IMG/VR virus record: IMGVR_UViG_3300048930_000447
Location: 1 to 47,636 of that record
Origin: a virus
Direction: 5' to 3' (one strand)
Length of the DNA stretch: 47,636 bases
Below, piece after piece: positions 1 to 47,636 of the stretch (its first letter is position 1; the number at the start of each line of letters is the position of its first letter). Under the pieces are notes generated by a model. It had not been told where the DNA came from, did not search any database, and saw only the letters and a program-made list of their open reading frames with translations. A program made the position numbers and the translations under genes.

Positions 1-43
1 GTTAATCCGTAGGTCCCTGGTTCGAGCCCAGGTCGAGGAGCCA
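1..43 (+). tRNA. tRNA-Asn(GUU), 3' part; left attachment site attL
   Basis: The sequence starts at the anticodon GTT and runs through the variable loop, a T arm with the TTCGAGC loop, the acceptor 3' strand TCGAGGA and an encoded CCA. The 5' half lies outside the window. The same 43 bases recur at 47457-47499, so this is the crossover core of a phage that integrates into the 3' end of tRNA-Asn. The copy here should still join the host 5' half and give a working tRNA, while the right copy has phage sequence in front of it. Confidence 0.9.
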
Positions 44-52
44 GTAAGTACA

Positions 53-83
53 AGTGCCCGCCGGTGAGCGGGCACTATCTTTT
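53..83 (+). terminator. Intrinsic terminator after the tRNA, phage side of attL
   Basis: A perfect 8-bp stem (AGTGCCCG at 53-60 with CGGGCACT at 69-76), an 8-base loop and the tract ATCTTTT at 77-83 form a classical intrinsic terminator in the plus direction. It lies ten bases after the tRNA CCA, so the prophage appears to supply its own terminator to the tRNA it reconstitutes. The host terminator is at 47510-47541. Confidence 0.8.
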
Positions 84-87
84 GTGC

Positions 88-130
88 GGCCGTATGGGAC
101 GGATATGAGACAGCGTCCCATATCCAGTGG
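88..130. promoter_or_regulatory. Candidate integrase/excisionase arm-type sites, left side
   Basis: An inverted pair of 9-mers, TATGGGACG at 93-101 and CGTCCCATA at 114-122, lies 50-80 bases inside attL. The same 9-mers occur at the right end, at 47326-47334 and 47390-47398. The right-hand member here (113-129) matches 47325-47341 at 16 of 17 bases. Paired copies near both att cores are what arm-type binding sites of a tyrosine integrase look like. The role is inferred. Confidence 0.5.
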
Positions 131-174
131 TGCCAGCCTCACCTGGTGAGCCCCAGCTGTCCTACCCTGGCGGC

Positions 175-441
175 ATGCCCAACCCCCGATTCGACCGCGC
201 CCGCGGCACCTGCCACGACTGCAACGCCGGCGGCGGCGCGGCACCCACGCTGCCCTGGGCCGTGATCTGCCTGCGTCCGCAGGACAGCGGCAAGGCGATC
301 AGCCGGATGCCCGAGATGGGCTGCTGCTACTGGCAGGCTCAGGAGCGCGCCGAAGCTCGCCCCGCTACCAGCCCTTGCCGCCGGGCTGATCGCCCAGCCG
401 GCGCCGATCTGGCCAGGCGCTACGCCAGCCCGCGCGTGTAG
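175..441 (+). CDS. Small cysteine-rich protein of unknown function
   Basis: The product is 88 residues, beginning MPNPRFDRARGTC. The first half contains a CxxC pair (GTCHDCN), a single Cys in AVICLRPQ and a CC pair (EMGCCYWQ), which suggests metal binding. The second half is Arg/Ala-rich and uninformative. It is the only plus-strand gene between attL and the lysis genes and overlaps the endolysin 3' end by 22 bp tail to tail. An upstream in-frame ATG at 127 would lengthen it, but the cysteine core starts after 175. I do not recognise a family; it resembles in style the Cys-rich proteins at 35539 and 38783. Confidence 0.45.
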   Translation: MPNPRFDRARGTCHDCNAGGGAAPTLPWAVICLRPQDSGKAISRMPEMGCCYWQAQERAEARPATSPCRRADRPAGADLARRYASPRV

Positions 442-878
442 CTCACCCCGGCGGCCGTGAAGTGCGCCGTCAGCACCTCATTGCGCGGCCGCGGGCCGAA
501 GGACACATGCACCCAGCCGCCCTCGTGGATCAGCTGGTCGAAGTGGATCACCGCCATCTCCTGCACCAGCAGCGCACACACCTGCCGCGGCGAGCCGGCG
601 CCAGGCGCGATGAAGTCTGCCGCGTGCCCGCTGACGTGCTGTGAGCTGGGCGCGCCACGCACCGCGCTGTTCAGCGCAGGGCTGCGGTAGCCGCTCTTGA
701 TGATCACCGGCACGCCCAGCAGGTTGCGGATGCCCTGCATGGCCGGGATCAGCACGTTGCGCAACGTGGCCTCGACGCGCGCCGGCGGCATGTTGTCGAT
801 GCCGAGCCTGGCGGCGGTGCTGCTAACCACGAACTCGGCCAGCGTGAAGTGCGGCGTGACGCGATCGTCCAGACTCAT
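420..878 (-). CDS. Endolysin, peptidase M15 family (VanY/D-Ala-D-Ala type)
   Basis: A 152-residue protein whose whole length is a Peptidase_M15-like domain. The zinc signature SSQHVSGHAADF gives His81 and Asp88, and WVHVSF gives the third ligand His124. M15 phage endolysins cleave peptide cross-links of peptidoglycan at lysis. There is no signal peptide, so release would rely on the neighbouring membrane proteins (1338-1981). The start at 878 overlaps the preceding stop (ATGA), the junction used throughout this operon. It is the last gene of the leftward late operon before attL. Confidence 0.88.
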   Translation of the reverse strand: MSLDDRVTPHFTLAEFVVSSTAARLGIDNMPPARVEATLRNVLIPAMQGIRNLLGVPVIIKSGYRSPALNSAVRGAPSSQHVSGHAADFIAPGAGSPRQVCALLVQEMAVIHFDQLIHEGGWVHVSFGPRPRNEVLTAHFTAAGVSYTRGLA

Positions 879-1114
879 GGCCACTTCTCGAAGGCGGCAT
901 GCTGTGACAACACCATTCGCATCTCTGCCACGGTGCGACGCCACTCCTCAGCAGCCGCGGCGGCCTTGTCGCGCTCGGCGATCTTGGCTGCTGATGCACT
1001 CGGCCCGATGGCCGGCACTGGCGGCGGCCCGCGCTGTTCCATCACCACCACGGCGCGCGTCATCGCAGCGGACAGCGACAAGATGCGCTCGGCCAGTGCG
1101 ACGGGCATGATCAC
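875..1114 (-). CDS. Small lysis-cassette protein of unknown function
   Basis: A 79-residue protein with no membrane segment and an Ala/Glu-rich, probably helical middle (AKIAERDKAAAAAEEWRRT). It sits between the lipoprotein gene and the endolysin. I chose the GTG at 1114 because GTGA overlaps the upstream stop like the other junctions here; an ATG two codons later (1108) is an equally possible start. Its position would suit a lysis accessory protein, but it lacks the N-terminal anchor of an i-spanin, so I assign no function. Confidence 0.6.
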   Translation of the reverse strand: MIMPVALAERILSLSAAMTRAVVVMEQRGPPPVPAIGPSASAAKIAERDKAAAAAEEWRRTVAEMRMVLSQHAAFEKWP

Positions 1115-1344
1115 TTGCGCGTCACCTTGATCGAGCAATCGCTGCCGGCATCGACGGTTCCGGCTGGCGCGTCGGCGCCGACCTGCAGCAGCACGGTGCG
1201 CACGGTGGTGGTCAGTGTGGACACCAGGGTGCACAGGACGCTAGTGGTGCCCGGCGGGCTGTCCAGGGCTGGCGGCGCGGGCTGCACGGGCGGCGTTGAG
1301 CAGCCGGCCAGCAGCGCGGCGGCCAGAAGCGCGGCCTTCACCAT
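1111..1344 (-). CDS. Small lipoprotein in the lysis cassette (possible o-spanin)
   Basis: A 77-residue protein with an N-terminal lipoprotein signal (MVKAALLAAALLAGC) and a lipobox LAGC with Cys15, followed by a Pro-rich stretch (STPPVQPAPPALD). Small Pro-rich outer-membrane lipoproteins next to endolysin and holin genes are typical of Rz1-like o-spanins. No convincing inner-membrane i-spanin partner is visible, so the spanin role is inference from size, lipobox and context. It overlaps the upstream membrane-protein gene by 7 bp. Confidence 0.65.
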   Translation of the reverse strand: MVKAALLAAALLAGCSTPPVQPAPPALDSPPGTTSVLCTLVSTLTTTVRTVLLQVGADAPAGTVDAGSDCSIKVTRK

Positions 1345-1607
1345 GGCACCCCCTGCTCTGCAGCCCACACGATGCGCCGACGCTGGCGCCACAGCATGCA
1401 GGCCAGCGTCAGCAGCAGCACGGCCACCGGCGGCGGCATCTGCCGCCACTGCGCGGCCACCGCCAGCGCGCCGAGCGCCAGCGCCACCCACACGAAGAAG
1501 GCGCCCCAGCTGCGCCCGCGGTGCATGGCCCCGATGACCTCGACGGCCAGCACCAGCAGCAGCCCGCAGGCCACCACCACCATCGCTTCCCACAGCAGGC
1601 CGATCAT
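1338..1607 (-). CDS. Small membrane protein, holin/antiholin candidate
   Basis: An 89-residue protein with three hydrophobic segments (about residues 3-24, 34-50 and 60-72) and basic residues between and after them (WRQRRRIV). The start overlaps the upstream stop as ATGA. It lies directly after the larger holin-like gene, and paired small membrane proteins in a lysis cassette are often holin and antiholin. Which one forms the lethal hole cannot be told from sequence. Confidence 0.65.
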   Translation of the reverse strand: MIGLLWEAMVVVACGLLLVLAVEVIGAMHRGRSWGAFFVWVALALGALAVAAQWRQMPPPVAVLLLTLACMLWRQRRRIVWAAEQGVPW

Positions 1608-1981
1608 TGCGTGTCACCTCCGCTTGTGCCGCCGATCTGGCGAAGGCGGTTGAGCAGGCCCTGCAGCGCCGTGCGCAGCAGCGCCTCGGCGCCGTACCCG
1701 ATGACCAGCGCGGCCACCGGCACCCACATCTCGACGGTGTTGTTCGCCGGCCGCAGCACGGTGGCCGCCGGGTGCGCGCCGGCGGCAGCGCACATGGTGC
1801 CCAGGGCCACGGTGGCGACGCGCTCCCAGACTGTGCGCTCCTTGCGGTCCATCTTGATTGCGGCCAGCGCGCCGGCCAGGCCGAAGACCAGGGCGGCCGT
1901 AGGGAGCCCGAACAGGGTGCCGGCCACCAGGCTGAAGCCCCCGCCAACGACGACGATGGTTGTGCTGTGAGGTTCGGTCAT
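1604..1981 (-). CDS. Putative phage holin
   Basis: A 125-residue membrane protein starting MTEPHSTTIVVVGGGFSLVAG. Hydrophobic segments at about residues 8-40, 58-72 and 85-103 are separated by charged turns (KMDRKER), and the tail is polar. It resembles the family of phage holins with a Gly-rich first helix. It precedes the second small membrane protein, a lipoprotein and the endolysin, the expected content of a lysis cassette. Alternative starts further upstream read through arginine-rich out-of-frame sequence and are unlikely. Confidence 0.7.
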   Translation of the reverse strand: MTEPHSTTIVVVGGGFSLVAGTLFGLPTAALVFGLAGALAAIKMDRKERTVWERVATVALGTMCAAAGAHPAATVLRPANNTVEMWVPVAALVIGYGAEALLRTALQGLLNRLRQIGGTSGGDTQ

Positions 1982-2004
1982 TTCGTGCAGGTGGTTGGTT
2001 GTGC

Positions 2005-2250
2005 CTATCGCAGCCCCGGCGGCAGTTGCTGGCGCGCGCGCTCGGACTCGTAGGACTTGAAGCAGTGATCGCGCTCCCAGAAAAACAGCAGGTCGACCAC
2101 GGCAACGCCGATGACCCCCGCCCGGCGCCCGCGCAGGCTCAGCCGCCACAGCCGGCTGGACACCGACTCGTCCGGCCACCCGCCGAGCGCCGCGTTCAGC
2201 AGCTGCGTGAGCGACACGCCCAGGTGCCGCAGGTACAGTCTCAGGGCCAT
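2005..2250 (-). CDS. Small phage membrane-associated protein with GGWPDES motif
   Basis: An 81-residue protein. Residues 17-35 (LLNAALGGWPDESVSSRLW) form a motif I associate with a short protein found between tail and lysis genes of many proteobacterial prophages. A hydrophobic stretch (AGVIGVAVVDLLFFW) follows at about 44-58. The function is unknown. It overlaps the preceding DUF4376 gene by 10 bp and is separated from the holin by 23 bp. Confidence 0.7.
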   Translation of the reverse strand: MALRLYLRHLGVSLTQLLNAALGGWPDESVSSRLWRLSLRGRRAGVIGVAVVDLLFFWERDHCFKSYESERARQQLPPGLR

Positions 2251-2888
2251 TCGATCGCCTCCAGTTCCTCGGCCGTGGCAGCCGCCTCGATTGCGTCGCG
2301 CAGGGCGCGCGCGATGGTGTGCGCCGTGGCCACGTGCGTGCCGAGCGCCAGGCCTACCGCGATCATGTCGGCGCCGCTCAGCGTGCGCACGGCGTTGTCC
2401 TGCAGCGTCCAGTCGATGGTGAAGGGCTGCTCCGCGGCTGCCGCGAGCACGGCCATCTGCACGGCGCCGATGATCCGCGCCTGCGACATCTCATCGCTGT
2501 CGAAGGCCGATCCATCCCAGGCGAAGCCGCCGAACTCGACCGCGGCGCGCTGCACCTTCACCTGCGACCAGCGCGCGATCTTCAGCGCGGCCAACGTCGG
2601 CTGCGACACCCAGCGCTCGGTGACGTCGTCCCACGCCCAGGCCTGCATGTCGTCGTCGGCAGGGGCTGTCGGCTGGTATGCAACAACCTCGGCAGCCTCG
2701 GCATCCCAACGGCGCGACAGCGGATCGTGCCGGCCCTCCACGGCCGTGCAGCCGTCCGGGGTGTTCAGCGCCAGGAACTCATCGCTGCCGGCGTAGACGC
2801 GGCCGATGAACAGGCCTTGCGCGTCGGCGAAGCTCCAGGCCGAGATGCGCGGCGCGTGCGGCGCGGCGGCTTCGAATTCGTCGCTCAT
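2241..2888 (-). CDS. DUF4376-type tail-associated protein
   Basis: A 215-residue protein. The C-terminal part (about residues 130-205) matches my memory of the DUF4376 domain found in tail-fibre or fibre-assembly proteins, with a W at WTLQDNAVRTLSGADM followed by a helical THVATAHTIARALRDAIEAA. The N-terminal half resembles tail-fibre-assembly proteins (GRVYAGSDEFLALNTPDG). The start at 2888 overlaps the stop of the J-like gene (ATGA). Its place right after J suits a fibre or tip accessory protein, either structural or chaperone. Confidence 0.7.
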   Translation of the reverse strand: MSDEFEAAAPHAPRISAWSFADAQGLFIGRVYAGSDEFLALNTPDGCTAVEGRHDPLSRRWDAEAAEVVAYQPTAPADDDMQAWAWDDVTERWVSQPTLAALKIARWSQVKVQRAAVEFGGFAWDGSAFDSDEMSQARIIGAVQMAVLAAAAEQPFTIDWTLQDNAVRTLSGADMIAVGLALGTHVATAHTIARALRDAIEAAATAEELEAIEWP

Positions 2889-5800
2889 ACCTTCATCTCC
2901 ACGCCGCTGATCTCGCCGGTGAACGCCGCGGCCGTCAGGCAGGCATTCGACGAGCCCGCGGCGTCGGTCATCGTCATGGACACGCGCAGCCGCACCTTGT
3001 ACGTGCCGGCGGCCACGGAATCGAACACCAGCGAGCCGCTGCAATCCAGCACCGTCGATGTGCCGGTGCTCTCGATCAGCGCCGTGTCGCTGCCGAAGAA
3101 CCCGGACTCGTCCATCACCGTGCTGTCGCTGGTGCGCACCAGCTGCAGCTTCATGCTTGGCCGGCCGAAGCGCGGCGAGGTGGTGTTCAGCGTCAACGAC
3201 ACGCGGCCAGTGACCGAGCCGAACACCCGCCCGCTGCCGACGGTGGCCAGCGTGGGCCCGTCGACATCGGCATTGCTGAAGCTGGACACGGCCGAGCCGC
3301 TGTACAGCGAGGCCGACGCCGAGCTTACCTGCAGCGGGTTGCTGACCGCGCCGACCACGATCTGCGGCGTGTCCACCGAGCGGGACAGAATGTCGTCCTC
3401 GCGCGGCGCGTGCCCGGTCAGCACGGTGCCGGGCTGGAACTGCGCGGCGTCGATGTCCATGGTGGCCAGCGTCACCGAGCCGTTGTCTTCCATCCAGATG
3501 TAGGCGCGGGCATAGGTGGCTGTGGCTGGGGCCTCGGCGCTGAGCGATGCTCGAGCAAGAGCCGCGGTCGGCGTGAACTGCGACGACGGCGAGCTTCCCA
3601 CGTTGGCGTTGCTGGCGTCGTACCAGTCGATGTACAGCCGCAGCTTCGGCGTGCCGGTCGGGTTGCCGACCCAGGCCGACAGCACATAGGGCTGTCCCGC
3701 GACCACGTCGACGCGCTGGTAAGCGCCCACGCGGTCGCCGGTGCCGGTTCCGAGCCCGGCCCCGCTGAAGCGCTGCTTGTAGGTGCCGTGGATGGCGCCG
3801 CTGCCAACGCGCGAATAGGTGATCGTGCCGGTGGTGCCGGCGTTGTACGCGGTCCAGTCGTCGGCCAGGCCGTCGGCGTCGATGTCGGCCTCGAAGCTGC
3901 TGTTGCGCAGCAGGTTGCCGCCTGCGTCGACGGTCAGCGCGCCGTCCACCGTGTGCGAGAACCACGCCCACGGCCCAGCCTGTCCCAGGCCGTTGACCGC
4001 GCGCACGGCCATCGTCAGGATGTCGCCGTGGTTCGGGCCGACGATGTAGGCGCTGGTGCTGTCGCCGGGCACGCTCACCAGCTCGTAGGGGCCGCCGGGC
4101 CGGCGCCAGATGATCTCGATCCTGCCGGAGCCGTCGGTGACGTAGGCATCGGCCACCGCATTCCAGGACACCAGCACGCGTGGCACGATGGCGCTGCCTG
4201 TGCTGTGCAGCACCGTGGTGGCGTCGCTCAGCGCCGCGATGCCCGTCAGGGCGGCCACCACCCAGGGGTTGGGGAGCGCTGTGTTTGGCGCCGGGTCGGC
4301 GGTTGCCGCGTCAGCCAGGTCATACACCGCGGCGGCATCCTCCTGCAGCGTCAGGATCACCGCAGACCGCAGGCTGAACTGCCAGTCGGTGACGCGGAAC
4401 GTCTTGCTGCTAAAGCCGTACTCGGCGCTAGTGACGGTGACGCGGTCGCCCACCTGCAGCGGCCAGGCGCGTAGCTTCGCCGGGTAGCGGATCACCAGGC
4501 CGTCGCGGTTGCGCTCGGTGAAGATGCGCGCCAGGTTGCGCGCGCGCGCCTTGCTGTCGGTCCACGGCAGCGCCACATCGGACCACAGCTCCTCGCCGTC
4601 GGCGGTGACGAACGCGCTGTTCTGGTACGGGTCGAAGTCGCTGGGTGTGCCGCGGCCGGCGGCGATGTACTGGCCGCGCAGGCTGTTGAACAGCTGGTCC
4701 TGCGGCGCGCCGGCCTGCACGATCTCGATCTGGCCGTGCAGGTCATCGTCGGTCAGCGTCATCACGCTGGCGGTCCACGCGCCTGCCAGGATGCCCCAGG
4801 ACGCACCGTAGACGGCATAGCCGGCCATCGACTCGCACAGATCCTCGAGCACGCCCTCGCGCCCGCTATCGGCCACGAAGGCGCCATGCGCGGTGTAGGT
4901 GGCGTAGTCGTACCAGGTGCCGGTGTGTGTGCCGCTGCCCGCGGTGGTGATGTTGATCGCCGTCCCGGCCTTGGCATTGGCCAGGCTGGTGGCGAACTTG
5001 AACACCGTGCGGTCCGCGGTTTCGATCACGTAGTAGGTGGTCGCGGTCGCCAGCGGCGCCGGCAGCGTGCCGGTGGTCGTGAAGCGCACGCCGTCGCCGG
5101 TGGTCCACCAGCGCTCGCTGGCGAAGGTGAGCTGGTCGGTGGTGGTGCCGGCGGTGAACGTGGCGGCGTGCGCCTGCGAGGCGGCCAGGCTGCGCGCGTC
5201 GCAGGCATTGGCGGCCGCGTTGCACAGCGCGGTGTCAATCTCGGCCGCCGCCGCCTCAAAGCCCCACGGCTGGGTGAGGAAGTCGCGGATGATCAGCGCG
5301 TTGTTGCTGCTGTAGCCGGTGGTCGACGTGCGCGTGTCGAAGATGGGCTTGCCGCTCCCCAGCATGGTGATCTGCGGCGGCCCGCCCTGGAAACGCGTTT
5401 CCTCCAGGTCCAGCGTCACCACGCTGTAGGCCAGGCCGCGCAGCCGGTGGTTGGCGGTCCACTGCGACGGCACCACACTGTTCAGGTAGGTGTCGACGGT
5501 CTGCGATGCCGTGCCGAGGTGGTGCGAGGCGCGCACCCGGGCGTCGCTGGTGGCCACGGTGTAGTTCACCGTCGCGCCCACCGGGCCGCTGATGCGCGTA
5601 TTGCCAAGGCTGAGCGTCACCGAAACGCCGCTATAGACGGCGTCCACCCCGGCGCCGTCGGTGGTGTAGCTGCTGAGCACGCTGACCACCGCCACCGGTA
5701 CGTCGACATAGCCGCCGCCGCCGATGGTCGCAATGCGCGACGCCGGCTTGCTGGCCGCGTAGAACTCGCCGCCGGTAGTCCAGCCGTTGCCATCAAGGGT

Positions 5801-6292
5801 GCCGAGCGGGATGCCGTCGATGAACAGCTCATGAATCGCGGTCAGCTCGTGCGCGGCCCACACGATGACCAGGTGCTTGTAGGCGTCGGCCTTGGTGTAG
5901 CTGCTGCCGTTGTCTCGCGTGCCGGTCTTGTCGCTGGTGAAGATGGCGACGATGTCGCCGCCGACGGGCCCGGGGCGGCCGTAGATCACGCGCCACGGCG
6001 GGTTGGCCTGCAGCAGCGTGACGTTGCGGTCCTGCAGGCTCGCGTTGTACTCGGCGCGCTGGCGGGCAGCGGCATTGCGCGCCTTGCGGCGGCCGGCGGC
6101 GGCGCCGTAGACGTTCGCGGCGATGACGCCGATGGTCAGGCCGTAGGTGGCGACGATGCTGGCCACCGTCGCCACGGCGCCGGCCACGGCCGCGCTGCCG
6201 GTGACGGCCAGGATGCTGGCGAAGATGCTGATCGGGTCGGCATGCGCCAGCGCCGGGGCCAGCAGCAGGGCGAGCGCGAGCGCGGCCCTCAC
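2885..6292 (-). CDS. Tail tip / host-specificity protein J-like
   Basis: A 1135-residue protein and the largest tail gene. Around residues 80-110 the sequence LLQANPPWRVIYGRPGPVGG is typical of tail-tip (gpJ) attachment proteins. Fibronectin-like and carbohydrate-binding-like segments follow (LLRNSSFEADIDADGLADDW), with a beta-rich C-terminus. The first 60 residues are very hydrophobic: MRAALALALLLAPALAHA looks like a Sec signal with an AHA cleavage site, followed by AVAGAVATVASIVATYGL. The GTG start at 6292 overlaps the preceding stop (GTGA). An in-frame ATG at 6340 would lie inside the previous gene and is less likely. It would contact the receptor at the tail tip. Confidence 0.85.
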   Translation of the reverse strand: MRAALALALLLAPALAHADPISIFASILAVTGSAAVAGAVATVASIVATYGLTIGVIAANVYGAAAGRRKARNAAARQRAEYNASLQDRNVTLLQANPPWRVIYGRPGPVGGDIVAIFTSDKTGTRDNGSSYTKADAYKHLVIVWAAHELTAIHELFIDGIPLGTLDGNGWTTGGEFYAASKPASRIATIGGGGYVDVPVAVVSVLSSYTTDGAGVDAVYSGVSVTLSLGNTRISGPVGATVNYTVATSDARVRASHHLGTASQTVDTYLNSVVPSQWTANHRLRGLAYSVVTLDLEETRFQGGPPQITMLGSGKPIFDTRTSTTGYSSNNALIIRDFLTQPWGFEAAAAEIDTALCNAAANACDARSLAASQAHAATFTAGTTTDQLTFASERWWTTGDGVRFTTTGTLPAPLATATTYYVIETADRTVFKFATSLANAKAGTAINITTAGSGTHTGTWYDYATYTAHGAFVADSGREGVLEDLCESMAGYAVYGASWGILAGAWTASVMTLTDDDLHGQIEIVQAGAPQDQLFNSLRGQYIAAGRGTPSDFDPYQNSAFVTADGEELWSDVALPWTDSKARARNLARIFTERNRDGLVIRYPAKLRAWPLQVGDRVTVTSAEYGFSSKTFRVTDWQFSLRSAVILTLQEDAAAVYDLADAATADPAPNTALPNPWVVAALTGIAALSDATTVLHSTGSAIVPRVLVSWNAVADAYVTDGSGRIEIIWRRPGGPYELVSVPGDSTSAYIVGPNHGDILTMAVRAVNGLGQAGPWAWFSHTVDGALTVDAGGNLLRNSSFEADIDADGLADDWTAYNAGTTGTITYSRVGSGAIHGTYKQRFSGAGLGTGTGDRVGAYQRVDVVAGQPYVLSAWVGNPTGTPKLRLYIDWYDASNANVGSSPSSQFTPTAALARASLSAEAPATATYARAYIWMEDNGSVTLATMDIDAAQFQPGTVLTGHAPREDDILSRSVDTPQIVVGAVSNPLQVSSASASLYSGSAVSSFSNADVDGPTLATVGSGRVFGSVTGRVSLTLNTTSPRFGRPSMKLQLVRTSDSTVMDESGFFGSDTALIESTGTSTVLDCSGSLVFDSVAAGTYKVRLRVSMTMTDAAGSSNACLTAAAFTGEISGVEMKV

Positions 6293-6687
6293 GGCTCGAC
6301 CCGCCACGCGCACGCCGCGCGCTCCATCGGCACATGGCACAGCCCGGCCTCAGTCAGCACGGCCGCGGTGCGCCCGCAGCACACGCCGATGGCCTGCGCG
6401 TCCTCGTCGCTCAGCCCGACGATGTCGCCCACCTGCGCCAGCGCCGGCTCGATCGGCTCGCGGCGCAGCCACAGCGACCACACGCCGCGCAGCGTGCCAC
6501 CGATCTGCGCGATCAGTCGGTGCGCAGCGAGCCGGCTGGGCGTGCGCGGCAGGCCGAGCATCAGCCGCGCGCCGGTGGCGCGCTGCACCCAGCCGGCAGC
6601 GAAGGTGCAGCAGTTCCACCCGGCCCAGTCGAAGGCGCGCGCCTGTACCTCGGTCAGGTAGGCGTCGAGCATCGCGGCGCGGCTCAT
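6289..6687 (-). CDS. DUF6950 / NlpC-P60-like tail assembly protein (K position)
   Basis: A 132-residue protein with FDWAGWNCCTFAAGWV near the N-terminus, where a Cys in this setting resembles the catalytic Cys of NlpC/P60-like folds. A later GDIVGL and a His near the C-terminus (LCHVPMERA) could complete the site. It occupies the lambda K position between the minor tail protein and J. K-type proteins help build the tail tip and may act on peptidoglycan at infection. The ATGA start overlap at 6687 supports the chosen start. Confidence 0.65.
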   Translation of the reverse strand: MSRAAMLDAYLTEVQARAFDWAGWNCCTFAAGWVQRATGARLMLGLPRTPSRLAAHRLIAQIGGTLRGVWSLWLRREPIEPALAQVGDIVGLSDEDAQAIGVCCGRTAAVLTEAGLCHVPMERAACAWRVEP

Positions 6688-7289
6688 ACCCGCTGAAACT
6701 TCTTCGACAGCCACAGGCTCGGCTGCTCGATGAGCGTCTGCACGTACTCCAGCCCCAGGTCGCCCGGGTAGCGCTGCAGCTGCTGGGCATGGCTCAGGCG
6801 CAGGCCCGCAGGGTTGCGCGCGCGGGCCATCCCGGCGCGGGCGCACGGCAGCTCAATCCTGCCGGCAGCGCCGCCGCCAGCGGGGTCGCTGGGCGTGCGC
6901 ACCACCTTGCACGGCTGCATCGTGCCGGCCCAGCGCAGCACCGGCGCGCCGGCCGGCTGGAAGGCCTCGTCGAAAAGCTGCAGGTACAGCCGCACCGCGC
7001 GGCCGCGGTAGTTCTCGACGTTGCCCAGCGTGGCGGCCAGCAGCGCGGTGTTGACCAGCGCGAAGGACAGCGTCACCTGATCGGCGCTGGTGTTCTCGCT
7101 CTCGCTCACGTCGGACACGGTCGCCAGGTCGCCGAGCCCGAGATAGGCGTTGCCGCCGATGGTGAAGGTCTGCGGCGCCGTGGTGTAGTAGAGCGTGCTG
7201 GGCAGGAAGTCGAGCTGCACCAGCCAGGCCACGCCGCGCACCGGCGCCGCGATGCGCGCCGATGCGGTGCCGTCGAGCGTGAGGCTCAC
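6684..7289 (-). CDS. Minor tail protein (L position)
   Basis: A 201-residue protein starting at a GTG (7289) that overlaps the upstream stop. Recognisable stretches such as VQLDFLPSTLYYTTAPQTF and GGNAYLGLGDLATVSDVSES occur in minor tail / baseplate-hub-like proteins that precede NlpC-type and J-type genes. It probably forms part of the tail-tip complex. The family call is from resemblance and gene order, so the exact domain is uncertain. The ATGA overlap with the next gene shows tight coupling. Confidence 0.65.
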   Translation of the reverse strand: MSLTLDGTASARIAAPVRGVAWLVQLDFLPSTLYYTTAPQTFTIGGNAYLGLGDLATVSDVSESENTSADQVTLSFALVNTALLAATLGNVENYRGRAVRLYLQLFDEAFQPAGAPVLRWAGTMQPCKVVRTPSDPAGGGAAGRIELPCARAGMARARNPAGLRLSHAQQLQRYPGDLGLEYVQTLIEQPSLWLSKKFQRV

Positions 7290-7909
7290 GACCAGGACTC
7301 CAGCAGGTCGACAGCGTAGCCGCCGGCTGTGCGGCCAGCCGCGTAGCTCCACGCAGGCTCGCTGGTCTGCTTGTAGAAGGCCACCGGCTTGTTCCACGTG
7401 ACCGCAGTTCCCGAGCTGAACGCGGTGCGCAGTGGCGGCTCGATCGTGAGGGCGATGACGCCGGAGCCGTTGGCGGTGGCGTCGGCCATCACCTTGACCA
7501 ACTGCGAGGTGCCCAGGCCGCTGCCGATCTGCAGCCAGTCGCTCGCCTTCATCGTGGTGTTGGCCTGGCCTGCGCCGCCGGTGACGCTGAGCGACACCGC
7601 GCCGGCACTGTGCGCGCCGCTGAGCGTTAGCGTGCCGCGCATCGTGCCCTGCGGCACCGTGCGCACCACGTCCCACGCGGACAGGTGGTTCACCCCACCC
7701 CGCAGCTGCAGCAGCATCGATTCCCACTGCGCGGCCTGCGCCAGAAACATCGACGAGTGCGAACGCAGCGACAGGCGCCAGCGGGGCGGGCCGAACAGCC
7801 GGCTGGCGGCGTGGCCAGTGGCGTCGCTCATCTCGGCCACGTCGTATCGCGCCTGGCTGAAACTGCACTCGGCGATCAACAACGCCGAAGACATGGCGAT
7901 GATGCTCAC
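7286..7909 (-). CDS. Minor tail protein (M position)
   Basis: A 207-residue protein directly after the tape measure gene, with ATGA start overlap at 7909. A hydrophobic N-terminus (MSIIAMSSALLIAECS) is followed by a beta-rich body rich in Gly, Ser and Thr (GTLTLSGAHSAGAVSLSVTG). The place between tape measure and tip proteins corresponds to lambda M. I infer a tail-tip or distal-tail role from context only. Confidence 0.6.
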   Translation of the reverse strand: MSIIAMSSALLIAECSFSQARYDVAEMSDATGHAASRLFGPPRWRLSLRSHSSMFLAQAAQWESMLLQLRGGVNHLSAWDVVRTVPQGTMRGTLTLSGAHSAGAVSLSVTGGAGQANTTMKASDWLQIGSGLGTSQLVKVMADATANGSGVIALTIEPPLRTAFSSGTAVTWNKPVAFYKQTSEPAWSYAAGRTAGGYAVDLLESWS

Positions 7910-9810
7910 ACCACCCCCTGTGCCTGCAGGTGCTCCAGCATCTGCCTTTGGCCCTGCTGCACGGCCTGCGACACCAACGCACCGACCTGTGCGCGGTCGC
8001 TGCGGCTATCGATGTTGATCGTCGGGGCGTAGGTCAGCGCAACACTGCGGCCAGATCCCGCGCCGGGGCGGTTCTGAGCCGCCGGCACGATGCGCTCGCC
8101 CTTGTGGATGATGGCCGCCATGTCGCGCGGCACGTAGTCGGTGCCGGTGTCCAACTTGGGCAACTTGCCAAAGATGTCGACGATGCTCACGCCGATGTTG
8201 TCGCCGACGATCTTGCCCAACGGGTCGATGACTGTCTTCTGAAGAGCCAATTGCGCGAGGTCCAGGCCAATGCCTCGGATCAGATCCTTGACGCCCTTCC
8301 ATTCGCGGATGGCGTCGCCGGCTGCGCTGGCGAACACCAGGCCGATCTCGTTGCCCGCCTCCTTGGCAGCGTCCTTCGTGCCTTCCAGGTCCTCGTCGAG
8401 CTGCGCGGACAGCTCGACCCACGTGCCCAGGCTGATCTTGCCGGCGTCGAAGGCGGCGTTGATGAGCAACACCGTCTTCAGGCGAGCGGCGTCCTTGCCC
8501 GCGGTGGTGTTGGCCAGCAGCGAGTCCAGCGCCTTCTGCGCCTCGGCCGCCTGCTGGGCAGCGGGGTTCAGCTGTTCCAGCTCGTTGCGCAGCCGGGCAA
8601 TGGCTTCGTCGGTGGCCGCATCGCCGCCAATGCCGCTGGCGCGCAGGTTCAATAGCTCGTCGAGTGCGCCACTGATGGCCTGGATCTTGACTGCGTCGGT
8701 AGCCTCGATGGCCTTCAGCGCATCGCGCATGGCATCGCTGATGCCCGTCGGCCCGAGCGACGCGTCGATCTTGGCCTTGGGCTTCTTGTCGGGCTTGTCA
8801 CCGATGTCCGGGAGCTTGGGCAGCGGGACCGGGGTGGTGTCCTTGTCGCCGCGCAGAAAATTCTCGGTGGCCTTCCTTTCAGCGGTGGCGATCTGCTCAG
8901 CCAGCTTCAGTCGCCGCTGCTGATACTCGACCCGCATCTGCGGCGGCAACTGCACGTTCGCCAACGCACCCTCGAGGCCTGCGAGCTCCTTGCGCATACC
9001 GTCGAGTACCGGCGCTTCTCCGCCCAGGCCCAGCAATTTGAGCTGTTCGTTGCGCAGAGTCTCGAAGAAGCCTTTCCCCTCCTTGCGGCCCTGACGGAAG
9101 ATCTCGATCGTCTGGTTGATCGAACTCACCATCGGCCCGGCCAGCGTGCGCGACAGGTCCAGCGCGTTCTTCTCAAGCTGGAACCACTCCTTGCGCAGCC
9201 TCTCGGCCTCTTCGGCTTGCTGAGTGGTCACGGTAGCCTGCAGCTTGCCGGACTCGGCCAAGTCCTTCATCAGCGGCGCCAGCTCGCGCGTCCCCTTGCC
9301 CAGCAGCGTGAGGTTGTAGAACAGCTTACCTTCGTCGTCGAAACTGTTCATCGCACGGCCGACGGCCTGCAGCCGCTCGACCGGCGACAGCGCCAGCAGG
9401 TCCTTGATGTTCAGGCCCAGGTTCTTGATCGCGCGCCCCGCCGCGCTGTCGGGGTTCTTGCTCGCCTCCCCCAGCGCCTGGTTGAGCTTGATCACCGCCT
9501 GGCCTGCCGTGTCCAGGCTGGTCCCCGTACGCAGGGCCACGTCTTCCAGCGCGGACAGGTTCTCGACGCTGTCGCCGGTAGCGTCCTTCAGGTCGTTGAG
9601 CGCGTCCACGCCCTCGACCACGCGGTTGAGCCATGAGCCCACGGCCGCCACGGTGAAGGCGCCGGCCAGTTGCGGCGCGAGCGGGCCGATGATGCCGCGC
9701 AAGGTGGCAGTGCTGGCCGTCACGCCGGCGATCTCGCCGCGGATGCGGCGGAAGGTGGCGCTGGCCCTGTCCTCGGCGCTGACGACGATCTTCGCTTTGG
9801 GGTCGGTCAT
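7906..9810 (-). CDS. Tail tape measure protein (H-like)
   Basis: A 634-residue protein that sets tail length and is ejected at infection. It has the TMP signature start (KIVVSAEDRASATFRRIRGE), a hydrophobic stretch near residues 40-60 (GIIGPLAPQLAGAFTVAAVG), long helical charged regions, and a conserved C-terminal part (GTDYVPRDMAAIIHKGERIVPAAQN) found in many TMPs. It begins four bases inside the end of the GT frame (ATGA). At roughly 0.15 nm per residue the tail would be about 95 nm, a rule-of-thumb estimate. Confidence 0.9.
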   Translation of the reverse strand: MTDPKAKIVVSAEDRASATFRRIRGEIAGVTASTATLRGIIGPLAPQLAGAFTVAAVGSWLNRVVEGVDALNDLKDATGDSVENLSALEDVALRTGTSLDTAGQAVIKLNQALGEASKNPDSAAGRAIKNLGLNIKDLLALSPVERLQAVGRAMNSFDDEGKLFYNLTLLGKGTRELAPLMKDLAESGKLQATVTTQQAEEAERLRKEWFQLEKNALDLSRTLAGPMVSSINQTIEIFRQGRKEGKGFFETLRNEQLKLLGLGGEAPVLDGMRKELAGLEGALANVQLPPQMRVEYQQRRLKLAEQIATAERKATENFLRGDKDTTPVPLPKLPDIGDKPDKKPKAKIDASLGPTGISDAMRDALKAIEATDAVKIQAISGALDELLNLRASGIGGDAATDEAIARLRNELEQLNPAAQQAAEAQKALDSLLANTTAGKDAARLKTVLLINAAFDAGKISLGTWVELSAQLDEDLEGTKDAAKEAGNEIGLVFASAAGDAIREWKGVKDLIRGIGLDLAQLALQKTVIDPLGKIVGDNIGVSIVDIFGKLPKLDTGTDYVPRDMAAIIHKGERIVPAAQNRPGAGSGRSVALTYAPTINIDSRSDRAQVGALVSQAVQQGQRQMLEHLQAQGVV

Positions 9811-10471
9811 GAGCGTGCCTTGCGTTCTTGTTCGTCCAACTCGTGGTGCCTGTCGCCGATGACGCGCATGAGGTCCATCACTGCGTACCAGTCATCCACC
9901 GGGTGCAGCGCGGCATAGAGCAGCCAGCGCTCCGGGGCCCACCCGGCGCAGAAGTTCCAGCAGGCAATGGCCTGCTCGGCCACCGGCGCCAGCTCAGGCA
10001 ATGGCTCGCCGATGTCAACGGTGATGCCGTGTTCCGCAAAGTTGCGCACGCCGCCGGCACTGCGAGCCCTGGCGACGTGCGCCTTCAGTTTCCCGCTTGC
10101 TCCTCGATGGCGGCATTGCGCTGGCCATGGCGCAGCAGCAGCTGGTTGCCCAGCTGATCGGCCCAGTCGGGCTGCGCGTCGAGCAGCAACCCCACGGCTT
10201 CGCGGGTCCACGGCAGCGGGTCTGTGCCCGCGTCCGGCAGCACATGCAGGTTGCGCACCCCGGTCCAGCCGATGAGGTGCGTGTTCAGCAGGTAGCGCTG
10301 CAGCAGCGCCTGCGCGACCTTGTCGCCCGCGCTCAGATCCAGTTGGTGCCGGTAGGCGCATTCGCGCAACTGCGTGCGCGTGGGCGTGAGCAGGCGGAAG
10401 CTGCACTCGCCGATCTCGTGGTCGAACTCCAGCGCTTTGCGGGCCGCGGCGGCCAGTTCGGTGGCGTCCAT
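9807..10471 (-). CDS. GT-like tail assembly chaperone made by -1 frameshift
   Basis: The reading frame that overlaps the end of the G-like gene has no good start of its own and continues to 9807. Slipping back one base on GGGAAAC (10094-10088) joins the 128 G codons to 93 T residues beginning KLKAHVARARSAGG, giving about 221 residues. The T part ends DRHHELDEQERKARS. In lambda-like phages the G and GT products bind the tape measure and recruit tube subunits. The position between tube and tape-measure genes matches exactly. Confidence 0.85.
10085..10471 (-). CDS. Tail assembly chaperone (G-like)
   Basis: A 128-residue protein beginning MDATELAAAARKALEFDHEIG, acidic and helical. It is the non-frameshifted product of the G/GT gene pair, ending in AIEEQAGN just after the slippery heptamer. 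It starts one base inside the tube-protein stop. It functions as a cytoplasmic chaperone of tail assembly and is not in the finished virion in known systems. Confidence 0.8.
   Translation of the reverse strand: MDATELAAAARKALEFDHEIGECSFRLLTPTRTQLRECAYRHQLDLSAGDKVAQALLQRYLLNTHLIGWTGVRNLHVLPDAGTDPLPWTREAVGLLLDAQPDWADQLGNQLLLRHGQRNAAIEEQAGN
10088..10094 (-). promoter_or_regulatory. Programmed -1 frameshift heptamer GGGAAAC
   Basis: On the minus strand the last codons of the G frame read GCG-GGA-AAC-TGA. G GGA AAC is a canonical X-XXY-YYZ slippery site directly before the stop, and the -1 frame continues as CTG-AAG into the T extension. The lambda site is GGGAAAG, so this differs only in the last base. 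Confidence 0.85.
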
Positions 10472-11118
10472 CAGCTGGTGTAGATGGTGGCCAGGCCGAT
10501 CATCGACAGGTCGATCTGGCCCCGCAGCGTGCCGTCGGTGACGGTGGGCGTGTCGCGCAGCGACCAGTAGGCGTTGGCGACCAAGATGTTACCGTTGGGG
10601 AACACCATGCGGATGGCCGCAGGCGCGCTGCCGTCGACACCGCGCACGGTGTCCAGCCACGGCAGCGCGGCGTCGAAGAAGAACGGCAGCGTGATTTCCA
10701 GCGGGTTGCGGTCGGTCGGGATGCGCTGGCGGATCACGTGGCTCACGAAGGTGGCGTCGGCGAAGTTCTGGTCGCCGCCGGCGATGCCCCAGTCGGCCGA
10801 GATCTGGCTCAGTGCCATCCAGGTGCTGATCTCGCGCACGCTGCCCACACCACCCCCCGCGGGGTACTGCGAGGTGTTCAGCGTGTTGATGCCGCCCAGC
10901 GTCACATCGTTTGTGGCCACCGCGCTGGCGCGCGCGATACGGCCGCTGAGCCGGTCCCACCCGCTGGTGACCTCCAGATAGTCATTGACCACGACACCGT
11001 GGGTGGCCTCCAGCGTGGCCACGGCGTTGGCCGCGTTGGTGATCGCGGTCATGTTCTTGACGGCGGCATAGACCGACGCGATGGCGAAGGACGTGCCGGC
11101 TACTTTGACGACAGACAT
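10471..11118 (-). CDS. Major tail tube protein (V-like)
   Basis: A 215-residue protein upstream of the G/GT chaperones, where siphophages encode the tube subunit. The N-terminus (MSVVKVAGTSFAIASVYAAV) and the pattern of a beta-rich body with a W near WYSLRDTP-type turns (ANAYWSLRDTPTVTDG) fit tail tube proteins. The minus-strand leader carries a good ribosome site (TAGGAG) before the ATG at 11118. It also has an intercistronic hairpin upstream (11221-11244). Confidence 0.75.
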   Translation of the reverse strand: MSVVKVAGTSFAIASVYAAVKNMTAITNAANAVATLEATHGVVVNDYLEVTSGWDRLSGRIARASAVATNDVTLGGINTLNTSQYPAGGGVGSVREISTWMALSQISADWGIAGGDQNFADATFVSHVIRQRIPTDRNPLEITLPFFFDAALPWLDTVRGVDGSAPAAIRMVFPNGNILVANAYWSLRDTPTVTDGTLRGQIDLSMIGLATIYTS

Positions 11119-11220
11119 GGTGGTTGCTCCTAGGGTGGTTCAAACGGACGGGAACGCGGCGGCTCGCGTGCAGGCCGGGATGGCTGGCACGCGGACAGAT
11201 CCGCGGGGAAGGGAACGGGG

Positions 11221-11244
11221 TGCGCGCTCGCTCAGGAGCGCGCA
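11221..11244 (-). other. Intercistronic hairpin between U-like and tube genes
   Basis: A perfect 9-bp inverted repeat (TGCGCGCTC at 11221-11229, GAGCGCGCA at 11236-11244) with a 6-base loop lies three bases after the U-like stop. No U tract follows in the minus direction, so it is more likely an mRNA-stabilising or attenuating element than a full terminator. The rest of the 129-bp gap 11119-11247 holds only the tube-gene leader. Confidence 0.5.
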
Positions 11245-11247
11245 GGC

Positions 11248-11673
11248 TCAGACGAGCACGTCGGGCGCGCCTGGGTAGACCTGGTAGGTGGCGCGCGCCG
11301 TGAGGGTGATGACGCCGCAGCGGGTGCCGCCACGCGTGGCGGCCTCGCGGTCGATGCCGGTGTGCTCAAGGTCGAAGGGCGGCATCGGCTCGGCAAACAA
11401 CAGGGCCATCGCCTCGGCGCCGATGGTGTTCATGGCGTCGTCGATGTGTGCAGACGCCGCGACAACGATGCGCAGCGTGATGTCCAGGCGGTGCTCGTGC
11501 AGGTGCTCGAGGGTGATGCGCTCGACGTTCTCCTGGCCGCCCCACAGCCAGGCGGCGGGCAGCTGGTCCGGCGTGACGCCATCCTCACGCGTGGTCTGCA
11601 GCGGCGTGCCCAGCGACAACGGAACCAGGCGCGCGGCCAGCGTGGCTATGACTTGTGCGGCAGCGAGTTGCAT
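11248..11673 (-). CDS. Tail terminator / minor tail protein U-like
   Basis: A 141-residue protein starting MQLAAAQVIATLAARLVPL. The N-terminal helix and the middle (HEHRLDITLRIVVAASAHIDDAMNTI) resemble gpU-type tail completion proteins, which cap the tail tube and join it to the head. It sits just upstream of the tube gene as expected. It follows the fibre-adaptor-like gene with no gap. Assignment is by resemblance and order. Confidence 0.65.
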   Translation of the reverse strand: MQLAAAQVIATLAARLVPLSLGTPLQTTREDGVTPDQLPAAWLWGGQENVERITLEHLHEHRLDITLRIVVAASAHIDDAMNTIGAEAMALLFAEPMPPFDLEHTGIDREAATRGGTRCGVITLTARATYQVYPGAPDVLV

Positions 11674-11988
11674 TTACAGCCTTTTGCAGGGCAGGTAGCC
11701 GACGGCCACGAGCGCACGGCCGCTGCTCAACAGCGCGCGGCCGCGCAGCCGGTAAGTGACGCCGTCGACACGCCCGCGGATGACCTGCAGCACGTCGGTG
11801 CCGCTGGGCACCGGCGCGCCCACGCGGACGGCGTCGGGGGCCGGATCGGTGCCGGACCAGGCATCGCAGGTGATGGCGACTTCGGTGATGGTTTCGCCGG
11901 CGACCATGGCGCGGCCGAATGCAAACGTCTGTACATCGATCTCGTCGACGTCGATAGCCGGCAAGGTCTGGCCGATGCGCAGTGTCAT
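11674..11988 (-). CDS. Small fibre/tail adaptor-like protein
   Basis: A 104-residue beta-rich protein: an acidic strand (AIDVDEIDVQTFAFG), then ITCDAWSGTDPAPDAVRV and a closing segment DGVTYRLRGRALLSSGRALVAVGYLP. The pattern resembles the short fibre-tail adaptor proteins next to fibre genes in other phages. The ATG at 11988 overlaps the stop of the large repeat protein (ATGA), which suggests the two products work together. Confidence 0.55.
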   Translation of the reverse strand: MTLRIGQTLPAIDVDEIDVQTFAFGRAMVAGETITEVAITCDAWSGTDPAPDAVRVGAPVPSGTDVLQVIRGRVDGVTYRLRGRALLSSGRALVAVGYLPCKRL

Positions 11989-14522
11989 GACATCACCTCG
12001 ATGGGGGGCCGCACAACCGCTGTGCAGACGATGGGGGAGCGGTGGCCGGCGCCAGGCAGCGAACCGAACAACGTGGCCGACGCGGACCCCAAGGCCTGCG
12101 CCTGCCCGGCCAGGTTGACCACGCCCACTTCGGTGAGCGTGCCCGAGGCGAGCGCCTGGGCTTGTGCGTCGCTGAGCAGCTGCACGCTGCCCTGCAGCGC
12201 GGCTGCGGCGCCGGACTGGGCCAGGGCAGCGGCCGACAGCGTGACCGTCAGGCCCAGCACGCCAGACGCCTGCGCCTGCGCCACCGCCGCGGCCGACAGC
12301 GGCACGCTCAGCCACAGCTGGCCGGTGGCTACCCCCTGCGCCGCGGCGTTGCCGGCCAGGCCATCGGAAGCCAGCGCACCGGCTGCGGTGACGGCGGCAA
12401 GTGCGGCGCCAAACAGCGGCACGCCGTGGGCCATCGCCGCTGTGGCCACCGCCTGGGCCACGGCGCCAGCGGCCAGCTCGATGCGCAGCGCCAGCGTGCC
12501 GCCCGCTGCAGCCTGGGCCAGCGACGCGCCCTGCAGCGTGACGGCGATGCTCAGGTTGCCGTTGGCCGCGGCCGCGGCAATGCTGCTGCCGCCCAGCGGC
12601 ACGGCATGCGTGACGGCGCCGCTGCCAATGGCCTGCGCGATGCCGGCGCCGAGCAGCGTGACGCCCAGGCTGATGGCGGCAGCAGCGGTAGCCTGCCCGG
12701 CGCCGGCGGCGGCTAGGTCGGCCTGGCCGCGCGCCGTGTACGCCTCGACGCGCGGCCGGAAGTAGCGTCCCACGCTGTACGGCCCGCGGCCAGGGCGTGG
12801 GCGCCGGCCGAACATCTCGGCCTCGGAGACCTGCACCACGATTTGCGCGGCAGCCGTAGCCTGCCCAGCAGCAGCGCCCTGCAGTGGAACCCCATGCGTC
12901 ATGCCCGCGGCGGCCGTGGCCTGGCCCGCGGCGGTGCCTGCCAGCGGAACCCCATGAGTCAGCCCGCCAGAAGCCGCCGCAACACCAGCCGCCGCCCCCT
13001 GCAGCGGCACACCGTGGCTGAGCCCGCCTGTGGCCGTGCCGGTGACGACAGCCGCGCCGGCCAGATCGACAGCGGTCGCAGCGCGCAGCCGCACCAGCAT
13101 GACGCCGCCCGACGAATTGCCGGCGCTGCCGGTGGCCGACATCGTGAACGTGACCGGGCCCGAGCCGCCGCCGGCAGTGACCTGCACTTCGCCGAGTTGG
13201 TAGGCCACGTCGTCGCCCGAGGTGGTGCCGGTCGGCCCCGCGCGGGAGTTGAACGTGCCGAAGGTGACGCCAGTAGCCGACAGGGTGTGCGCGCTGTGGC
13301 CCACCACGTCCAGATCGCTGTTCTTGGCGACGAACACCAGCACCGTGTCGCCGGCCGCCAGGTCCAGGCTGCCGGTGGTGATGTTCCAGTTGGCCGCCGC
13401 GACGCCCTGCGAGCCAGCGGCCGTGGCGATAACCCAGCCGGTGCCGCCGCTGCGGCTGAACGCGATGCTGCGGCTATACACCGCATTCCCGCCCGTGACG
13501 CTGATTGCCTCGGTGGCCGCGTCCTCGGTGCCGTCGCAGACCCGGTGGAACACCGTGGCGTACACGTCGCCCTGGTCCGCGCCGGCCGCGCCGCCGTCGC
13601 CCATCACGGCCTGCGCGGTCAGGCTATAGCCGGTAGGCGTGCCCGGCCCGTTCGTCGGGTACTTGTTGACCACGCACCACAGCGCCAGGTCAGTGTTCTC
13701 CAGCGTGTCCGGCTGGCGGAACAGCACCGACGACACGCCCGACTGCGGCACGCTGCTGAGCGAGCGGAAGGCGATGAGGCTGGCGCCACTGACCGAGACA
13801 TCGGCGGTCGCGTCGGCTGCCGCATCGGCGGCGCCTTGCAGGGGGACGCCGTGGGTGACTGCACCCGTGGCGGTGGCTTGGCCAGTTGCCCCACCTGCGA
13901 GCGGCACGCCGTGAGACAGGGCGCCGGCAGCCGCGCCCGCTGCCGTCGCATCGCCGTCCAGATCGACCGCCGTGCTGCCATAGTTGCCGCCCTCCCAAGA
14001 CGCAATCTTCGCCACCGAGGCGGCCGCGTCTTGGTACACCCCCATGCCCACATCGCCGCCGCTCAATACGGACGCTGTATCGGTGTAGCTGACGATCAGA
14101 ACGCCACCGACATAGCCCTTGAGCACGCGGTTCGCGCCGCTGACCTCAACCGTAAGTTCAACCTCCATCGGCACACTGCCGCCGTTGTTGAACGATCCAA
14201 CGTCGTCATCCACGTCGGTGGAGTTTTTCGTCAGCCACCAGTGATTGCCTGTGACGCTGAATGCATACTTATTGGAGCCGGAGCGCAGGCACTCAACGGT
14301 CCAATAGGTCTGGGCTCCCCCAGAGAGGCCCAGCGCATCTACGATGACGATCTTGCTGCGCTGGTTATTGCCGGTGGCCGCGCCGACATACACGTAACCG
14401 ATGTCATCCGTCGCCGCCGAAGGGCCGGCTTCGCCGCCAGACTGCGTGATCGTGCCGCTGCCGCGATTTTTGGACCACGGTGCGGCCAGCGACCCGGAGC
14501 CGTCAAAGGGATCACTGGCCAT
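11985..14522 (-). CDS. Large fibre-like protein with LamG-like domain and alanine-rich repeats
   Basis: An 845-residue protein. Residues 1-175 look like a LamG/concanavalin-type sandwich (TYWTVECLRSGSNKYAFSVT ... GVYQDAAASVAKIASWEG). A second beta domain lies at about 235-465. The flanks and the C-terminal half are a chain of about 20-residue Ala/Gly-rich repeats containing HGVPL six times and HAVPL once, followed by GAAAGQATA-like strings; a non-repeat basic insert (MFGRRPRPGRGPYSVGRYF) interrupts them. The repeats suggest an extended fibrous shaft. It probably faces outward on the virion, but the receptor or ligand is unknown. Confidence 0.65.
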   Translation of the reverse strand: MASDPFDGSGSLAAPWSKNRGSGTITQSGGEAGPSAATDDIGYVYVGAATGNNQRSKIVIVDALGLSGGAQTYWTVECLRSGSNKYAFSVTGNHWWLTKNSTDVDDDVGSFNNGGSVPMEVELTVEVSGANRVLKGYVGGVLIVSYTDTASVLSGGDVGMGVYQDAAASVAKIASWEGGNYGSTAVDLDGDATAAGAAAGALSHGVPLAGGATGQATATGAVTHGVPLQGAADAAADATADVSVSGASLIAFRSLSSVPQSGVSSVLFRQPDTLENTDLALWCVVNKYPTNGPGTPTGYSLTAQAVMGDGGAAGADQGDVYATVFHRVCDGTEDAATEAISVTGGNAVYSRSIAFSRSGGTGWVIATAAGSQGVAAANWNITTGSLDLAAGDTVLVFVAKNSDLDVVGHSAHTLSATGVTFGTFNSRAGPTGTTSGDDVAYQLGEVQVTAGGGSGPVTFTMSATGSAGNSSGGVMLVRLRAATAVDLAGAAVVTGTATGGLSHGVPLQGAAAGVAAASGGLTHGVPLAGTAAGQATAAAGMTHGVPLQGAAAGQATAAAQIVVQVSEAEMFGRRPRPGRGPYSVGRYFRPRVEAYTARGQADLAAAGAGQATAAAAISLGVTLLGAGIAQAIGSGAVTHAVPLGGSSIAAAAANGNLSIAVTLQGASLAQAAAGGTLALRIELAAGAVAQAVATAAMAHGVPLFGAALAAVTAAGALASDGLAGNAAAQGVATGQLWLSVPLSAAAVAQAQASGVLGLTVTLSAAALAQSGAAAALQGSVQLLSDAQAQALASGTLTEVGVVNLAGQAQALGSASATLFGSLPGAGHRSPIVCTAVVRPPIEVMS

Positions 14523-15859
14523 CAGACGTACTCCACGGCCCCGCGCGTCCAGGTGGTGCGCGTGTTGCCGTACATATCGACGCCGTAGGGTGCGCCCAAG
14601 TTGGAGCCCGCCGAGGTGTTGGCCGTCAGCCGGAAGTCCAGGCCCGCGTAGTCAACGAATGGATCGCCGCTGCCCGCGCTGGTGCCATTCGCTTCCGAGT
14701 GCGATCCGCCCGCGTTGATGAAGTGGTTGTAGTCGTGCGTCGGGAACAGCGCGAAGTTGGGCGACTGGCCGTTCACGAAGAGATTGTTCGACGCCGCATT
14801 GCCGGTGGTCGGCGACGTGTACAGCGCGCCCAGCGGGCCACCGCCGTTACCCTCGACGTTGAGGAAGGTGTTGTTGTAGACCTTGCAATTGGTCAGCGTG
14901 CTCGCGCTCCACGAGCCCACCGCCCCGTTGCCGACTTCCCACGTATCCCCGGAAACCCGGTAGAACACATTGCCGTAGACCTTGAAGTCATCGCCCTCGA
15001 AGATCAGCCCGCCCGTGCCTTCGGCGTGTGTGAAAAGGTTGTGCCTGAAAGTCCAGCCGCCCGCCCCGCCCCAGATCGACGCAATCTCGCTGTGCTCACC
15101 GGCTGTGCTCTCGTGGTAGCCGGTGCAGCAGTGCTCGACCACCACGCCGCTGACCGATTGATTGCAGAAGAAGATGCAGCGGCCGGCGTCGTAGGCCCAG
15201 CAGTAGGCGATGCGCGCGTTGTCGCCTGCGCCGTTCGCAAACCACGAGAACAGGTCGTTGTTGGGGTAGGCGCCGTCGCTGTCGCCGCCATTGCCGACGA
15301 CCTCGCAATGCAGCGCAGCGCAGTTGGCGCCGTGCCAGTAGAAGGCCGGGCCGGAACTGGCGCTAACCTTGAACCCGTGCCCCGTCTTCCATGCGCCCAC
15401 ACCGCCGCCGGTGGTGCCGTCGAACACGTTGTATGCCGTGTCGAAGCTGATGTCGCCGAACGTGGCCTGCCCGTCGCCGTACCCCGATGACCAGCCGGTG
15501 TCCGTGCCGTGCAGAGTGGCCGTGGCCTTCTTGACGCGGATGACCAGCGACCCGCTGGCGGCGTCGGTGAAGGTGTAGCTGCCATAGCTGCCATCGGCCA
15601 CCCAGTAGGTGGTGTCGCGGGTCAGCGTGCCGGGCAGCGAGGTGTAGGCGTTCGTCCAGTCGTCGCCGCTGCCCGAGCCCGACGCGCCCTGGCGCACGTA
15701 CTTCTGGTACGTGGTGGGGGCGTCGTCCACCACGCCGCCATCGACGGTGAGCGCGCCCATTGCCGCGGCGATCGCCAGCGCAGCTGCACTTAACTGGGCC
15801 GCCGGGGGCGTCCATGCGTTGCCGCGGCCGGCCGCGTAGACAGACTGCGCGATCGGCAT
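14522..15859 (-). CDS. Right-handed beta-helix protein, tailspike or decoration candidate
   Basis: A 445-residue protein with the texture of a parallel beta-helix: repeated short strands with Asn and Gly turns (GDDFKVYGNVFYRVSG, NCKVYNNTFLNVEGNGGG, RIAYCWAYDAGRCIFFC). The N-terminal 40 residues (QSVYAAGRGNAWTPPAAQL) may form a virion-anchoring segment. Such proteins in phages are often spikes or depolymerases that bind or cut surface polysaccharides; no catalytic residues can be named by eye. It overlaps the next gene by one base. Confidence 0.7.
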   Translation of the reverse strand: MPIAQSVYAAGRGNAWTPPAAQLSAAALAIAAAMGALTVDGGVVDDAPTTYQKYVRQGASGSGSGDDWTNAYTSLPGTLTRDTTYWVADGSYGSYTFTDAASGSLVIRVKKATATLHGTDTGWSSGYGDGQATFGDISFDTAYNVFDGTTGGGVGAWKTGHGFKVSASSGPAFYWHGANCAALHCEVVGNGGDSDGAYPNNDLFSWFANGAGDNARIAYCWAYDAGRCIFFCNQSVSGVVVEHCCTGYHESTAGEHSEIASIWGGAGGWTFRHNLFTHAEGTGGLIFEGDDFKVYGNVFYRVSGDTWEVGNGAVGSWSASTLTNCKVYNNTFLNVEGNGGGPLGALYTSPTTGNAASNNLFVNGQSPNFALFPTHDYNHFINAGGSHSEANGTSAGSGDPFVDYAGLDFRLTANTSAGSNLGAPYGVDMYGNTRTTWTRGAVEYV

Positions 15860-15866
15860 GGCCGGC

Positions 15867-16439
15867 TCAGCTGTACAGGTCGATGTGCCCGGCCTGCACC
15901 TGGATGCTGTTCGCGTTGCTGATCGACCAGGTCGCCAGCAGGTCGATCAACTGGCTGGCCCCGTTGTCGAAGCCCGAGCCGTTGGCCGGCGCGGCGTTGT
16001 ACGGCAGCATGTGCACGCCCGCGCCGCCGGCAGTCGGTGCAGCGGCGCCGATGACCGCGTGCGACGCGAATTGGCAGCCCTTGGGGAACAGCAGCGTCGC
16101 GGTGCTGGCGCCGTAGGCCCGGCAGACCAGTTCGCCGGACAGCTTCCAGTGCACGTCGCTCTTCGCCACCGTGTTGAGCGTCATCAGGCCGGACGCGAAC
16201 ACGTCGACCGAGCCGAGCCGCAGCGCAAGCGCCAGCGTGCCCGGCGTCGTCACCACGGTGCTGATGCGCCCCGAGAACTCGAAGGCGATGACCTTGCCCA
16301 CGCGGTCGAAGTAGCCGATCGGCAGCGCCGCGGTCTTCTTTGCGCTGGGCAGGATGCTGGTCTGCGACGTGCTGCCCGTCAGGGCTGTGCCGTCCTCGGT
16401 GATTTCGAGGATGCGCTCGCGGAATCCGTAGCTGCTCAT
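15867..16439 (-). CDS. Beta-rich virion-associated protein of unknown function
   Basis: A 190-residue protein beginning MSSYGFRERILEITEDGTAL, rich in short beta strands (VIAFEFSGRISTVVTTPGTLALAL). No signal peptide or membrane segment is visible. It lies between the beta-helix protein and the Pro-rich spike-like protein, so a capsid-surface or fibre role is likely. Proteins of similar texture occur beside fibre genes in other prophages, but I cannot name a family. Confidence 0.55.
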   Translation of the reverse strand: MSSYGFRERILEITEDGTALTGSTSQTSILPSAKKTAALPIGYFDRVGKVIAFEFSGRISTVVTTPGTLALALRLGSVDVFASGLMTLNTVAKSDVHWKLSGELVCRAYGASTATLLFPKGCQFASHAVIGAAAPTAGGAGVHMLPYNAAPANGSGFDNGASQLIDLLATWSISNANSIQVQAGHIDLYS

Positions 16440-16452
16440 GAGGTTGGTTCCT

Positions 16453-18339
16453 TCAGGTGTTCAAGAGACGCCGCGCAGGGCCGATGTAGCGGCGCGCGAC
16501 AACCAGGTTGCGCAGCCACCAGTACATGTCGTGGTCGGCCGGCTTGGTGCCGCCGTGGTAGGCCATCGTCCACAGGCCGCGGATGCCCATGAGCGGATGG
16601 CGGAAGAAGGCCAGGTCATCGCGGCCACCGATCGGCACGCCGTCGAGCCATGACCACAGCCGGCCGTCGTTACGCGCGATGCCGTTGCCCGCCGCATCGG
16701 GGTTGCTCAGGTCGATGCTGTTGATGCGGCAGTAGCTCTCGAAGGTCACCCACCGCCCCGCCGGAATGCAGCGGTCCTGCCCGCGCGTGCCGATGCGCAT
16801 GTTCTGCTCGGTGCCGTACAGGCCGCCGTCGCGCAGCGTGTCGTAGGGGCCCAGGTGCGACGGCGCATAGCCCACCGCGATGGCGCCGGGGTAGGCGTTG
16901 TGCTCCGGGTGCGGCATGCCCAGCGTGTGGCCGCGGATGGACTGGCCTTCGCAGATGTACTGCTTTCCGTCCCACCAGGCGCCGCCGCTTGACGCGATCT
17001 GCCCGGCGCCGTAGCCGTAGGTGGAGTCGATCAGCCAGCCGCCATCGGGCAGGCCCTTGCCATACCGCAGTTCGAAGCCGATGGGGCTCCACTTGAAGCC
17101 GTAGGTGCGCGACCAGAACGAATCGGGCTCCAGGAAGATTTCGCAGCGCAGGTACAGCTCTTTCTCCAGGCCCACCGGCGACGGCAAAAAGCCGTTGTCG
17201 GGGTCGGCGCGCTGCCAGGACTTCTTGAACTCGCCACCGCCCGACAGCTTGGGCTGCTTGGCGATGCAGGTGCGCATCATGTAGCGGCCCGGGTGGTCGG
17301 GGTCCGGGTGCACCGAGGTGCGCTCGTACTGCGCGGGGATCATCGACACGTAGTCGAACAGGCCCGCCTCGCGGCCCTTCTTGACCAGGATGTTGTCGGG
17401 CTGCGATTTGCCCGGCGTGCCGTTCCAGTTCGACTCGCGCAGGTCGCCGGCCAGCAGCACGTCGGTGTGGCCGGGCAGGTTCTCTTCGCCGACCTCCATG
17501 GCCAGGCCGTACACCGGCGCCTGGCCAGCGCCCCCCAGCAGCAGCGGCGGCGCGTCGGTCTCGAACACCGACAGCGCCAGCGGGTACTCGTCGTCACTGC
17601 TGTTCGCGTGCAACCGCATCACGGCGCGGTCGATCGACGGCAGATCCTTCAGGCCGAGGAAGTGGATCAGCTGGCGGTAGCGCCGGTCCATCAGGGCCGA
17701 CACCGAGCCGTCCATAGCGCCCGGCGGGTTCTTCGCGGTGGCCGTTGCCGGCGTGAACACGGCCAGGTCGCCGCGCAGCACATGCTCTGCGCCGTCGCTG
17801 GTGGTCACCACGAGCTGCGGCGGGTTGTCGCCGTGGGTGCCGCACCAGGTGACCTTGGCGTTTGCGTGGACCTTTGGCGCGGTCATGAAGAACGCGCCGC
17901 GGTTCTGGCCGGCATGCCAGCGCTGAGCCAGCTCGGTGATGTCCAGGCCTACATAGCCCGTCGTCCCCGCGGGCACGGCCAGCGTGTACCAGGGGTCGGC
18001 GCCCTGCTCGATGCCGTTGCGGTCCAGCCAGTCGCCGTTGACGCGCTTCCAGCGCAGGTGCACCGCGCCGTTGAACACGATCGCGTTCGGGCCGCTCATC
18101 ACCACGTGGTTCGGCCACACGCGGTAGGAGCCAGGCGCTGGCACCGGCACCGGGGAGTAGTCGCCAGCCGGAGCTGGGGCCGGGGCTGGCTCAGGCTCAG
18201 GCTCGGGCTCAGGAGCTGGCGCGGGGGCTGGCGCAGGCGCAGGGCTCGGCGCAGGCGCAGGGGCCGGCACTTCGAGCGCGTCTGCGACCGCCAGAATTTC
18301 GGCCGCCGCCGCTCGCAGGCGGTCTACGTGGGCGGCCAT
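16453..18339 (-). CDS. Spike-like protein with Pro/Ala/Glu linker and jelly-roll-like C-terminus
   Basis: A 628-residue protein. After an N-terminal helix (MAAHVDRLRAAAAEILAVADAL), residues about 28-70 are an alternating Pro linker (PAPAPAPAPEPEPEPEPAP), which holds domains apart. The remaining roughly 550 residues include segments typical of lectin or polysaccharide-lyase jelly rolls (FWSRTYGFKWSPIGFELRYG, GRWVTFESYCRINSID, DGRLWSWLDGVPIGG). A carbohydrate-binding or lyase-like role on the virion surface is inferred. I start it at 18339; longer in-frame readings run through neighbouring genes. Confidence 0.6.
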   Translation of the reverse strand: MAAHVDRLRAAAAEILAVADALEVPAPAPAPSPAPAPAPAPAPEPEPEPEPAPAPAPAGDYSPVPVPAPGSYRVWPNHVVMSGPNAIVFNGAVHLRWKRVNGDWLDRNGIEQGADPWYTLAVPAGTTGYVGLDITELAQRWHAGQNRGAFFMTAPKVHANAKVTWCGTHGDNPPQLVVTTSDGAEHVLRGDLAVFTPATATAKNPPGAMDGSVSALMDRRYRQLIHFLGLKDLPSIDRAVMRLHANSSDDEYPLALSVFETDAPPLLLGGAGQAPVYGLAMEVGEENLPGHTDVLLAGDLRESNWNGTPGKSQPDNILVKKGREAGLFDYVSMIPAQYERTSVHPDPDHPGRYMMRTCIAKQPKLSGGGEFKKSWQRADPDNGFLPSPVGLEKELYLRCEIFLEPDSFWSRTYGFKWSPIGFELRYGKGLPDGGWLIDSTYGYGAGQIASSGGAWWDGKQYICEGQSIRGHTLGMPHPEHNAYPGAIAVGYAPSHLGPYDTLRDGGLYGTEQNMRIGTRGQDRCIPAGRWVTFESYCRINSIDLSNPDAAGNGIARNDGRLWSWLDGVPIGGRDDLAFFRHPLMGIRGLWTMAYHGGTKPADHDMYWWLRNLVVARRYIGPARRLLNT

Positions 18340-18344
18340 GGTGC

Positions 18345-18512
18345 CTAGCCCGCCGACTTGGCGTCGATCGCCGCCTGCAGCTCGGCGATGGCCGTCGACA
18401 GGCTGGCATCCAACGTGCCGGCCACGTCCACATCGGTGCTGCCGGCGGCCTCGGCCTGCTCGATGCCGAAGGTGAGCGCATCGCGCAGCACGCGCGCTTC
18501 GTCGATGTTCAT
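18345..18512 (-). CDS. Small acidic helical protein
   Basis: A 55-residue protein, MNIDEARVLRDALTFGIEQA to IDAKSAG, predicted helical by composition. It is linked to the upstream lipoprotein gene by an ATGA overlap and lies six bases before the spike-like gene. The spike N-terminal helix has a similar composition, so the two could interact, but that is speculation. Function unknown. Confidence 0.55.
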   Translation of the reverse strand: MNIDEARVLRDALTFGIEQAEAAGSTDVDVAGTLDASLSTAIAELQAAIDAKSAG

Positions 18513-18889
18513 TGCGTGCTCCCGGTGAGTTGGCCGATGCGTGCCAGCGCCGCCTGGGCGCGCTTGAGCTCGGCGGGCGAAGGCTGGCGCTTGTCGGCGC
18601 ACGCGGCGCGCGCGGCGGCCTGCACCTCGCGCGCGGCATCGGCCACGGCCTGGGCCTGCGCGGCGTCGATCTGGCCCGCGCGCAGCTGGCGCGTGGCGGT
18701 GTTGACGCCGACGATGGCGCGGGTCTGCAGCGGCGCCACGGCGGCCTCGCAGGGGTTGGTGGCCAGCGTCGCCACCCACACGATGTTGCTGGTGCCGCCA
18801 CCCGCCAGCGGCTGCGAGCTCGGCGGGGGCGTCGAGCACGCTGCCAGGGACAAGGCAGCGACAGTCAGGGCAATAAGGCGAGTCCTCAT
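18509..18889 (-). CDS. Lipoprotein of unknown function within the fibre block
   Basis: A 126-residue protein with a signal MRTRLIALTVAALSLAAC (lipobox LAAC, Cys18), a Ser/Pro/Gly linker and a long Ala-rich helical domain with two further Cys (TNPCEAAV, RAACADK). A lipoprotein among virion genes is unusual. It could be a lysis component (o-spanin-like), a superinfection factor, or an envelope-bound assembly aid. It is translationally coupled to the 55-residue gene. Confidence 0.6.
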   Translation of the reverse strand: MRTRLIALTVAALSLAACSTPPPSSQPLAGGGTSNIVWVATLATNPCEAAVAPLQTRAIVGVNTATRQLRAGQIDAAQAQAVADAAREVQAAARAACADKRQPSPAELKRAQAALARIGQLTGSTQ

Positions 18890-18896
18890 GGTCGCC

Positions 18897-19517
18897 TCAC
18901 GCGCGCTTGGCGAAACGCGGGGCGTTCGCCGCTTCCGGAACCCAGCGCAGGCGCAGGTCCGCGTACACGTCGCCGCCGAGCGGGTACATGCCGATCGTCA
19001 GCGTGGCAGCAGCGATGGCGAAACTCACGGTGTCGCCGCTGTTGATGGTCTTCGACGTGGTCAACGCCGCGCGCCACAGCAGGTTGCCGCCGCTGGAGGC
19101 ATCGAACACGCAGTACTCGACCACCGTGCCCCAGCCTGCGCTGGGCGTCGGGAAGTTGATGGCGATGTTGTTGCTGGTGACGCCACCGGTACCGCTGGAC
19201 GCCGACGTGCTACCCGCGGACTGGGTGCCGGCGTAGTTGGTCAGCGATGCCGTGACCGCCACGCGCGCGTAGCTGCCCCCGCTGACCTCGGTGCCGCAGG
19301 CTGTATCCGAGCCGGTACCGGTCGCCAGCGCGTAGTAGTGCGTCGCGGGCGGCGTGAACGACTGAGCGCGGACGAACACGTCGACAGCCTTGTTTTCGTA
19401 GTAGTCGCTGAGCGCCTGGGCGTTGGCCAGTGGGGCCGACAGCAGGGCAACGGCGGACAGGACGAGCAATGCGGCCAGGCGATGGGCACCGGCAACGGAT
19501 TTGCGGAACAGGTTCAT
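18897..19517 (-). CDS. Fibre-like protein carrying a Sec signal peptide
   Basis: A 206-residue protein. Residues 1-33 form a textbook signal peptide: basic start MNLFRKSVAGAHR, hydrophobic core LAALLVLSAVALLSAPL, cleavage motif ANA. The mature part (ALSDYYENKAVDVFVRAQSF ... GTEVSGGSYARVAVTAS ... SAGWGTVVEYCVFDASSGGN) matches a short fibre/tail-associated protein family that normally starts directly at the SDYxEN motif with no export signal. The start at 19517 has a strong ribosome site (AAGGAG). Export, or a dual use outside the virion, is a real possibility. Confidence 0.7.
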   Translation of the reverse strand: MNLFRKSVAGAHRLAALLVLSAVALLSAPLANAQALSDYYENKAVDVFVRAQSFTPPATHYYALATGTGSDTACGTEVSGGSYARVAVTASLTNYAGTQSAGSTSASSGTGGVTSNNIAINFPTPSAGWGTVVEYCVFDASSGGNLLWRAALTTSKTINSGDTVSFAIAAATLTIGMYPLGGDVYADLRLRWVPEAANAPRFAKRA

Positions 19518-19647
19518 GAGAGGCTCCTTTTTAAAAGAAACGAGGGAGAGAGTGGGTCTGACCGGCTGCAGCGGGCACGGCCAGCGATTCGACGGATTGC
19601 GTGTGCAGGCGTCTGCACAGGGGCCCCAAGGGCTTCGGCAGGAGGCG
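19518..19647 (-). other. 130-bp gap between head and fibre modules
   Basis: No gene is visible here. It holds the ribosome site of the fibre-like gene and, near 19603-19618, an imperfect palindrome GTGCAGGCGTCTGCAC that resembles the perfect palindrome at 24823-24840. It may mark a module boundary. Confidence 0.4.
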
Positions 19648-19971
19648 TCAGCCCCAGGCAACCAGCGTGGCGCGGATCTCGCCACCGCTGCCGATCGGCA
19701 TGCTTTCGCGCACGCGGAAAACCGTGGCGACGTTCTCCTGCAGCTCGAGCTCCAGCCTGTCGCCGCCACGCAAGTTGCAGAACTGGTTGGCAGGAAACTG
19801 CACGCGCGGCTCGGTGACGACGACGGTGCCGTCGCCCAGCGGTTCAGTGCCGGGCGCGAAGTAGCGCACGGCGCCCGGCACAGGGGTGCCGCCGGGCTGG
19901 GCCGTCCAGACGGCGGGCACGAGAAAGCCCGCGCGGTCGAAGGCGGCGTACAGCTCGGCGACGGTCTTCAC
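19648..19971 (-). CDS. Head-tail joining protein (FII-like)
   Basis: A 107-residue beta-rich protein (MKTVAELYAAFDRAGFLVPA ... VRYFAPGTEPLGDGTVVVTE ... RVRESMPIGSGGEIRATLVAW). It is the last gene of the head module, where lambda encodes FII, and has a similar length. FII-type proteins sit at the head-tail interface. It overlaps the preceding gene by ATGA at 19971. The call rests mainly on order and size. Confidence 0.6.
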   Translation of the reverse strand: MKTVAELYAAFDRAGFLVPAVWTAQPGGTPVPGAVRYFAPGTEPLGDGTVVVTEPRVQFPANQFCNLRGGDRLELELQENVATVFRVRESMPIGSGGEIRATLVAWG

Positions 19972-20192
19972 GGCGCCGGCGACTCCGGTGGCGCGGGTGG
20001 CGGCGGGGGCGGCGGGGGCGGCGGTTCGGTCTTGGCATCGCCTTCGACGATGGCTTCACGGGCCGCACCAAGCCGCTTCAGCCGTTCCTGTTCTGCGGCC
20101 GGCATCTGGGGCAGCGGCGCCCCGTGCTCGAAGGTGCGCACCGCCTTGCCCACCTTCATGACGACACTACCCACAGCGATGAGTTGCTTCAT
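19968..20192 (-). CDS. Small protein with polyproline tail (FI position)
   Basis: A 74-residue protein, MKQLIAVGSVVMKVGKAVRT followed by an acidic helix and a run of ten Pro residues (EPPPPPPPPPPAPPESPAP). It lies between capsid and FII-like genes, the place of lambda FI, which is also a small Pro/Ala-rich packaging helper. The similarity is positional. The polyproline run is unusual and may need EF-P for translation. Confidence 0.6.
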   Translation of the reverse strand: MKQLIAVGSVVMKVGKAVRTFEHGAPLPQMPAAEQERLKRLGAAREAIVEGDAKTEPPPPPPPPPPAPPESPAP

Positions 20193-20203
20193 GGCTGTGG
20201 CTC

Positions 20204-21226
20204 CTACAGCACCGTGGCACGCAACGTGGCGTTGACGCGGTACGGCACCAGCAGCGGGGCGCTCTGCATCAGCAGGTAGCGCATCGAAGGGTCCTGCTCG
20301 ACCCAGCTCTTCGCGTAGTACGGAATGGCCTGAAGCGAATCGTGGTCCATGATGGCGCCAAAGTGCCGCACACCCTCCACCGCGTCACCAGCGGTGCAGA
20401 TCACCGTGCCGGCTGGCAGCATGGCGGTCTCGGTGCCTGTGGCCGGGTCGACGTACCAGCCGCTGTAGACATAGATGTTGAACTGATCGACCTGGCCCAT
20501 ATACACCAGACCTTCGAATCGCACAGCGTCTGCCTTCATGGTGCTGTCGTTGCGCCAGCGGTCCAGGCGCGTCTTAACCTCGGCGTGGGAGCGAAAGGCC
20601 TTCCACACATCGACCGTCATGATCACATCCACGGCGCCGACACCCGCGTTCTTGATCATCAGCTCGGACCAGGTCTGCAGGTCGTCGAGCGGGTTCACGC
20701 CCGCGTCGTTCCACTGCACGCTGCCACCCAGCGTGATGCTATGGCCCGCAGCACGGCCGAAGTCGACCACCTGGGTGGGGTAGTCTTCGCCGGACACGGT
20801 GACCGCGCCGCCGTAGAGTGCCTGGCAGGCCATCCATTCGAGCCTTCGACCAAGCATTTGCACCTGGTCCGTTAGATCCTGCACCAGCAGAGCCTGCTGG
20901 CGCTGCTGTGGCGTCAGCTCGCCGCCGCCAACGGACTCTCCCATTACGCGCTTCACGCTACGCGTCGGTGCCCAGGCGCGCTTGTCCTTGATGTAAGCAG
21001 GCTTGAAGGTGGCGGTCTGGAATCCACGGCTAGCCACCACTTTGCCGGCAACCAGCGGGCTGACGAATGGCGCGATTCGGCGTGGATTGTTTTCGATGTC
21101 GAAGTGAATCTCTTCCGAGGCGTCCTGCGAGACGGTGAGGAAGTACTTGTCGAGCAGGCCGGCCTTGGGCATGCGCAGGTCCTGCACGATCGCCTTGAGC
21201 GTGCTGGTGGAGAACAGGTCAGCCAT
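20204..21226 (-). CDS. Major capsid protein (lambda E family)
   Basis: A 340-residue protein, the expected length for lambda gpE-type shells (341). Family-like stretches include the start MADLFSTSTLKAIVQDL, the IENNPRRIAPFVSPLVAG segment with VASRGFQTATFKPAYIKDKR, and a C-terminal AKSWVEQDPSMRYLLMQSAPLLVP that recurs in these capsids. It builds the HK97-fold head. It lies directly after the decoration protein and before FI/FII-like genes. Confidence 0.93.
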   Translation of the reverse strand: MADLFSTSTLKAIVQDLRMPKAGLLDKYFLTVSQDASEEIHFDIENNPRRIAPFVSPLVAGKVVASRGFQTATFKPAYIKDKRAWAPTRSVKRVMGESVGGGELTPQQRQQALLVQDLTDQVQMLGRRLEWMACQALYGGAVTVSGEDYPTQVVDFGRAAGHSITLGGSVQWNDAGVNPLDDLQTWSELMIKNAGVGAVDVIMTVDVWKAFRSHAEVKTRLDRWRNDSTMKADAVRFEGLVYMGQVDQFNIYVYSGWYVDPATGTETAMLPAGTVICTAGDAVEGVRHFGAIMDHDSLQAIPYYAKSWVEQDPSMRYLLMQSAPLLVPYRVNATLRATVL

Positions 21227-21228
21227 GA

Positions 21229-21603
21229 TCAGGCGCCTCCTTGTACGTTGACGATCTCGATGTTCTTGTCGCGCAGGCCTTGCTTGATGCTGGCCAGCGT
21301 GTGCGCGGTGCCGAGGATCAGCTTGTCGGCGCGGAAGTCGCCGCGGAAATAGGCGACGGTCTGCTTGTCGCCGCCACTGGCGTTGCAGTCCTCGGCCAGG
21401 ACGGCGAAGGGGGTCTGCGAGCCGTCGCCGGCGGCGCTGAGGCTGAGGTTGTATTTGCCGCTCGCGGTGATCTTGCCGAGCACGGCGCCGCGCAGCAGGT
21501 TCTGGCCGCTGATCAGCGTGATCTCCTGGTGCACCAGCAGGTGGGCATTGCCGGCGACCAGGGCGTCGGACGGGGCGGTTGAGGTACCGAAGGATGCGGG
21601 CAT
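21229..21603 (-). CDS. Head decoration protein (lambda D family)
   Basis: A 124-residue protein. The motifs LVAGNAHLLVHQEITLISGQ, LLRGAVLGKI and FAVLAEDCNASGG...VAYFRGDF are typical of gpD-like trimers that bind the threefold positions of the expanded capsid and stabilise it. Two bases separate it from the capsid gene and one from the protease/scaffold gene, as in lambda order C-Nu3-D-E. Confidence 0.9.
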   Translation of the reverse strand: MPASFGTSTAPSDALVAGNAHLLVHQEITLISGQNLLRGAVLGKITASGKYNLSLSAAGDGSQTPFAVLAEDCNASGGDKQTVAYFRGDFRADKLILGTAHTLASIKQGLRDKNIEIVNVQGGA

Positions 21604-21604
21604 G

Positions 21605-22042
21605 TCACTTCACTCCTTGCAGGCTGCGGGCCGTGGCGATGGCACTGGCGGCCAGGGCCTCGGGGCTGTCGGGGTCGGCGGCGCTCGCACCGCTGTCCGG
21701 GCCGACCGGGGGATTGGGGACGCTGGCCATGGCGGCGGCCAGCGGCGAGACGGGACCGACCGGCTTGGTCGACGCGGCGACGGCCGGCGGAGCGTCCTGG
21801 GCGGCAGTGGCCAGCAGCTTGGCGGCCGCCTCGGGCGCCATGTCGCTGTCGAACGCCAGGGCCTGGGCCAGGCCGGCACGGCCAGCGGCTTCGGGCGCAC
21901 GCAGGATGGCGGCGATGCGCGTGCGCTCGCCGCTGCGGGCCTCGCTCTGCGCAGCCGCGACGCGCTGCGCGACCTCGGCTTCGGGGACGCCTTGCGGCGC
22001 GGGGGCGGCTTCCGGGGTGGCCGCCGTGGACTTGTCGGACAT
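21605..22042 (-). CDS. Nested capsid scaffold (Nu3-like) from an internal start
   Basis: An internal ATG at 22042 in the same frame as the protease gene is preceded by a strong ribosome site (AAAGGAAGG, about 4-12 bases upstream on the minus strand). It would give a 145-residue protein, MSDKSTAATPEAAPAPQGVP to TARSLQGVK, with an Ala/Pro-rich helical composition typical of scaffolds. This reproduces the lambda C/Nu3 arrangement, where scaffold is made in excess over protease. Confidence 0.75.
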   Translation of the reverse strand: MSDKSTAATPEAAPAPQGVPEAEVAQRVAAAQSEARSGERTRIAAILRAPEAAGRAGLAQALAFDSDMAPEAAAKLLATAAQDAPPAVAASTKPVGPVSPLAAAMASVPNPPVGPDSGASAADPDSPEALAASAIATARSLQGVK

Positions 22043-22984
22043 GGTCCTTCCTTTCACGGTTGTTGCGGCGGCTGTTCCGCCAGGGGAGAAAACGCTGCGA
22101 CTGCCCGAGCGCACCAGGTCGGTGAGCTCGGCCAGCGTGTCGTCGAAGTTGCCGACGGCATCGACCAGGCCCAACGCCTTGGCGTCGTTGGCGGCAAAGA
22201 CGCCGGCTTCGGTGTCGCGCACGGCCTGCACGTCCAGCGCGCGGGCGGTGGCGACGTGGCCGACGAACATGTCGTACAGGCGCACCACTTCGGCGGTGGC
22301 CAGCGCCTTGGCCTTGTCGCTGAGCGGGGCATGGCTGTTGAAGTCGACCTTGCGCTGGCCGGCGTAGATGAAGGTGTAGGCCAGGCCCATGCGTTCATCG
22401 CGCTTGGACTGGTCGACGTGGACCATCACCACGCCGATGGAGCCAACACTGCCGGCCTGAGGCACAACGATGCGATCGGTACTTGCGGCCAGGCTGTAGG
22501 CGGCGCTGTAGGCGCCTTCGTTTGCGATGGCCCACATGGGTTTGCCACCACGGGCGCGTTGCATGTGACCGGCGAGCTCGAAGTTGCCGGCCACCTCGCC
22601 GCCGGGGGAGTCGAACTCCAGCAGGATGGCCTGGACATCGGGGTCGGCCTGCATCTGGTCGAGCTGATAGCGCAGCACTTCGTAGCTGGCAAAGCTTTCG
22701 CAGGTGGCCATGTCGAAGGCCCAGCGCTGCAGCAGCGCGCCATAGACGCCGAGCACGCCGACGCCGTCGTCGGTGACGATGTAGGGCTTGTCGGCGTAGC
22801 GGCTGACCGGCACGTTGGAGGCGAAGCCATGCGGCCGCTGGCGCGGGGCGGCGGGCTCGGCGGCGCCGAGCTGTGGCTGCTGCAGGATCTGCTGCAGGGT
22901 GTTGCCGAAGATGTCGGCCACGCTGGGCAGCAGCATCAGCGGCACGCCGTACATGCGGGCGGCCAGGTGCGGTAGGTTGCGCAT
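21605..22984 (-). CDS. S49-family head maturation protease (lambda C-like) with scaffold region
   Basis: A 459-residue protein. Residues about 60-290 form a ClpP/SppA-fold S49 protease: VQAILLEFDSPGGEVAGNF, then NEGAYSAAYSLAAS with the probable nucleophile Ser160, QAGSVGSIGVVMVHVD, and the probable base Lys213 in IYAGQRKVDFN. The last 145 residues are an Ala/Pro-rich scaffold domain also made separately from an internal start at 22042. It cleaves scaffold and portal during prohead maturation. It starts one base inside the portal stop. Confidence 0.9.
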   Translation of the reverse strand: MRNLPHLAARMYGVPLMLLPSVADIFGNTLQQILQQPQLGAAEPAAPRQRPHGFASNVPVSRYADKPYIVTDDGVGVLGVYGALLQRWAFDMATCESFASYEVLRYQLDQMQADPDVQAILLEFDSPGGEVAGNFELAGHMQRARGGKPMWAIANEGAYSAAYSLAASTDRIVVPQAGSVGSIGVVMVHVDQSKRDERMGLAYTFIYAGQRKVDFNSHAPLSDKAKALATAEVVRLYDMFVGHVATARALDVQAVRDTEAGVFAANDAKALGLVDAVGNFDDTLAELTDLVRSGSRSVFSPGGTAAATTVKGRTMSDKSTAATPEAAPAPQGVPEAEVAQRVAAAQSEARSGERTRIAAILRAPEAAGRAGLAQALAFDSDMAPEAAAKLLATAAQDAPPAVAASTKPVGPVSPLAAAMASVPNPPVGPDSGASAADPDSPEALAASAIATARSLQGVK

Positions 22985-24555
22985 CAGGCTTGTTCCTTGT
23001 CGGGTTGGGCCGCGCCTTCATTGCTGCCACCGCCATCGCCTTCCGGCGTGCGCAGCTCGTCGGACGGATAGCCTTCGGCCGGTGCTGCTGGCGGCGGGCC
23101 GGCATACGGATTCGGCAGGCCGAGCTCGGCGCAGCGCGCGACCTCGAGGGCGCGTTGCTCGAGCACGTCTTCCCAGTCCAGGCCTTGCTCGGCACACTCC
23201 ATCTCCAGCGTGCTCAGGCCGGACTTCATGCGCTTCTCTGCAGCGTCGGCTTCCTTGACCGGGTCCACCCAGCCGCGACCCGGACCGATCCACTTGCTGG
23301 CGGCATACGCGCGGCGCAGCGTGTAGAAGTCGGGTGCGTCGACCATCTGCCGGTCGACCATCTCCTCGAGCACCAGCTCGTAGGCCGGCTGGCAGAACAT
23401 GAAGCCGACCTTGGCGCGCAGGTAGTTGAAGTAGCGCCAGGCTTCGAGCATGGCGGCGCGCGCGCTGCTGTAGTTGGTCTTGCTGAAGTCCTTGAGCAGC
23501 AGCTCGTACGGCAGGTTGAAGGCGGCGGCGATCTGCCGGTACACCGTCATGACGAATTGGTCGACGCCGTTGGCCGCGTTGGGCGGTGCGAAGGGAGTGA
23601 CTTCGTCGCCCGGGTTCAGCGGGATCAGCGCACCGCCCTTGAGCTTGGTGCGGGCGTCGCGCTGCGACTTGGTGTCGAAGTACTGCTGCGCAGCGTCGGC
23701 GTTGCCGCCGAACAGCTCGACCAGGCTTTCCTGGTCGAGAGGCGTGCGGATGAAGGCGGCGATCAGCGACTGCACGATGGCCGTCTGCAGGTGCACCGTG
23801 AGGTAGTGGTCCAGCTGCTTGAAGGGCTTCATCACCGCGGCGATGAGCGGCTTGCCGCGGGTGGACCCGATGCGGTCTTTGTCGTGCACGTGCAGGAACA
23901 GGCGGCGGCCCCACTTCGTCTTGGCGGGGATGCGGGTCCATTCGCCCAGACCGGCGGCGGCGCCCAGGCCCCAGGCGAGCTGGTCGCCCGGGTGCGTGGT
24001 GCGCACGTGGTAGGCCACGGGCCGGCCAGTGCGCGCGTCGCGCTCGACGCCGGCGCGCAGGGTGGCGCTGTCGGCCAGGCCGTGCGGGTTACTCAGGCGG
24101 TCGGGCTCGATGAGCATGATCCGGCTGGCGAACAGCTGGCCAGGCTCCGGCAGCCACAGCGGCACCGCGCAGGCCTCGCCGTCGACCCACAGGCTGCGGA
24201 TCGTGGACGTGGTGAGTCCGGCGCCGTTGAGCTCGTCGGCGGCGTCGCAGGCGGTGTCGTCCCACCACAGCCGGTGGAAGCCGCCGACGGTGTTGGCGAA
24301 CTCGGTCGCCCAGGCCTTGTCGCGGCCGAGCAGCTTGTACTGCGGCCGCGGGCTCAGGCGCAGGCCGGTGCCGACGACGTTGTCGGCAATGGTCTGCTGC
24401 GCGCCCTGGGCCACACCGTTGTTGCGCACCAGGTCGCGCGAGCGGCCGACGATGGTGCCGCGCTCGGCCAGCAGGTCGGCATCGGGCGAGCTCGGCTGCG
24501 GCGTCCAGCTGCGCAGCGCGTTGTCGTCGGTGTCGGCGGCGACGTGGCTGGTCAT
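22984..24555 (-). CDS. Portal protein (lambda B family)
   Basis: A 523-residue protein, close to lambda gpB (533). Characteristic segments: LLAERGTIVGRSRDLVRNNG, IADNVVGTGLRLSPRPQYKLLG, VDGEACAVPLWLPEP, RIGSTRGKPLIAAVMKPFKQ and QIAAAFNLPYELLLKDFSKTNYSSARAAMLEAWR. It forms the dodecameric DNA channel at the head vertex. I start at 24555 (MTSHVAADTDDNA); the in-frame ATG 22 codons upstream would run into the W-like gene. Confidence 0.92.
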   Translation of the reverse strand: MTSHVAADTDDNALRSWTPQPSSPDADLLAERGTIVGRSRDLVRNNGVAQGAQQTIADNVVGTGLRLSPRPQYKLLGRDKAWATEFANTVGGFHRLWWDDTACDAADELNGAGLTTSTIRSLWVDGEACAVPLWLPEPGQLFASRIMLIEPDRLSNPHGLADSATLRAGVERDARTGRPVAYHVRTTHPGDQLAWGLGAAAGLGEWTRIPAKTKWGRRLFLHVHDKDRIGSTRGKPLIAAVMKPFKQLDHYLTVHLQTAIVQSLIAAFIRTPLDQESLVELFGGNADAAQQYFDTKSQRDARTKLKGGALIPLNPGDEVTPFAPPNAANGVDQFVMTVYRQIAAAFNLPYELLLKDFSKTNYSSARAAMLEAWRYFNYLRAKVGFMFCQPAYELVLEEMVDRQMVDAPDFYTLRRAYAASKWIGPGRGWVDPVKEADAAEKRMKSGLSTLEMECAEQGLDWEDVLEQRALEVARCAELGLPNPYAGPPPAAPAEGYPSDELRTPEGDGGGSNEGAAQPDKEQA

Positions 24556-24565
24556 GGGGTGGCGC

Positions 24566-24805
24566 TCACAGTTGCACGTACAGCGGCTTGCGGCGGCTGG
24601 ACGCAGTGGCATCCAGCGCACCGGCGGCCACGAGCTGGGCCTTCAGGTCGGCGATGTACGCGCGCAGCTTGTCGACGCTGGCAAGGCTGTACTTGACGGC
24701 CATGCCATCGTGCTGGCACTCGACCTCGAGCACGCCGGTCTGCAGGCGGTGGTAGGCCAGCTCGGCCTCGGCCAGGCGCACCTGCAGGGTGGCGGTGTCG
24801 GACAT
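24566..24805 (-). CDS. Head-tail connector W-like protein
   Basis: A 79-residue protein (lambda gpW 68), with a helical start MSDTATLQVRLAEAELAYHR and a short basic end. A small gpW between large terminase and portal is fixed in lambda-type head modules. It attaches after packaging and is needed for tail joining. The 43 bp before it contain a perfect 18-bp palindrome. Confidence 0.8.
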   Translation of the reverse strand: MSDTATLQVRLAEAELAYHRLQTGVLEVECQHDGMAVKYSLASVDKLRAYIADLKAQLVAAGALDATASSRRKPLYVQL

Positions 24806-24822
24806 GGCGTGTCTCCAGAAGC

Positions 24823-24840
24823 AATGCAGACGTCTGCATT
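24823..24840. repeat. Perfect 18-bp palindrome AATGCAGACGTCTGCATT
   Basis: A perfect palindrome lies between the W-like start and the TerL stop. Shorter or imperfect relatives occur at 19603-19618, at 29167-29176 (CAGACGTCTG) and inside the lipoprotein gene near 37820. It could be a protein-binding site, a weak hairpin, or simply a host-like motif; no function can be assigned. Confidence 0.5.
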
Positions 24841-24848
24841 GCAGGCGG

Positions 24849-26933
24849 TCAACTCAGATACGGGTCGTCGGCCACGGCCACGCGCCGGCCGACGATCGGA
24901 CGGCGACGTGTGGCTTCGGGCGCAACGGCCGGCGGCGCAGGGTCGTCGTCGTCGGCGATGGCGGGGCGGATCGGCGCGGTGGTGGCATCCCACAGCGGCT
25001 CTTGCGCGATGGCGTTCTCGATCGCCTGCCAGTCAGCCGGCTTCAACAGGTGCACGCGCTGCGAACGGGCGGCGTGCAACGCCAGGATTTCGCAGTCGAG
25101 ATCCTCGTTGCGCACGCCGGTCTTCTTGACCCACACCAGCAGGTTGCGTGCGCTGCGGGTAGGCACGATGCGACGGCCACGCGCGATGTCCCAGCGCGGC
25201 ACCTTGATCTCGCTGGTGAGCTGCTTCAGGTACTCGTCATCCACGGCTTCCGGAAAGTGGAAGCGCGCAGCGCCGTGACCGGCCATCTTGACGCGGCCCG
25301 CCTCACCCAGCAGCAGGTCCTTGGCAGTGTCGGTGCCGACGATGAAGGGACGCAGGCCGTAGCGGCTGGCCTTGGTGCCCTGGCGGTTGGTCTCCAGCGG
25401 CGCACGGGCCTTCGAGTAGATCTCGGCCGACGCGCTGCTCGACCCCTTGGTGGCCATGACAACGACGCCCTGGCCTTTCATGCGGCGGACGAAGGCGTAG
25501 ACGGCATCGTTCGTCTGACCGTCGCCGGAGTCCACCGACGCTGCGGTCAGTCGCAGCCGCCAGCCGCGCTGGTGCGGCCAGGTGCGCAGCATCAGGTTCT
25601 CGAGCTGGGCCCAGGCGTCGTCGGTGTGGTCGACGGTGTTGCCGTGGATCTCGTCGCGATAGACCAGCCACGATTCCTCACCGGGGCCCCAGGCACGTAC
25701 GATGGCATGCAGGCGGTTGTGCTGCACGTCGACGCCCATGGTGAGCATGAGCGCGGCGTGCGGCACGATGCCCAGCGCGTAGGGCAGCGCCTTCTTGCGC
25801 AGCACGTCGACGTCCGGCGTGCTGCCTTTGTAGCGGTACGGCAGGCCCAGCGCCGCATTCGTAAAGACGATGATGTCGCCGGTGTTGCCCTTCTTCTCTT
25901 CGTGCTTGGCTTCCAGGTAGCGCTGCACCAGGCGCTCGAGCCGCGATTCAGCGAACAGGCTATACAGCTCGTTCAGGTACAGGCCGACAACGCCGGTGAA
26001 GGGCTTGGTGGCCACCGCCTTGCCACGCTGCACCGCCAGATTCTTCTGCGCGCTGGTCCACAGCGAGCCGCAGGCCGCGCAGGCGTAGCGCGCGCTGTCG
26101 GGCCGGTGCAAGCCGTAGACCGGATGGGCGGGCTGACCTTCGTCGTGCTGCTGCCAACGCACGTGATCCCACGTCAGGCGCTGGTAGTGGCCGCAGTCAG
26201 GACACGGCACTTCCCAGTAGTTCTGGTCGGACAGCTCCATCTCGGCGCAGATGGAGCTGGCGCCTTCGATCGAGGGCGTGCCGCCGACCAGTTCCTTGCC
26301 GTCGCGGTAGGACTTGCCGCGCTCGGACAGCAGCTTGATCGCGTCGCCCTGGCCGCGCAGGTTGAGGTTGCAGTCGTCGGGCTCTTCGACGATGCGGTCG
26401 CGGGCCGAGGTGCTCTTGACGTCAGCGATGGAGTTGCTGCCGACGAACTTGATGAAGCCGCCGGGGTACTTCTTGAACAACGTCTTGACGTCGGCCGAGC
26501 GGCTGCGCACAGGCAGGATGGCGCTGAGCGATGGCGTCGACTCGACCATCGGGCGGAACTTCTCCAGGTCGAAGTTCCGGGCCGTGAGCTCCTTGGGGAA
26601 CATCACGATGGCCGTCGTCCGCTTGATGTGGACGAAGTACCCGAGCAGGTTGCAGATGATGCTCTGCGTCCAACCGATCTGCGCCGACTTCTGGCACACG
26701 ATCTTGCGCACGGCCGGGTCGGCGTAGCGGTCGAGCAGCCACTTCAGGTACGGGTTCGCCGCGAAGCGGAAGCGGCCGCGGATCGCCGATTCCTCGCTGG
26801 ACATGCGCCGGTACTCTTCCGCCCAGGCTGACGGCAGGATGTCGGGCGGGCGCTCAAAGACCGCGCGCAGCGTCCTTTCGATCAGCGCCTGCAGCGGCAC
26901 CGACGGCAGCGGGGTCGAAGCGGTAGGTGGCAC
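24849..26933 (-). CDS. Large terminase subunit (lambda A / GpA family)
   Basis: A 694-residue protein. The ATPase region begins with the Walker-A-like deviant KSAQIGWTQS (residues 82-91), followed by TTAIVMFPKELTARNFDLEK and DRIVEEPDDCN, typical of GpA terminases. A C-terminal nuclease domain includes VDVQHNRLHAIVRAWGPGEESW. A zinc-knuckle-like CPDCGHYQRL is near residue 240, with a second Cys pair CAACGS. The start is a GTG at 26933 inside the TerS gene (80-bp overlap). It packages DNA into proheads and cuts concatemers. Confidence 0.93.
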   Translation of the reverse strand: MPPTASTPLPSVPLQALIERTLRAVFERPPDILPSAWAEEYRRMSSEESAIRGRFRFAANPYLKWLLDRYADPAVRKIVCQKSAQIGWTQSIICNLLGYFVHIKRTTAIVMFPKELTARNFDLEKFRPMVESTPSLSAILPVRSRSADVKTLFKKYPGGFIKFVGSNSIADVKSTSARDRIVEEPDDCNLNLRGQGDAIKLLSERGKSYRDGKELVGGTPSIEGASSICAEMELSDQNYWEVPCPDCGHYQRLTWDHVRWQQHDEGQPAHPVYGLHRPDSARYACAACGSLWTSAQKNLAVQRGKAVATKPFTGVVGLYLNELYSLFAESRLERLVQRYLEAKHEEKKGNTGDIIVFTNAALGLPYRYKGSTPDVDVLRKKALPYALGIVPHAALMLTMGVDVQHNRLHAIVRAWGPGEESWLVYRDEIHGNTVDHTDDAWAQLENLMLRTWPHQRGWRLRLTAASVDSGDGQTNDAVYAFVRRMKGQGVVVMATKGSSSASAEIYSKARAPLETNRQGTKASRYGLRPFIVGTDTAKDLLLGEAGRVKMAGHGAARFHFPEAVDDEYLKQLTSEIKVPRWDIARGRRIVPTRSARNLLVWVKKTGVRNEDLDCEILALHAARSQRVHLLKPADWQAIENAIAQEPLWDATTAPIRPAIADDDDPAPPAVAPEATRRRPIVGRRVAVADDPYLS

Positions 26934-27363
26934 AGAAGTCCTTGGTGCGCGTGACGATCTCCGTCAGCGCCTGGTGCACCGCAAGCGAGTCGCCGGCCAT
27001 GGCGGCGATAGCGTCGCAGTAGGTCTCGGGCACCTGGTCGAGCTCGGACAGCAGGTCGACGAAGAAGCGCGACATGCCGGGCTCGATCTCGGCGGCGGGG
27101 ATCAGCTCGCGGTCCATCACAGCTAACTCGCGCTGGATCTTGTCGCCCTGCAGGCGATTGAGCCGGTCCTTCGCGCTCTCACCCGAGGCCTTCTCGATCT
27201 CGCGGTTGACGTACCAGGTGATGCACGCCGAGCTGTCGTACTCGCTGGCCACGCCGGGGCCGCCGCGCTTGGCCACCGGGAAGCCCTGTTCCTGCCACTC
27301 CACGATCGTCTTCGGTGCGACGCCGAACACCTCGGCAATGCGCTCCTGACCCTGGATCAGCAT
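26854..27363 (-). CDS. Small terminase subunit (Nu1-like)
   Basis: A 169-residue protein with an N-terminal winged-helix/HTH (RIAEVFGVAPKTIVEWQEQGFPVAKRGG) like gpNu1, then a helical dimerisation region (RLNRLQGDKIQRELAVMDRE). It recognises the packaging site and hands DNA to the large subunit. The gene is preceded by a 161-bp non-coding stretch, the expected place of cos. Its end overlaps the TerL start by 80 bp. Confidence 0.85.
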   Translation of the reverse strand: MLIQGQERIAEVFGVAPKTIVEWQEQGFPVAKRGGPGVASEYDSSACITWYVNREIEKASGESAKDRLNRLQGDKIQRELAVMDRELIPAAEIEPGMSRFFVDLLSELDQVPETYCDAIAAMAGDSLAVHQALTEIVTRTKDFCATYRFDPAAVGAAAGADRKDAARGL

Positions 27364-27524
27364 GACTTACTTACCTCAAGAGCCCGACAGAATCTAGAGA
27401 AAGATCGGGGCCTAAATTACCCGCGCCCGCCACCCCCTCAAGGAAGGACCCGTGACTGCCCGGGGGGCTCTGGGACTGGGCGCACTGAGCAAGTGCCCCG
27501 GGGGGACACCAGGCCGGGATAGGG
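27364..27524. other. Non-coding region before TerS, candidate cos packaging site
   Basis: No gene is visible in these 161 bp directly upstream of the Nu1-like gene, where lambda-type phages keep cos. A GC-rich core has the string TGCCCGGGGGG near 27455 and the similar TGCCCCGGGGGG near 27493, about 35 bp apart. I cannot identify the nicking positions. The role is inferred from gene order. Confidence 0.4.
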
Positions 27525-28256
27525 TCAGCGAGCCGTTCGCTTGGCGTTCTCGAACTCGCGCGCGAAGTGCCCGGCAAACACGCCGCGGATGACGCGATCG
27601 GCAACCTCGTAGAAGCGGAACTTGGCGCGGTAGGTTGTGCGGCGTACGAAGATGGCCACAGGCGTGACGCTGCGGCCCATGAACTCACGCTGGTAGATGC
27701 CGGGTTTGGTCTTGCCGCCTGGCCGAACGATGAAAAAGCGGCCCCCAGCCTTGCGCTGGGCGCTGATCTGCTTGCGCGCATCGAGTGGCATGTTGCGCGT
27801 GTGCCCGGCCACCATCGTGATGCGTAGCTGACTCAGGATCTGGATGATCTGCCCGCGGGACATGTTGCCATGAGTATCCAGGGTGGCACCGGCCCCCGGG
27901 ACCACCTGATAGCCGGCGGGCAACGCGCCCGCGGCCATCAGGGCGGCCTCGAAGCGTTTGTTGCGGCGCTCGCCACCTTCAATCTGTGGCATGAGGTAGT
28001 GCGCGCGTGTGCCGAAGTCATCCTTCAGCCATACGCGCGCCTCGAGCTGCTGTCTGGTCGCGCGCTTGAGGTACAGGCTGTTCAACGTGAAGCCCGTGGG
28101 ACGGTCGAAGACTCGGTCCATCTCCACACGTAGGCGCGTGCGCACATCGGTCGCGGTCTTGGTCAATGCGACGGCGATCGCGTATCGCTGCTGCTTCTCC
28201 ATCCGCTCCATGTAGCGGACGACATTGGCAACATCCGCGGTGACATCGATCTTCAT
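27525..28256 (-). CDS. Minor tail protein Z-like / tail completion protein
   Basis: A 243-residue basic protein. The N-terminal helix MKIDVTADVANVVRYMERME followed by AIAVALTKTATDVRTRLRVEM resembles Z/HK97 gp10-type proteins (paired helices with ALTKTA, Arg-rich middle). The body includes FFIVRPGGKTKPGIYQREF and ends EFENAKRTAR. It is displaced relative to lambda, lying upstream of the terminase genes just after the late promoter region. An in-frame ATG 12 codons earlier is possible but 28256 fits better. Confidence 0.6.
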   Translation of the reverse strand: MKIDVTADVANVVRYMERMEKQQRYAIAVALTKTATDVRTRLRVEMDRVFDRPTGFTLNSLYLKRATRQQLEARVWLKDDFGTRAHYLMPQIEGGERRNKRFEAALMAAGALPAGYQVVPGAGATLDTHGNMSRGQIIQILSQLRITMVAGHTRNMPLDARKQISAQRKAGGRFFIVRPGGKTKPGIYQREFMGRSVTPVAIFVRRTTYRAKFRFYEVADRVIRGVFAGHFAREFENAKRTAR

Positions 28257-28278
28257 ACTGTTAGCCGCCGAACGCAGG

Positions 28279-28311
28279 AAGGCCCCGCACACGTCACCGT
28301 GCCGGGGCCTT
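28279..28311 (-). terminator. Hairpin, candidate late (tR'-like) terminator
   Basis: A perfect 9-bp stem (AAGGCCCCG 28279-28287 with CGGGGCCTT 28303-28311) and a 15-base loop lie between the antiterminator gene and the first late gene. In the minus direction the stem ends in CCTTCC, with only a weak U tract. It is the place where a Q-type antiterminator would be expected to act. Confidence 0.5.
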
Positions 28312-28341
28312 GATCGGGTGAGGAAGCCTCAGAGTGCCTGA

Positions 28342-28369
28342 AATGTACCGAAAACCCACGCTCCGTAAA
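28342..28369 (-). promoter_or_regulatory. Candidate late promoter upstream of the hairpin
   Basis: On the minus strand TTTACG (28369-28364), a 16-base spacer and TACATT (28347-28342) make a plausible sigma-70 promoter ending about 30 bp before the hairpin at 28279-28311. Its position directly after the Q-like gene matches pR' of lambdoid phages. This is a sequence match only. Confidence 0.35.
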
Positions 28370-28377
28370 ACCCCCTC

Positions 28378-28791
28378 TCATCGCCCGACCGCAGCCGCCC
28401 TTTGCAGCGCCTCCACCCGCTCCCGCTGCTGCCGCGCCATCAGCGCCTTGTCCGCGAACCACTGGCCCAGCGCTCGATGCGCCAGGCCGATGCGCTGCCG
28501 CAGCGTCGTCTCGCTCACGCACAGCCGCTTGCACTTCTGAGCAACGCCGCCGGCGCCCAGGTACCAGGACTCGACGGCCGCCCGCAACTCGCTGGCAAGT
28601 GCCATCACTGCCACGTGCGTCTCGTCGGCCTCGGCCGCGCTCGTGGGGATCACCGTCGGCGCATCCCAGCCCTGCCCGTCTACCCGCTCCCCCATCGACG
28701 CGCTGGAATAGCCCCCTGCGCCAGCCTGCAGGCTCAAGAGGTGGCGCGCCCAGTTCAGCAGCCGCCGGTCCATCTCGGTGTCCATCTTCAT
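28378..28791 (-). CDS. Antiterminator Q-like protein
   Basis: A 137-residue protein. The N-terminus MKMDTEMDRRLLNWARHLLS and the C-terminal helix-turn-helix (GVAQKCKRLCVSETTLRQRIGLAHRALGQWF) resemble short phage antitermination proteins with a sigma-region-4-like end. It is the last early leftward gene and lies just before a hairpin and the late genes, so it probably switches on the late operon. The ATGA overlap with the preceding gene decides the start at 28791; the longer reading is rejected. Confidence 0.65.
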   Translation of the reverse strand: MKMDTEMDRRLLNWARHLLSLQAGAGGYSSASMGERVDGQGWDAPTVIPTSAAEADETHVAVMALASELRAAVESWYLGAGGVAQKCKRLCVSETTLRQRIGLAHRALGQWFADKALMARQQRERVEALQRAAAVGR

Positions 28792-29063
28792 GGCGCCGGC
28801 CTCAGCACCACCAACGCCTGCGTCGATGTGACCTGCATCAGTGCAAAGTTCGTGAGCACGGGGTCGTCCCATGGCGTGCCGACGGCCAGCGCCCCCTCAC
28901 GCGCGAAGAACCAGCCCGGCTGCTTCTCCACCACCCCCCGCTTCCAGCACTCGGCCACATGGGCCTCGCCGAGCTCGCGGCGTTTGTCGACCAGCAGCCG
29001 GGCCACCCCCGGCATCGCCGCCGGCAGCCAACTCCACTTCCCCGCCACCTTTCCCTTGTCCAT
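28788..29063 (-). CDS. Conserved small phage protein before the antiterminator
   Basis: A 91-residue protein, MDKGKVAGKWSWLPAAMPGV with a basic helical middle (RLLVDKRRELGEAHVAECWK) and a motif KQPGWFFAREGALAVGTPW. Similar proteins occur between replication and Q-like genes in prophages of this kind, but I know no function. The basic middle could bind nucleic acid. Confidence 0.6.
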   Translation of the reverse strand: MDKGKVAGKWSWLPAAMPGVARLLVDKRRELGEAHVAECWKRGVVEKQPGWFFAREGALAVGTPWDDPVLTNFALMQVTSTQALVVLRPAP

Positions 29064-29344
29064 GATGTCCTTGACCTTTCCATTGAGTCATGAGGTACAC
29101 AGTTGCTCGGGCGTGCCCGCCCGCGCGCGAGCGCCCCCGCCCGCCCCCGCTGCACCGGTGGACATCCAGACGTCTGCACACAGCTCCGCCCTGGTGCTTC
29201 TGACAGCGGCTTCAAACACCGCTCAGAAATCCATGCAAGCTCGTGGACATCGTGGACACCCCGGCGCGCCGGGCCGCAGCCGGTCACATAGGCGCCGGCC
29301 CCGGCATGCCCCGGAGCTTTTCCGCGGTGCATCGCGTTCGCTGC
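29064..29344. other. 281-bp non-coding region between replication and antiterminator genes
   Basis: No supported gene. It contains low-complexity C/G runs (29119-29150), the palindrome CAGACGTCTG at 29167-29176, a 14-bp palindrome CCCGGCGCGCCGGG near 29261, and the repeat GTGGACATC at about 29160 and 29242. These could be origin, promoter or transcript-end elements; none can be assigned. Confidence 0.4.
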
Positions 29345-31987
29345 TCAGAAAGGCATGGCATCAGGGTCGCCTGCTGGTAAGTTGCCCTGCATCGGGCGGG
29401 TTGAGGGTTCCGGCACGGGGAGCTGCCCCCCGGCCGGTCGTTTGAACATCCAGGGCCTGTCGCCCCGGCTCGAGCGGTAGCGCACCCAGCCCGCGTGCCG
29501 CATCGCGGCCGTGGCCTGGCGCAACAGCGCCTGCGTCTGCTTGTCCACGCTGATGCCCAGCTTCGTCAGCAGCTCGGGCGCCGTGATGTCGGTGATCAGC
29601 GTGCCGTTCTCGCCGTGCAGGCCCACCTTCTGCCCGTCGTCGTACAGGTAGCGCAGGATCGCCGCCTGGATCGCGTTCTCGATCTGCCGCTGCTGCTGCT
29701 GCGGCTCGAACAGCTCGCGCTGTTCCCGCGTGTTCGGGTGAAAGCGATCGCCCGCGTCCAGGTACACCAGCGCCTCCGCGAACAGCTGGTCTCGGACCTC
29801 GGCAAACCAGTCCAGGTCGATCTGCCGCGTCACCCGTACCGGCCACATGCGCCGGTTGCCGGTCGGGTCCACCAGGTAGTGGTCTTCGTTGGTGGTGCCG
29901 ATGAACACCACCTGGCGCGGATAGTCCTTCGCGCGGCGATCGAAACTCGCGCGGAACCGGTCCTTCATCGAGCTGATGAATTGCTTGACCTTCGTGACCT
30001 CGGTCTTCGTCAGACTGTCCAGCTCACCCCACTCGTACACCAGCACGCCCTGCAGGTTCTGGTAGCTGTCCTTGTCTCCCAGCACCAGGCCCGTGTCGGC
30101 GAAGTGGTCGCCACCAAGCAACCGGGCAAGCGTGCTCTTGCCCACCCCCTGCGCGCCCTCGAAGATAACCATGTAGTCGAACTTGCACCCCGGCGTCATC
30201 ACCCGCGCGGCGATCGCCATCACCAACCAGGTGCCCACCCGCGCCAGGTACTGCTGCAGCCGGTCGGCGTCGTCCCATTCATCCTCTTCCAGGCAGCAGC
30301 GCCGCAGCCAGGTGGCCAGCCGCTTCTCGCCATCCCATGTGCCACGCAGCGCATTGAAGCGGTCTCGCACCGGGTGGAAGCGATGGCGCTTGGCCACCAT
30401 GGCCACCGCCTCTTCAAGGGTGCCGCGCGGCATGCTCGGCAGCCAGTGCACGCGCGTCAGCCAGTTGCCCATCTCCAGCTCGTCCACCTCATCCCACACG
30501 CCCGCCGGCGTGCCCCAGGGCGTGGGCTTCAGCTTCACCACGTCATTGGTGAACTCATTGAAGGCAATCACCCCGTCGGCCTCAGGCACGCCCGGCAGCC
30601 ACTCGCCGCTCATCAACTCCATGCCGTCCAGGGCCAGCACCAGGTTGTCGCGCACCGCCTTGATCGAACCGGTGGCCGCCGTCAGCAGCTTGTCGCGCCA
30701 GATCAGCCCTGCGTCGGGTCCTGGCGGCTCCCCTCCCCCATTGCCCGCGCCAGCGATTGAAGGGGTAGAAGCGGGTCCGCGCACCTTCGCGCGCGCCGCG
30801 TCATCGGGCGCAACGAAGGGCTGCGCCGCCAGCAGGTAGGCACGCACCTTCTCCGCGTCCCAGCCATCGGCGATCGCATCCGCAATGTCCCAGCCGCCCG
30901 GCCTGGTCGCCTTCGCCGGCGGCTGCATGGCCACCATGCCCACCGTGCAGCCGTGCTCCGCCAGCAGCAGCGAGCCGATACCCACCATCGCCTGGTAGCC
31001 CGGCTGCTTTTCCAGCGGCAGCAGCGGCTTCGTGTCGGGGTCGATGCCCGCTTCCCGCTCCGCCTTGGTCAAGCGCTGGCGCTGCGCATCGGCATCCGGC
31101 CACAGGATCACCGTGCGCCCCATCAGCCAGCCCCAGCGCGCCAGCGCCCAGGTCTTGCAGCCGCCGGGCCAGCACACGAAATCGAACTCGTGGCCTAGCA
31201 GCTGGTGCCCCGCCTCGGCACACTTCTCGCCCTCGACCACCACCACCGGCAGGCTCAGGTCCGCGCTCAGCAGCGTGGCCGGCACGTACAGCGGCCGCGG
31301 CGCATCCCAGGTCTTGGGCGCCCAGCGCTGGCTGCCGCGCGGGTCCGTCGTGTCGGTGCACCAGGTGAAAGGGATCGTGTCCTTCACCACCTCGCCCTGC
31401 GAATTCACCCGCTCGAACCGCCCCACGAACCCGAAGCGCTCACCCTCGAACGCGTACTCCCAGGTGCGCACCGCCTCCAGTTCCACCCAGGTGCCAGCAG
31501 CCCTGTCGCGGTAGCTCCACAGCAAGCGCTTCGGTGGCTGCGCATGCCTGGGCACCGGCACGATCGGCTTCCACCGCGTGTCGCGCTGCGGCGATCGTGG
31601 GGTGTCGGCCTCGGCCGGTGGGGGCTCATCAGGCTGCGCGGCCGTAGCACCCGCTGGCGCTGGCCTGGCAGGTGCCACCGCACTGCGCTCCCAGCCCAGG
31701 TCGCGCATCAGCTGCCGTGCTGCCTGGCCATTGTTCAGCCCGTGGATGCGCGCGTACAGGCTGATCAGGTCGCCGCCCTTGTCCTCATCGGGCGCCGCGT
31801 TGTCGATCCACTGCCCCGTGGCCAGGTTGACGTTGGCACTCTCGCCGCCGCCGCCATCGAAGTCGCCCACGTACCATCGGCCGTTGCGCTCGGTCCCATG
31901 GGGCAGCCACTGCGGCACCAGGCTGTGCGCGCGGTCCAGCAGCGCGGCAGCAAGGCCGCCCCAGTCGATCGGCGCGTGGTCGGTCAT
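29345..31987 (-). CDS. VapE-type primase/helicase replication protein
   Basis: An 880-residue protein. The N-terminal part has primase/Toprim-like features (LPVVVVEGEKCAEAGHQLLG and VILWPDADAQRQRLTK), and a linker precedes a C-terminal virulence-associated-E P-loop ATPase with Walker A GAQGVGKST at about residue 612, LVYEWGELDSLTK as Walker B, and FIGTTNEDHYLVDPTGNRR. Such fusions prime and unwind phage DNA. The start MTDHAPIDWGG at 31987 lies six bases after the upstream stop; the 88-codon upstream extension would overlap the previous gene antiparallel to its sense and is rejected. Confidence 0.9.
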   Translation of the reverse strand: MTDHAPIDWGGLAAALLDRAHSLVPQWLPHGTERNGRWYVGDFDGGGGESANVNLATGQWIDNAAPDEDKGGDLISLYARIHGLNNGQAARQLMRDLGWERSAVAPARPAPAGATAAQPDEPPPAEADTPRSPQRDTRWKPIVPVPRHAQPPKRLLWSYRDRAAGTWVELEAVRTWEYAFEGERFGFVGRFERVNSQGEVVKDTIPFTWCTDTTDPRGSQRWAPKTWDAPRPLYVPATLLSADLSLPVVVVEGEKCAEAGHQLLGHEFDFVCWPGGCKTWALARWGWLMGRTVILWPDADAQRQRLTKAEREAGIDPDTKPLLPLEKQPGYQAMVGIGSLLLAEHGCTVGMVAMQPPAKATRPGGWDIADAIADGWDAEKVRAYLLAAQPFVAPDDAARAKVRGPASTPSIAGAGNGGGEPPGPDAGLIWRDKLLTAATGSIKAVRDNLVLALDGMELMSGEWLPGVPEADGVIAFNEFTNDVVKLKPTPWGTPAGVWDEVDELEMGNWLTRVHWLPSMPRGTLEEAVAMVAKRHRFHPVRDRFNALRGTWDGEKRLATWLRRCCLEEDEWDDADRLQQYLARVGTWLVMAIAARVMTPGCKFDYMVIFEGAQGVGKSTLARLLGGDHFADTGLVLGDKDSYQNLQGVLVYEWGELDSLTKTEVTKVKQFISSMKDRFRASFDRRAKDYPRQVVFIGTTNEDHYLVDPTGNRRMWPVRVTRQIDLDWFAEVRDQLFAEALVYLDAGDRFHPNTREQRELFEPQQQQRQIENAIQAAILRYLYDDGQKVGLHGENGTLITDITAPELLTKLGISVDKQTQALLRQATAAMRHAGWVRYRSSRGDRPWMFKRPAGGQLPVPEPSTRPMQGNLPAGDPDAMPF

Positions 31988-31992
31988 GGGCG

Positions 31993-32316
31993 CTAGCGGT
32001 CCAACCAGCCTCGCGTCACATCCTCCAGCGCGCACAAGCTGTCGGCATAACAGGCCGGCGCGTGCTGCACGCTGTCGGGTTCGGCCGCCAGCTCGTACAT
32101 CATTCGCCACACGCGCGAGCCCGCCACCTTGTGATGGCCCGCGCGCACCAGCTCGCCGGCCTGCACCATGTTCTCCACCGTGCGGCGCACCATGCGCACC
32201 TCGGACGGTGCAGCCACGTTGACCGGCAGTGCCGGCAGCACCTCGGCCCACGTCGACGGCCCGCGCTCGGCAAATGCCGACCGCAGCGCCGTGCGGATCT
32301 CGCCCTGTGGCCGCAT
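31993..32316 (-). CDS. Small replication-operon protein, possible winged helix
   Basis: A 107-residue protein. The middle (SEVRMVRRTVENMVQAGELVRAGHHKVAGSRVWRM) has the feel of a winged helix: a recognition-type helix followed by a basic hairpin. It lies five bases before the primase/helicase gene, so a role in replication initiation or regulation is plausible but unproven. Confidence 0.6.
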   Translation of the reverse strand: MRPQGEIRTALRSAFAERGPSTWAEVLPALPVNVAAPSEVRMVRRTVENMVQAGELVRAGHHKVAGSRVWRMMYELAAEPDSVQHAPACYADSLCALEDVTRGWLDR

Positions 32317-32319
32317 GCC

Positions 32320-32574
32320 CTACCCCAGCACCCGCAGCAGATACACCGCGTTGCGCGCCAACGTGAACTCATCGAGCACCAGCTCGCCGTCGCGACGGCG
32401 GGGCCCGTTGATATAGCGAAACGTGAACGAAGCTCCACCCGAACCCGGCCCTCGCGCCGGCGACGGCAGCAACTTGCACGGCCGGCCGCTTGGCGACAGG
32501 TACACCGTGTCCAGGTTGAGTTGCGGCACATCCACGGGCCGGCCCGCCCGACGCAGCGCGACAGCGAGCGTCAT
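32320..32574 (-). CDS. Small basic protein of unknown function
   Basis: An 84-residue protein starting MTLAVALRRAGRPVDVPQLN, with GGASFTFRYINGPRRRDGEL near the end. ATGA overlap with the preceding gene sets the start; three bases separate its stop from the next start. No family recognised. Confidence 0.55.
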   Translation of the reverse strand: MTLAVALRRAGRPVDVPQLNLDTVYLSPSGRPCKLLPSPARGPGSGGASFTFRYINGPRRRDGELVLDEFTLARNAVYLLRVLG

Positions 32575-32936
32575 GCGCGCCTCCGGGCGACCTGCATCTC
32601 CTCCAACGGGGTGAGCTTCCCTTGCTGGCACAGCCACTGCGTCATGACCGAGTTGCCGATCACCGCCTCGACCGACCCCACGTGCTTGGCCGGCATCTCG
32701 CGCCGGTCGGCGCGCACCGCGAAGTAGTCCGACACATGGCTCTGGTACAGGCCCGGCACCAGCTCGGCAAGCACACGCTGCGTGATGCGTGGGTGCCGCA
32801 GCTTCCAGGCCAACCGGCACGCGTGCCGCCAGCTCTTCAGCGACATCACCACCTCGGGTGGCACCACCAGGTGCTGGCGCTGCACCACCCCACCCAACAG
32901 CGGCAGTGGCAGCGTTCGGTCATCGTGAAATTTCAT
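32571..32936 (-). CDS. Putative HTH regulator in the early leftward operon
   Basis: A 121-residue protein. Residues about 30-80 (SLKSWRHACRLAWKLRHPRITQRVLAELVPGLYQSHVSDYFA) look like a helix-turn-helix in which QSHVSDYF would be the recognition part. The C-terminus ends in an amphipathic EEMQVARRRA. Proteins of this size and position, third or fourth after cro, often act like CII or as replication regulators. Start chosen by ATGA overlap at 32936. Confidence 0.6.
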   Translation of the reverse strand: MKFHDDRTLPLPLLGGVVQRQHLVVPPEVVMSLKSWRHACRLAWKLRHPRITQRVLAELVPGLYQSHVSDYFAVRADRREMPAKHVGSVEAVIGNSVMTQWLCQQGKLTPLEEMQVARRRA

Positions 32937-33313
32937 CGTGATACCCCTTGATATACCGGTTGAGCCTGGGCGACGCTTTGGCCATGGATGCACAGCGGCG
33001 ACGCACAAGGAATGAGGCTTTCGAACCACTCGAGGACAGGCGACACCGCCTCGCGCTCAGCTTCGGCTGGCGCCGCGTCGGCATCCTCGACCGGGTCGAC
33101 CAGGATCAACGACGCGTGCGCCATCACCACCACCCGCTGGTGCTGGTGCACCGTATGACGGACGCCGCCGCCGGGGCCGACCGTCAACGGCAGATCCGCC
33201 GTGGCAACGCACATCGACTCATCGTCCACCCACAGCACGTGTGGAATCTGGCAGCAGCTGGGGACGTGCCAGACCAGCACGAGGCGGCCGAAGGAGTGCC
33301 ACGTGTAGCGCAT
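32933..33313 (-). CDS. Hypothetical early protein
   Basis: A 126-residue protein starting MRYTWHSFGRLVLVWHVPSC. It has two Cys-containing loops, an acidic stretch (VEDADAAPAEAEREAV) and a Cys pair near the end (PCASPLCIHG). It ends in an ATGA overlap with the HTH gene, which argues that it is translated. No family recognised. Confidence 0.5.
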   Translation of the reverse strand: MRYTWHSFGRLVLVWHVPSCCQIPHVLWVDDESMCVATADLPLTVGPGGGVRHTVHQHQRVVVMAHASLILVDPVEDADAAPAEAEREAVSPVLEWFESLIPCASPLCIHGQSVAQAQPVYQGVSR

Positions 33314-33395
33314 TCAGACCACCGGCCGCCAAGTGGGTGGGCGCCCTGCCAGGTGTACGCTGCCGGCTCCTACACCACAGCCCTGGAGGGCGCCC

Positions 33396-33635
33396 ATGGA
33401 TTCGATACAGCGCGTGCAGTTGCAGTGTCTGAGCTGCAAGACGTGGTTCTTTTCGCCGATCCAGTTCAGCAATGCGCACTCGTTCGACACATCCATGCTG
33501 GCCGGCAATCTGTTCGGTTGCCCAACGTGCAGAGCATTCGTGCCTTGCAACAAGGAAAACATGCGCTGGGTCCGGTCAGATGGGAAGGGAGGGTTTGTCG
33601 GCGTCGACACCGATGGACCCGGCAAGCTCGGCTAG
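33396..33635 (+). CDS. Small zinc-ribbon-like protein
   Basis: A 79-residue protein, MDSIQRVQLQCLSCKTWFFS, with Cys pairs in CLSC and CPTCRAF, about 30 residues apart, and a third single Cys (VPCNKEN): a likely zinc ribbon. A ribosome site GGAGGG lies five bases before the ATG. It is on the plus strand among minus-strand early genes and overlaps the end of the 63-residue gene by 60 bp tail to tail, so it may be an independently transcribed accessory gene. Confidence 0.55.
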   Translation: MDSIQRVQLQCLSCKTWFFSPIQFSNAHSFDTSMLAGNLFGCPTCRAFVPCNKENMRWVRSDGKGGFVGVDTDGPGKLG

Positions 33636-33767
33636 CCGTTCCTTCGGGACGATCACGTAGCCGTCGAGCCGCGCGACGATGCGGCCGTCTTCGGCTTGCA
33701 CGAAGATTGGTGCATCGGCCTCGCGGCACATCACCTGGCAGTTGCGCAGGAAGCTGTCACGCTGCAT
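33576..33767 (-). CDS. Small early protein following cro-like gene
   Basis: A 63-residue protein, MQRDSFLRNCQVMCREADAP with a beta-hairpin-like GRIVARLDGYVIVPKERLAEL. It overlaps the end of the cro-like gene by 11 bp. Short proteins of this sequence type follow cro-like genes in related prophages, to my memory, but no function is known. Confidence 0.55.
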   Translation of the reverse strand: MQRDSFLRNCQVMCREADAPIFVQAEDGRIVARLDGYVIVPKERLAELAGSIGVDADKPSLPI

Positions 33768-34023
33768 CGCGCACCACCTCCTGCTGCTCAACCGGCACGG
33801 GTGGCGCACCTTCGGTTCCGATCAGCTCGGGCCAGATGCGGTGCCAGTCGGCGCGCCGCAGATCCCATCGATGGAGCCGACATCCCGACTCGCGCTCGAC
33901 CCGCACGGCCTCTTCGGCATTCATTGCCTTGCGACCAGTCAGACACTGGTACAGGTACTGCTCGCTGATCCCGAGCTGAGCCGCCAAAGCAATCCGTTCG
34001 GGCGCAAGGATGTTGCTGTTCAT
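33757..34023 (-). CDS. Cro-like repressor, YdaS family
   Basis: An 88-residue protein. The helix-turn-helix IALAAQLGISEQYLYQCLTGR followed by ERESGCRLHRWDLRRADWHRIWPELIG is typical of YdaS/Cro-like phage regulators. It is the first gene of the leftward early operon, divergent from the CI-like gene. A promoter ending six bases before the ATG suggests that its mRNA may be leaderless. It probably binds the CTAGC-N5-GCTAG dyads. Confidence 0.82.
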   Translation of the reverse strand: MNSNILAPERIALAAQLGISEQYLYQCLTGRKAMNAEEAVRVERESGCRLHRWDLRRADWHRIWPELIGTEGAPPVPVEQQEVVRDAA

Positions 34024-34029
34024 TCGCCT

Positions 34030-34059
34030 AGTCTAGCTCTAGGCTAGTTCAAGCGTCAA
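34030..34059 (-). promoter_or_regulatory. Leftward early promoter with overlapping operator
   Basis: On the minus strand TTGACG (34059-34054), an 18-base spacer and TAGACT (34035-34030) form a promoter for the cro-like gene. The dyad CTAGCTCTAGGCTAG (34033-34047) covers the spacer and the upstream edge of the -10 element. Additional half-sites CTAG lie at 34044-34047, 34061-34064 and 34081-34084. The same TTGACG/18-bp layout recurs at 35473-35502. Confidence 0.65.
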
Positions 34060-34107
34060 GCTAGCCAAAGTTGCCGCGCTCTAGCTTCTTGCTTGACCAT
34101 CCACTAC

Positions 34108-34569
34108 ATGGATGACCCCTTCGTAACGGCGCTCAAGAACCTGGTGGGCGACTCGCCCGCTCGGCGGCGCGAGGTAGCCAAGAAGATCGGCGCTAGCGAA
34201 CAAGGGCTATACCAGATCGTCAATGGCATCCCATTGAAGTCCGGGAAGCCTCGCAGCATCGGCCGTGATCTGCGCGCCAAGCTCGATCAACACTACCCCA
34301 ACTGGCTCGCCGCGAGCGGCGCGTTGCCATCGGTGGCGTTGCAGCTCCGGGAAACACGCCCGACTCAATACGCCGCCAGAGCGTCGTCAAGCGAACAGAT
34401 GTCCAAGAAGCTCGCTGCGCAGCTTGCCCTTGTCCCAGAAGGCCAACGGCGGCACGCCTTCGCCGCGGCCCTGGCAGTGGTGGCCACGTTCACTGCCGAC
34501 ACTTCGACACCTCAAGATGATGGCCGCCCTCCTGCCCCTTCAGAGAAACGGAACGTCGGCGGCCGATGA
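34108..34569 (+). CDS. CI-like repressor without peptidase domain
   Basis: A 153-residue protein. The N-terminal helix-turn-helix VAKKIGASEQGLYQIVNGIP is followed by the YPNW motif typical of Betaproteobacterial phage CI-like repressors. There is no S24 autoprotease domain, so induction probably does not use RecA-stimulated self-cleavage; an antirepressor or other signal would be needed. I start at ATG 34108; a TTG five codons earlier is possible. It diverges from the cro-like gene across the operator region. Confidence 0.78.
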   Translation: MDDPFVTALKNLVGDSPARRREVAKKIGASEQGLYQIVNGIPLKSGKPRSIGRDLRAKLDQHYPNWLAASGALPSVALQLRETRPTQYAARASSSEQMSKKLAAQLALVPEGQRRHAFAAALAVVATFTADTSTPQDDGRPPAPSEKRNVGGR

Positions 34570-34711
34570 TGGGCCGGGTCTACATCTTCCCGCCCGGCTC
34601 TGCTAGCGTCATCCCCGCATCCCGGTGTCGGGAAACTCCGAAGGGGTGCCCCCGCTGGCGCCAGTGCATCATCTCCGAACGCCCCTGCCAGCATCGACGC
34701 TGACCTAACCC
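34570..34711 (+). other. 142-bp hairpin-rich leader of the zinc-ribbon gene
   Basis: No gene. Three short hairpins follow each other: CCCG/CGGG at 34621-34632, ACTCC/GGGGT at 34635-34647, and the palindrome CTGGCGCCAG at 34655-34664. The clustering before a start codon suggests a structured 5' leader or small RNA, but no known riboswitch family is recognised. Confidence 0.35.
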
Positions 34712-35470
34712 ATGGCAATGACCAAGTGTCACGAGTGCGGCCACGAAATCAGCACATCCGCAAAAGCCTGTCCAGGCTGCGGCGCGGCGCCTAGGCGCGG
34801 CCGTGATGGGAAAGGCATCGCGCTGCTGGTGGTCGGCGGAGTTGTCGTCGCAATAGCGACATGCTCGGGCAATGCCGACAAGCCGGCGCAAGTCCGGGCG
34901 CCGCCACCGCCGCCAGACGCAAAAGCGTTGGCTGCGGCCGAGGCGAACCGTAACGCCGTCATCGCTGCGTGCCAAGCTGAAAAGCCCGCCCTGATCGCGA
35001 GCGCCAACGCCAGACTAGACAAGGATCCCGGCGCCGTACTCAGGGATCTGACGCCCTGCTGGAACGCTTTGGGCGACGCCGACCTTACCTCGTTGCGAGA
35101 TAAGGCAGCCGCGAAGGCGCACCTAGACGAAGCCTTGAACAAGAAGAACCGCATCGAGGTGCGCTTTGATGCGCTGCACAAGGTGCAGTCGTACGACCCG
35201 GAAGAGTTCAAGCGCCATGCCCAGCTACTGGCGACGCTCCGCAAAGCGCTGGACGCTGAGAGGGCCGCAGCCGCGCGTGCCGAGGCCACCCGCAAGCGCA
35301 GGGAGGGCGTTCGCCTTGGGATGACCCGCGAAGACGTTCTGGCCAGTTCGTGGGGCCGACCGCGAAAGGTGAACTCAACCACGAATCGGTACGGCACCCA
35401 CGAGCAATGGGTTTACGACGGCGGCTATCTGTACTTCGAAGACGGCATCCTCACGTCGGTTCAAAACTAG
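34712..35470 (+). CDS. Zinc-ribbon membrane-anchored protein in the immunity region
   Basis: A 252-residue protein. The N-terminal zinc ribbon has Cys6, Cys9, Cys20 and Cys23 (CHECGHE...CPGCGA), then a membrane segment GIALLVVGGVVVAIATC (about 34-51) and a Pro-rich linker. A long helical domain follows, with a C-terminal SmpA/OmlA-like fold (RLGMTREDVLASSWGRPRKV ... HEQWVYDGGYLYFEDG). It follows the repressor gene in the same direction, so it may be expressed in the lysogen. Superinfection exclusion or host modification is possible; function unknown. Confidence 0.65.
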   Translation: MAMTKCHECGHEISTSAKACPGCGAAPRRGRDGKGIALLVVGGVVVAIATCSGNADKPAQVRAPPPPPDAKALAAAEANRNAVIAACQAEKPALIASANARLDKDPGAVLRDLTPCWNALGDADLTSLRDKAAAKAHLDEALNKKNRIEVRFDALHKVQSYDPEEFKRHAQLLATLRKALDAERAAAARAEATRKRREGVRLGMTREDVLASSWGRPRKVNSTTNRYGTHEQWVYDGGYLYFEDGILTSVQN

Positions 35471-35502
35471 CTTGACGCTAGTTCTAGCTCAGAGCTAGTA
35501 TA
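35468..35502 (+). promoter_or_regulatory. Rightward operon promoter with two operators
   Basis: TTGACG (35473-35478), an 18-bp spacer and TAGTAT (35497-35502) make a good sigma-70 promoter. Two 15-bp dyads lie in it, CTAGCTTGACGCTAG (35468-35482) over the -35 and CTAGCTCAGAGCTAG (35485-35499) over the -10, 17 bp centre to centre. They share the CTAGC-N5-GCTAG pattern with 34033-34047. The promoter drives the operon that includes the DGR and ends with the integrase. Confidence 0.7.
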
Positions 35503-35538
35503 CGCCCCAACGCACCACCCGGTGCCTTGGGAGCGCAA

Positions 35539-36270
35539 ATGCACCGCTACACCGCCCACGTCACAGCGCAAGAGCCGCCACCCGTAGTTCTTTGCGAGGG
35601 CCCACGCACCGCTGAAGCGTTGCGCGCCGCGCTCGCTCAGCGTGACACTGCCGCGCCGCCGCGGTGCACGGCGTGCGCGTGGTGCTTCAACCTGCCGGCG
35701 TTGGGCATCGCGCCGCACGACGGCGTGGCGCACTTCTGCCTGCACCCGAGCGTGTCTTCACCCTCGGTAGTGAACGGCTCGCCCACCTGCGTGCCATGCG
35801 ACGAGGTAAGGGCGGCCGAATGCGGGCCCGCCGGCACGCTGTTCAGCGCACGACGTTCAGCGCCGCAAACGTGCACAACGCGGCCAGGCCAAGGCCGAAG
35901 CACGCTGCCATGGCCAGCACCAGGATTCCGTGCAACGCTGGTACGGGCAGGCTCCAGCCTGCTTCAAGCGCTTGAGCGGTGGCTGCCTCGCCGCGCTGGG
36001 CCTTCATCTCCAGCAGCGCATTCGCCGTGTCCTGGCGGCTGCGGTACTGATACCGCAACGCCGCAAGGCCCGTGGCCACTGACAGAGCCAGGGCAGCCCA
36101 GGTCAACGCCAGCAGCCACGGCCACGCCGGCTGCTTCGGCACGTAGTGGCCCTGCAGGGCAACCGTCGCCGTCAACGCCGCGGTCGCCAGCGTCACCACC
36201 TGGCGAATCCAGCCGTAGTAAGGCGCTTCGTGTTCCAGCCAGTGGCGACGGATCACGTCGTCGACCGTGA
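35539..36270 (+). CDS. Cysteine-rich protein, probably with a truncated or replaced C-terminus
   Basis: The open frame codes for 243 residues, MHRYTAHVTAQEPPPVVLCE. Only about the first 100 look natural, with Cys pairs CTACAWC and CVPCDEVR and a lone CGPAGTLF. After about residue 103 it is composed of Pro/Ser/Arg-rich sequence that lies antisense to a membrane-protein gene (35843-36295), so the original 3' end was probably lost by recombination. Its N-terminus matches that of the 50-residue gene at 36330 over an 18-bp identical stretch. First gene after the rightward promoter. Confidence 0.45.
   Translation: MHRYTAHVTAQEPPPVVLCEGPRTAEALRAALAQRDTAAPPRCTACAWCFNLPALGIAPHDGVAHFCLHPSVSSPSVVNGSPTCVPCDEVRAAECGPAGTLFSARRSAPQTCTTRPGQGRSTLPWPAPGFRATLVRAGSSLLQALERWLPRRAGPSSPAAHSPCPGGCGTDTATPQGPWPLTEPGQPRSTPAATATPAASARSGPAGQPSPSTPRSPASPPGESSRSKALRVPASGDGSRRRP
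35547..35564 (+). repeat. 18-bp direct repeat, left copy
   Basis: CTACACCGCCCACGTCAC is identical to 36335-36352. Both copies encode YTAHVT at the N-terminus of a gene. Between the copies lies a reversed membrane-protein gene, which suggests recombination or duplication at this sequence. Confidence 0.85.
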
Positions 36271-36295
36271 CCGACTTTCGCCCCTCTTCCGCCAT
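35843..36295 (-). CDS. Inverted four-helix membrane protein, moron candidate
   Basis: A 150-residue protein, MAEEGRKSVTVDDVIRRHWL, then four hydrophobic segments (about residues 36-52, 59-80, 112-132 and 136-147 by eye: VVTLATAALTATVALQ, WPWLLALTWAALALSVATGLA, ALHGILVLAMAACFGLGLAA, LCTFAALNV). A ribosome site GAGGGA precedes the ATG at 36295. It is the only minus-strand gene inside the long rightward operon. The features fit a moron such as an exclusion or envelope protein; function unknown. Confidence 0.65.
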   Translation of the reverse strand: MAEEGRKSVTVDDVIRRHWLEHEAPYYGWIRQVVTLATAALTATVALQGHYVPKQPAWPWLLALTWAALALSVATGLAALRYQYRSRQDTANALLEMKAQRGEAATAQALEAGWSLPVPALHGILVLAMAACFGLGLAALCTFAALNVVR

Positions 36296-36329
36296 TCGAC
36301 CGTCCCTCGCCAGCCAAGGAGCAGCCATC

Positions 36330-36482
36330 ATGCCCTACACCGCCCACGTCACCCCGCGTGACGGCATCGTCAGACAGCACAGCCCGACGGCACCCGACCT
36401 GCACGCCGCGCACACGGCCGTGCAGCAACTCGCCAACCGCCGCTACGGCGCCGGCTTCACCTACAGCGTGAGGCAGGCATGA
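36330..36482 (+). CDS. 50-residue protein with YTAHVT N-terminus
   Basis: MPYTAHVTPRDGIVRQHSPT ends in TYSVRQA. A ribosome site AAGGAG lies 9 bases before the ATG. The N-terminus repeats that of the gene at 35539. Its stop overlaps the next start (ATGA). No function known. Confidence 0.6.
   Translation: MPYTAHVTPRDGIVRQHSPTAPDLHAAHTAVQQLANRRYGAGFTYSVRQA
36335..36352 (+). repeat. 18-bp direct repeat, right copy
   Basis: Identical to 35547-35564; it encodes the YTAHVT start of the 50-residue protein, just beyond the inverted membrane-protein gene. Confidence 0.85.
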
Positions 36483-36655
36483 GCTACAGCCCAGCCCACC
36501 TGCAACGCATGGCACGCCAGGCACTCGCGGCGCGCGCGCAGGGCGACCCTCGGTGGCTTCAGCTGGTGCTGACCCTCTCGTTGCGGCAGCACATCAGCCC
36601 CCGGCAGGTTGAGTTCGAGATCGAGCGCCTGGCGAACAGCGAGGTGCCGGCATGA
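36479..36655 (+). CDS. 58-residue helical protein upstream of DGR target 1
   Basis: MSYSPAHLQRMARQALAARA continues with QGDPRWLQLVLTLSLRQHIS and ends EFEIERLANSEVPA. It is joined to the 50-residue gene upstream and to DGR target 1 downstream by ATGA overlaps, so target 1 is translationally coupled to it. The composition is helical and amphipathic; no family recognised. Confidence 0.6.
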   Translation: MSYSPAHLQRMARQALAARAQGDPRWLQLVLTLSLRQHISPRQVEFEIERLANSEVPA

Positions 36656-37332
36656 GCACGGCGCACACCCCTGCCACCGCCGCCATCCAGCGCCGGCTCG
36701 AACGCTGGGAACTGCAGCACCTGCGCCTGCTAGCCGCCCAGCAGGCCGAGCAGATCGAAGAGCTGCAGCGCCGCGTGGCCTGGGCCGAAGATTGCGCCGA
36801 GCGCTGGCGCGACGACGCGCTCGACATGCAGGAGCAGTTGGCCGACAGCGCCGGCGGGCAGCCGGGCTTGACGATGGGCGGCCGGCTCGTGGTCCTCAAG
36901 CCGGAAGCAGACGCGGCCGCGAGCGTGCCCGCCATCGGCCAGCCCTGGCCAAGCATCGCCGGCAGCCTGTACGCCGGCATCGCAGTGGCCGAAGGCGATC
37001 AGCCTGATGGACACATCGTGCTGTTGCCCGACGAGCCGGCCAATCCGCTGTGCTGGCAAGACGCACTGAAGTGGGCGGAAGACCTGGGCCACGGGGCACA
37101 CGCCCCTATGCGGCACGAAAGCGCCCTGCTCTACGCAAACCTGCAAGGTCAGTTCGACCCGAGCGCTTGGTACTGGACCAGCACGGTGGCTGCCGGGGAT
37201 GGCTCGTACGCCTGGCGCCAGGACTTCTTCGACGGCAACCAGCTCAACCTCCACAAGAGCTATGAGGGCCGGGTCCGAGCCGTCCGCAGATTCGCGGTTC
37301 AGTCCTTCAATCCTTCAAGGCCAGCAGCATGA
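36652..37332 (+). CDS. DGR target protein 1, coiled coil plus C-type-lectin-like variable domain
   Basis: A 226-residue protein. Residues 1-65 are a coiled coil (LERWELQHLRLLAAQQAEQIEELQRRVAWAED). Residues about 105-215 form a DUF1566/C-type-lectin-like domain (HIVLLPDEPANPLCWQDALKWAEDLG ... SALLYANLQGQF ... WYWTSTV). The variable repeat covers residues 183-213 (GSYAWRQDFFDGNQLNLHKS then YEGRVRAVRR). Ten template adenines are substituted here relative to the template. No signal peptide is present. The coiled coil may multimerise it, unlike the two shorter paralogues. It lies 3.3 kb upstream of the other targets. Confidence 0.88.
   Translation: MSTAHTPATAAIQRRLERWELQHLRLLAAQQAEQIEELQRRVAWAEDCAERWRDDALDMQEQLADSAGGQPGLTMGGRLVVLKPEADAAASVPAIGQPWPSIAGSLYAGIAVAEGDQPDGHIVLLPDEPANPLCWQDALKWAEDLGHGAHAPMRHESALLYANLQGQFDPSAWYWTSTVAAGDGSYAWRQDFFDGNQLNLHKSYEGRVRAVRRFAVQSFNPSRPAA
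37200..37291 (+). repeat. DGR variable repeat VR1
   Basis: These 92 bases align without gaps to the template at 41955-42046. There are ten differences in the variable part, all at template A (for example AAC to CGC, GAC, TTC, CTC), plus the GT-for-TG swap near the 3' end. CAG codons and the AAG-AGC-TAT-GAG block are unchanged. A TCCTTCAATCCTTC element follows 11 bases later. Confidence 0.95.
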
Positions 37333-37363
37333 ACGATCTCAGCATCACCTCCAGGAGGCCGCA

Positions 37364-37696
37364 ATGAGCGCGGCCCTGCAGCGCCTCACCAAGTGGCGCA
37401 CCGTGTTCGCCGGCTGGCAGCTGGGCACGCGCGCCAAGGGAGACCCGGAGTCCGACGCCGTCAGGGACCACCGCGAGGTGACCATCCTGATGCGCAACGA
37501 GCTCAATGCGCTGGCCGGCCTGCTCATCGAAAAGGGCGTACTCACGGCCGAGGAGCACAAGCGCCGCCTGGACAGCGAGGCCGACTACCTGTCGGGCCAG
37601 TACGCCAAGAAGTTCCCAGGCTTCAAGGCCACCGACATCGGCATCGAGATGAACCCGGCAATCGCCGCGGACACCACGCGCGGGTGGCGGCCATGA
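37364..37696 (+). CDS. Small helical phage protein
   Basis: A 110-residue protein, MSAALQRLTKWRTVFAGWQL; a helical middle (ILMRNELNALAGLLIEKGVLTAEEHKRRLDSEADY) ends in GIEMNPAIAAD. A strong ribosome site CAGGAGG lies 6 bases before the ATG at 37364. A 12-codon mini-frame from 37329 overlapping the target 1 stop ends at this start. The end overlaps the lipoprotein gene (ATGA). Function unknown. Confidence 0.65.
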   Translation: MSAALQRLTKWRTVFAGWQLGTRAKGDPESDAVRDHREVTILMRNELNALAGLLIEKGVLTAEEHKRRLDSEADYLSGQYAKKFPGFKATDIGIEMNPAIAADTTRGWRP

Positions 37697-38235
37697 GCGC
37701 GCACCTCTTCGCCATCGAGCGTTGGGCTACGCGCGCACCGGCCATGCGCTGGCCGTTGGTGCTGCTGGCCCTGTTGCTGCTGGTCATGCTGGGCGGCTGC
37801 GGCGGCAGTGGCGCCCCCATTGCAGACGTCTACACCGGGCAATCCACCGCCCAGGCCGGCGACGCCGACACTGGCGCGGCCATTCTGGTGTTGCCGCTGC
37901 AGGGGCCGGCCCTCCAACTCGACCGGCCCGCGCAAATTCACGTTCGCTTGAAGGGCCACGTGCAGGTGTCGGCCCACTACAGCGCCAGCGGCACCGTCGC
38001 CATCGAGCTGGCGGCACCAGTGGCCACAGGCCCGAGCACCGTGCCCGTTGCACTCAGCCCGCAGGCAGCCACCACTGAACCCGTGGCCTACACCGCATGG
38101 CTGCAGCTTCCAGCCGGCACACACGCCCTGCAGGCGCTGCTGACGCTGCGCGCGCGCGATGCCCAGGCCGTGCCCACGGGGGCTCTGGCGCGCGCTGACG
38201 CTAGCGTGGCATGGCGCGTCGAGGTGCAACCGTGA
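37693..38235 (+). CDS. Lipoprotein in the rightward operon
   Basis: A 180-residue protein. A basic and hydrophobic leader (MRWPLVLLALLLLVMLGG) ends in lipobox LGGC with Cys36, followed by a beta-rich domain of Ser/Thr/Ala strands (VSAHYSASGTVAIELAAPV). Being an envelope protein in a putative early/lysogenic operon, it could change the host surface. ATGA overlap sets the start; a GTGA overlap links the next gene. Confidence 0.65.
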   Translation: MSAHLFAIERWATRAPAMRWPLVLLALLLLVMLGGCGGSGAPIADVYTGQSTAQAGDADTGAAILVLPLQGPALQLDRPAQIHVRLKGHVQVSAHYSASGTVAIELAAPVATGPSTVPVALSPQAATTEPVAYTAWLQLPAGTHALQALLTLRARDAQAVPTGALARADASVAWRVEVQP

Positions 38236-38783
38236 ACCCCCAGCCGCAGCGCCACCTGGTGCTGGCCTGGGCCAGCGGGCTTGCATCACGCTGGCCACAG
38301 ATCAACGCAGCAATCGACTCCGAACTACGCCACGACGCGTGCGCGCTGTCCGACCCCGGCACCGAATGCGTGCTCGGCCAGGTACTCGCCGCGCCCACGC
38401 GCCACCACACCGGATACCCCACCCCTCAGGAGCAACGCATGTCCGAAGGCCACCACCTGCCAGCGGCGCTGACCCAACCCGGCGAGCTGCCGCCCGCCAT
38501 CCCCTTTCCTGCGCGCCCGGCCAACGCCCGCGCCATGGCGCCCAGCAAGGCGACGGTCGAGCGCTGGGCGCGCCAGGCCCGGCAAATCGAAGACGCCCGC
38601 GCCGAAGGCCGGTCGCAAGGCCTGCAGATCGGCGACAAGCAGGGCTGGCGCCGCGGCGTCATCACCGGTGCCGTGTGCGCCGCCGTGCTCACCAGCCTGG
38701 GCTGGTCGGCGTACCTCAGCATCGCCGCGCCCGAGGTGGCGCCGCCTTCCGCCATGCGGCCCGCCGTGCCGGCCACCCTGTGA
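38232..38783 (+). CDS. Protein with one C-terminal membrane segment
   Basis: From the GTG at 38232 (GTGA overlap) the product is 183 residues; a second start at ATG 38439 with ribosome site CAGGAG gives 115 residues, MSEGHHLPAALTQPGELPPA. The C-terminal part has a helical KATVERWARQARQIEDARAE region and a membrane segment GVITGAVCAAVLTSLGWSAYL near residue 150-170. The first 69 residues have a coding-like composition, so these may be one gene or two fused in frame. Function unknown. Confidence 0.55.
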   Translation: MNPQPQRHLVLAWASGLASRWPQINAAIDSELRHDACALSDPGTECVLGQVLAAPTRHHTGYPTPQEQRMSEGHHLPAALTQPGELPPAIPFPARPANARAMAPSKATVERWARQARQIEDARAEGRSQGLQIGDKQGWRRGVITGAVCAAVLTSLGWSAYLSIAAPEVAPPSAMRPAVPATL

Positions 38784-39013
38784 TGCTGGCCACCGCGCAA
38801 CCTGTCGAGCGCATGCCCGTGCGCTTTGCCAGCGCCGACCTGTACCGCGCCTGCACGCTGTGCGACCACGGCCCCAGCCGCGGCGGCCCAGCCGGCAGCT
38901 GCACGCTCAACCCGCGGGACCCGGTGCCCATCAGCCTGGCGCGTCTGCGCGACGGCATCTGCGGCCCCGAGGCCGCGCACATGCGCGTCGGCGGATGGGA
39001 CTTCATCAGCTGA
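38783..39013 (+). CDS. Small cysteine-containing protein
   Basis: A 76-residue protein. RACTLCDHGPSRGGPAGSCT and GICGPEAAHMR carry four Cys in a spacing compatible with zinc binding. The start overlaps the previous stop by one base (TGATG). Similar in style to the Cys-rich proteins at 175 and 35539. Confidence 0.6.
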   Translation: MLATAQPVERMPVRFASADLYRACTLCDHGPSRGGPAGSCTLNPRDPVPISLARLRDGICGPEAAHMRVGGWDFIS

Positions 39014-39018
39014 CGGCC

Positions 39019-39240
39019 ATGAGCCGGCCGACACCGCCCACCGATGAGCAGCTGCGGCTGGCGTGGCGGCAGATCAGCCGGCCCAGCTGGCCCAGCACTC
39101 TGGAAGAGGCGCTGGAGAACCCGCTCTACCGCACCTGCCTCATCGGCATCGACCGCAACCTCAATCGCCGCGGCATGGACCGCCGGCCCGCGCCCAAGGC
39201 GCCGCCCTCGCTGCCACTGTTTGAAGGAATCGACCCATGA
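39019..39240 (+). CDS. Hypothetical 73-residue protein
   Basis: MSRPTPPTDEQLRLAWRQIS followed by RPSWPSTLEEALENPLYRTC and a Pro-rich end. Five bases separate it from the preceding gene, and its stop overlaps the next start (ATGA). Probably a DNA- or protein-interaction adaptor by size; no family recognised. Confidence 0.55.
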   Translation: MSRPTPPTDEQLRLAWRQISRPSWPSTLEEALENPLYRTCLIGIDRNLNRRGMDRRPAPKAPPSLPLFEGIDP

Positions 39241-39518
39241 GCCACAACGATCTGATGACCCCCATCCAGCTGGCTGAGCTGGCCCACCAGCTGGCCGACC
39301 GCGCCTGCATCAGCGACATCGAGGTCCACGCCCATGCGCAGACCGACGACCTGGGCCGCAAGTGGTACGACACGCGGCCGCTGTTCGACCCGAACGAGCA
39401 GCCCGACGACTTCATCGAGATGAACCTGCAGGCGCTGGCCTACGCGCACGAGCGCGGCCTGATCAGCCCGCACCCCGTGCACACGCACCTGGTGCGCATC
39501 GTCAAGGCCGGGGCATGA
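39237..39518 (+). CDS. Hypothetical 93-residue protein
   Basis: MSHNDLMTPIQLAELAHQLA; the body includes DIEVHAHAQTDDLGRKWYDT and a helical LQALAYAHERGLI. Acidic, soluble, chained by ATGA overlaps on both sides. No function known. Confidence 0.55.
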   Translation: MSHNDLMTPIQLAELAHQLADRACISDIEVHAHAQTDDLGRKWYDTRPLFDPNEQPDDFIEMNLQALAYAHERGLISPHPVHTHLVRIVKAGA

Positions 39519-39835
39519 CCGCGACCACCAGTTGGCCGCGCGAGGCCGAAGACCGTGTGAACTCACTGCTGGGTCAGGTGGCTGCCAAGGAGCTGGAGTG
39601 CCAACGCCTCCGGGAAGCGACCCGAGCTGGCCCCACCGGCACCGAGGCCCGCGTGTGCGCCGACATCGCCGCACGCCAGCAGCTGGGCCTGCGCAAGTAC
39701 GGCATCAGCGTCGAGGGCAACCCGCTGACGCTGCGCGAGTGGCTGCAGCACGCCTACGAGGAAACGCTCGACCAGGCCATCTACCTGCGGCGATCGATCG
39801 AGCAGATCGACCTCGAGCTGGGCAACGCGCCATGA
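39515..39835 (+). CDS. Conserved small phage protein with KYG..LTLREWLQHAYEE motif
   Basis: A 106-residue protein. Its second half, ARQQLGLRKYGISVEGNPLT followed by LREWLQHAYEETLDQAIYLR, is a recurring motif in short phage proteins of the early region (often linked to MazG-like or nucleotide-related neighbours). No catalytic residues are obvious. ATGA overlaps on both sides. Confidence 0.6.
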   Translation: MTATTSWPREAEDRVNSLLGQVAAKELECQRLREATRAGPTGTEARVCADIAARQQLGLRKYGISVEGNPLTLREWLQHAYEETLDQAIYLRRSIEQIDLELGNAP

Positions 39836-40326
39836 GCCGCCGCGCACGCGCGCGCTTCGACCGGCGCGTCATCCTCAACCCGGTGGCCGTGGCGATCGAG
39901 GGCGCGCAGAAGCTGTGCGTCAAGGACCGCAGCAACCTGCAGCGCATCGTCGACCTGGCCCTGCAGGCCTTCCGCACCGGCCACGACTGCGCCGCCCAGT
40001 GGCGCAACATGGCCGACGCCCTCAACACCGCCGAGTCGCTGGCCAGGGTCGGCATCGCCAGCGACGACGCCAGCCGCGACCGCATCGACGCCGCGCAGCG
40101 CGTGCTGGCCGACGTGCACCAGCGTCACGCCGAGCGCGGCAGCTGGACGCTGCGCGGGCCCGAGCTGCAGGCGCTTGACGACGGGCTGTGGGTCTTCCGC
40201 GTGCAGCTCGAGCACTGCAGCCTCGGCGAATTCGAGCGCGCCCGCCGCGACTGCACCGAGCGCATCCGCCAGGCGCGGGCCGGCAACGCGCCCGCCGGCG
40301 CGCGGCTGGTCGAAGGACACGCATGA
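39832..40326 (+). CDS. Hypothetical helical 164-residue protein
   Basis: Basic N-terminus MSRRARARFDRRVILNPVAV, then an all-helical body (LQRIVDLALQAFRTGHDCAAQWRNMADALN) and EFERARRDCTERIRQAR near the end. It ends in an ATGA overlap. The overall pattern resembles small helical accessory proteins of unknown role. Confidence 0.55.
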   Translation: MSRRARARFDRRVILNPVAVAIEGAQKLCVKDRSNLQRIVDLALQAFRTGHDCAAQWRNMADALNTAESLARVGIASDDASRDRIDAAQRVLADVHQRHAERGSWTLRGPELQALDDGLWVFRVQLEHCSLGEFERARRDCTERIRQARAGNAPAGARLVEGHA

Positions 40327-40571
40327 GCCACGACGACGATTCGCCCCGCAGCGCCACCGAGATCGGCGTGGGCCTGGCCCAGGCCTGCGCGCCCGCCTTC
40401 GCGGCCATGTCCATGACGCTCGACGACGCCGAGCGCATCGAGTTCCTTCGCGCCTTCCTCTGCACCTGCAGCGGCATGGTGCAGCAATCCGTCGGCCACG
40501 CCACCACCCGCGAGCTGTTCGAGTTCGTCGCGCAGCTGAAGCCTGTGGAGCCGCTGCAGCGCATGCAGTAG
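40323..40571 (+). CDS. Hypothetical 82-residue protein upstream of DGR target 2
   Basis: MSHDDDSPRSATEIGVGLAQ with a helical AERIEFLRAFLCTCSGMVQQ. It ends 54 bases before DGR target 2. Helical, with three cysteines (two in the CTC pair). Function unknown. Confidence 0.55.
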   Translation: MSHDDDSPRSATEIGVGLAQACAPAFAAMSMTLDDAERIEFLRAFLCTCSGMVQQSVGHATTRELFEFVAQLKPVEPLQRMQ

Positions 40572-40625
40572 CAGCACGCCCTTCATCCCAACCGGGCCGC
40601 AAGCCCACCACCAGGAGCACACCCC

Positions 40626-40997
40626 ATGCGATTTTCCGATCTGCCCGCCCTCGGGCAGCCCCTAGACGCCGGCCTGTTCGCCGGCATCACCACCACGCCC
40701 GACGGCAAGCACCACGCCGTGGTGCTGCTGCCCGACAAGCCCGATGCCAAGCTCACCTGGCAGAAGGCCGTGAACTGGGCCAAGAAGCTCGACGCCACGC
40801 TGCCGGCCCGCCCCGTGGCCGCGCTGCTGTTCGCCAACGCCAAGGACCAGTTCGAGCCCGAGTGGCACTGGACGTCGGAAGCCTTCGATGGCTCGTGCGC
40901 CTGGGTCCAGGACTTCGGCTACGGCTACCAGAGCTACGACCGCAAGAGCTATGAGGGCCGGGTCCGAGCCGTCCGCTTGATTCAACTCACCGCTTGA
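40626..40997 (+). CDS. DGR target protein 2, DUF1566/C-type-lectin-like
   Basis: A 123-residue protein that is essentially one variable-lectin domain: HHAVVLLPDKPDAKLTWQKAVN, then ALLFANAKDQFEPEWHWTSE and the variable part at residues 88-117 (GSCAWVQDFGYGYQSYDRKS then YEGRVRAVR). Twelve template adenines are substituted here. A ribosome site CAGGAG precedes the ATG. It is a paralogue of target 3, 25 bp upstream of it. No signal peptide or coiled coil, so it may assemble with another protein or act in the cytoplasm. Confidence 0.88.
   Translation: MRFSDLPALGQPLDAGLFAGITTTPDGKHHAVVLLPDKPDAKLTWQKAVNWAKKLDATLPARPVAALLFANAKDQFEPEWHWTSEAFDGSCAWVQDFGYGYQSYDRKSYEGRVRAVRLIQLTA
40889..40976 (+). repeat. 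DGR variable repeat VR2
   Basis: These 88 bases align to the template from its first base to GTCCGC without gaps. There are twelve adenine-position substitutions (for example TAC to TGC, AAC to GTC, GGC, TAC, AGC), none elsewhere in the variable part, plus the shared GT-for-TG swap. Identity stops at GTCCGC, four bases earlier than in VR1 and VR3. Confidence 0.95.
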
Positions 40998-41022
40998 TCC
41001 TTCAATCCTTCAGGAGCACACG

Positions 41023-41397
41023 ATGCGCACCATCACCGTCGCAGCCGCGACCATCGAACTGCAGGACGGCGAGCACTACGCCGGCCTGATCCTCAACGCC
41101 GACGGCACGCCCAGCCACCACCTGGTGCTGCGGCCCGAGGCCGATAAGCGCATGCCCTGGCAGGCCGCCGTCGAGCTGGCCAAGGACCAGGGCGGCACCC
41201 TGCCCACGCGGCAGGAGCAGGCGCTGCTGTTCGCCAACCTGAAGGACCAGTTCAAGGCCGCCTGGTACTGGTCCAACGAAGAGTATGAAGGCGATGGCTC
41301 GTACGCCTGGGGCCAGGGCTTCTACGACGGCAACCAGCTCGACGGCCGCAAGAGCTATGAGGGCCGGGTCCGAGCCGTCCGCAGATTGACCGCTTGA
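41023..41397 (+). CDS. DGR target protein 3, DUF1566/C-type-lectin-like
   Basis: A 124-residue protein similar in layout to target 2: HLVLRPEADKRMPWQAAVEL, PTRQEQALLFANLKDQFKAA, WYWSNEE, then the variable part at residues 91-121 (GSYAWGQGFYDGNQLDGRKS then YEGRVRAVRR). Twelve template adenines are substituted. A ribosome site CAGGAG lies 8 bases before the ATG. It ends 20 bp before the avd-like gene. Tandem with target 2, indicating local duplication of the target. Confidence 0.9.
   Translation: MRTITVAAATIELQDGEHYAGLILNADGTPSHHLVLRPEADKRMPWQAAVELAKDQGGTLPTRQEQALLFANLKDQFKAAWYWSNEEYEGDGSYAWGQGFYDGNQLDGRKSYEGRVRAVRRLTA
41295..41386 (+). repeat. DGR variable repeat VR3
   Basis: These 92 bases align to the whole template without gaps; twelve substitutions, all at A, plus the shared GT-for-TG swap. 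A TCCTTCAATCCTTC element follows 11 bases later, the same spacing as after VR1. Confidence 0.95.
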
Positions 41398-41417
41398 TCC
41401 TTCAATCCTTCTGAGCC

Positions 41418-41783
41418 ATGGCCCTGCACACCGACCTGCCGATCTACCGCACCGGCGTGAAGCTGCTCGCCCTTGCCATCAAGGTACAGCAGCAGATGCC
41501 GCGCGGCGTCAAGCGATCGCTGGGCGACAAGATCAGCACGCACATCACCGAGATGCTCGACCTCATGGCGATGGCCAACGCCACGCAGCATGCCGAGCGC
41601 GCAGCGCACATCGAAGGGCTGATGAAGCACCTGCGCGCCACCACGGTGCTGCTGCGCGTCAGCCATGACAGCCGCTTCGTGTCGCCCCAGCTGTGGGGCG
41701 AGTCGGTGCAGCTGCTCGACAGCATCGGCCGGCAGGGCGGGGGCTGGCTCAAGAGTGCAGCGAACAGGGCGCCTGCAGCATGA
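41418..41783 (+). CDS. avd: Accessory variability determinant (Avd-like)
   Basis: A 121-residue protein, close to the Bordetella phage Avd (128). The helical pattern (GVKLLALAIKVQQQMPRGVK ... DKISTHITEMLDLMAMANATQ ... AAHIEGLMKHLRATTVLLRV) fits the pentameric four-helix-bundle accessory protein that binds the reverse transcriptase and template RNA. It lies between target 3 and the template repeat, the usual DGR order. Its stop overlaps an ATG at 41780 in the reverse-transcriptase frame. Confidence 0.85.
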   Translation: MALHTDLPIYRTGVKLLALAIKVQQQMPRGVKRSLGDKISTHITEMLDLMAMANATQHAERAAHIEGLMKHLRATTVLLRVSHDSRFVSPQLWGESVQLLDSIGRQGGGWLKSAANRAPAA

Positions 41784-41954
41784 CGGTCAAGGCCCTCATG
41801 CCCGTGCGCAATTTGAATCTGGTCGTGCCGCTGGCCCACGAGGCCACCGCCATGCGCACCACGGACACCGCTGCCCACGTGCAGGACCGGTCCGGCGCAG
41901 TCGCCCCGCTGATCGGCGCAAGCCTTCGGAGCGGCGACGTAGATAGCACGACAG

Positions 41955-42046
41955 TGGCTCGTACGCCTGGAACCAGAACTTCAACAACGGCAACCAGAAC
42001 AACAACCACAAGAGCTATGAGGGCCGGTGCCGAGCCGTCCGCAGAT
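41955..42046 (+). repeat. DGR template repeat TR
   Basis: The 92-base donor for the three variable repeats. Read in the target frame it is GSYAWNQNFNNGNQNNNHKS then YEGRCRAVRR, with eight AAC codons. AAC can change at A to 15 amino acids without making a stop codon. It lies between avd and the reverse transcriptase and overlaps the first ten codons of the latter. The 171 bases between the avd stop and the TR (41784-41954) are probably part of the template RNA. Confidence 0.95.
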
Positions 42047-43138
42047 CCTGACCTGTTCCACCAGCTGGTGCTGGCCTACCTGGACTGCCGCCGCACCAAG
42101 CGCAACAGCGACAGCGCCCTGGCCTTCGAGGCGCGCCTCGAGGCCAACCTGGTCGACCTGCACGACCGCCTGGCCGACGGCAGCTACCGGCCCGGCCGCA
42201 GCATCTGCTTCGTCGTCCAGCAGCCCCGCGTGCGCGAGGTGTGGGCCGCCACCTTCGGCGACCGCGTGGTGCATCACCTGCTGTACAACCGCATCGCACC
42301 GCGCTTCATCGCGCGGTTCACGGCCGACAGCTGCGCCTGCATTCCCGGGCGCGGCACCCTGTACGCGGCGCGCCGCCTGGAACACCAGGTGCGCAGCGCC
42401 ACCGCCAACTGGACGCGGCCGGCGCACTACCTGAAGTGCGACCTGGCCAACTTCTTTGTGTCCATCAACAAGCGCGTGCTCTTCGAGCAGCTGGCGCGCC
42501 ACGTCACCGAGCCGTGGTGGCTGCGCCTGGCCGAGACCGTGCTGATGCACGACCCGCGCGCCGATGTCGAGATGCGCGGCCGCGCCGAGCTGCTGCAGCG
42601 CGTGCCACCGCACAAGAGCCTGTTCAACGCGCCGGCCCACAAGGGCCTGCCCATCGGCAACCTGAGCAGCCAGTTCTTCGCCAACGTGCTGTTGAACGAT
42701 CTGGACCAGCGCGTCAAGCACCGGCTGCAGGCGCCGCACTTCGTGCGCTACGTCGACGACTGCGTGCTGGTGCACGAGTCGCCCGACTGGTTGAACGCGG
42801 CACTGGCCGACATCAGCGCCTGGCTGCCGACGCAGCTGGACCTGCAGCTGAACCCGCGCAAGACCATCCTGCAGCCGGTGGACCGCGGCATCGACTTCGT
42901 CGGCCACGTGCTCAAGCCGCACTGGCGCCGCACGCGGCCCGGCACCGTGGCCCGCGCCGGCGACCGCATGCACCGCATGCCAGCTGATGACGTGCACCCG
43001 TCGGCCAACAGCTACTTCGGCCTGTTCCGCCAGGCCACCCACAGCCACGCCGACCGCGCGGCGCTCGCCAATGCCGTGAGGCGGCGCGGGCACTGCGTCA
43101 ACAGCGCCTTTACCAAGACCTTTCGCAAAGGAGCCTAA
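42017..43138 (+). CDS. DGR reverse transcriptase
   Basis: A 373-residue protein. Motif A is YLKCDLANFF (Asp142), the DGR-specific motif 4 is IGNLSSQ (residues 213-219; the usual RT form is QG) and the catalytic box is YVDD (245-248), followed by LNPRKTILQ and FVGHVLKP. It copies the template RNA into adenine-mutagenised cDNA. I start at ATG 42017, inside the TR. The same frame is open back to an ATG at 41780 that overlaps the avd stop, so a 79-residue longer form is possible. Three bases separate it from the ParB-like gene. Confidence 0.95.
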   Translation: MRAGAEPSADPDLFHQLVLAYLDCRRTKRNSDSALAFEARLEANLVDLHDRLADGSYRPGRSICFVVQQPRVREVWAATFGDRVVHHLLYNRIAPRFIARFTADSCACIPGRGTLYAARRLEHQVRSATANWTRPAHYLKCDLANFFVSINKRVLFEQLARHVTEPWWLRLAETVLMHDPRADVEMRGRAELLQRVPPHKSLFNAPAHKGLPIGNLSSQFFANVLLNDLDQRVKHRLQAPHFVRYVDDCVLVHESPDWLNAALADISAWLPTQLDLQLNPRKTILQPVDRGIDFVGHVLKPHWRRTRPGTVARAGDRMHRMPADDVHPSANSYFGLFRQATHSHADRAALANAVRRRGHCVNSAFTKTFRKGA

Positions 43139-43140
43139 CC

Positions 43141-45003
43141 ATGGACGCGATCACCATGCTGTCCGTCGACACGTTGCACGAATCGCCCTTCAACCCGCGC
43201 AAGATCTTCGACGACGCGCCCTTGCAGGAACTGGCCGCTGACATCAAGAGCGTCGGCCGCGTGCTGCAGCCGCTGCTGGTGCGCCCGCGCATCCCGCCGC
43301 TGTTCGGCAACGACCCTGAAGCCGCCGCTGGCCACGAGATCGTCTTCGGCCACCGACGCTACCGCGCCGCCATGCTGGCCGGGCTGGCCGAGGTGCCGTG
43401 CATGGTGCGCGCCATGGCCGACGACGAAGCCCGGCGCGCGCAGATCAGCGAGAACCTGCAGCGCACCGACGTGCACCCCATCGAAGAGGCCGAGGGCTAC
43501 CAGGCGCTGATAGACCAGGACGGCCAGACGGCCGACAGCGTCGCCGAGCAGTTCGGCAAGAGCCGCAGCTACGTGTACGGCCGGCTCAAGCTGCTGCAGG
43601 CCTGCCCCGAGATCCGCAAGGCCTGCCTGGCCGGCGAGGTAGGCGCTGAGGTGGCGCTGCTCATCGCGCGGCTGCGCACCTCCAAGCTTCAGGAGAAGGC
43701 GCTGGGGTACATCCGCGCCGACCACCGCGCCAAGCTCGACGACGGCGGCAAGGCGAGCTTTCGCACCATCCGCGACCTGCTGGCCGAGAAATTCACGCTC
43801 GACCTCAAGGGCGCGATGTTCGACGTGGCCGACGAGATGCTGCTTCCGCTGGCCGGTAACTGCATCACCTGCCCCAAGCGCAGCGCCAACGCCCCCGAAT
43901 ACGCTGACCTGGTGGAGAACACCACCACGCGCTGGGGCATGTCCAAGCCGGGCAGTGCAAACGCCTGCACCGACCCCGACTGCTGGGACGCCAAGAAGAA
44001 GGCGCACCTCAAGCGCGAGGCCGACAAGCTGGCCGGCGCCGGCAAGGTGGTGGTCGATGGCACCGCGGCACGCAACAGCATCAGCGCGCGCGGCGAGATC
44101 AAGGGCGCGTATGTGGCGCTGGCCGACGTGCAGGCTGCGCTGAAGCAGCAGTACGACAAGGCCAAGACGGCGTCCGCGATGGTCAAGGCCAAGCCCACGG
44201 TGGTGCTGATCCAGGACCCGCGCACCGGCAAGACCCACAAGGCCGTCAAGCGTACCGACCTGCAGGCCGCTGGCGTCAAGGTCACCGACGCCTCGGCGCA
44301 GGGCAGCGCGGCCGCCAGCGCTGCGCACGAGGCGCGCCGCAAAGCCGAGCGAGAGGCAGCCGAGGCGAAGGTCAAGCTCGAGTGCCAACTACGCCGGGCG
44401 GTGCTCAGCGACATCCGCGACCAGATTCTCGGCCGCGAGCGCGACGCCTTCGACCTGCAACTGGTGGCACAAGCCGCCTGGCGCGGCGTCGAGTGGCGCG
44501 CCCGCAACCTGATAGCCGAGCTGTGGGGCTTCAAGAGCGAGCACGAGCTCGACAAGCGCATCGGCCAGATGGACCTGCAGCAGCTCCCCCTGTTCGTCAT
44601 GGACTGCGCGATCGCGCCCGATTGCGTGGTGGAGTCCTACTCGCTCGACCGCAAGCCGACCACCCTGCTGCAGGCGGCCAAGCACTACGGCGTCGACGTG
44701 GACCAGGTACGCGCCGAGGTGGCGAAGAACGCTTCTACCCCTTCACCCGCTGCGCGGGCTGCAAACAAGGCGGCGCCGGCTGCGCGCGGCGTTCGGTACT
44801 GTTGCCCGGACACCGGCTCGACCTGGTCGGGCAAGGGGTTGCAGCCGGCGTGGTTGAAAGCCGCGCTGGCCAAGGGCCGCACCCTGGCCGACTTTGACCT
44901 CAAGGCCACGGCCGCCATGGCGGCCGAGAAACAGACCGACGACGCCGGCGTTGCCGGCGGGTGCGGCGCGCCTGTCGACGCGCTTGAGGAAACCGAAGCA
45001 TGA
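43141..45003 (+). CDS. ParB-like protein with C-terminal H-NS-type domain
   Basis: A 620-residue protein. The N-terminal ParB/RepB/Spo0J domain (LHESPFNPRKIF, HEIVFGHRRYRAAMLAGLAE, RRAQISENLQRTDVHPIEEA, then a helix-turn-helix TADSVAEQFGKSRSYVYGRL) is followed by a Cys-containing middle (CITCPKRS, ACTDPDCWD) and a long Lys/Ala-rich helix. Residues about 550-586 (VRYCCPDTGSTWSGKGLQ followed by PAWLKAALAKGRTLADF) match the H-NS C-terminal DNA-binding signature. It may bind or bridge phage or host DNA. It follows the reverse transcriptase at three bases. Confidence 0.85.
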   Translation: MDAITMLSVDTLHESPFNPRKIFDDAPLQELAADIKSVGRVLQPLLVRPRIPPLFGNDPEAAAGHEIVFGHRRYRAAMLAGLAEVPCMVRAMADDEARRAQISENLQRTDVHPIEEAEGYQALIDQDGQTADSVAEQFGKSRSYVYGRLKLLQACPEIRKACLAGEVGAEVALLIARLRTSKLQEKALGYIRADHRAKLDDGGKASFRTIRDLLAEKFTLDLKGAMFDVADEMLLPLAGNCITCPKRSANAPEYADLVENTTTRWGMSKPGSANACTDPDCWDAKKKAHLKREADKLAGAGKVVVDGTAARNSISARGEIKGAYVALADVQAALKQQYDKAKTASAMVKAKPTVVLIQDPRTGKTHKAVKRTDLQAAGVKVTDASAQGSAAASAAHEARRKAEREAAEAKVKLECQLRRAVLSDIRDQILGRERDAFDLQLVAQAAWRGVEWRARNLIAELWGFKSEHELDKRIGQMDLQQLPLFVMDCAIAPDCVVESYSLDRKPTTLLQAAKHYGVDVDQVRAEVAKNASTPSPAARAANKAAPAARGVRYCCPDTGSTWSGKGLQPAWLKAALAKGRTLADFDLKATAAMAAEKQTDDAGVAGGCGAPVDALEETEA

Positions 45004-45299
45004 GCACAGCCGACGACATCGACCCGAAGGCCGCTGCGCTGGAGTACTACCGCGCTGCGGTAGAGCGACGCGCACCGCTCTACGTGCCCGCGACCGTTTG
45101 GCTGCGCAGCCCTGTGCGGGGCGACTTTCCGGTTGGACACAACCTCGTCGCCCGCGCGGGCGCGCATGCTTGCACATCGAACCGCTGGGGCGCGTTGTCG
45201 GTCACGGCCGACAACGGGGAGCCACTGGGGATCAAGCCAGCTGAGTTCGAGCCCCTGACCTGGCAGCACAACGTAGGCCACCACGCGGAGGGCGCATGA
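45000..45299 (+). CDS. Hypothetical 99-residue protein
   Basis: MSTADDIDPKAAALEYYRAA followed by a beta-rich APLYVPATVWLRSPVRGDFP and a closing LTWQHNVGHHAEGA. ATGA overlaps at both ends make translation likely. No family recognised. Confidence 0.6.
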   Translation: MSTADDIDPKAAALEYYRAAVERRAPLYVPATVWLRSPVRGDFPVGHNLVARAGAHACTSNRWGALSVTADNGEPLGIKPAEFEPLTWQHNVGHHAEGA

Positions 45300-45487
45300 A
45301 CGTCATCGATCTGATCAGAGAACTCCAAGCGCTGCCGAACCAGCATGCGCCCGTGCGCGTCGTGACAGCCGCCGTGTTAATCGGCAGCGAATCTGAGCCG
45401 TACCATGAGCCACTGAGTGACGAAGACGCCACCGAGGCCGATGAAGTGCGGCACATGGGACCATGGGTCTTGATCCGGGGGCGATGA
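45296..45487 (+). CDS. Hypothetical 63-residue protein
   Basis: MNVIDLIRELQALPNQHAPV with an acidic SDEDATEADEVRHMG and a hydrophobic end WVLIRGR. Proteins starting with this IDLIRELQ...P motif are common small phage genes. ATGA overlaps on both sides. Function unknown. Confidence 0.6.
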   Translation: MNVIDLIRELQALPNQHAPVRVVTAAVLIGSESEPYHEPLSDEDATEADEVRHMGPWVLIRGR

Positions 45488-45996
45488 CGATGGGCGCCCG
45501 CGACATCCTGGCCAGCTGCGTGCGCGATGCGCTGGTCAGCAGCTGCGGCCTGTATCGCTACTGGCTGCTGCGGCGCTGGGCCGACGGCCCGATGCTGCTG
45601 TTCATCATGCTCAACCCGAGCACGGCCGACGCGGCGATCGACGACGCCACCATCCGGCGCTGCACCACCTTCGCCCTCGCCCACGGCTATGGCGGGTTCT
45701 ACGTGGTCAACCTGTACGCCTTCCGTGCCACCCAGCCGGCCGATCTGAAACGTGCGGGCTATCCGGTCGGGCCCGAGGCCGACGTGCACTTCCAGCGCCT
45801 GCTGGTCCGCTGCCAGGACGTCTGCATCGCCTGGGGCGCCAATGCCGCCGGCCTGGCCAGGCCAGCCGAGGTGCTGCAAATGCTGCGCACCGCGAGCCGT
45901 GCGCCGCTGTGCCTGGGCGTCACGCGCGGTGGCCACCCGCAGCACCCGCTGATGCTGCCGTCGGATCGGCGGCTGCAACCGTTCATCACCGCATGA
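45484..45996 (+). CDS. DUF1643 family protein
   Basis: A 170-residue protein. LYRYWLLRRWADGPMLLFIM, LNPSTADAAIDDATIRRCTT and GGFYVVNLYAFRATQPADL are signature stretches of DUF1643, and GPEADVHFQRLLV and AWGANAA follow. The family occurs in phages and bacteria with no settled biochemical function. ATGA overlap sets the start at 45484. Confidence 0.85.
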   Translation: MTMGARDILASCVRDALVSSCGLYRYWLLRRWADGPMLLFIMLNPSTADAAIDDATIRRCTTFALAHGYGGFYVVNLYAFRATQPADLKRAGYPVGPEADVHFQRLLVRCQDVCIAWGANAAGLARPAEVLQMLRTASRAPLCLGVTRGGHPQHPLMLPSDRRLQPFITA

Positions 45997-46244
45997 CCCT
46001 GCCCTACTTCACCGACGCCGAGGTCGACGACATGTGCGCCGGCCTGGTGCAAGACGCCGCCAAGGTGCGCCACCTGCGCAAGCTGGGCCTCAAGGTCGAC
46101 CGCAAGCCCAACGGCAAGCCGCTGGCCTGGCGCCCCGCGGCCGAGCCGGCGGCGCAGAATGCGGCCAGCGCCCCCAACATCGTCGGCCTGAAGGCCTGGG
46201 CGCAGCAAAGGGGGCAACGTGGGCAGAAAACGCAAGGACGGTGA
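45993..46244 (+). CDS. DUF4224 family protein
   Basis: An 83-residue protein: YFTDAEVDDMCAGLVQDAAK followed by VRHLRKLGLKVDRKPNGKPL, the DUF4224 pattern. Such proteins lie directly upstream of integrases, and this one overlaps the integrase start by 26 bp, suggesting an excisionase-like or regulatory helper; that role is inferred. Confidence 0.8.
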   Translation: MTLPYFTDAEVDDMCAGLVQDAAKVRHLRKLGLKVDRKPNGKPLAWRPAAEPAAQNAASAPNIVGLKAWAQQRGQRGQKTQGR

Positions 46245-47322
46245 CCCGCTGGGCCTGGCCGGCACCCGGCTGGCCTTCAGGCGCGGCAAGTTCTGGTACC
46301 GCCACCGCGGCACGCCCGAGCGGTGGCAGGACATGGGCACCGACCCCGCCCTGGCCAAGCGCCGCGCCATGCAGTACGAGCAGCCCGGCAGCAGCTACGG
46401 CACCGTGGCCTACTGGTTCGCGCTGTTCCTGGCCGACTGCCAGCGCCGCGCCGCGGCCGGCAAGATGAGCGCGCGCACCGTGGCCGACTACACCGGCTAC
46501 GCCGCCGAAGGCGGGCCGCTGCTCATCACCTTCGGCCCCATGCAGCCGCAGGACATCAAGCCCAACCACGTGCAGCAGTACCTGGACGAAGGCGCCACAT
46601 GCGGCCGCCCCACCCCGGCCAACCGCGAGCGGGCATGCCTGTCGTCCATGCTGTCGTGGTTGCTGCGCCAGCCCGAATGCCCGGGCGACTTCGTCGTCAA
46701 CCCCTGCATGCAGAAGAGCGGCGTGGTGCGCAACCAGGAATCGAAGCGCGAGCGCTACGTCACGCACCAGGAATACCGCGACGTGTGGGCCGTGGCATCG
46801 CGCTCCGAGCAGCTGCTGATGGCGCTGACCTACCGCACCCTGCAGCGGCCCGACAGCGACATCATCCGCTGGACCACCGCCATCGTGGTGCAAGACGCCG
46901 CCGGCGGCCGCGCGCTGCAGTTCCGCCAGAACAAGACCGGCCGGCTGTGCCGCATCGCCCTGGGGCCCGACCTCGAGCCGTTGATCCCGCGGCCCGTGGG
47001 CAACGTGCGCAAGCTGCACGAGCCACTGGTCAAGCGGCTGGACGGCCAGGCCTACACGTACAGCGGCATCGCGTCGATGCTGCGCGAGTCGATCAAGGTG
47101 GCCAACGAACGGCGCCTGGCGCGCAAGCAGGCGCCGATGGAGTCCTTCGGCTTCCGCGACCTGAAGGGCAAGGGCGCCACCGACATGTACTTCATCGAGC
47201 GCAACCCCGTGCAGCAGATCCAGCAGCTGCTGGGGCATGCCAACGTCACCACCACCGAGATCTACATCAAGGCCCGGTGGCGCGAAACCGCACAGCCCAA
47301 CAGCGTGAACCTGGGTGTCTGA
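46219..47322 (+). CDS. int: Tyrosine integrase
   Basis: A 367-residue site-specific recombinase. Catalytic residues by position: Arg210 (RTLQRPDSD), Lys239 (FRQNKTG), the FRDLK box with Arg313/Lys316 in place of the usual HxxR, His340 (LLGHANVTT) and nucleophile Tyr349 (TTEIYIKARW). The N-terminal arm-binding part is basic (GRKRKDGDP). It starts at a GTG with a strong AAAGGGGG ribosome site, overlapping the DUF4224 gene. It ends 135 bp before attR, where arm-type repeats lie. It should integrate into the 3' end of tRNA-Asn. Confidence 0.93.
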   Translation: MGRKRKDGDPLGLAGTRLAFRRGKFWYRHRGTPERWQDMGTDPALAKRRAMQYEQPGSSYGTVAYWFALFLADCQRRAAAGKMSARTVADYTGYAAEGGPLLITFGPMQPQDIKPNHVQQYLDEGATCGRPTPANRERACLSSMLSWLLRQPECPGDFVVNPCMQKSGVVRNQESKRERYVTHQEYRDVWAVASRSEQLLMALTYRTLQRPDSDIIRWTTAIVVQDAAGGRALQFRQNKTGRLCRIALGPDLEPLIPRPVGNVRKLHEPLVKRLDGQAYTYSGIASMLRESIKVANERRLARKQAPMESFGFRDLKGKGATDMYFIERNPVQQIQQLLGHANVTTTEIYIKARWRETAQPNSVNLGV

Positions 47323-47324
47323 GT

Positions 47325-47398
47325 GCGTCCCATATACAGTGTTTTGGCCCCGGAACACGGGGCAAGAAGCCCGGCCGGCGTGCAGTTTGTATGGGACG
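47325..47398. promoter_or_regulatory. Candidate integrase arm-type sites, right side
   Basis: CGTCCCATA at 47326-47334 and TATGGGACG at 47390-47398 face each other, in the orientation opposite to the pair at 93-122. A GCCCCG/CGGGGC hairpin lies between them near 47347-47363. They lie within the 134-bp gap between the integrase stop and attR. The remaining bases show no gene. Confidence 0.5.
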
Positions 47399-47456
47399 CC
47401 GGCACCGCAGAAACCCAGCATTCATGCGGCTCAGCGGCCGATTCAGCGGCCCGCCT

Positions 47457-47499
47457 GTTAATCCGTAGGTCCCTGGTTCGAGCCCAGGTCGAGGAGCCA
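47457..47499 (+). repeat. Right attachment site attR, tRNA-Asn 3' fragment
   Basis: Identical to 1-43 over 43 bases. The sequence before it (47400-47456) has no tRNA 5' half: the expected acceptor strand TCCTCGA is missing. So this is the displaced fragment and not a second tRNA gene. Confidence 0.93.
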
Positions 47500-47509
47500 A
47501 GAAAGCAGC

Positions 47510-47541
47510 AAGGCCCTGGTGAGAGATCGCTGGGGCCTTTC
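47510..47541 (+). terminator. Host intrinsic terminator
   Basis: AAGGCCC (47510-47516) pairs with GGGCCTT (47533-47539), and the loop-side CTGG can extend it; a short T tract follows (TTTCTTC). It probably terminated tRNA-Asn before integration. Confidence 0.75.
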
Positions 47542-47592
47542 TTCATGGGACCGTCGGTATTGGAGTTCGGCATCAGGACAGGAGAGTCGATC

Positions 47593-47636
47593 ATGAAGAA
47601 CGTAGCTCCCGAGGTCACAACCGAGTTCTTGCAAGC
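47593..47636 (+). CDS. Start of a host gene, truncated by the window
   Basis: ATG at 47593 with an AGGAGAG ribosome site; the first 14 codons give MKNVAPEVTTEFLQ before the window ends. Too short to identify. Confidence 0.4.
   Translation, partial: MKNVAPEVTTEFLQ

Follow-up and report, generated by a model that had tools for sequence, protein, structure and literature searches.

The diversity-generating retroelement (DGR) of BPP-1, the described system with which our locus is compared throughout, comprises Avd, a template repeat (TR), a reverse transcriptase (RT) and a variable repeat (VR) placed at the 3' end of a C-type-lectin gene. Substitution in this system is adenine-specific, TR and VR show an IMH/IMH* difference, and an RNA duplex joins a structured RNA to the 3' end of the TR. 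The structured RNA is a 144-nt priming spacer located 3' of the TR, which in our Rfam comparison corresponds to RF03022 (Phage_DGR). The diversified gene, mtd, lies beside the tail genes, and a GC-rich hairpin is required downstream of the VR (PMC3240598).

DGRs with more than one VR have also been described; in two surveys they make up about 1/7 (PMC3521204) and 28.6% (PMC6642488) of DGRs. The multi-VR DGRs presented there (DiGReF Table 2, including Pseudomonas fluorescens WH6, and the G2/G4 cassettes) likewise combine one TR with several paralogous targets; the passages of these papers that were examined describe neither the RNA architecture nor the acceptor element reported below. Burkholderia phage Magia and Pseudomonas phages Haboob and Cruim01 carry RTs of the same clade as ours (63-64% identical), also in the early arm of the genome. 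As in our locus, lectin-fold targets are annotated in Magia and RT-15 in Cruim01, and the annotations of all three phages are without a description of a permuted RNA or of an iterated acceptor element.

The element reported here was found in the window, by which we mean the whole stretch of DNA that was analysed, an IMG/VR virus record 47,636 bases long. It is a member of a widespread DGR clade, and a permuted-RNA variant in which the structured RNA stands 5' of the TR.

Results

Components of the DGR

The following features were assigned in the window (coordinates, strand, description and basis).

36652-37332, plus strand: T1, the remote target gene (226 aa), with a C-terminal C-type-lectin (Lcl_C/DUF1566-like) domain (Pfam Lcl_C, E 3e-6, under the curated cut-off) and an N-terminus matching phrog_6525
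37200-37291, plus strand: VR1 (identity-only repeat search, TR comparison)
37298-37316, plus strand: iterated element 3' of VR1, TTCAGTCCTTCAATCCTTC (sequence reading, family statistics)
40626-40997, plus strand: T2, target gene (123 aa; Pfam Lcl_C, E 4e-5, under the cut-off; phrog_4245)
40889-40980, plus strand: VR2 (identity-only repeat search, TR comparison)
40994-41011, plus strand: iterated element 3' of VR2, TTGATCCTTCAATCCTTC (sequence reading, family statistics)
41023-41397, plus strand: T3, target gene (124 aa) with a predicted C-type-lectin fold (AF2, Foldseek)
41295-41386, plus strand: VR3 (identity-only repeat search, TR comparison)
41394-41411, plus strand: iterated element 3' of VR3, TTGATCCTTCAATCCTTC (sequence reading, family statistics)
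41418-41783, plus strand: avd (121 aa; phrog_3206, PHROG 'Avd protein of DGR', E 3e-22)
41767-41958, plus strand: RT-15 structured RNA (RF03018), directly 5' of the TR (Rfam match)
41812-41821, plus strand: 5' strand of the predicted long-range helix, single-stranded in the RT-15 model (pairing and covariation tests)
41955-42046, plus strand: TR (repeat family, TR-VR comparison)
42028-42029, plus strand: IMH*-like dinucleotide TG, which is GT in all three VRs (TR-VR comparison)
42042-42051, plus strand: 3' strand of the predicted long-range helix, formed by CAGAT of the TR end and the next five bases (pairing and covariation tests)
42059-43138, plus strand: RT, conserved part, start codon not fixed (phrog_1423, E 1e-109)

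The first-pass annotation had called a DGR from an Avd-like gene, a TR, an RT with the IGNLSSQ and YVDD motifs and three genes ending in VRs, and all of these were recovered. The RT carries LPIGNLSSQ and RYVDD, leaving the catalytic YVDD intact, and its nearest solved structure is 8ub7 ('Reverse transcriptase', E 1e-29). Avd was also matched by Pfam bAvd (E 1e-8), at 35.6 bits, below the cut-off of 40. The TR and the three VRs emerged as one four-member repeat family in a search based on identity only and blind to adenines, with copies 82-92% identical to the reference copy; no further TR/VR copies were found when the whole record was searched. The window thus holds a complete DGR, with Avd, TR, RT and three VR genes.

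Number and history of the targets

Relatives were collected by RT searches, which gave 451 related viral-contig stretches, the best 80 of these 451 being kept, together with 80 genome loci; a second viral scan contributed 77 more loci. Targets were counted in the 192 clade loci with more than 5 kb of sequence before the RT. Two targets were present in 121 loci, three in 52, four in 4 and one in 13, with none detected in 2, so that at least two targets occur in about 92% of the clade loci with enough upstream sequence and three in 27%. The usual layout is the same tandem target pair upstream of Avd; in most loci the two near targets precede the RT by about 1.25 and 0.78 kb. The claim of a multi-target layout therefore stands as regards three targets sharing one template, but not as regards its being unusual, since two or more targets are the rule in the clade. 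The three-target layout is of a known and ordinary kind.

The annotation had further recognized the genes at 40626 and 41023 as tandem paralogues, which we also find, and had taken them as a sign that the target set grew by duplication. Outside the VR the three window targets share 44-51% mutual identity, with T1 no more distant from T2 (51%) than T3 is (45%). Across the clade, position-matched targets were clearly closer to each other than crossed ones only where the RTs of the two loci were about 75% or more identical, which argues that the tandem pair is old. On these sequence comparisons the pair is ancestral in the clade and not a recent duplication, so the window element holds no record of a recent expansion. 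A division of the targets into two family-wide clades, proximal and distal, was rejected (best split 0.24).

Fold and genomic location of the targets

The structure of T3 was predicted by AF2 with a pLDDT of 95.9 from a 43-sequence alignment and of 47.5 from the single sequence, and the best Foldseek matches of the model were the C-terminal domain of Legionella Lcl (top) and C-type-lectin domains. As in BPP-1, then, the VR lies at the 3' end of a gene with a (here predicted) C-type-lectin fold. The targets of the clade are small stand-alone proteins, with a median of 160-195 aa.

In the window, the minus strand below about 33 kb carries the head, tail, lysis and replication genes. The integrase gene occupies 46219-47322, and the cassette is in the plus-strand arm between the two. 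Whereas mtd of BPP-1 lies beside the tail genes, the three targets of this temperate, siphovirus-like phage are thus situated in its early arm (repressor to integrase). The same arrangement was seen in annotated relatives: in Magia, Haboob, Cruim01 and phPA-G the cassette lies between repressor and integrase, in QDWS it stands a few genes before the integrase, and its surroundings include nucleases, recombinases, methylases or anti-restriction genes. An early gene location is compatible with target proteins that join the virion.

One possible explanation is a multi-target phage DGR of the ordinary kind: the targets would be small receptor-binding proteins of the virion and would be encoded in the early arm by chance. 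We consider this quite possible, if a little short of an even chance. Most viral DGR targets carry a tail-protein annotation (PMC8144416), and surface binding is a property of C-type-lectin folds; however, the cassettes of the relatives recur between repressor and integrase or beside the integrase, near the gene classes listed above, and the targets are small and stand alone over the whole clade. The location suggests instead a role outside the virion.

A structured RNA 5' of the template

RT-15 (RF03018) matched the window over its full length, with 173.8 bits against a gathering score of 82, and ends where the TR begins; it was the only match in an Rfam scan of positions 36000-44000. The RNA was also found 5' of the TR in all three other loci tested (L050, L139 and L227). 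Its own pairs, counted on 44 loci, covary to an extent that 0 of 500 shuffles reached. In the distant single-target locus L238 it is a different RNA, RT-14, that is present, 3' of the TR.

In the clade, 8-58 nt separate the TR end from the first conserved RT residue (224 loci) as against 182-219 nt in L238-L243. A spacer hidden in the RT codons after the TR was sought through synonymous conservation; no clear excess was seen, and thus no sign of a 3' spacer. The window accordingly has its structured RNA 5' of the TR and no detected counterpart of the BPP-1-type 3' structured priming spacer.

The TR is nested in an open reading frame that continues into the RT. In the window this frame is open from 41693, with in-frame ATG codons at 42017, inside the TR, and at 41780, overlapping the avd stop. 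No ATG, GTG or TTG occurs between the TR and the RT domain in 180 of the 224 loci; 23 of these 180 have an in-frame stop within the TR, and start inside it. Judged from the reading frames, the RT must start inside or before the TR in most relatives. TRs that overlap an end of the RT ORF are already known as DiGReF group 3 (PMC3521204).

A long-range helix between RT-15 and the TR 3' end

The TR end CAGAU finds its complement in a conserved unpaired strand of RT-15, GAAUCUGG (window 41815-41822), and pairing extends past the TR. Since the motif and the helix register had first been picked by eye in the alignment, shuffles, shifted registers, a tree-based count and an agnostic scan were run afterwards. 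At the seven flanking positions a mean of 3.80 were paired, compared to 3.00 (sd 0.10) after shuffling. Helix position 7 (41815 with 42048 in the window) was paired in 94% of 139 unique loci, as against 46% in shuffles (maximum 57%), and this by way of different pairs (GC 68, UA 34, CG 16). On the RT tree, 48 pair-preserving double changes were counted in register and 2-11 when the register was shifted by 1-4. An independent count on 44 loci found changes on both sides in 7 of the 10 helix pairs, with a covariation score reached by 0 of 500 shuffles, and 82% of helix cells were paired in register as opposed to 27-47% when slid. In a corrected mutual information scan of 3256 position pairs a pair of the helix ranked first (0.58, the next being 0.21). 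In the window itself 8 of 10 positions are paired, the mismatches being A-C and U-U. Taken together, these tests give the predicted helix between RT-15 and the TR 3' end good support. As far as the literature examined goes, this covarying pairing is an addition to the description of RT-15 (RF03018); a limited literature search found no publication that joins 'RT-15' with 'diversity-generating', and an earlier link may exist.

The helix strand also marks a boundary in the repeats, as TR-VR homology stops at it, and adenines tallied 22 to 9 nt before it were substituted in only 3-18% of cases. BPP-1 served as a control; its Sp48-54, immediately 5' of primer A56, complements TR 123-129. Unlike there, no adenine directly follows the proposed primer strand in the window. 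Relatives of BPP-1 keep GUGUGGUCA opposite UGAC..ACAC-like TR ends, which gives partial support for an equivalent helix in the BPP-1 clade, several positions being misaligned. The distant single-target DGRs L238-L242 gave a noisy picture of complementarity to the TR 3' end and were left out here.

Both systems would thus share an RNA duplex between structured RNA and TR 3' end, and plausibly the helix is the same functional duplex as that of BPP-1 with the order of its strands permuted: in BPP-1 the 3' spacer does this job, hence our description of the window RNA as permuted. The helix may accordingly serve in priming. A limited literature search found no account of DGR priming other than by the BPP-1 RNA, with its spacer 3' of the template.

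Two other functions were considered for these RNA elements. RT-15 might act as a riboregulator that governs RT translation by pairing near the RT start, setting template RNA and RT messenger in competition, with priming taking place in some other way. A frame that starts inside or before the TR in most loci would fit this, since a helix formed where TR and RT meet could stand in the way of ribosomes; but the helix strand sits at the TR 3' boundary while the possible RT starts vary and often lie upstream of it, and a comparable duplex is found at the known priming site in the BPP-1 clade. We regard this as unlikely. Similarly improbable, in our judgement, is that the functions of RT-15 are limited to ending cDNA synthesis and holding the complex, priming being left to a nicked target or to an undetected element in the RT-coding region. 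RT-15 does begin at the avd end, where a motif of BPP-1 terminates reverse transcription (PMC12875486), and a target-primed model was earlier proposed for BPP-1 (PMC3240598). Termination alone, however, predicts no covariation with the TR 3' end, and a conserved signal after the TR was not found.

An iterated element after the VRs

An element of three TT motifs spaced by 8-9 bp follows the VR in 83% of 406 unique targets (threshold: a score of 8.5 or more out of 9), compared to 4% after the TR and 1% of shuffles. The TT motifs in the window are spaced by 8 and 8 at T1 and by 7 and 8 at T2 and T3. It is this element that stands in the window where BPP-1 has its GC-rich hairpin; no GC-rich stem of 6 or more pairs was found within 90 nt of any window VR. 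Outside the window's subgroup, about 36% of targets have such a stem. We infer that the iterated element has a role in the choice of acceptors.

Substitution pattern and activity

As in BPP-1, substitution is adenine-specific: over TR positions 1-73 all 34 TR-to-VR substitutions (10+12+12 over the three VRs) fall at template adenines. The non-A difference common to all three VRs is TG>GT at TR positions 74-75, which is IMH/IMH*-like, and VR2 also differs from the TR in its final four bases. Clade-wide, in 444 TR-VR pairs aligned with symmetric scoring that does not favour A, template A was substituted in 41% of cases, compared to 0.6% for C, 1.2% for G and 1.3% for T.

It had been proposed at the outset that diversity confined to template adenines in related elements would speak for activity, and VR differences specific to A were indeed observed among close clade relatives. 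Between L023/L024 and L026, whose RT regions are identical, differences in the near-target VR affect 13 of 27 template-A sites, as against 1 of 64 non-A sites, and none of the 200 upstream bases differs; for L035 and L055 the respective values are 14 of 28, 0 of 66 and 3 of 200. No near-identical relative of the window element was found among the loci kept from the RT searches, where the closest RT is that of L085, from a Burkholderiales genome bin (88% identical). It is very improbable that the window element is a decaying, inactive copy, since, although VR turnover of this exact element was seen in no near-identical relative, its RT, Avd and all three targets remain open reading frames and zero non-A changes have accumulated at TR 1-73 in any VR.

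Discussion

The reading that we favour, and hold to be probable, is that of an early-arm DGR in which a duplex between RT-15 and the TR 3' end starts cDNA synthesis, permuted with respect to BPP-1, and in which the iterated element helps to mark acceptors. A single RNA would carry, in this order, RT-15, the TR and the first part of the RT gene. Folded 5' of the TR, RT-15 would use its single-stranded GAAUCUG to pair with the TR 3' end and a few bases beyond, which would place an RNA duplex at the TR 3' boundary. RT-Avd may then start at this duplex and copy the TR into adenine-mutagenised cDNA, which would replace the VRs at the 3' ends of the three small C-type-lectin genes, the iterated element of about 8 bp, located after each VR and absent after the TR, helping to mark them as acceptors. 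The products would presumably be diversified recognition proteins.

As far as the literature examined goes, the permuted RNA with its covarying TR 3' duplex, the nesting of the TR within the RT frame and the iterated element that follows the VRs are new. The clade is widespread: one viral scan gave 451 related stretches, and many genomes of Burkholderiales and Pseudomonas belong to it as well. With the structured RNA before the template and not after it, such a clade would show that what is essential in the DGR RNA is the duplex at the TR 3' end and not the order of the parts. The window DGR also offers a compact diversifier, with one template and several targets.

The early-arm targets raise the question of what benefit hypermutation brings to early, non-tail proteins. 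A bolder reading, which we advance tentatively and hold to be clearly short of an even chance, is that these elements form a distinct DGR class, with a 5' RT-15 that positions the primer on the TR 3' end, a TR nested in the RT frame and acceptors marked by iterated elements, which diversifies sets of early intracellular lectin-fold proteins and not tail receptors. If this were true, temperate phages would diversify early proteins, for example to recognise components of the host or of rival phages.

Genes in the DGR and head/tail regions

The gene adjoining the reverse transcriptase (RT) on its downstream side (43141-45003) encodes a ParB-like protein, the C-terminal part of which (residues 552-585) was matched in Pfam to the H-NS DNA-binding domain (PF00816, E 6.8e-11); the product is predicted to be a phage-encoded ParB/H-NS fusion. 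A lipoprotein-like gene (37693-38235), its product having a hydrophobic N-terminus that closes with GGCGGSG, lies between the remote target and the tandem targets, and an 845-aa protein with repeated THGVPLAG-like units is encoded on the minus strand (11985-14522), flanked by head/tail genes. Neither of these two had a match in a PHROG search.

Variable repeats in related loci

GC-rich hairpins with CTTG, GCA or GTA loops were found 3' of the variable repeat in about one third of targets (loci L069, L132 and L150 among them), as compared to only about 5% in the window's subgroup. When the related loci L023 and L024 were compared to L026, 13 template-adenine sites differed in the target nearer to the RT and 1 in the distal target, suggesting that targets sharing one template may be edited at unequal rates.

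Follow-up and report, generated by a model that had tools for sequence, protein, structure and literature searches.

A probably intact phage diversity-generating retroelement whose lineage appears to spare template adenines followed by guanine

Judged from its sequence, the element described here is a diversity-generating retroelement (DGR) with all of its expected genes intact. It lies in the window, the whole 47,636-nt stretch that we analysed, a 47.6 kb IMG/VR record with phage capsid, portal, terminase, tape-measure and tail-fibre genes. The best explanation of the locus, to which we assign a probability of about 0.85, is an intact phage DGR with an RT-15 RNA beside its template and a reverse transcriptase (RT) that spares adenines followed by G (AG adenines). 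A transcript carrying the RT-15 RNA and the template would be copied by the RT together with the accessory protein Avd. On meeting a template A the RT would misinsert, except where the neighbouring base on the 3' side, copied just before, is G. The mutated cDNA would replace the 3' ends of three C-type-lectin genes.

Organization of the locus

Three Lcl_C-like targets and Avd lie upstream of the template repeat (TR) and the RT downstream, with the following features.

36652..37332, + strand: target 1, 226 aa, an N-terminal extension (phrog_6525) and an Lcl_C-like C-terminal domain
37200..37291, + strand: variable repeat VR1, 10 A-only changes
40626..40997, + strand: target 2, 123 aa, Lcl_C-like
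40889..40976, + strand: variable repeat VR2, 12 A-only changes
41023..41397, + strand: target 3, 124 aa, Lcl_C-like, predicted C-type lectin fold
41295..41386, + strand: variable repeat VR3, 12 A-only changes
41418..41783, + strand: Avd accessory protein, 121 aa, phrog_3206 at 3.3e-22
41767..41958, + strand: RT-15 RNA (RF03018), overlapping the end of Avd and, by 4 nt, the start of TR, 173.8 bits, E 4e-43
41955..42046, + strand: TR, with changed adenines at 41963-42008 and a homing (IMH-like) region as its 3' part
41971..42009, + strand: core variable zone of eight AAC codons, two fixed CAG and one CAC
42017..43138, + strand: DGR RT, 373 aa counted from an ATG inside TR, with YVDD and LPIGNLSSQ
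42028..42029, + strand: TG in TR, GT in all three VRs, the sole non-A difference up to 42042

The four TR/VR copies are the only ones in the record. The locus combines an A-confined TR/VR pair, a DGR-type RT adjoining TR, Avd, and a VR at the 3' end of a target with a C-type lectin fold. The RT scored 62 bits against RVT_1 (cut-off 29.6), matched phrog_1423 and BPP-1 Brt, and carried YVDD and the SQ motif within LPIGNLSSQ. Avd was supported by PHROGs, while its Pfam and NCBIfam matches (bAvd, DivGenRetAVD) fell under the curated cut-offs. The targets likewise matched Lcl_C (PF07603) at 24.5-27.8 bits, below the Pfam gathering score of 34.9. The predicted structure of target 3 (pLDDT 95.3) matched the C-terminal domain of Legionella Lcl, 8q4e (Foldseek E 1.7e-5; VIA Z 13.7, rmsd 4.2 over 114 residues), as well as many C-type lectins, so that PHROGs and the modelled fold agree on a putative Lcl_C-like/C-type lectin assignment despite the sub-threshold Pfam scores.

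The targets (36652-41397) were small stand-alone lectin-fold proteins located away from the tail genes (2885-6340, minus strand), and the tail fibre gene contained no VR. The gene 3' of the RT (43141-45003) joined ParB_N and HTH_ParB domains to an H-NS-type C-terminal domain.

Substitutions between the template and its copies

Alignment of TR 41955-42027 with VR1, VR2 and VR3 was ungapped and contained 10, 12 and 12 substitutions, all 34 of them at template adenines. The 48 non-A columns were unchanged in all three copies (0 substitutions in 144 cells), and with 25 of 73 columns being A, the chance of 34/34 falling on A at random over columns is about 10^-16. The original prediction had claimed exactly this, 34 A-only changes with no gap and no change at C, G or T before the homing region, and the alignment bears it out. 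The eight AAC codons, which it had named as the main sites, indeed held 31 of the 34 changes, with two more in CAC and one in TAC. Within AAC the first A was changed in 20/24 cells and the second in 11/24 (p 0.015), a bias with which the lineage agrees (69% for A before A and 47% for A before C).

Ten of the 25 adenines in TR 41955-42027 never changed. Both CAG codons kept their A in every copy, as the prediction had also noticed, and the five adenines preceding G (in two CAG, AAG, AGC and GAG) were changed in 0/15 cells compared with 34/60 for the remaining adenines (p 5e-5).

The three copies are differently mutated, so at least three homing events took place. The absence of non-A change in the 144 cells fits overwriting that was recent relative to background mutation. 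Of the earlier reading of the pattern as recent, repeated retrohoming by an intact system, the retrohoming, its repetition and the intact genes hold, and the recency fits only as a statement relative to background mutation, taken from one consensus sequence. We infer that the DGR may be active at present.

AG sparing across related systems

Relatives of the DGR were found at 451 viral and 112 genomic loci. TR/VR pairs were collected with an A-tolerant finder; a check on BPP-1 gave back the TR and VR of the annotation, and each of the 17 changes between them was at A. The sample comprised 159 distinct window-type systems with 350 VRs (two of the 159 belong to the nearest other group), and the comparison sample 112 systems from five other RT groups. 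Reading frames were set by a motif anchor, choice of the longest open frame being erroneous in GC-rich loci. The A-only pattern recurred in these 159 systems and 350 VRs. In the core zone of these systems, A before G was changed in 4/627 cells compared with 3764/6727 for other adenines, for which the rate by 3' neighbour was 69% before A, 47% before C and 44% before T. A held-out set of only 4 systems gave 1/18 changed for AG and 49/74 for AA.

The original prediction had offered two causes for the fixed CAG adenines, a structural need for Gln or a positional bias of the enzyme. Adenines within 5 nt of AG sites changed at 56%, compared with 3% for AG itself, so the sparing is not due to position. 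An enzyme effect is nonetheless favoured, one set by the sequence context of the A (a following G), and the need for Gln plays a part only. Taken as the entire cause, the latter would mean that CAG adenines mutate normally and that copies without the glutamines misfold and are purged, which we consider unlikely. The target alignment shows almost no variation at the Gln of template column 2, which 110/114 systems write as CAG, as such purging would have it. ATG at column -5, the first Gln site, was changed in 5/34 cells compared with 9/16 at the neighbouring column -6 (p 0.005), and some protein selection thus acts on top of the enzyme effect. Lysine AAG also retains even its first A (changed in 9/212), a near fixation that the AG rule alone leaves unexplained. 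Against selection as the whole cause, AG adenines were spared at every codon position, and at fourfold-degenerate third positions A before G changed in 0/45 cells compared with 30/110 for other adenines (p 1e-5); the synonymous AG sites are not independent, since 19 of 21 come from one column (-12), mostly in one clade. Codon choice tells against it too: fixed residues elsewhere in TR are written with A-free codons, so that a CAG with a mutable A would be a wasteful choice. With four or five mutable sites of this kind, most homing products would be expected to be lost. Glutamine was written CAG 243 times and CAA once in the templates, whereas the RT genes had a CAG:CAA ratio of 2037:484. Such a preference would be expected if templates rely on CAG to encode a Gln that stays fixed.

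Most likely, the RT of this lineage skips AG adenines according to context and not position, a property that we infer from the substitution pattern, synonymous sites included. In other RT lineages (L086, L092-L158, L170-L249) AG adenines do change, in 22/77 cells and from A to G in 22/22.

Homing region

At 42028-42029, inside the homing region, the template has TG where VR1, VR2 and VR3 have GT, giving two non-A differences, and similarity between TR and the VRs continues beyond 42029 to 42042 (VR2) or 42046 (VR1, VR3). This difference was peculiar to the phage and occurred in none of the relatives examined; in the closest, L250 (89% RT identity), TR and VRs have the same letters at the site. 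Either the template was altered after the last homing, or the site lies 3' of the copied tract.

The first option bears on whether the DGR is decayed or dormant and its copies old, in that no copy holds the present template letters and homing could have stopped since the template changed. We think decay improbable, given that the RT, Avd, RNA and targets are all intact and that no non-A cell has changed, and the two letters may fall outside the copied tract altogether. The copies could, at the extreme, be ordinary paralogous repeats diverged by point mutation, with adenines struck by chance or by a general mutator; the three targets are indeed paralogues with similarity beyond the VR, but this is scarcely credible when every change sits at an A of a template outside the targets, with none at non-A columns, when RT, Avd and RT-15 adjoin that template, and when 159 related systems show the same pattern.

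A low-GC, TTHA-rich tract (CCTTCAATCCTTC) followed every VR (37292-37325, 40977-41015 and 41387-41415). TTHA occurred 2.0 times per 30 nt after window-type VRs, compared with 0.56 in shuffled sequence and 0.2 in other lineages. A search of the 70 nt that follow each VR for a GC-rich GRNA hairpin found no perfect stem of at least 7 bp with a 3-5 nt loop. Other DGR lineages had GRNA-loop hairpins where the window lineage has the TTHA tract.

RT-15 RNA and the start of the RT

RT-15 occupies the interval between Avd and TR, its end coinciding with the start of TR, and its match covers the full model at more than the Rfam gathering score of 82. Its presence rests on the Rfam model, the minimum-energy fold of 41784-41962 being no better than shuffles (z 1.3). 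The same RNA was present in 13/13 window-type relatives tested, where it again stopped as TR began. In five BPP-type loci its place was taken by Phage_DGR (RF03022), and neither RNA occurred in the other groups tested; in the window, Phage_DGR was not found in 36300-43300, even at E 1.

We also ran the reverse test, searching by RT-15 alone in 611 genome searches, of which 12 genomes were chosen for carrying the RT and the rest drawn evenly from one genus and one order. All 41 matches above the cut-off precede a window-type RT. In the 3 kb examined at each locus, 39 of these 41 had an A-specific TR/VR pair, with TR beginning -3 to 0 nt from the RT-15 end. Six sub-threshold matches had neither a window-type RT nor a TR/VR pair. 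RT-15 would take part in template recognition or priming.

The true start of the RT is uncertain because its frame is open upstream of the ATG at 42017, with further ATGs at 41852 and 41798, and the start codon inside TR is absent in several relatives. The open frame (41693-42046) spans both TR and the RT-15 RNA, as it does in 101/159 relatives, and TR read in it would be Thr-rich. It carries no codon signature over TR and RT-15. We considered whether the stretch between Avd and TR is merely an N-terminal extension of the RT, and rejected this: substitutions by codon position were 1858/2001/2065, with no excess at third positions and 31% synonymous, unlike the RT body, and the stretch is RT-15 RNA, which may nevertheless be translated. 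A second RNA element in the 5' coding region of the RT was likewise rejected. Third positions were frozen only in codons 1-12 (7% compared with about 45% later), which is the TR overlap, and so no second element is seen 3' of TR. In Vibrio phage VP58.5 (L089:31-1308) and Aeromonas phage phiARM81mr (L091:13-1299), the RT gene as annotated contains all of TR, in the target frame (NWNNG...).

Comparison with known systems

As a system the DGR is ordinary, since relatives are common (more than 450 viral loci, and the annotated phage Magia). Burkholderia phage Magia (NC_070954) has Avd, RT and TR/VR, with lectin-fold proteins annotated as possible DGR targets, and its TR, three VRs and RT-15 occur in the same order. 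It differs in that identity is only 68% for DNA and 63% for the RT, and in that its homing region shows no disagreement between TR and VRs. The Bacteroides uniformis phage DGRs share DUF1566 (Lcl_C) targets and Avd, and a small gene ahead of the RT has been described as holding their TR (PMC8143477). Their RT, however, is about 37% identical, and RT-15 was not found in two viral relatives tested.

The archetypal DGR of Bordetella phage BPP-1 resembles ours in its A-only changes, Avd, C-type-lectin target and RT (29.6% identity). It differs in having a TR separate from the RT with Phage_DGR RNA (RF03022) 3' of TR, and a GRNA hairpin after the VR has been reported as required there (PMC3240598). 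AG adenines in its lineage do change, from A to G. For the BPP-1 enzyme, bRT, the error profile depends above all on the base at the 3' side of the template A, which supports a rule of context, and G misinsertion in NAG was put at only 0.08%; as far as we know, that error map does not describe NAG as spared overall (PMC12875486), whereas the window lineage hardly changes AG.

The Rfam entry presents RT-15 solely as an RNA whose name comes from reverse transcriptases, and here it is tied to a DGR TR. In the open-access literature we found no earlier report of this link, nor of AG sparing in DGRs.

Implications

The DGR is real and probably intact, a known kind of system whose lineage looks like a variant form. 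We lean towards a lineage with machinery of its own, comprising an AG-blind RT, fixed residues written through CAG, RT-15 as a structured partner of the template RNA 5' of TR, an RT frame that starts within or ahead of TR and so leaves no room for a 3' spacer, and, in place of the hairpin that follows the VR, a tract rich in TTHA. In that case priming and target recognition would be unlike those of BPP-1. Few known systems diversify chosen proteins as fast as DGRs do, and laboratory tools based on them are being built. The AG context rule, if it does reflect the RT itself, identifies the template codons that will not change. The tie of RT-15 to DGR templates gives an orphan RNA family a probable role, and a structured RNA placed 5' instead of 3' of the template raises the question of how cDNA synthesis is primed.
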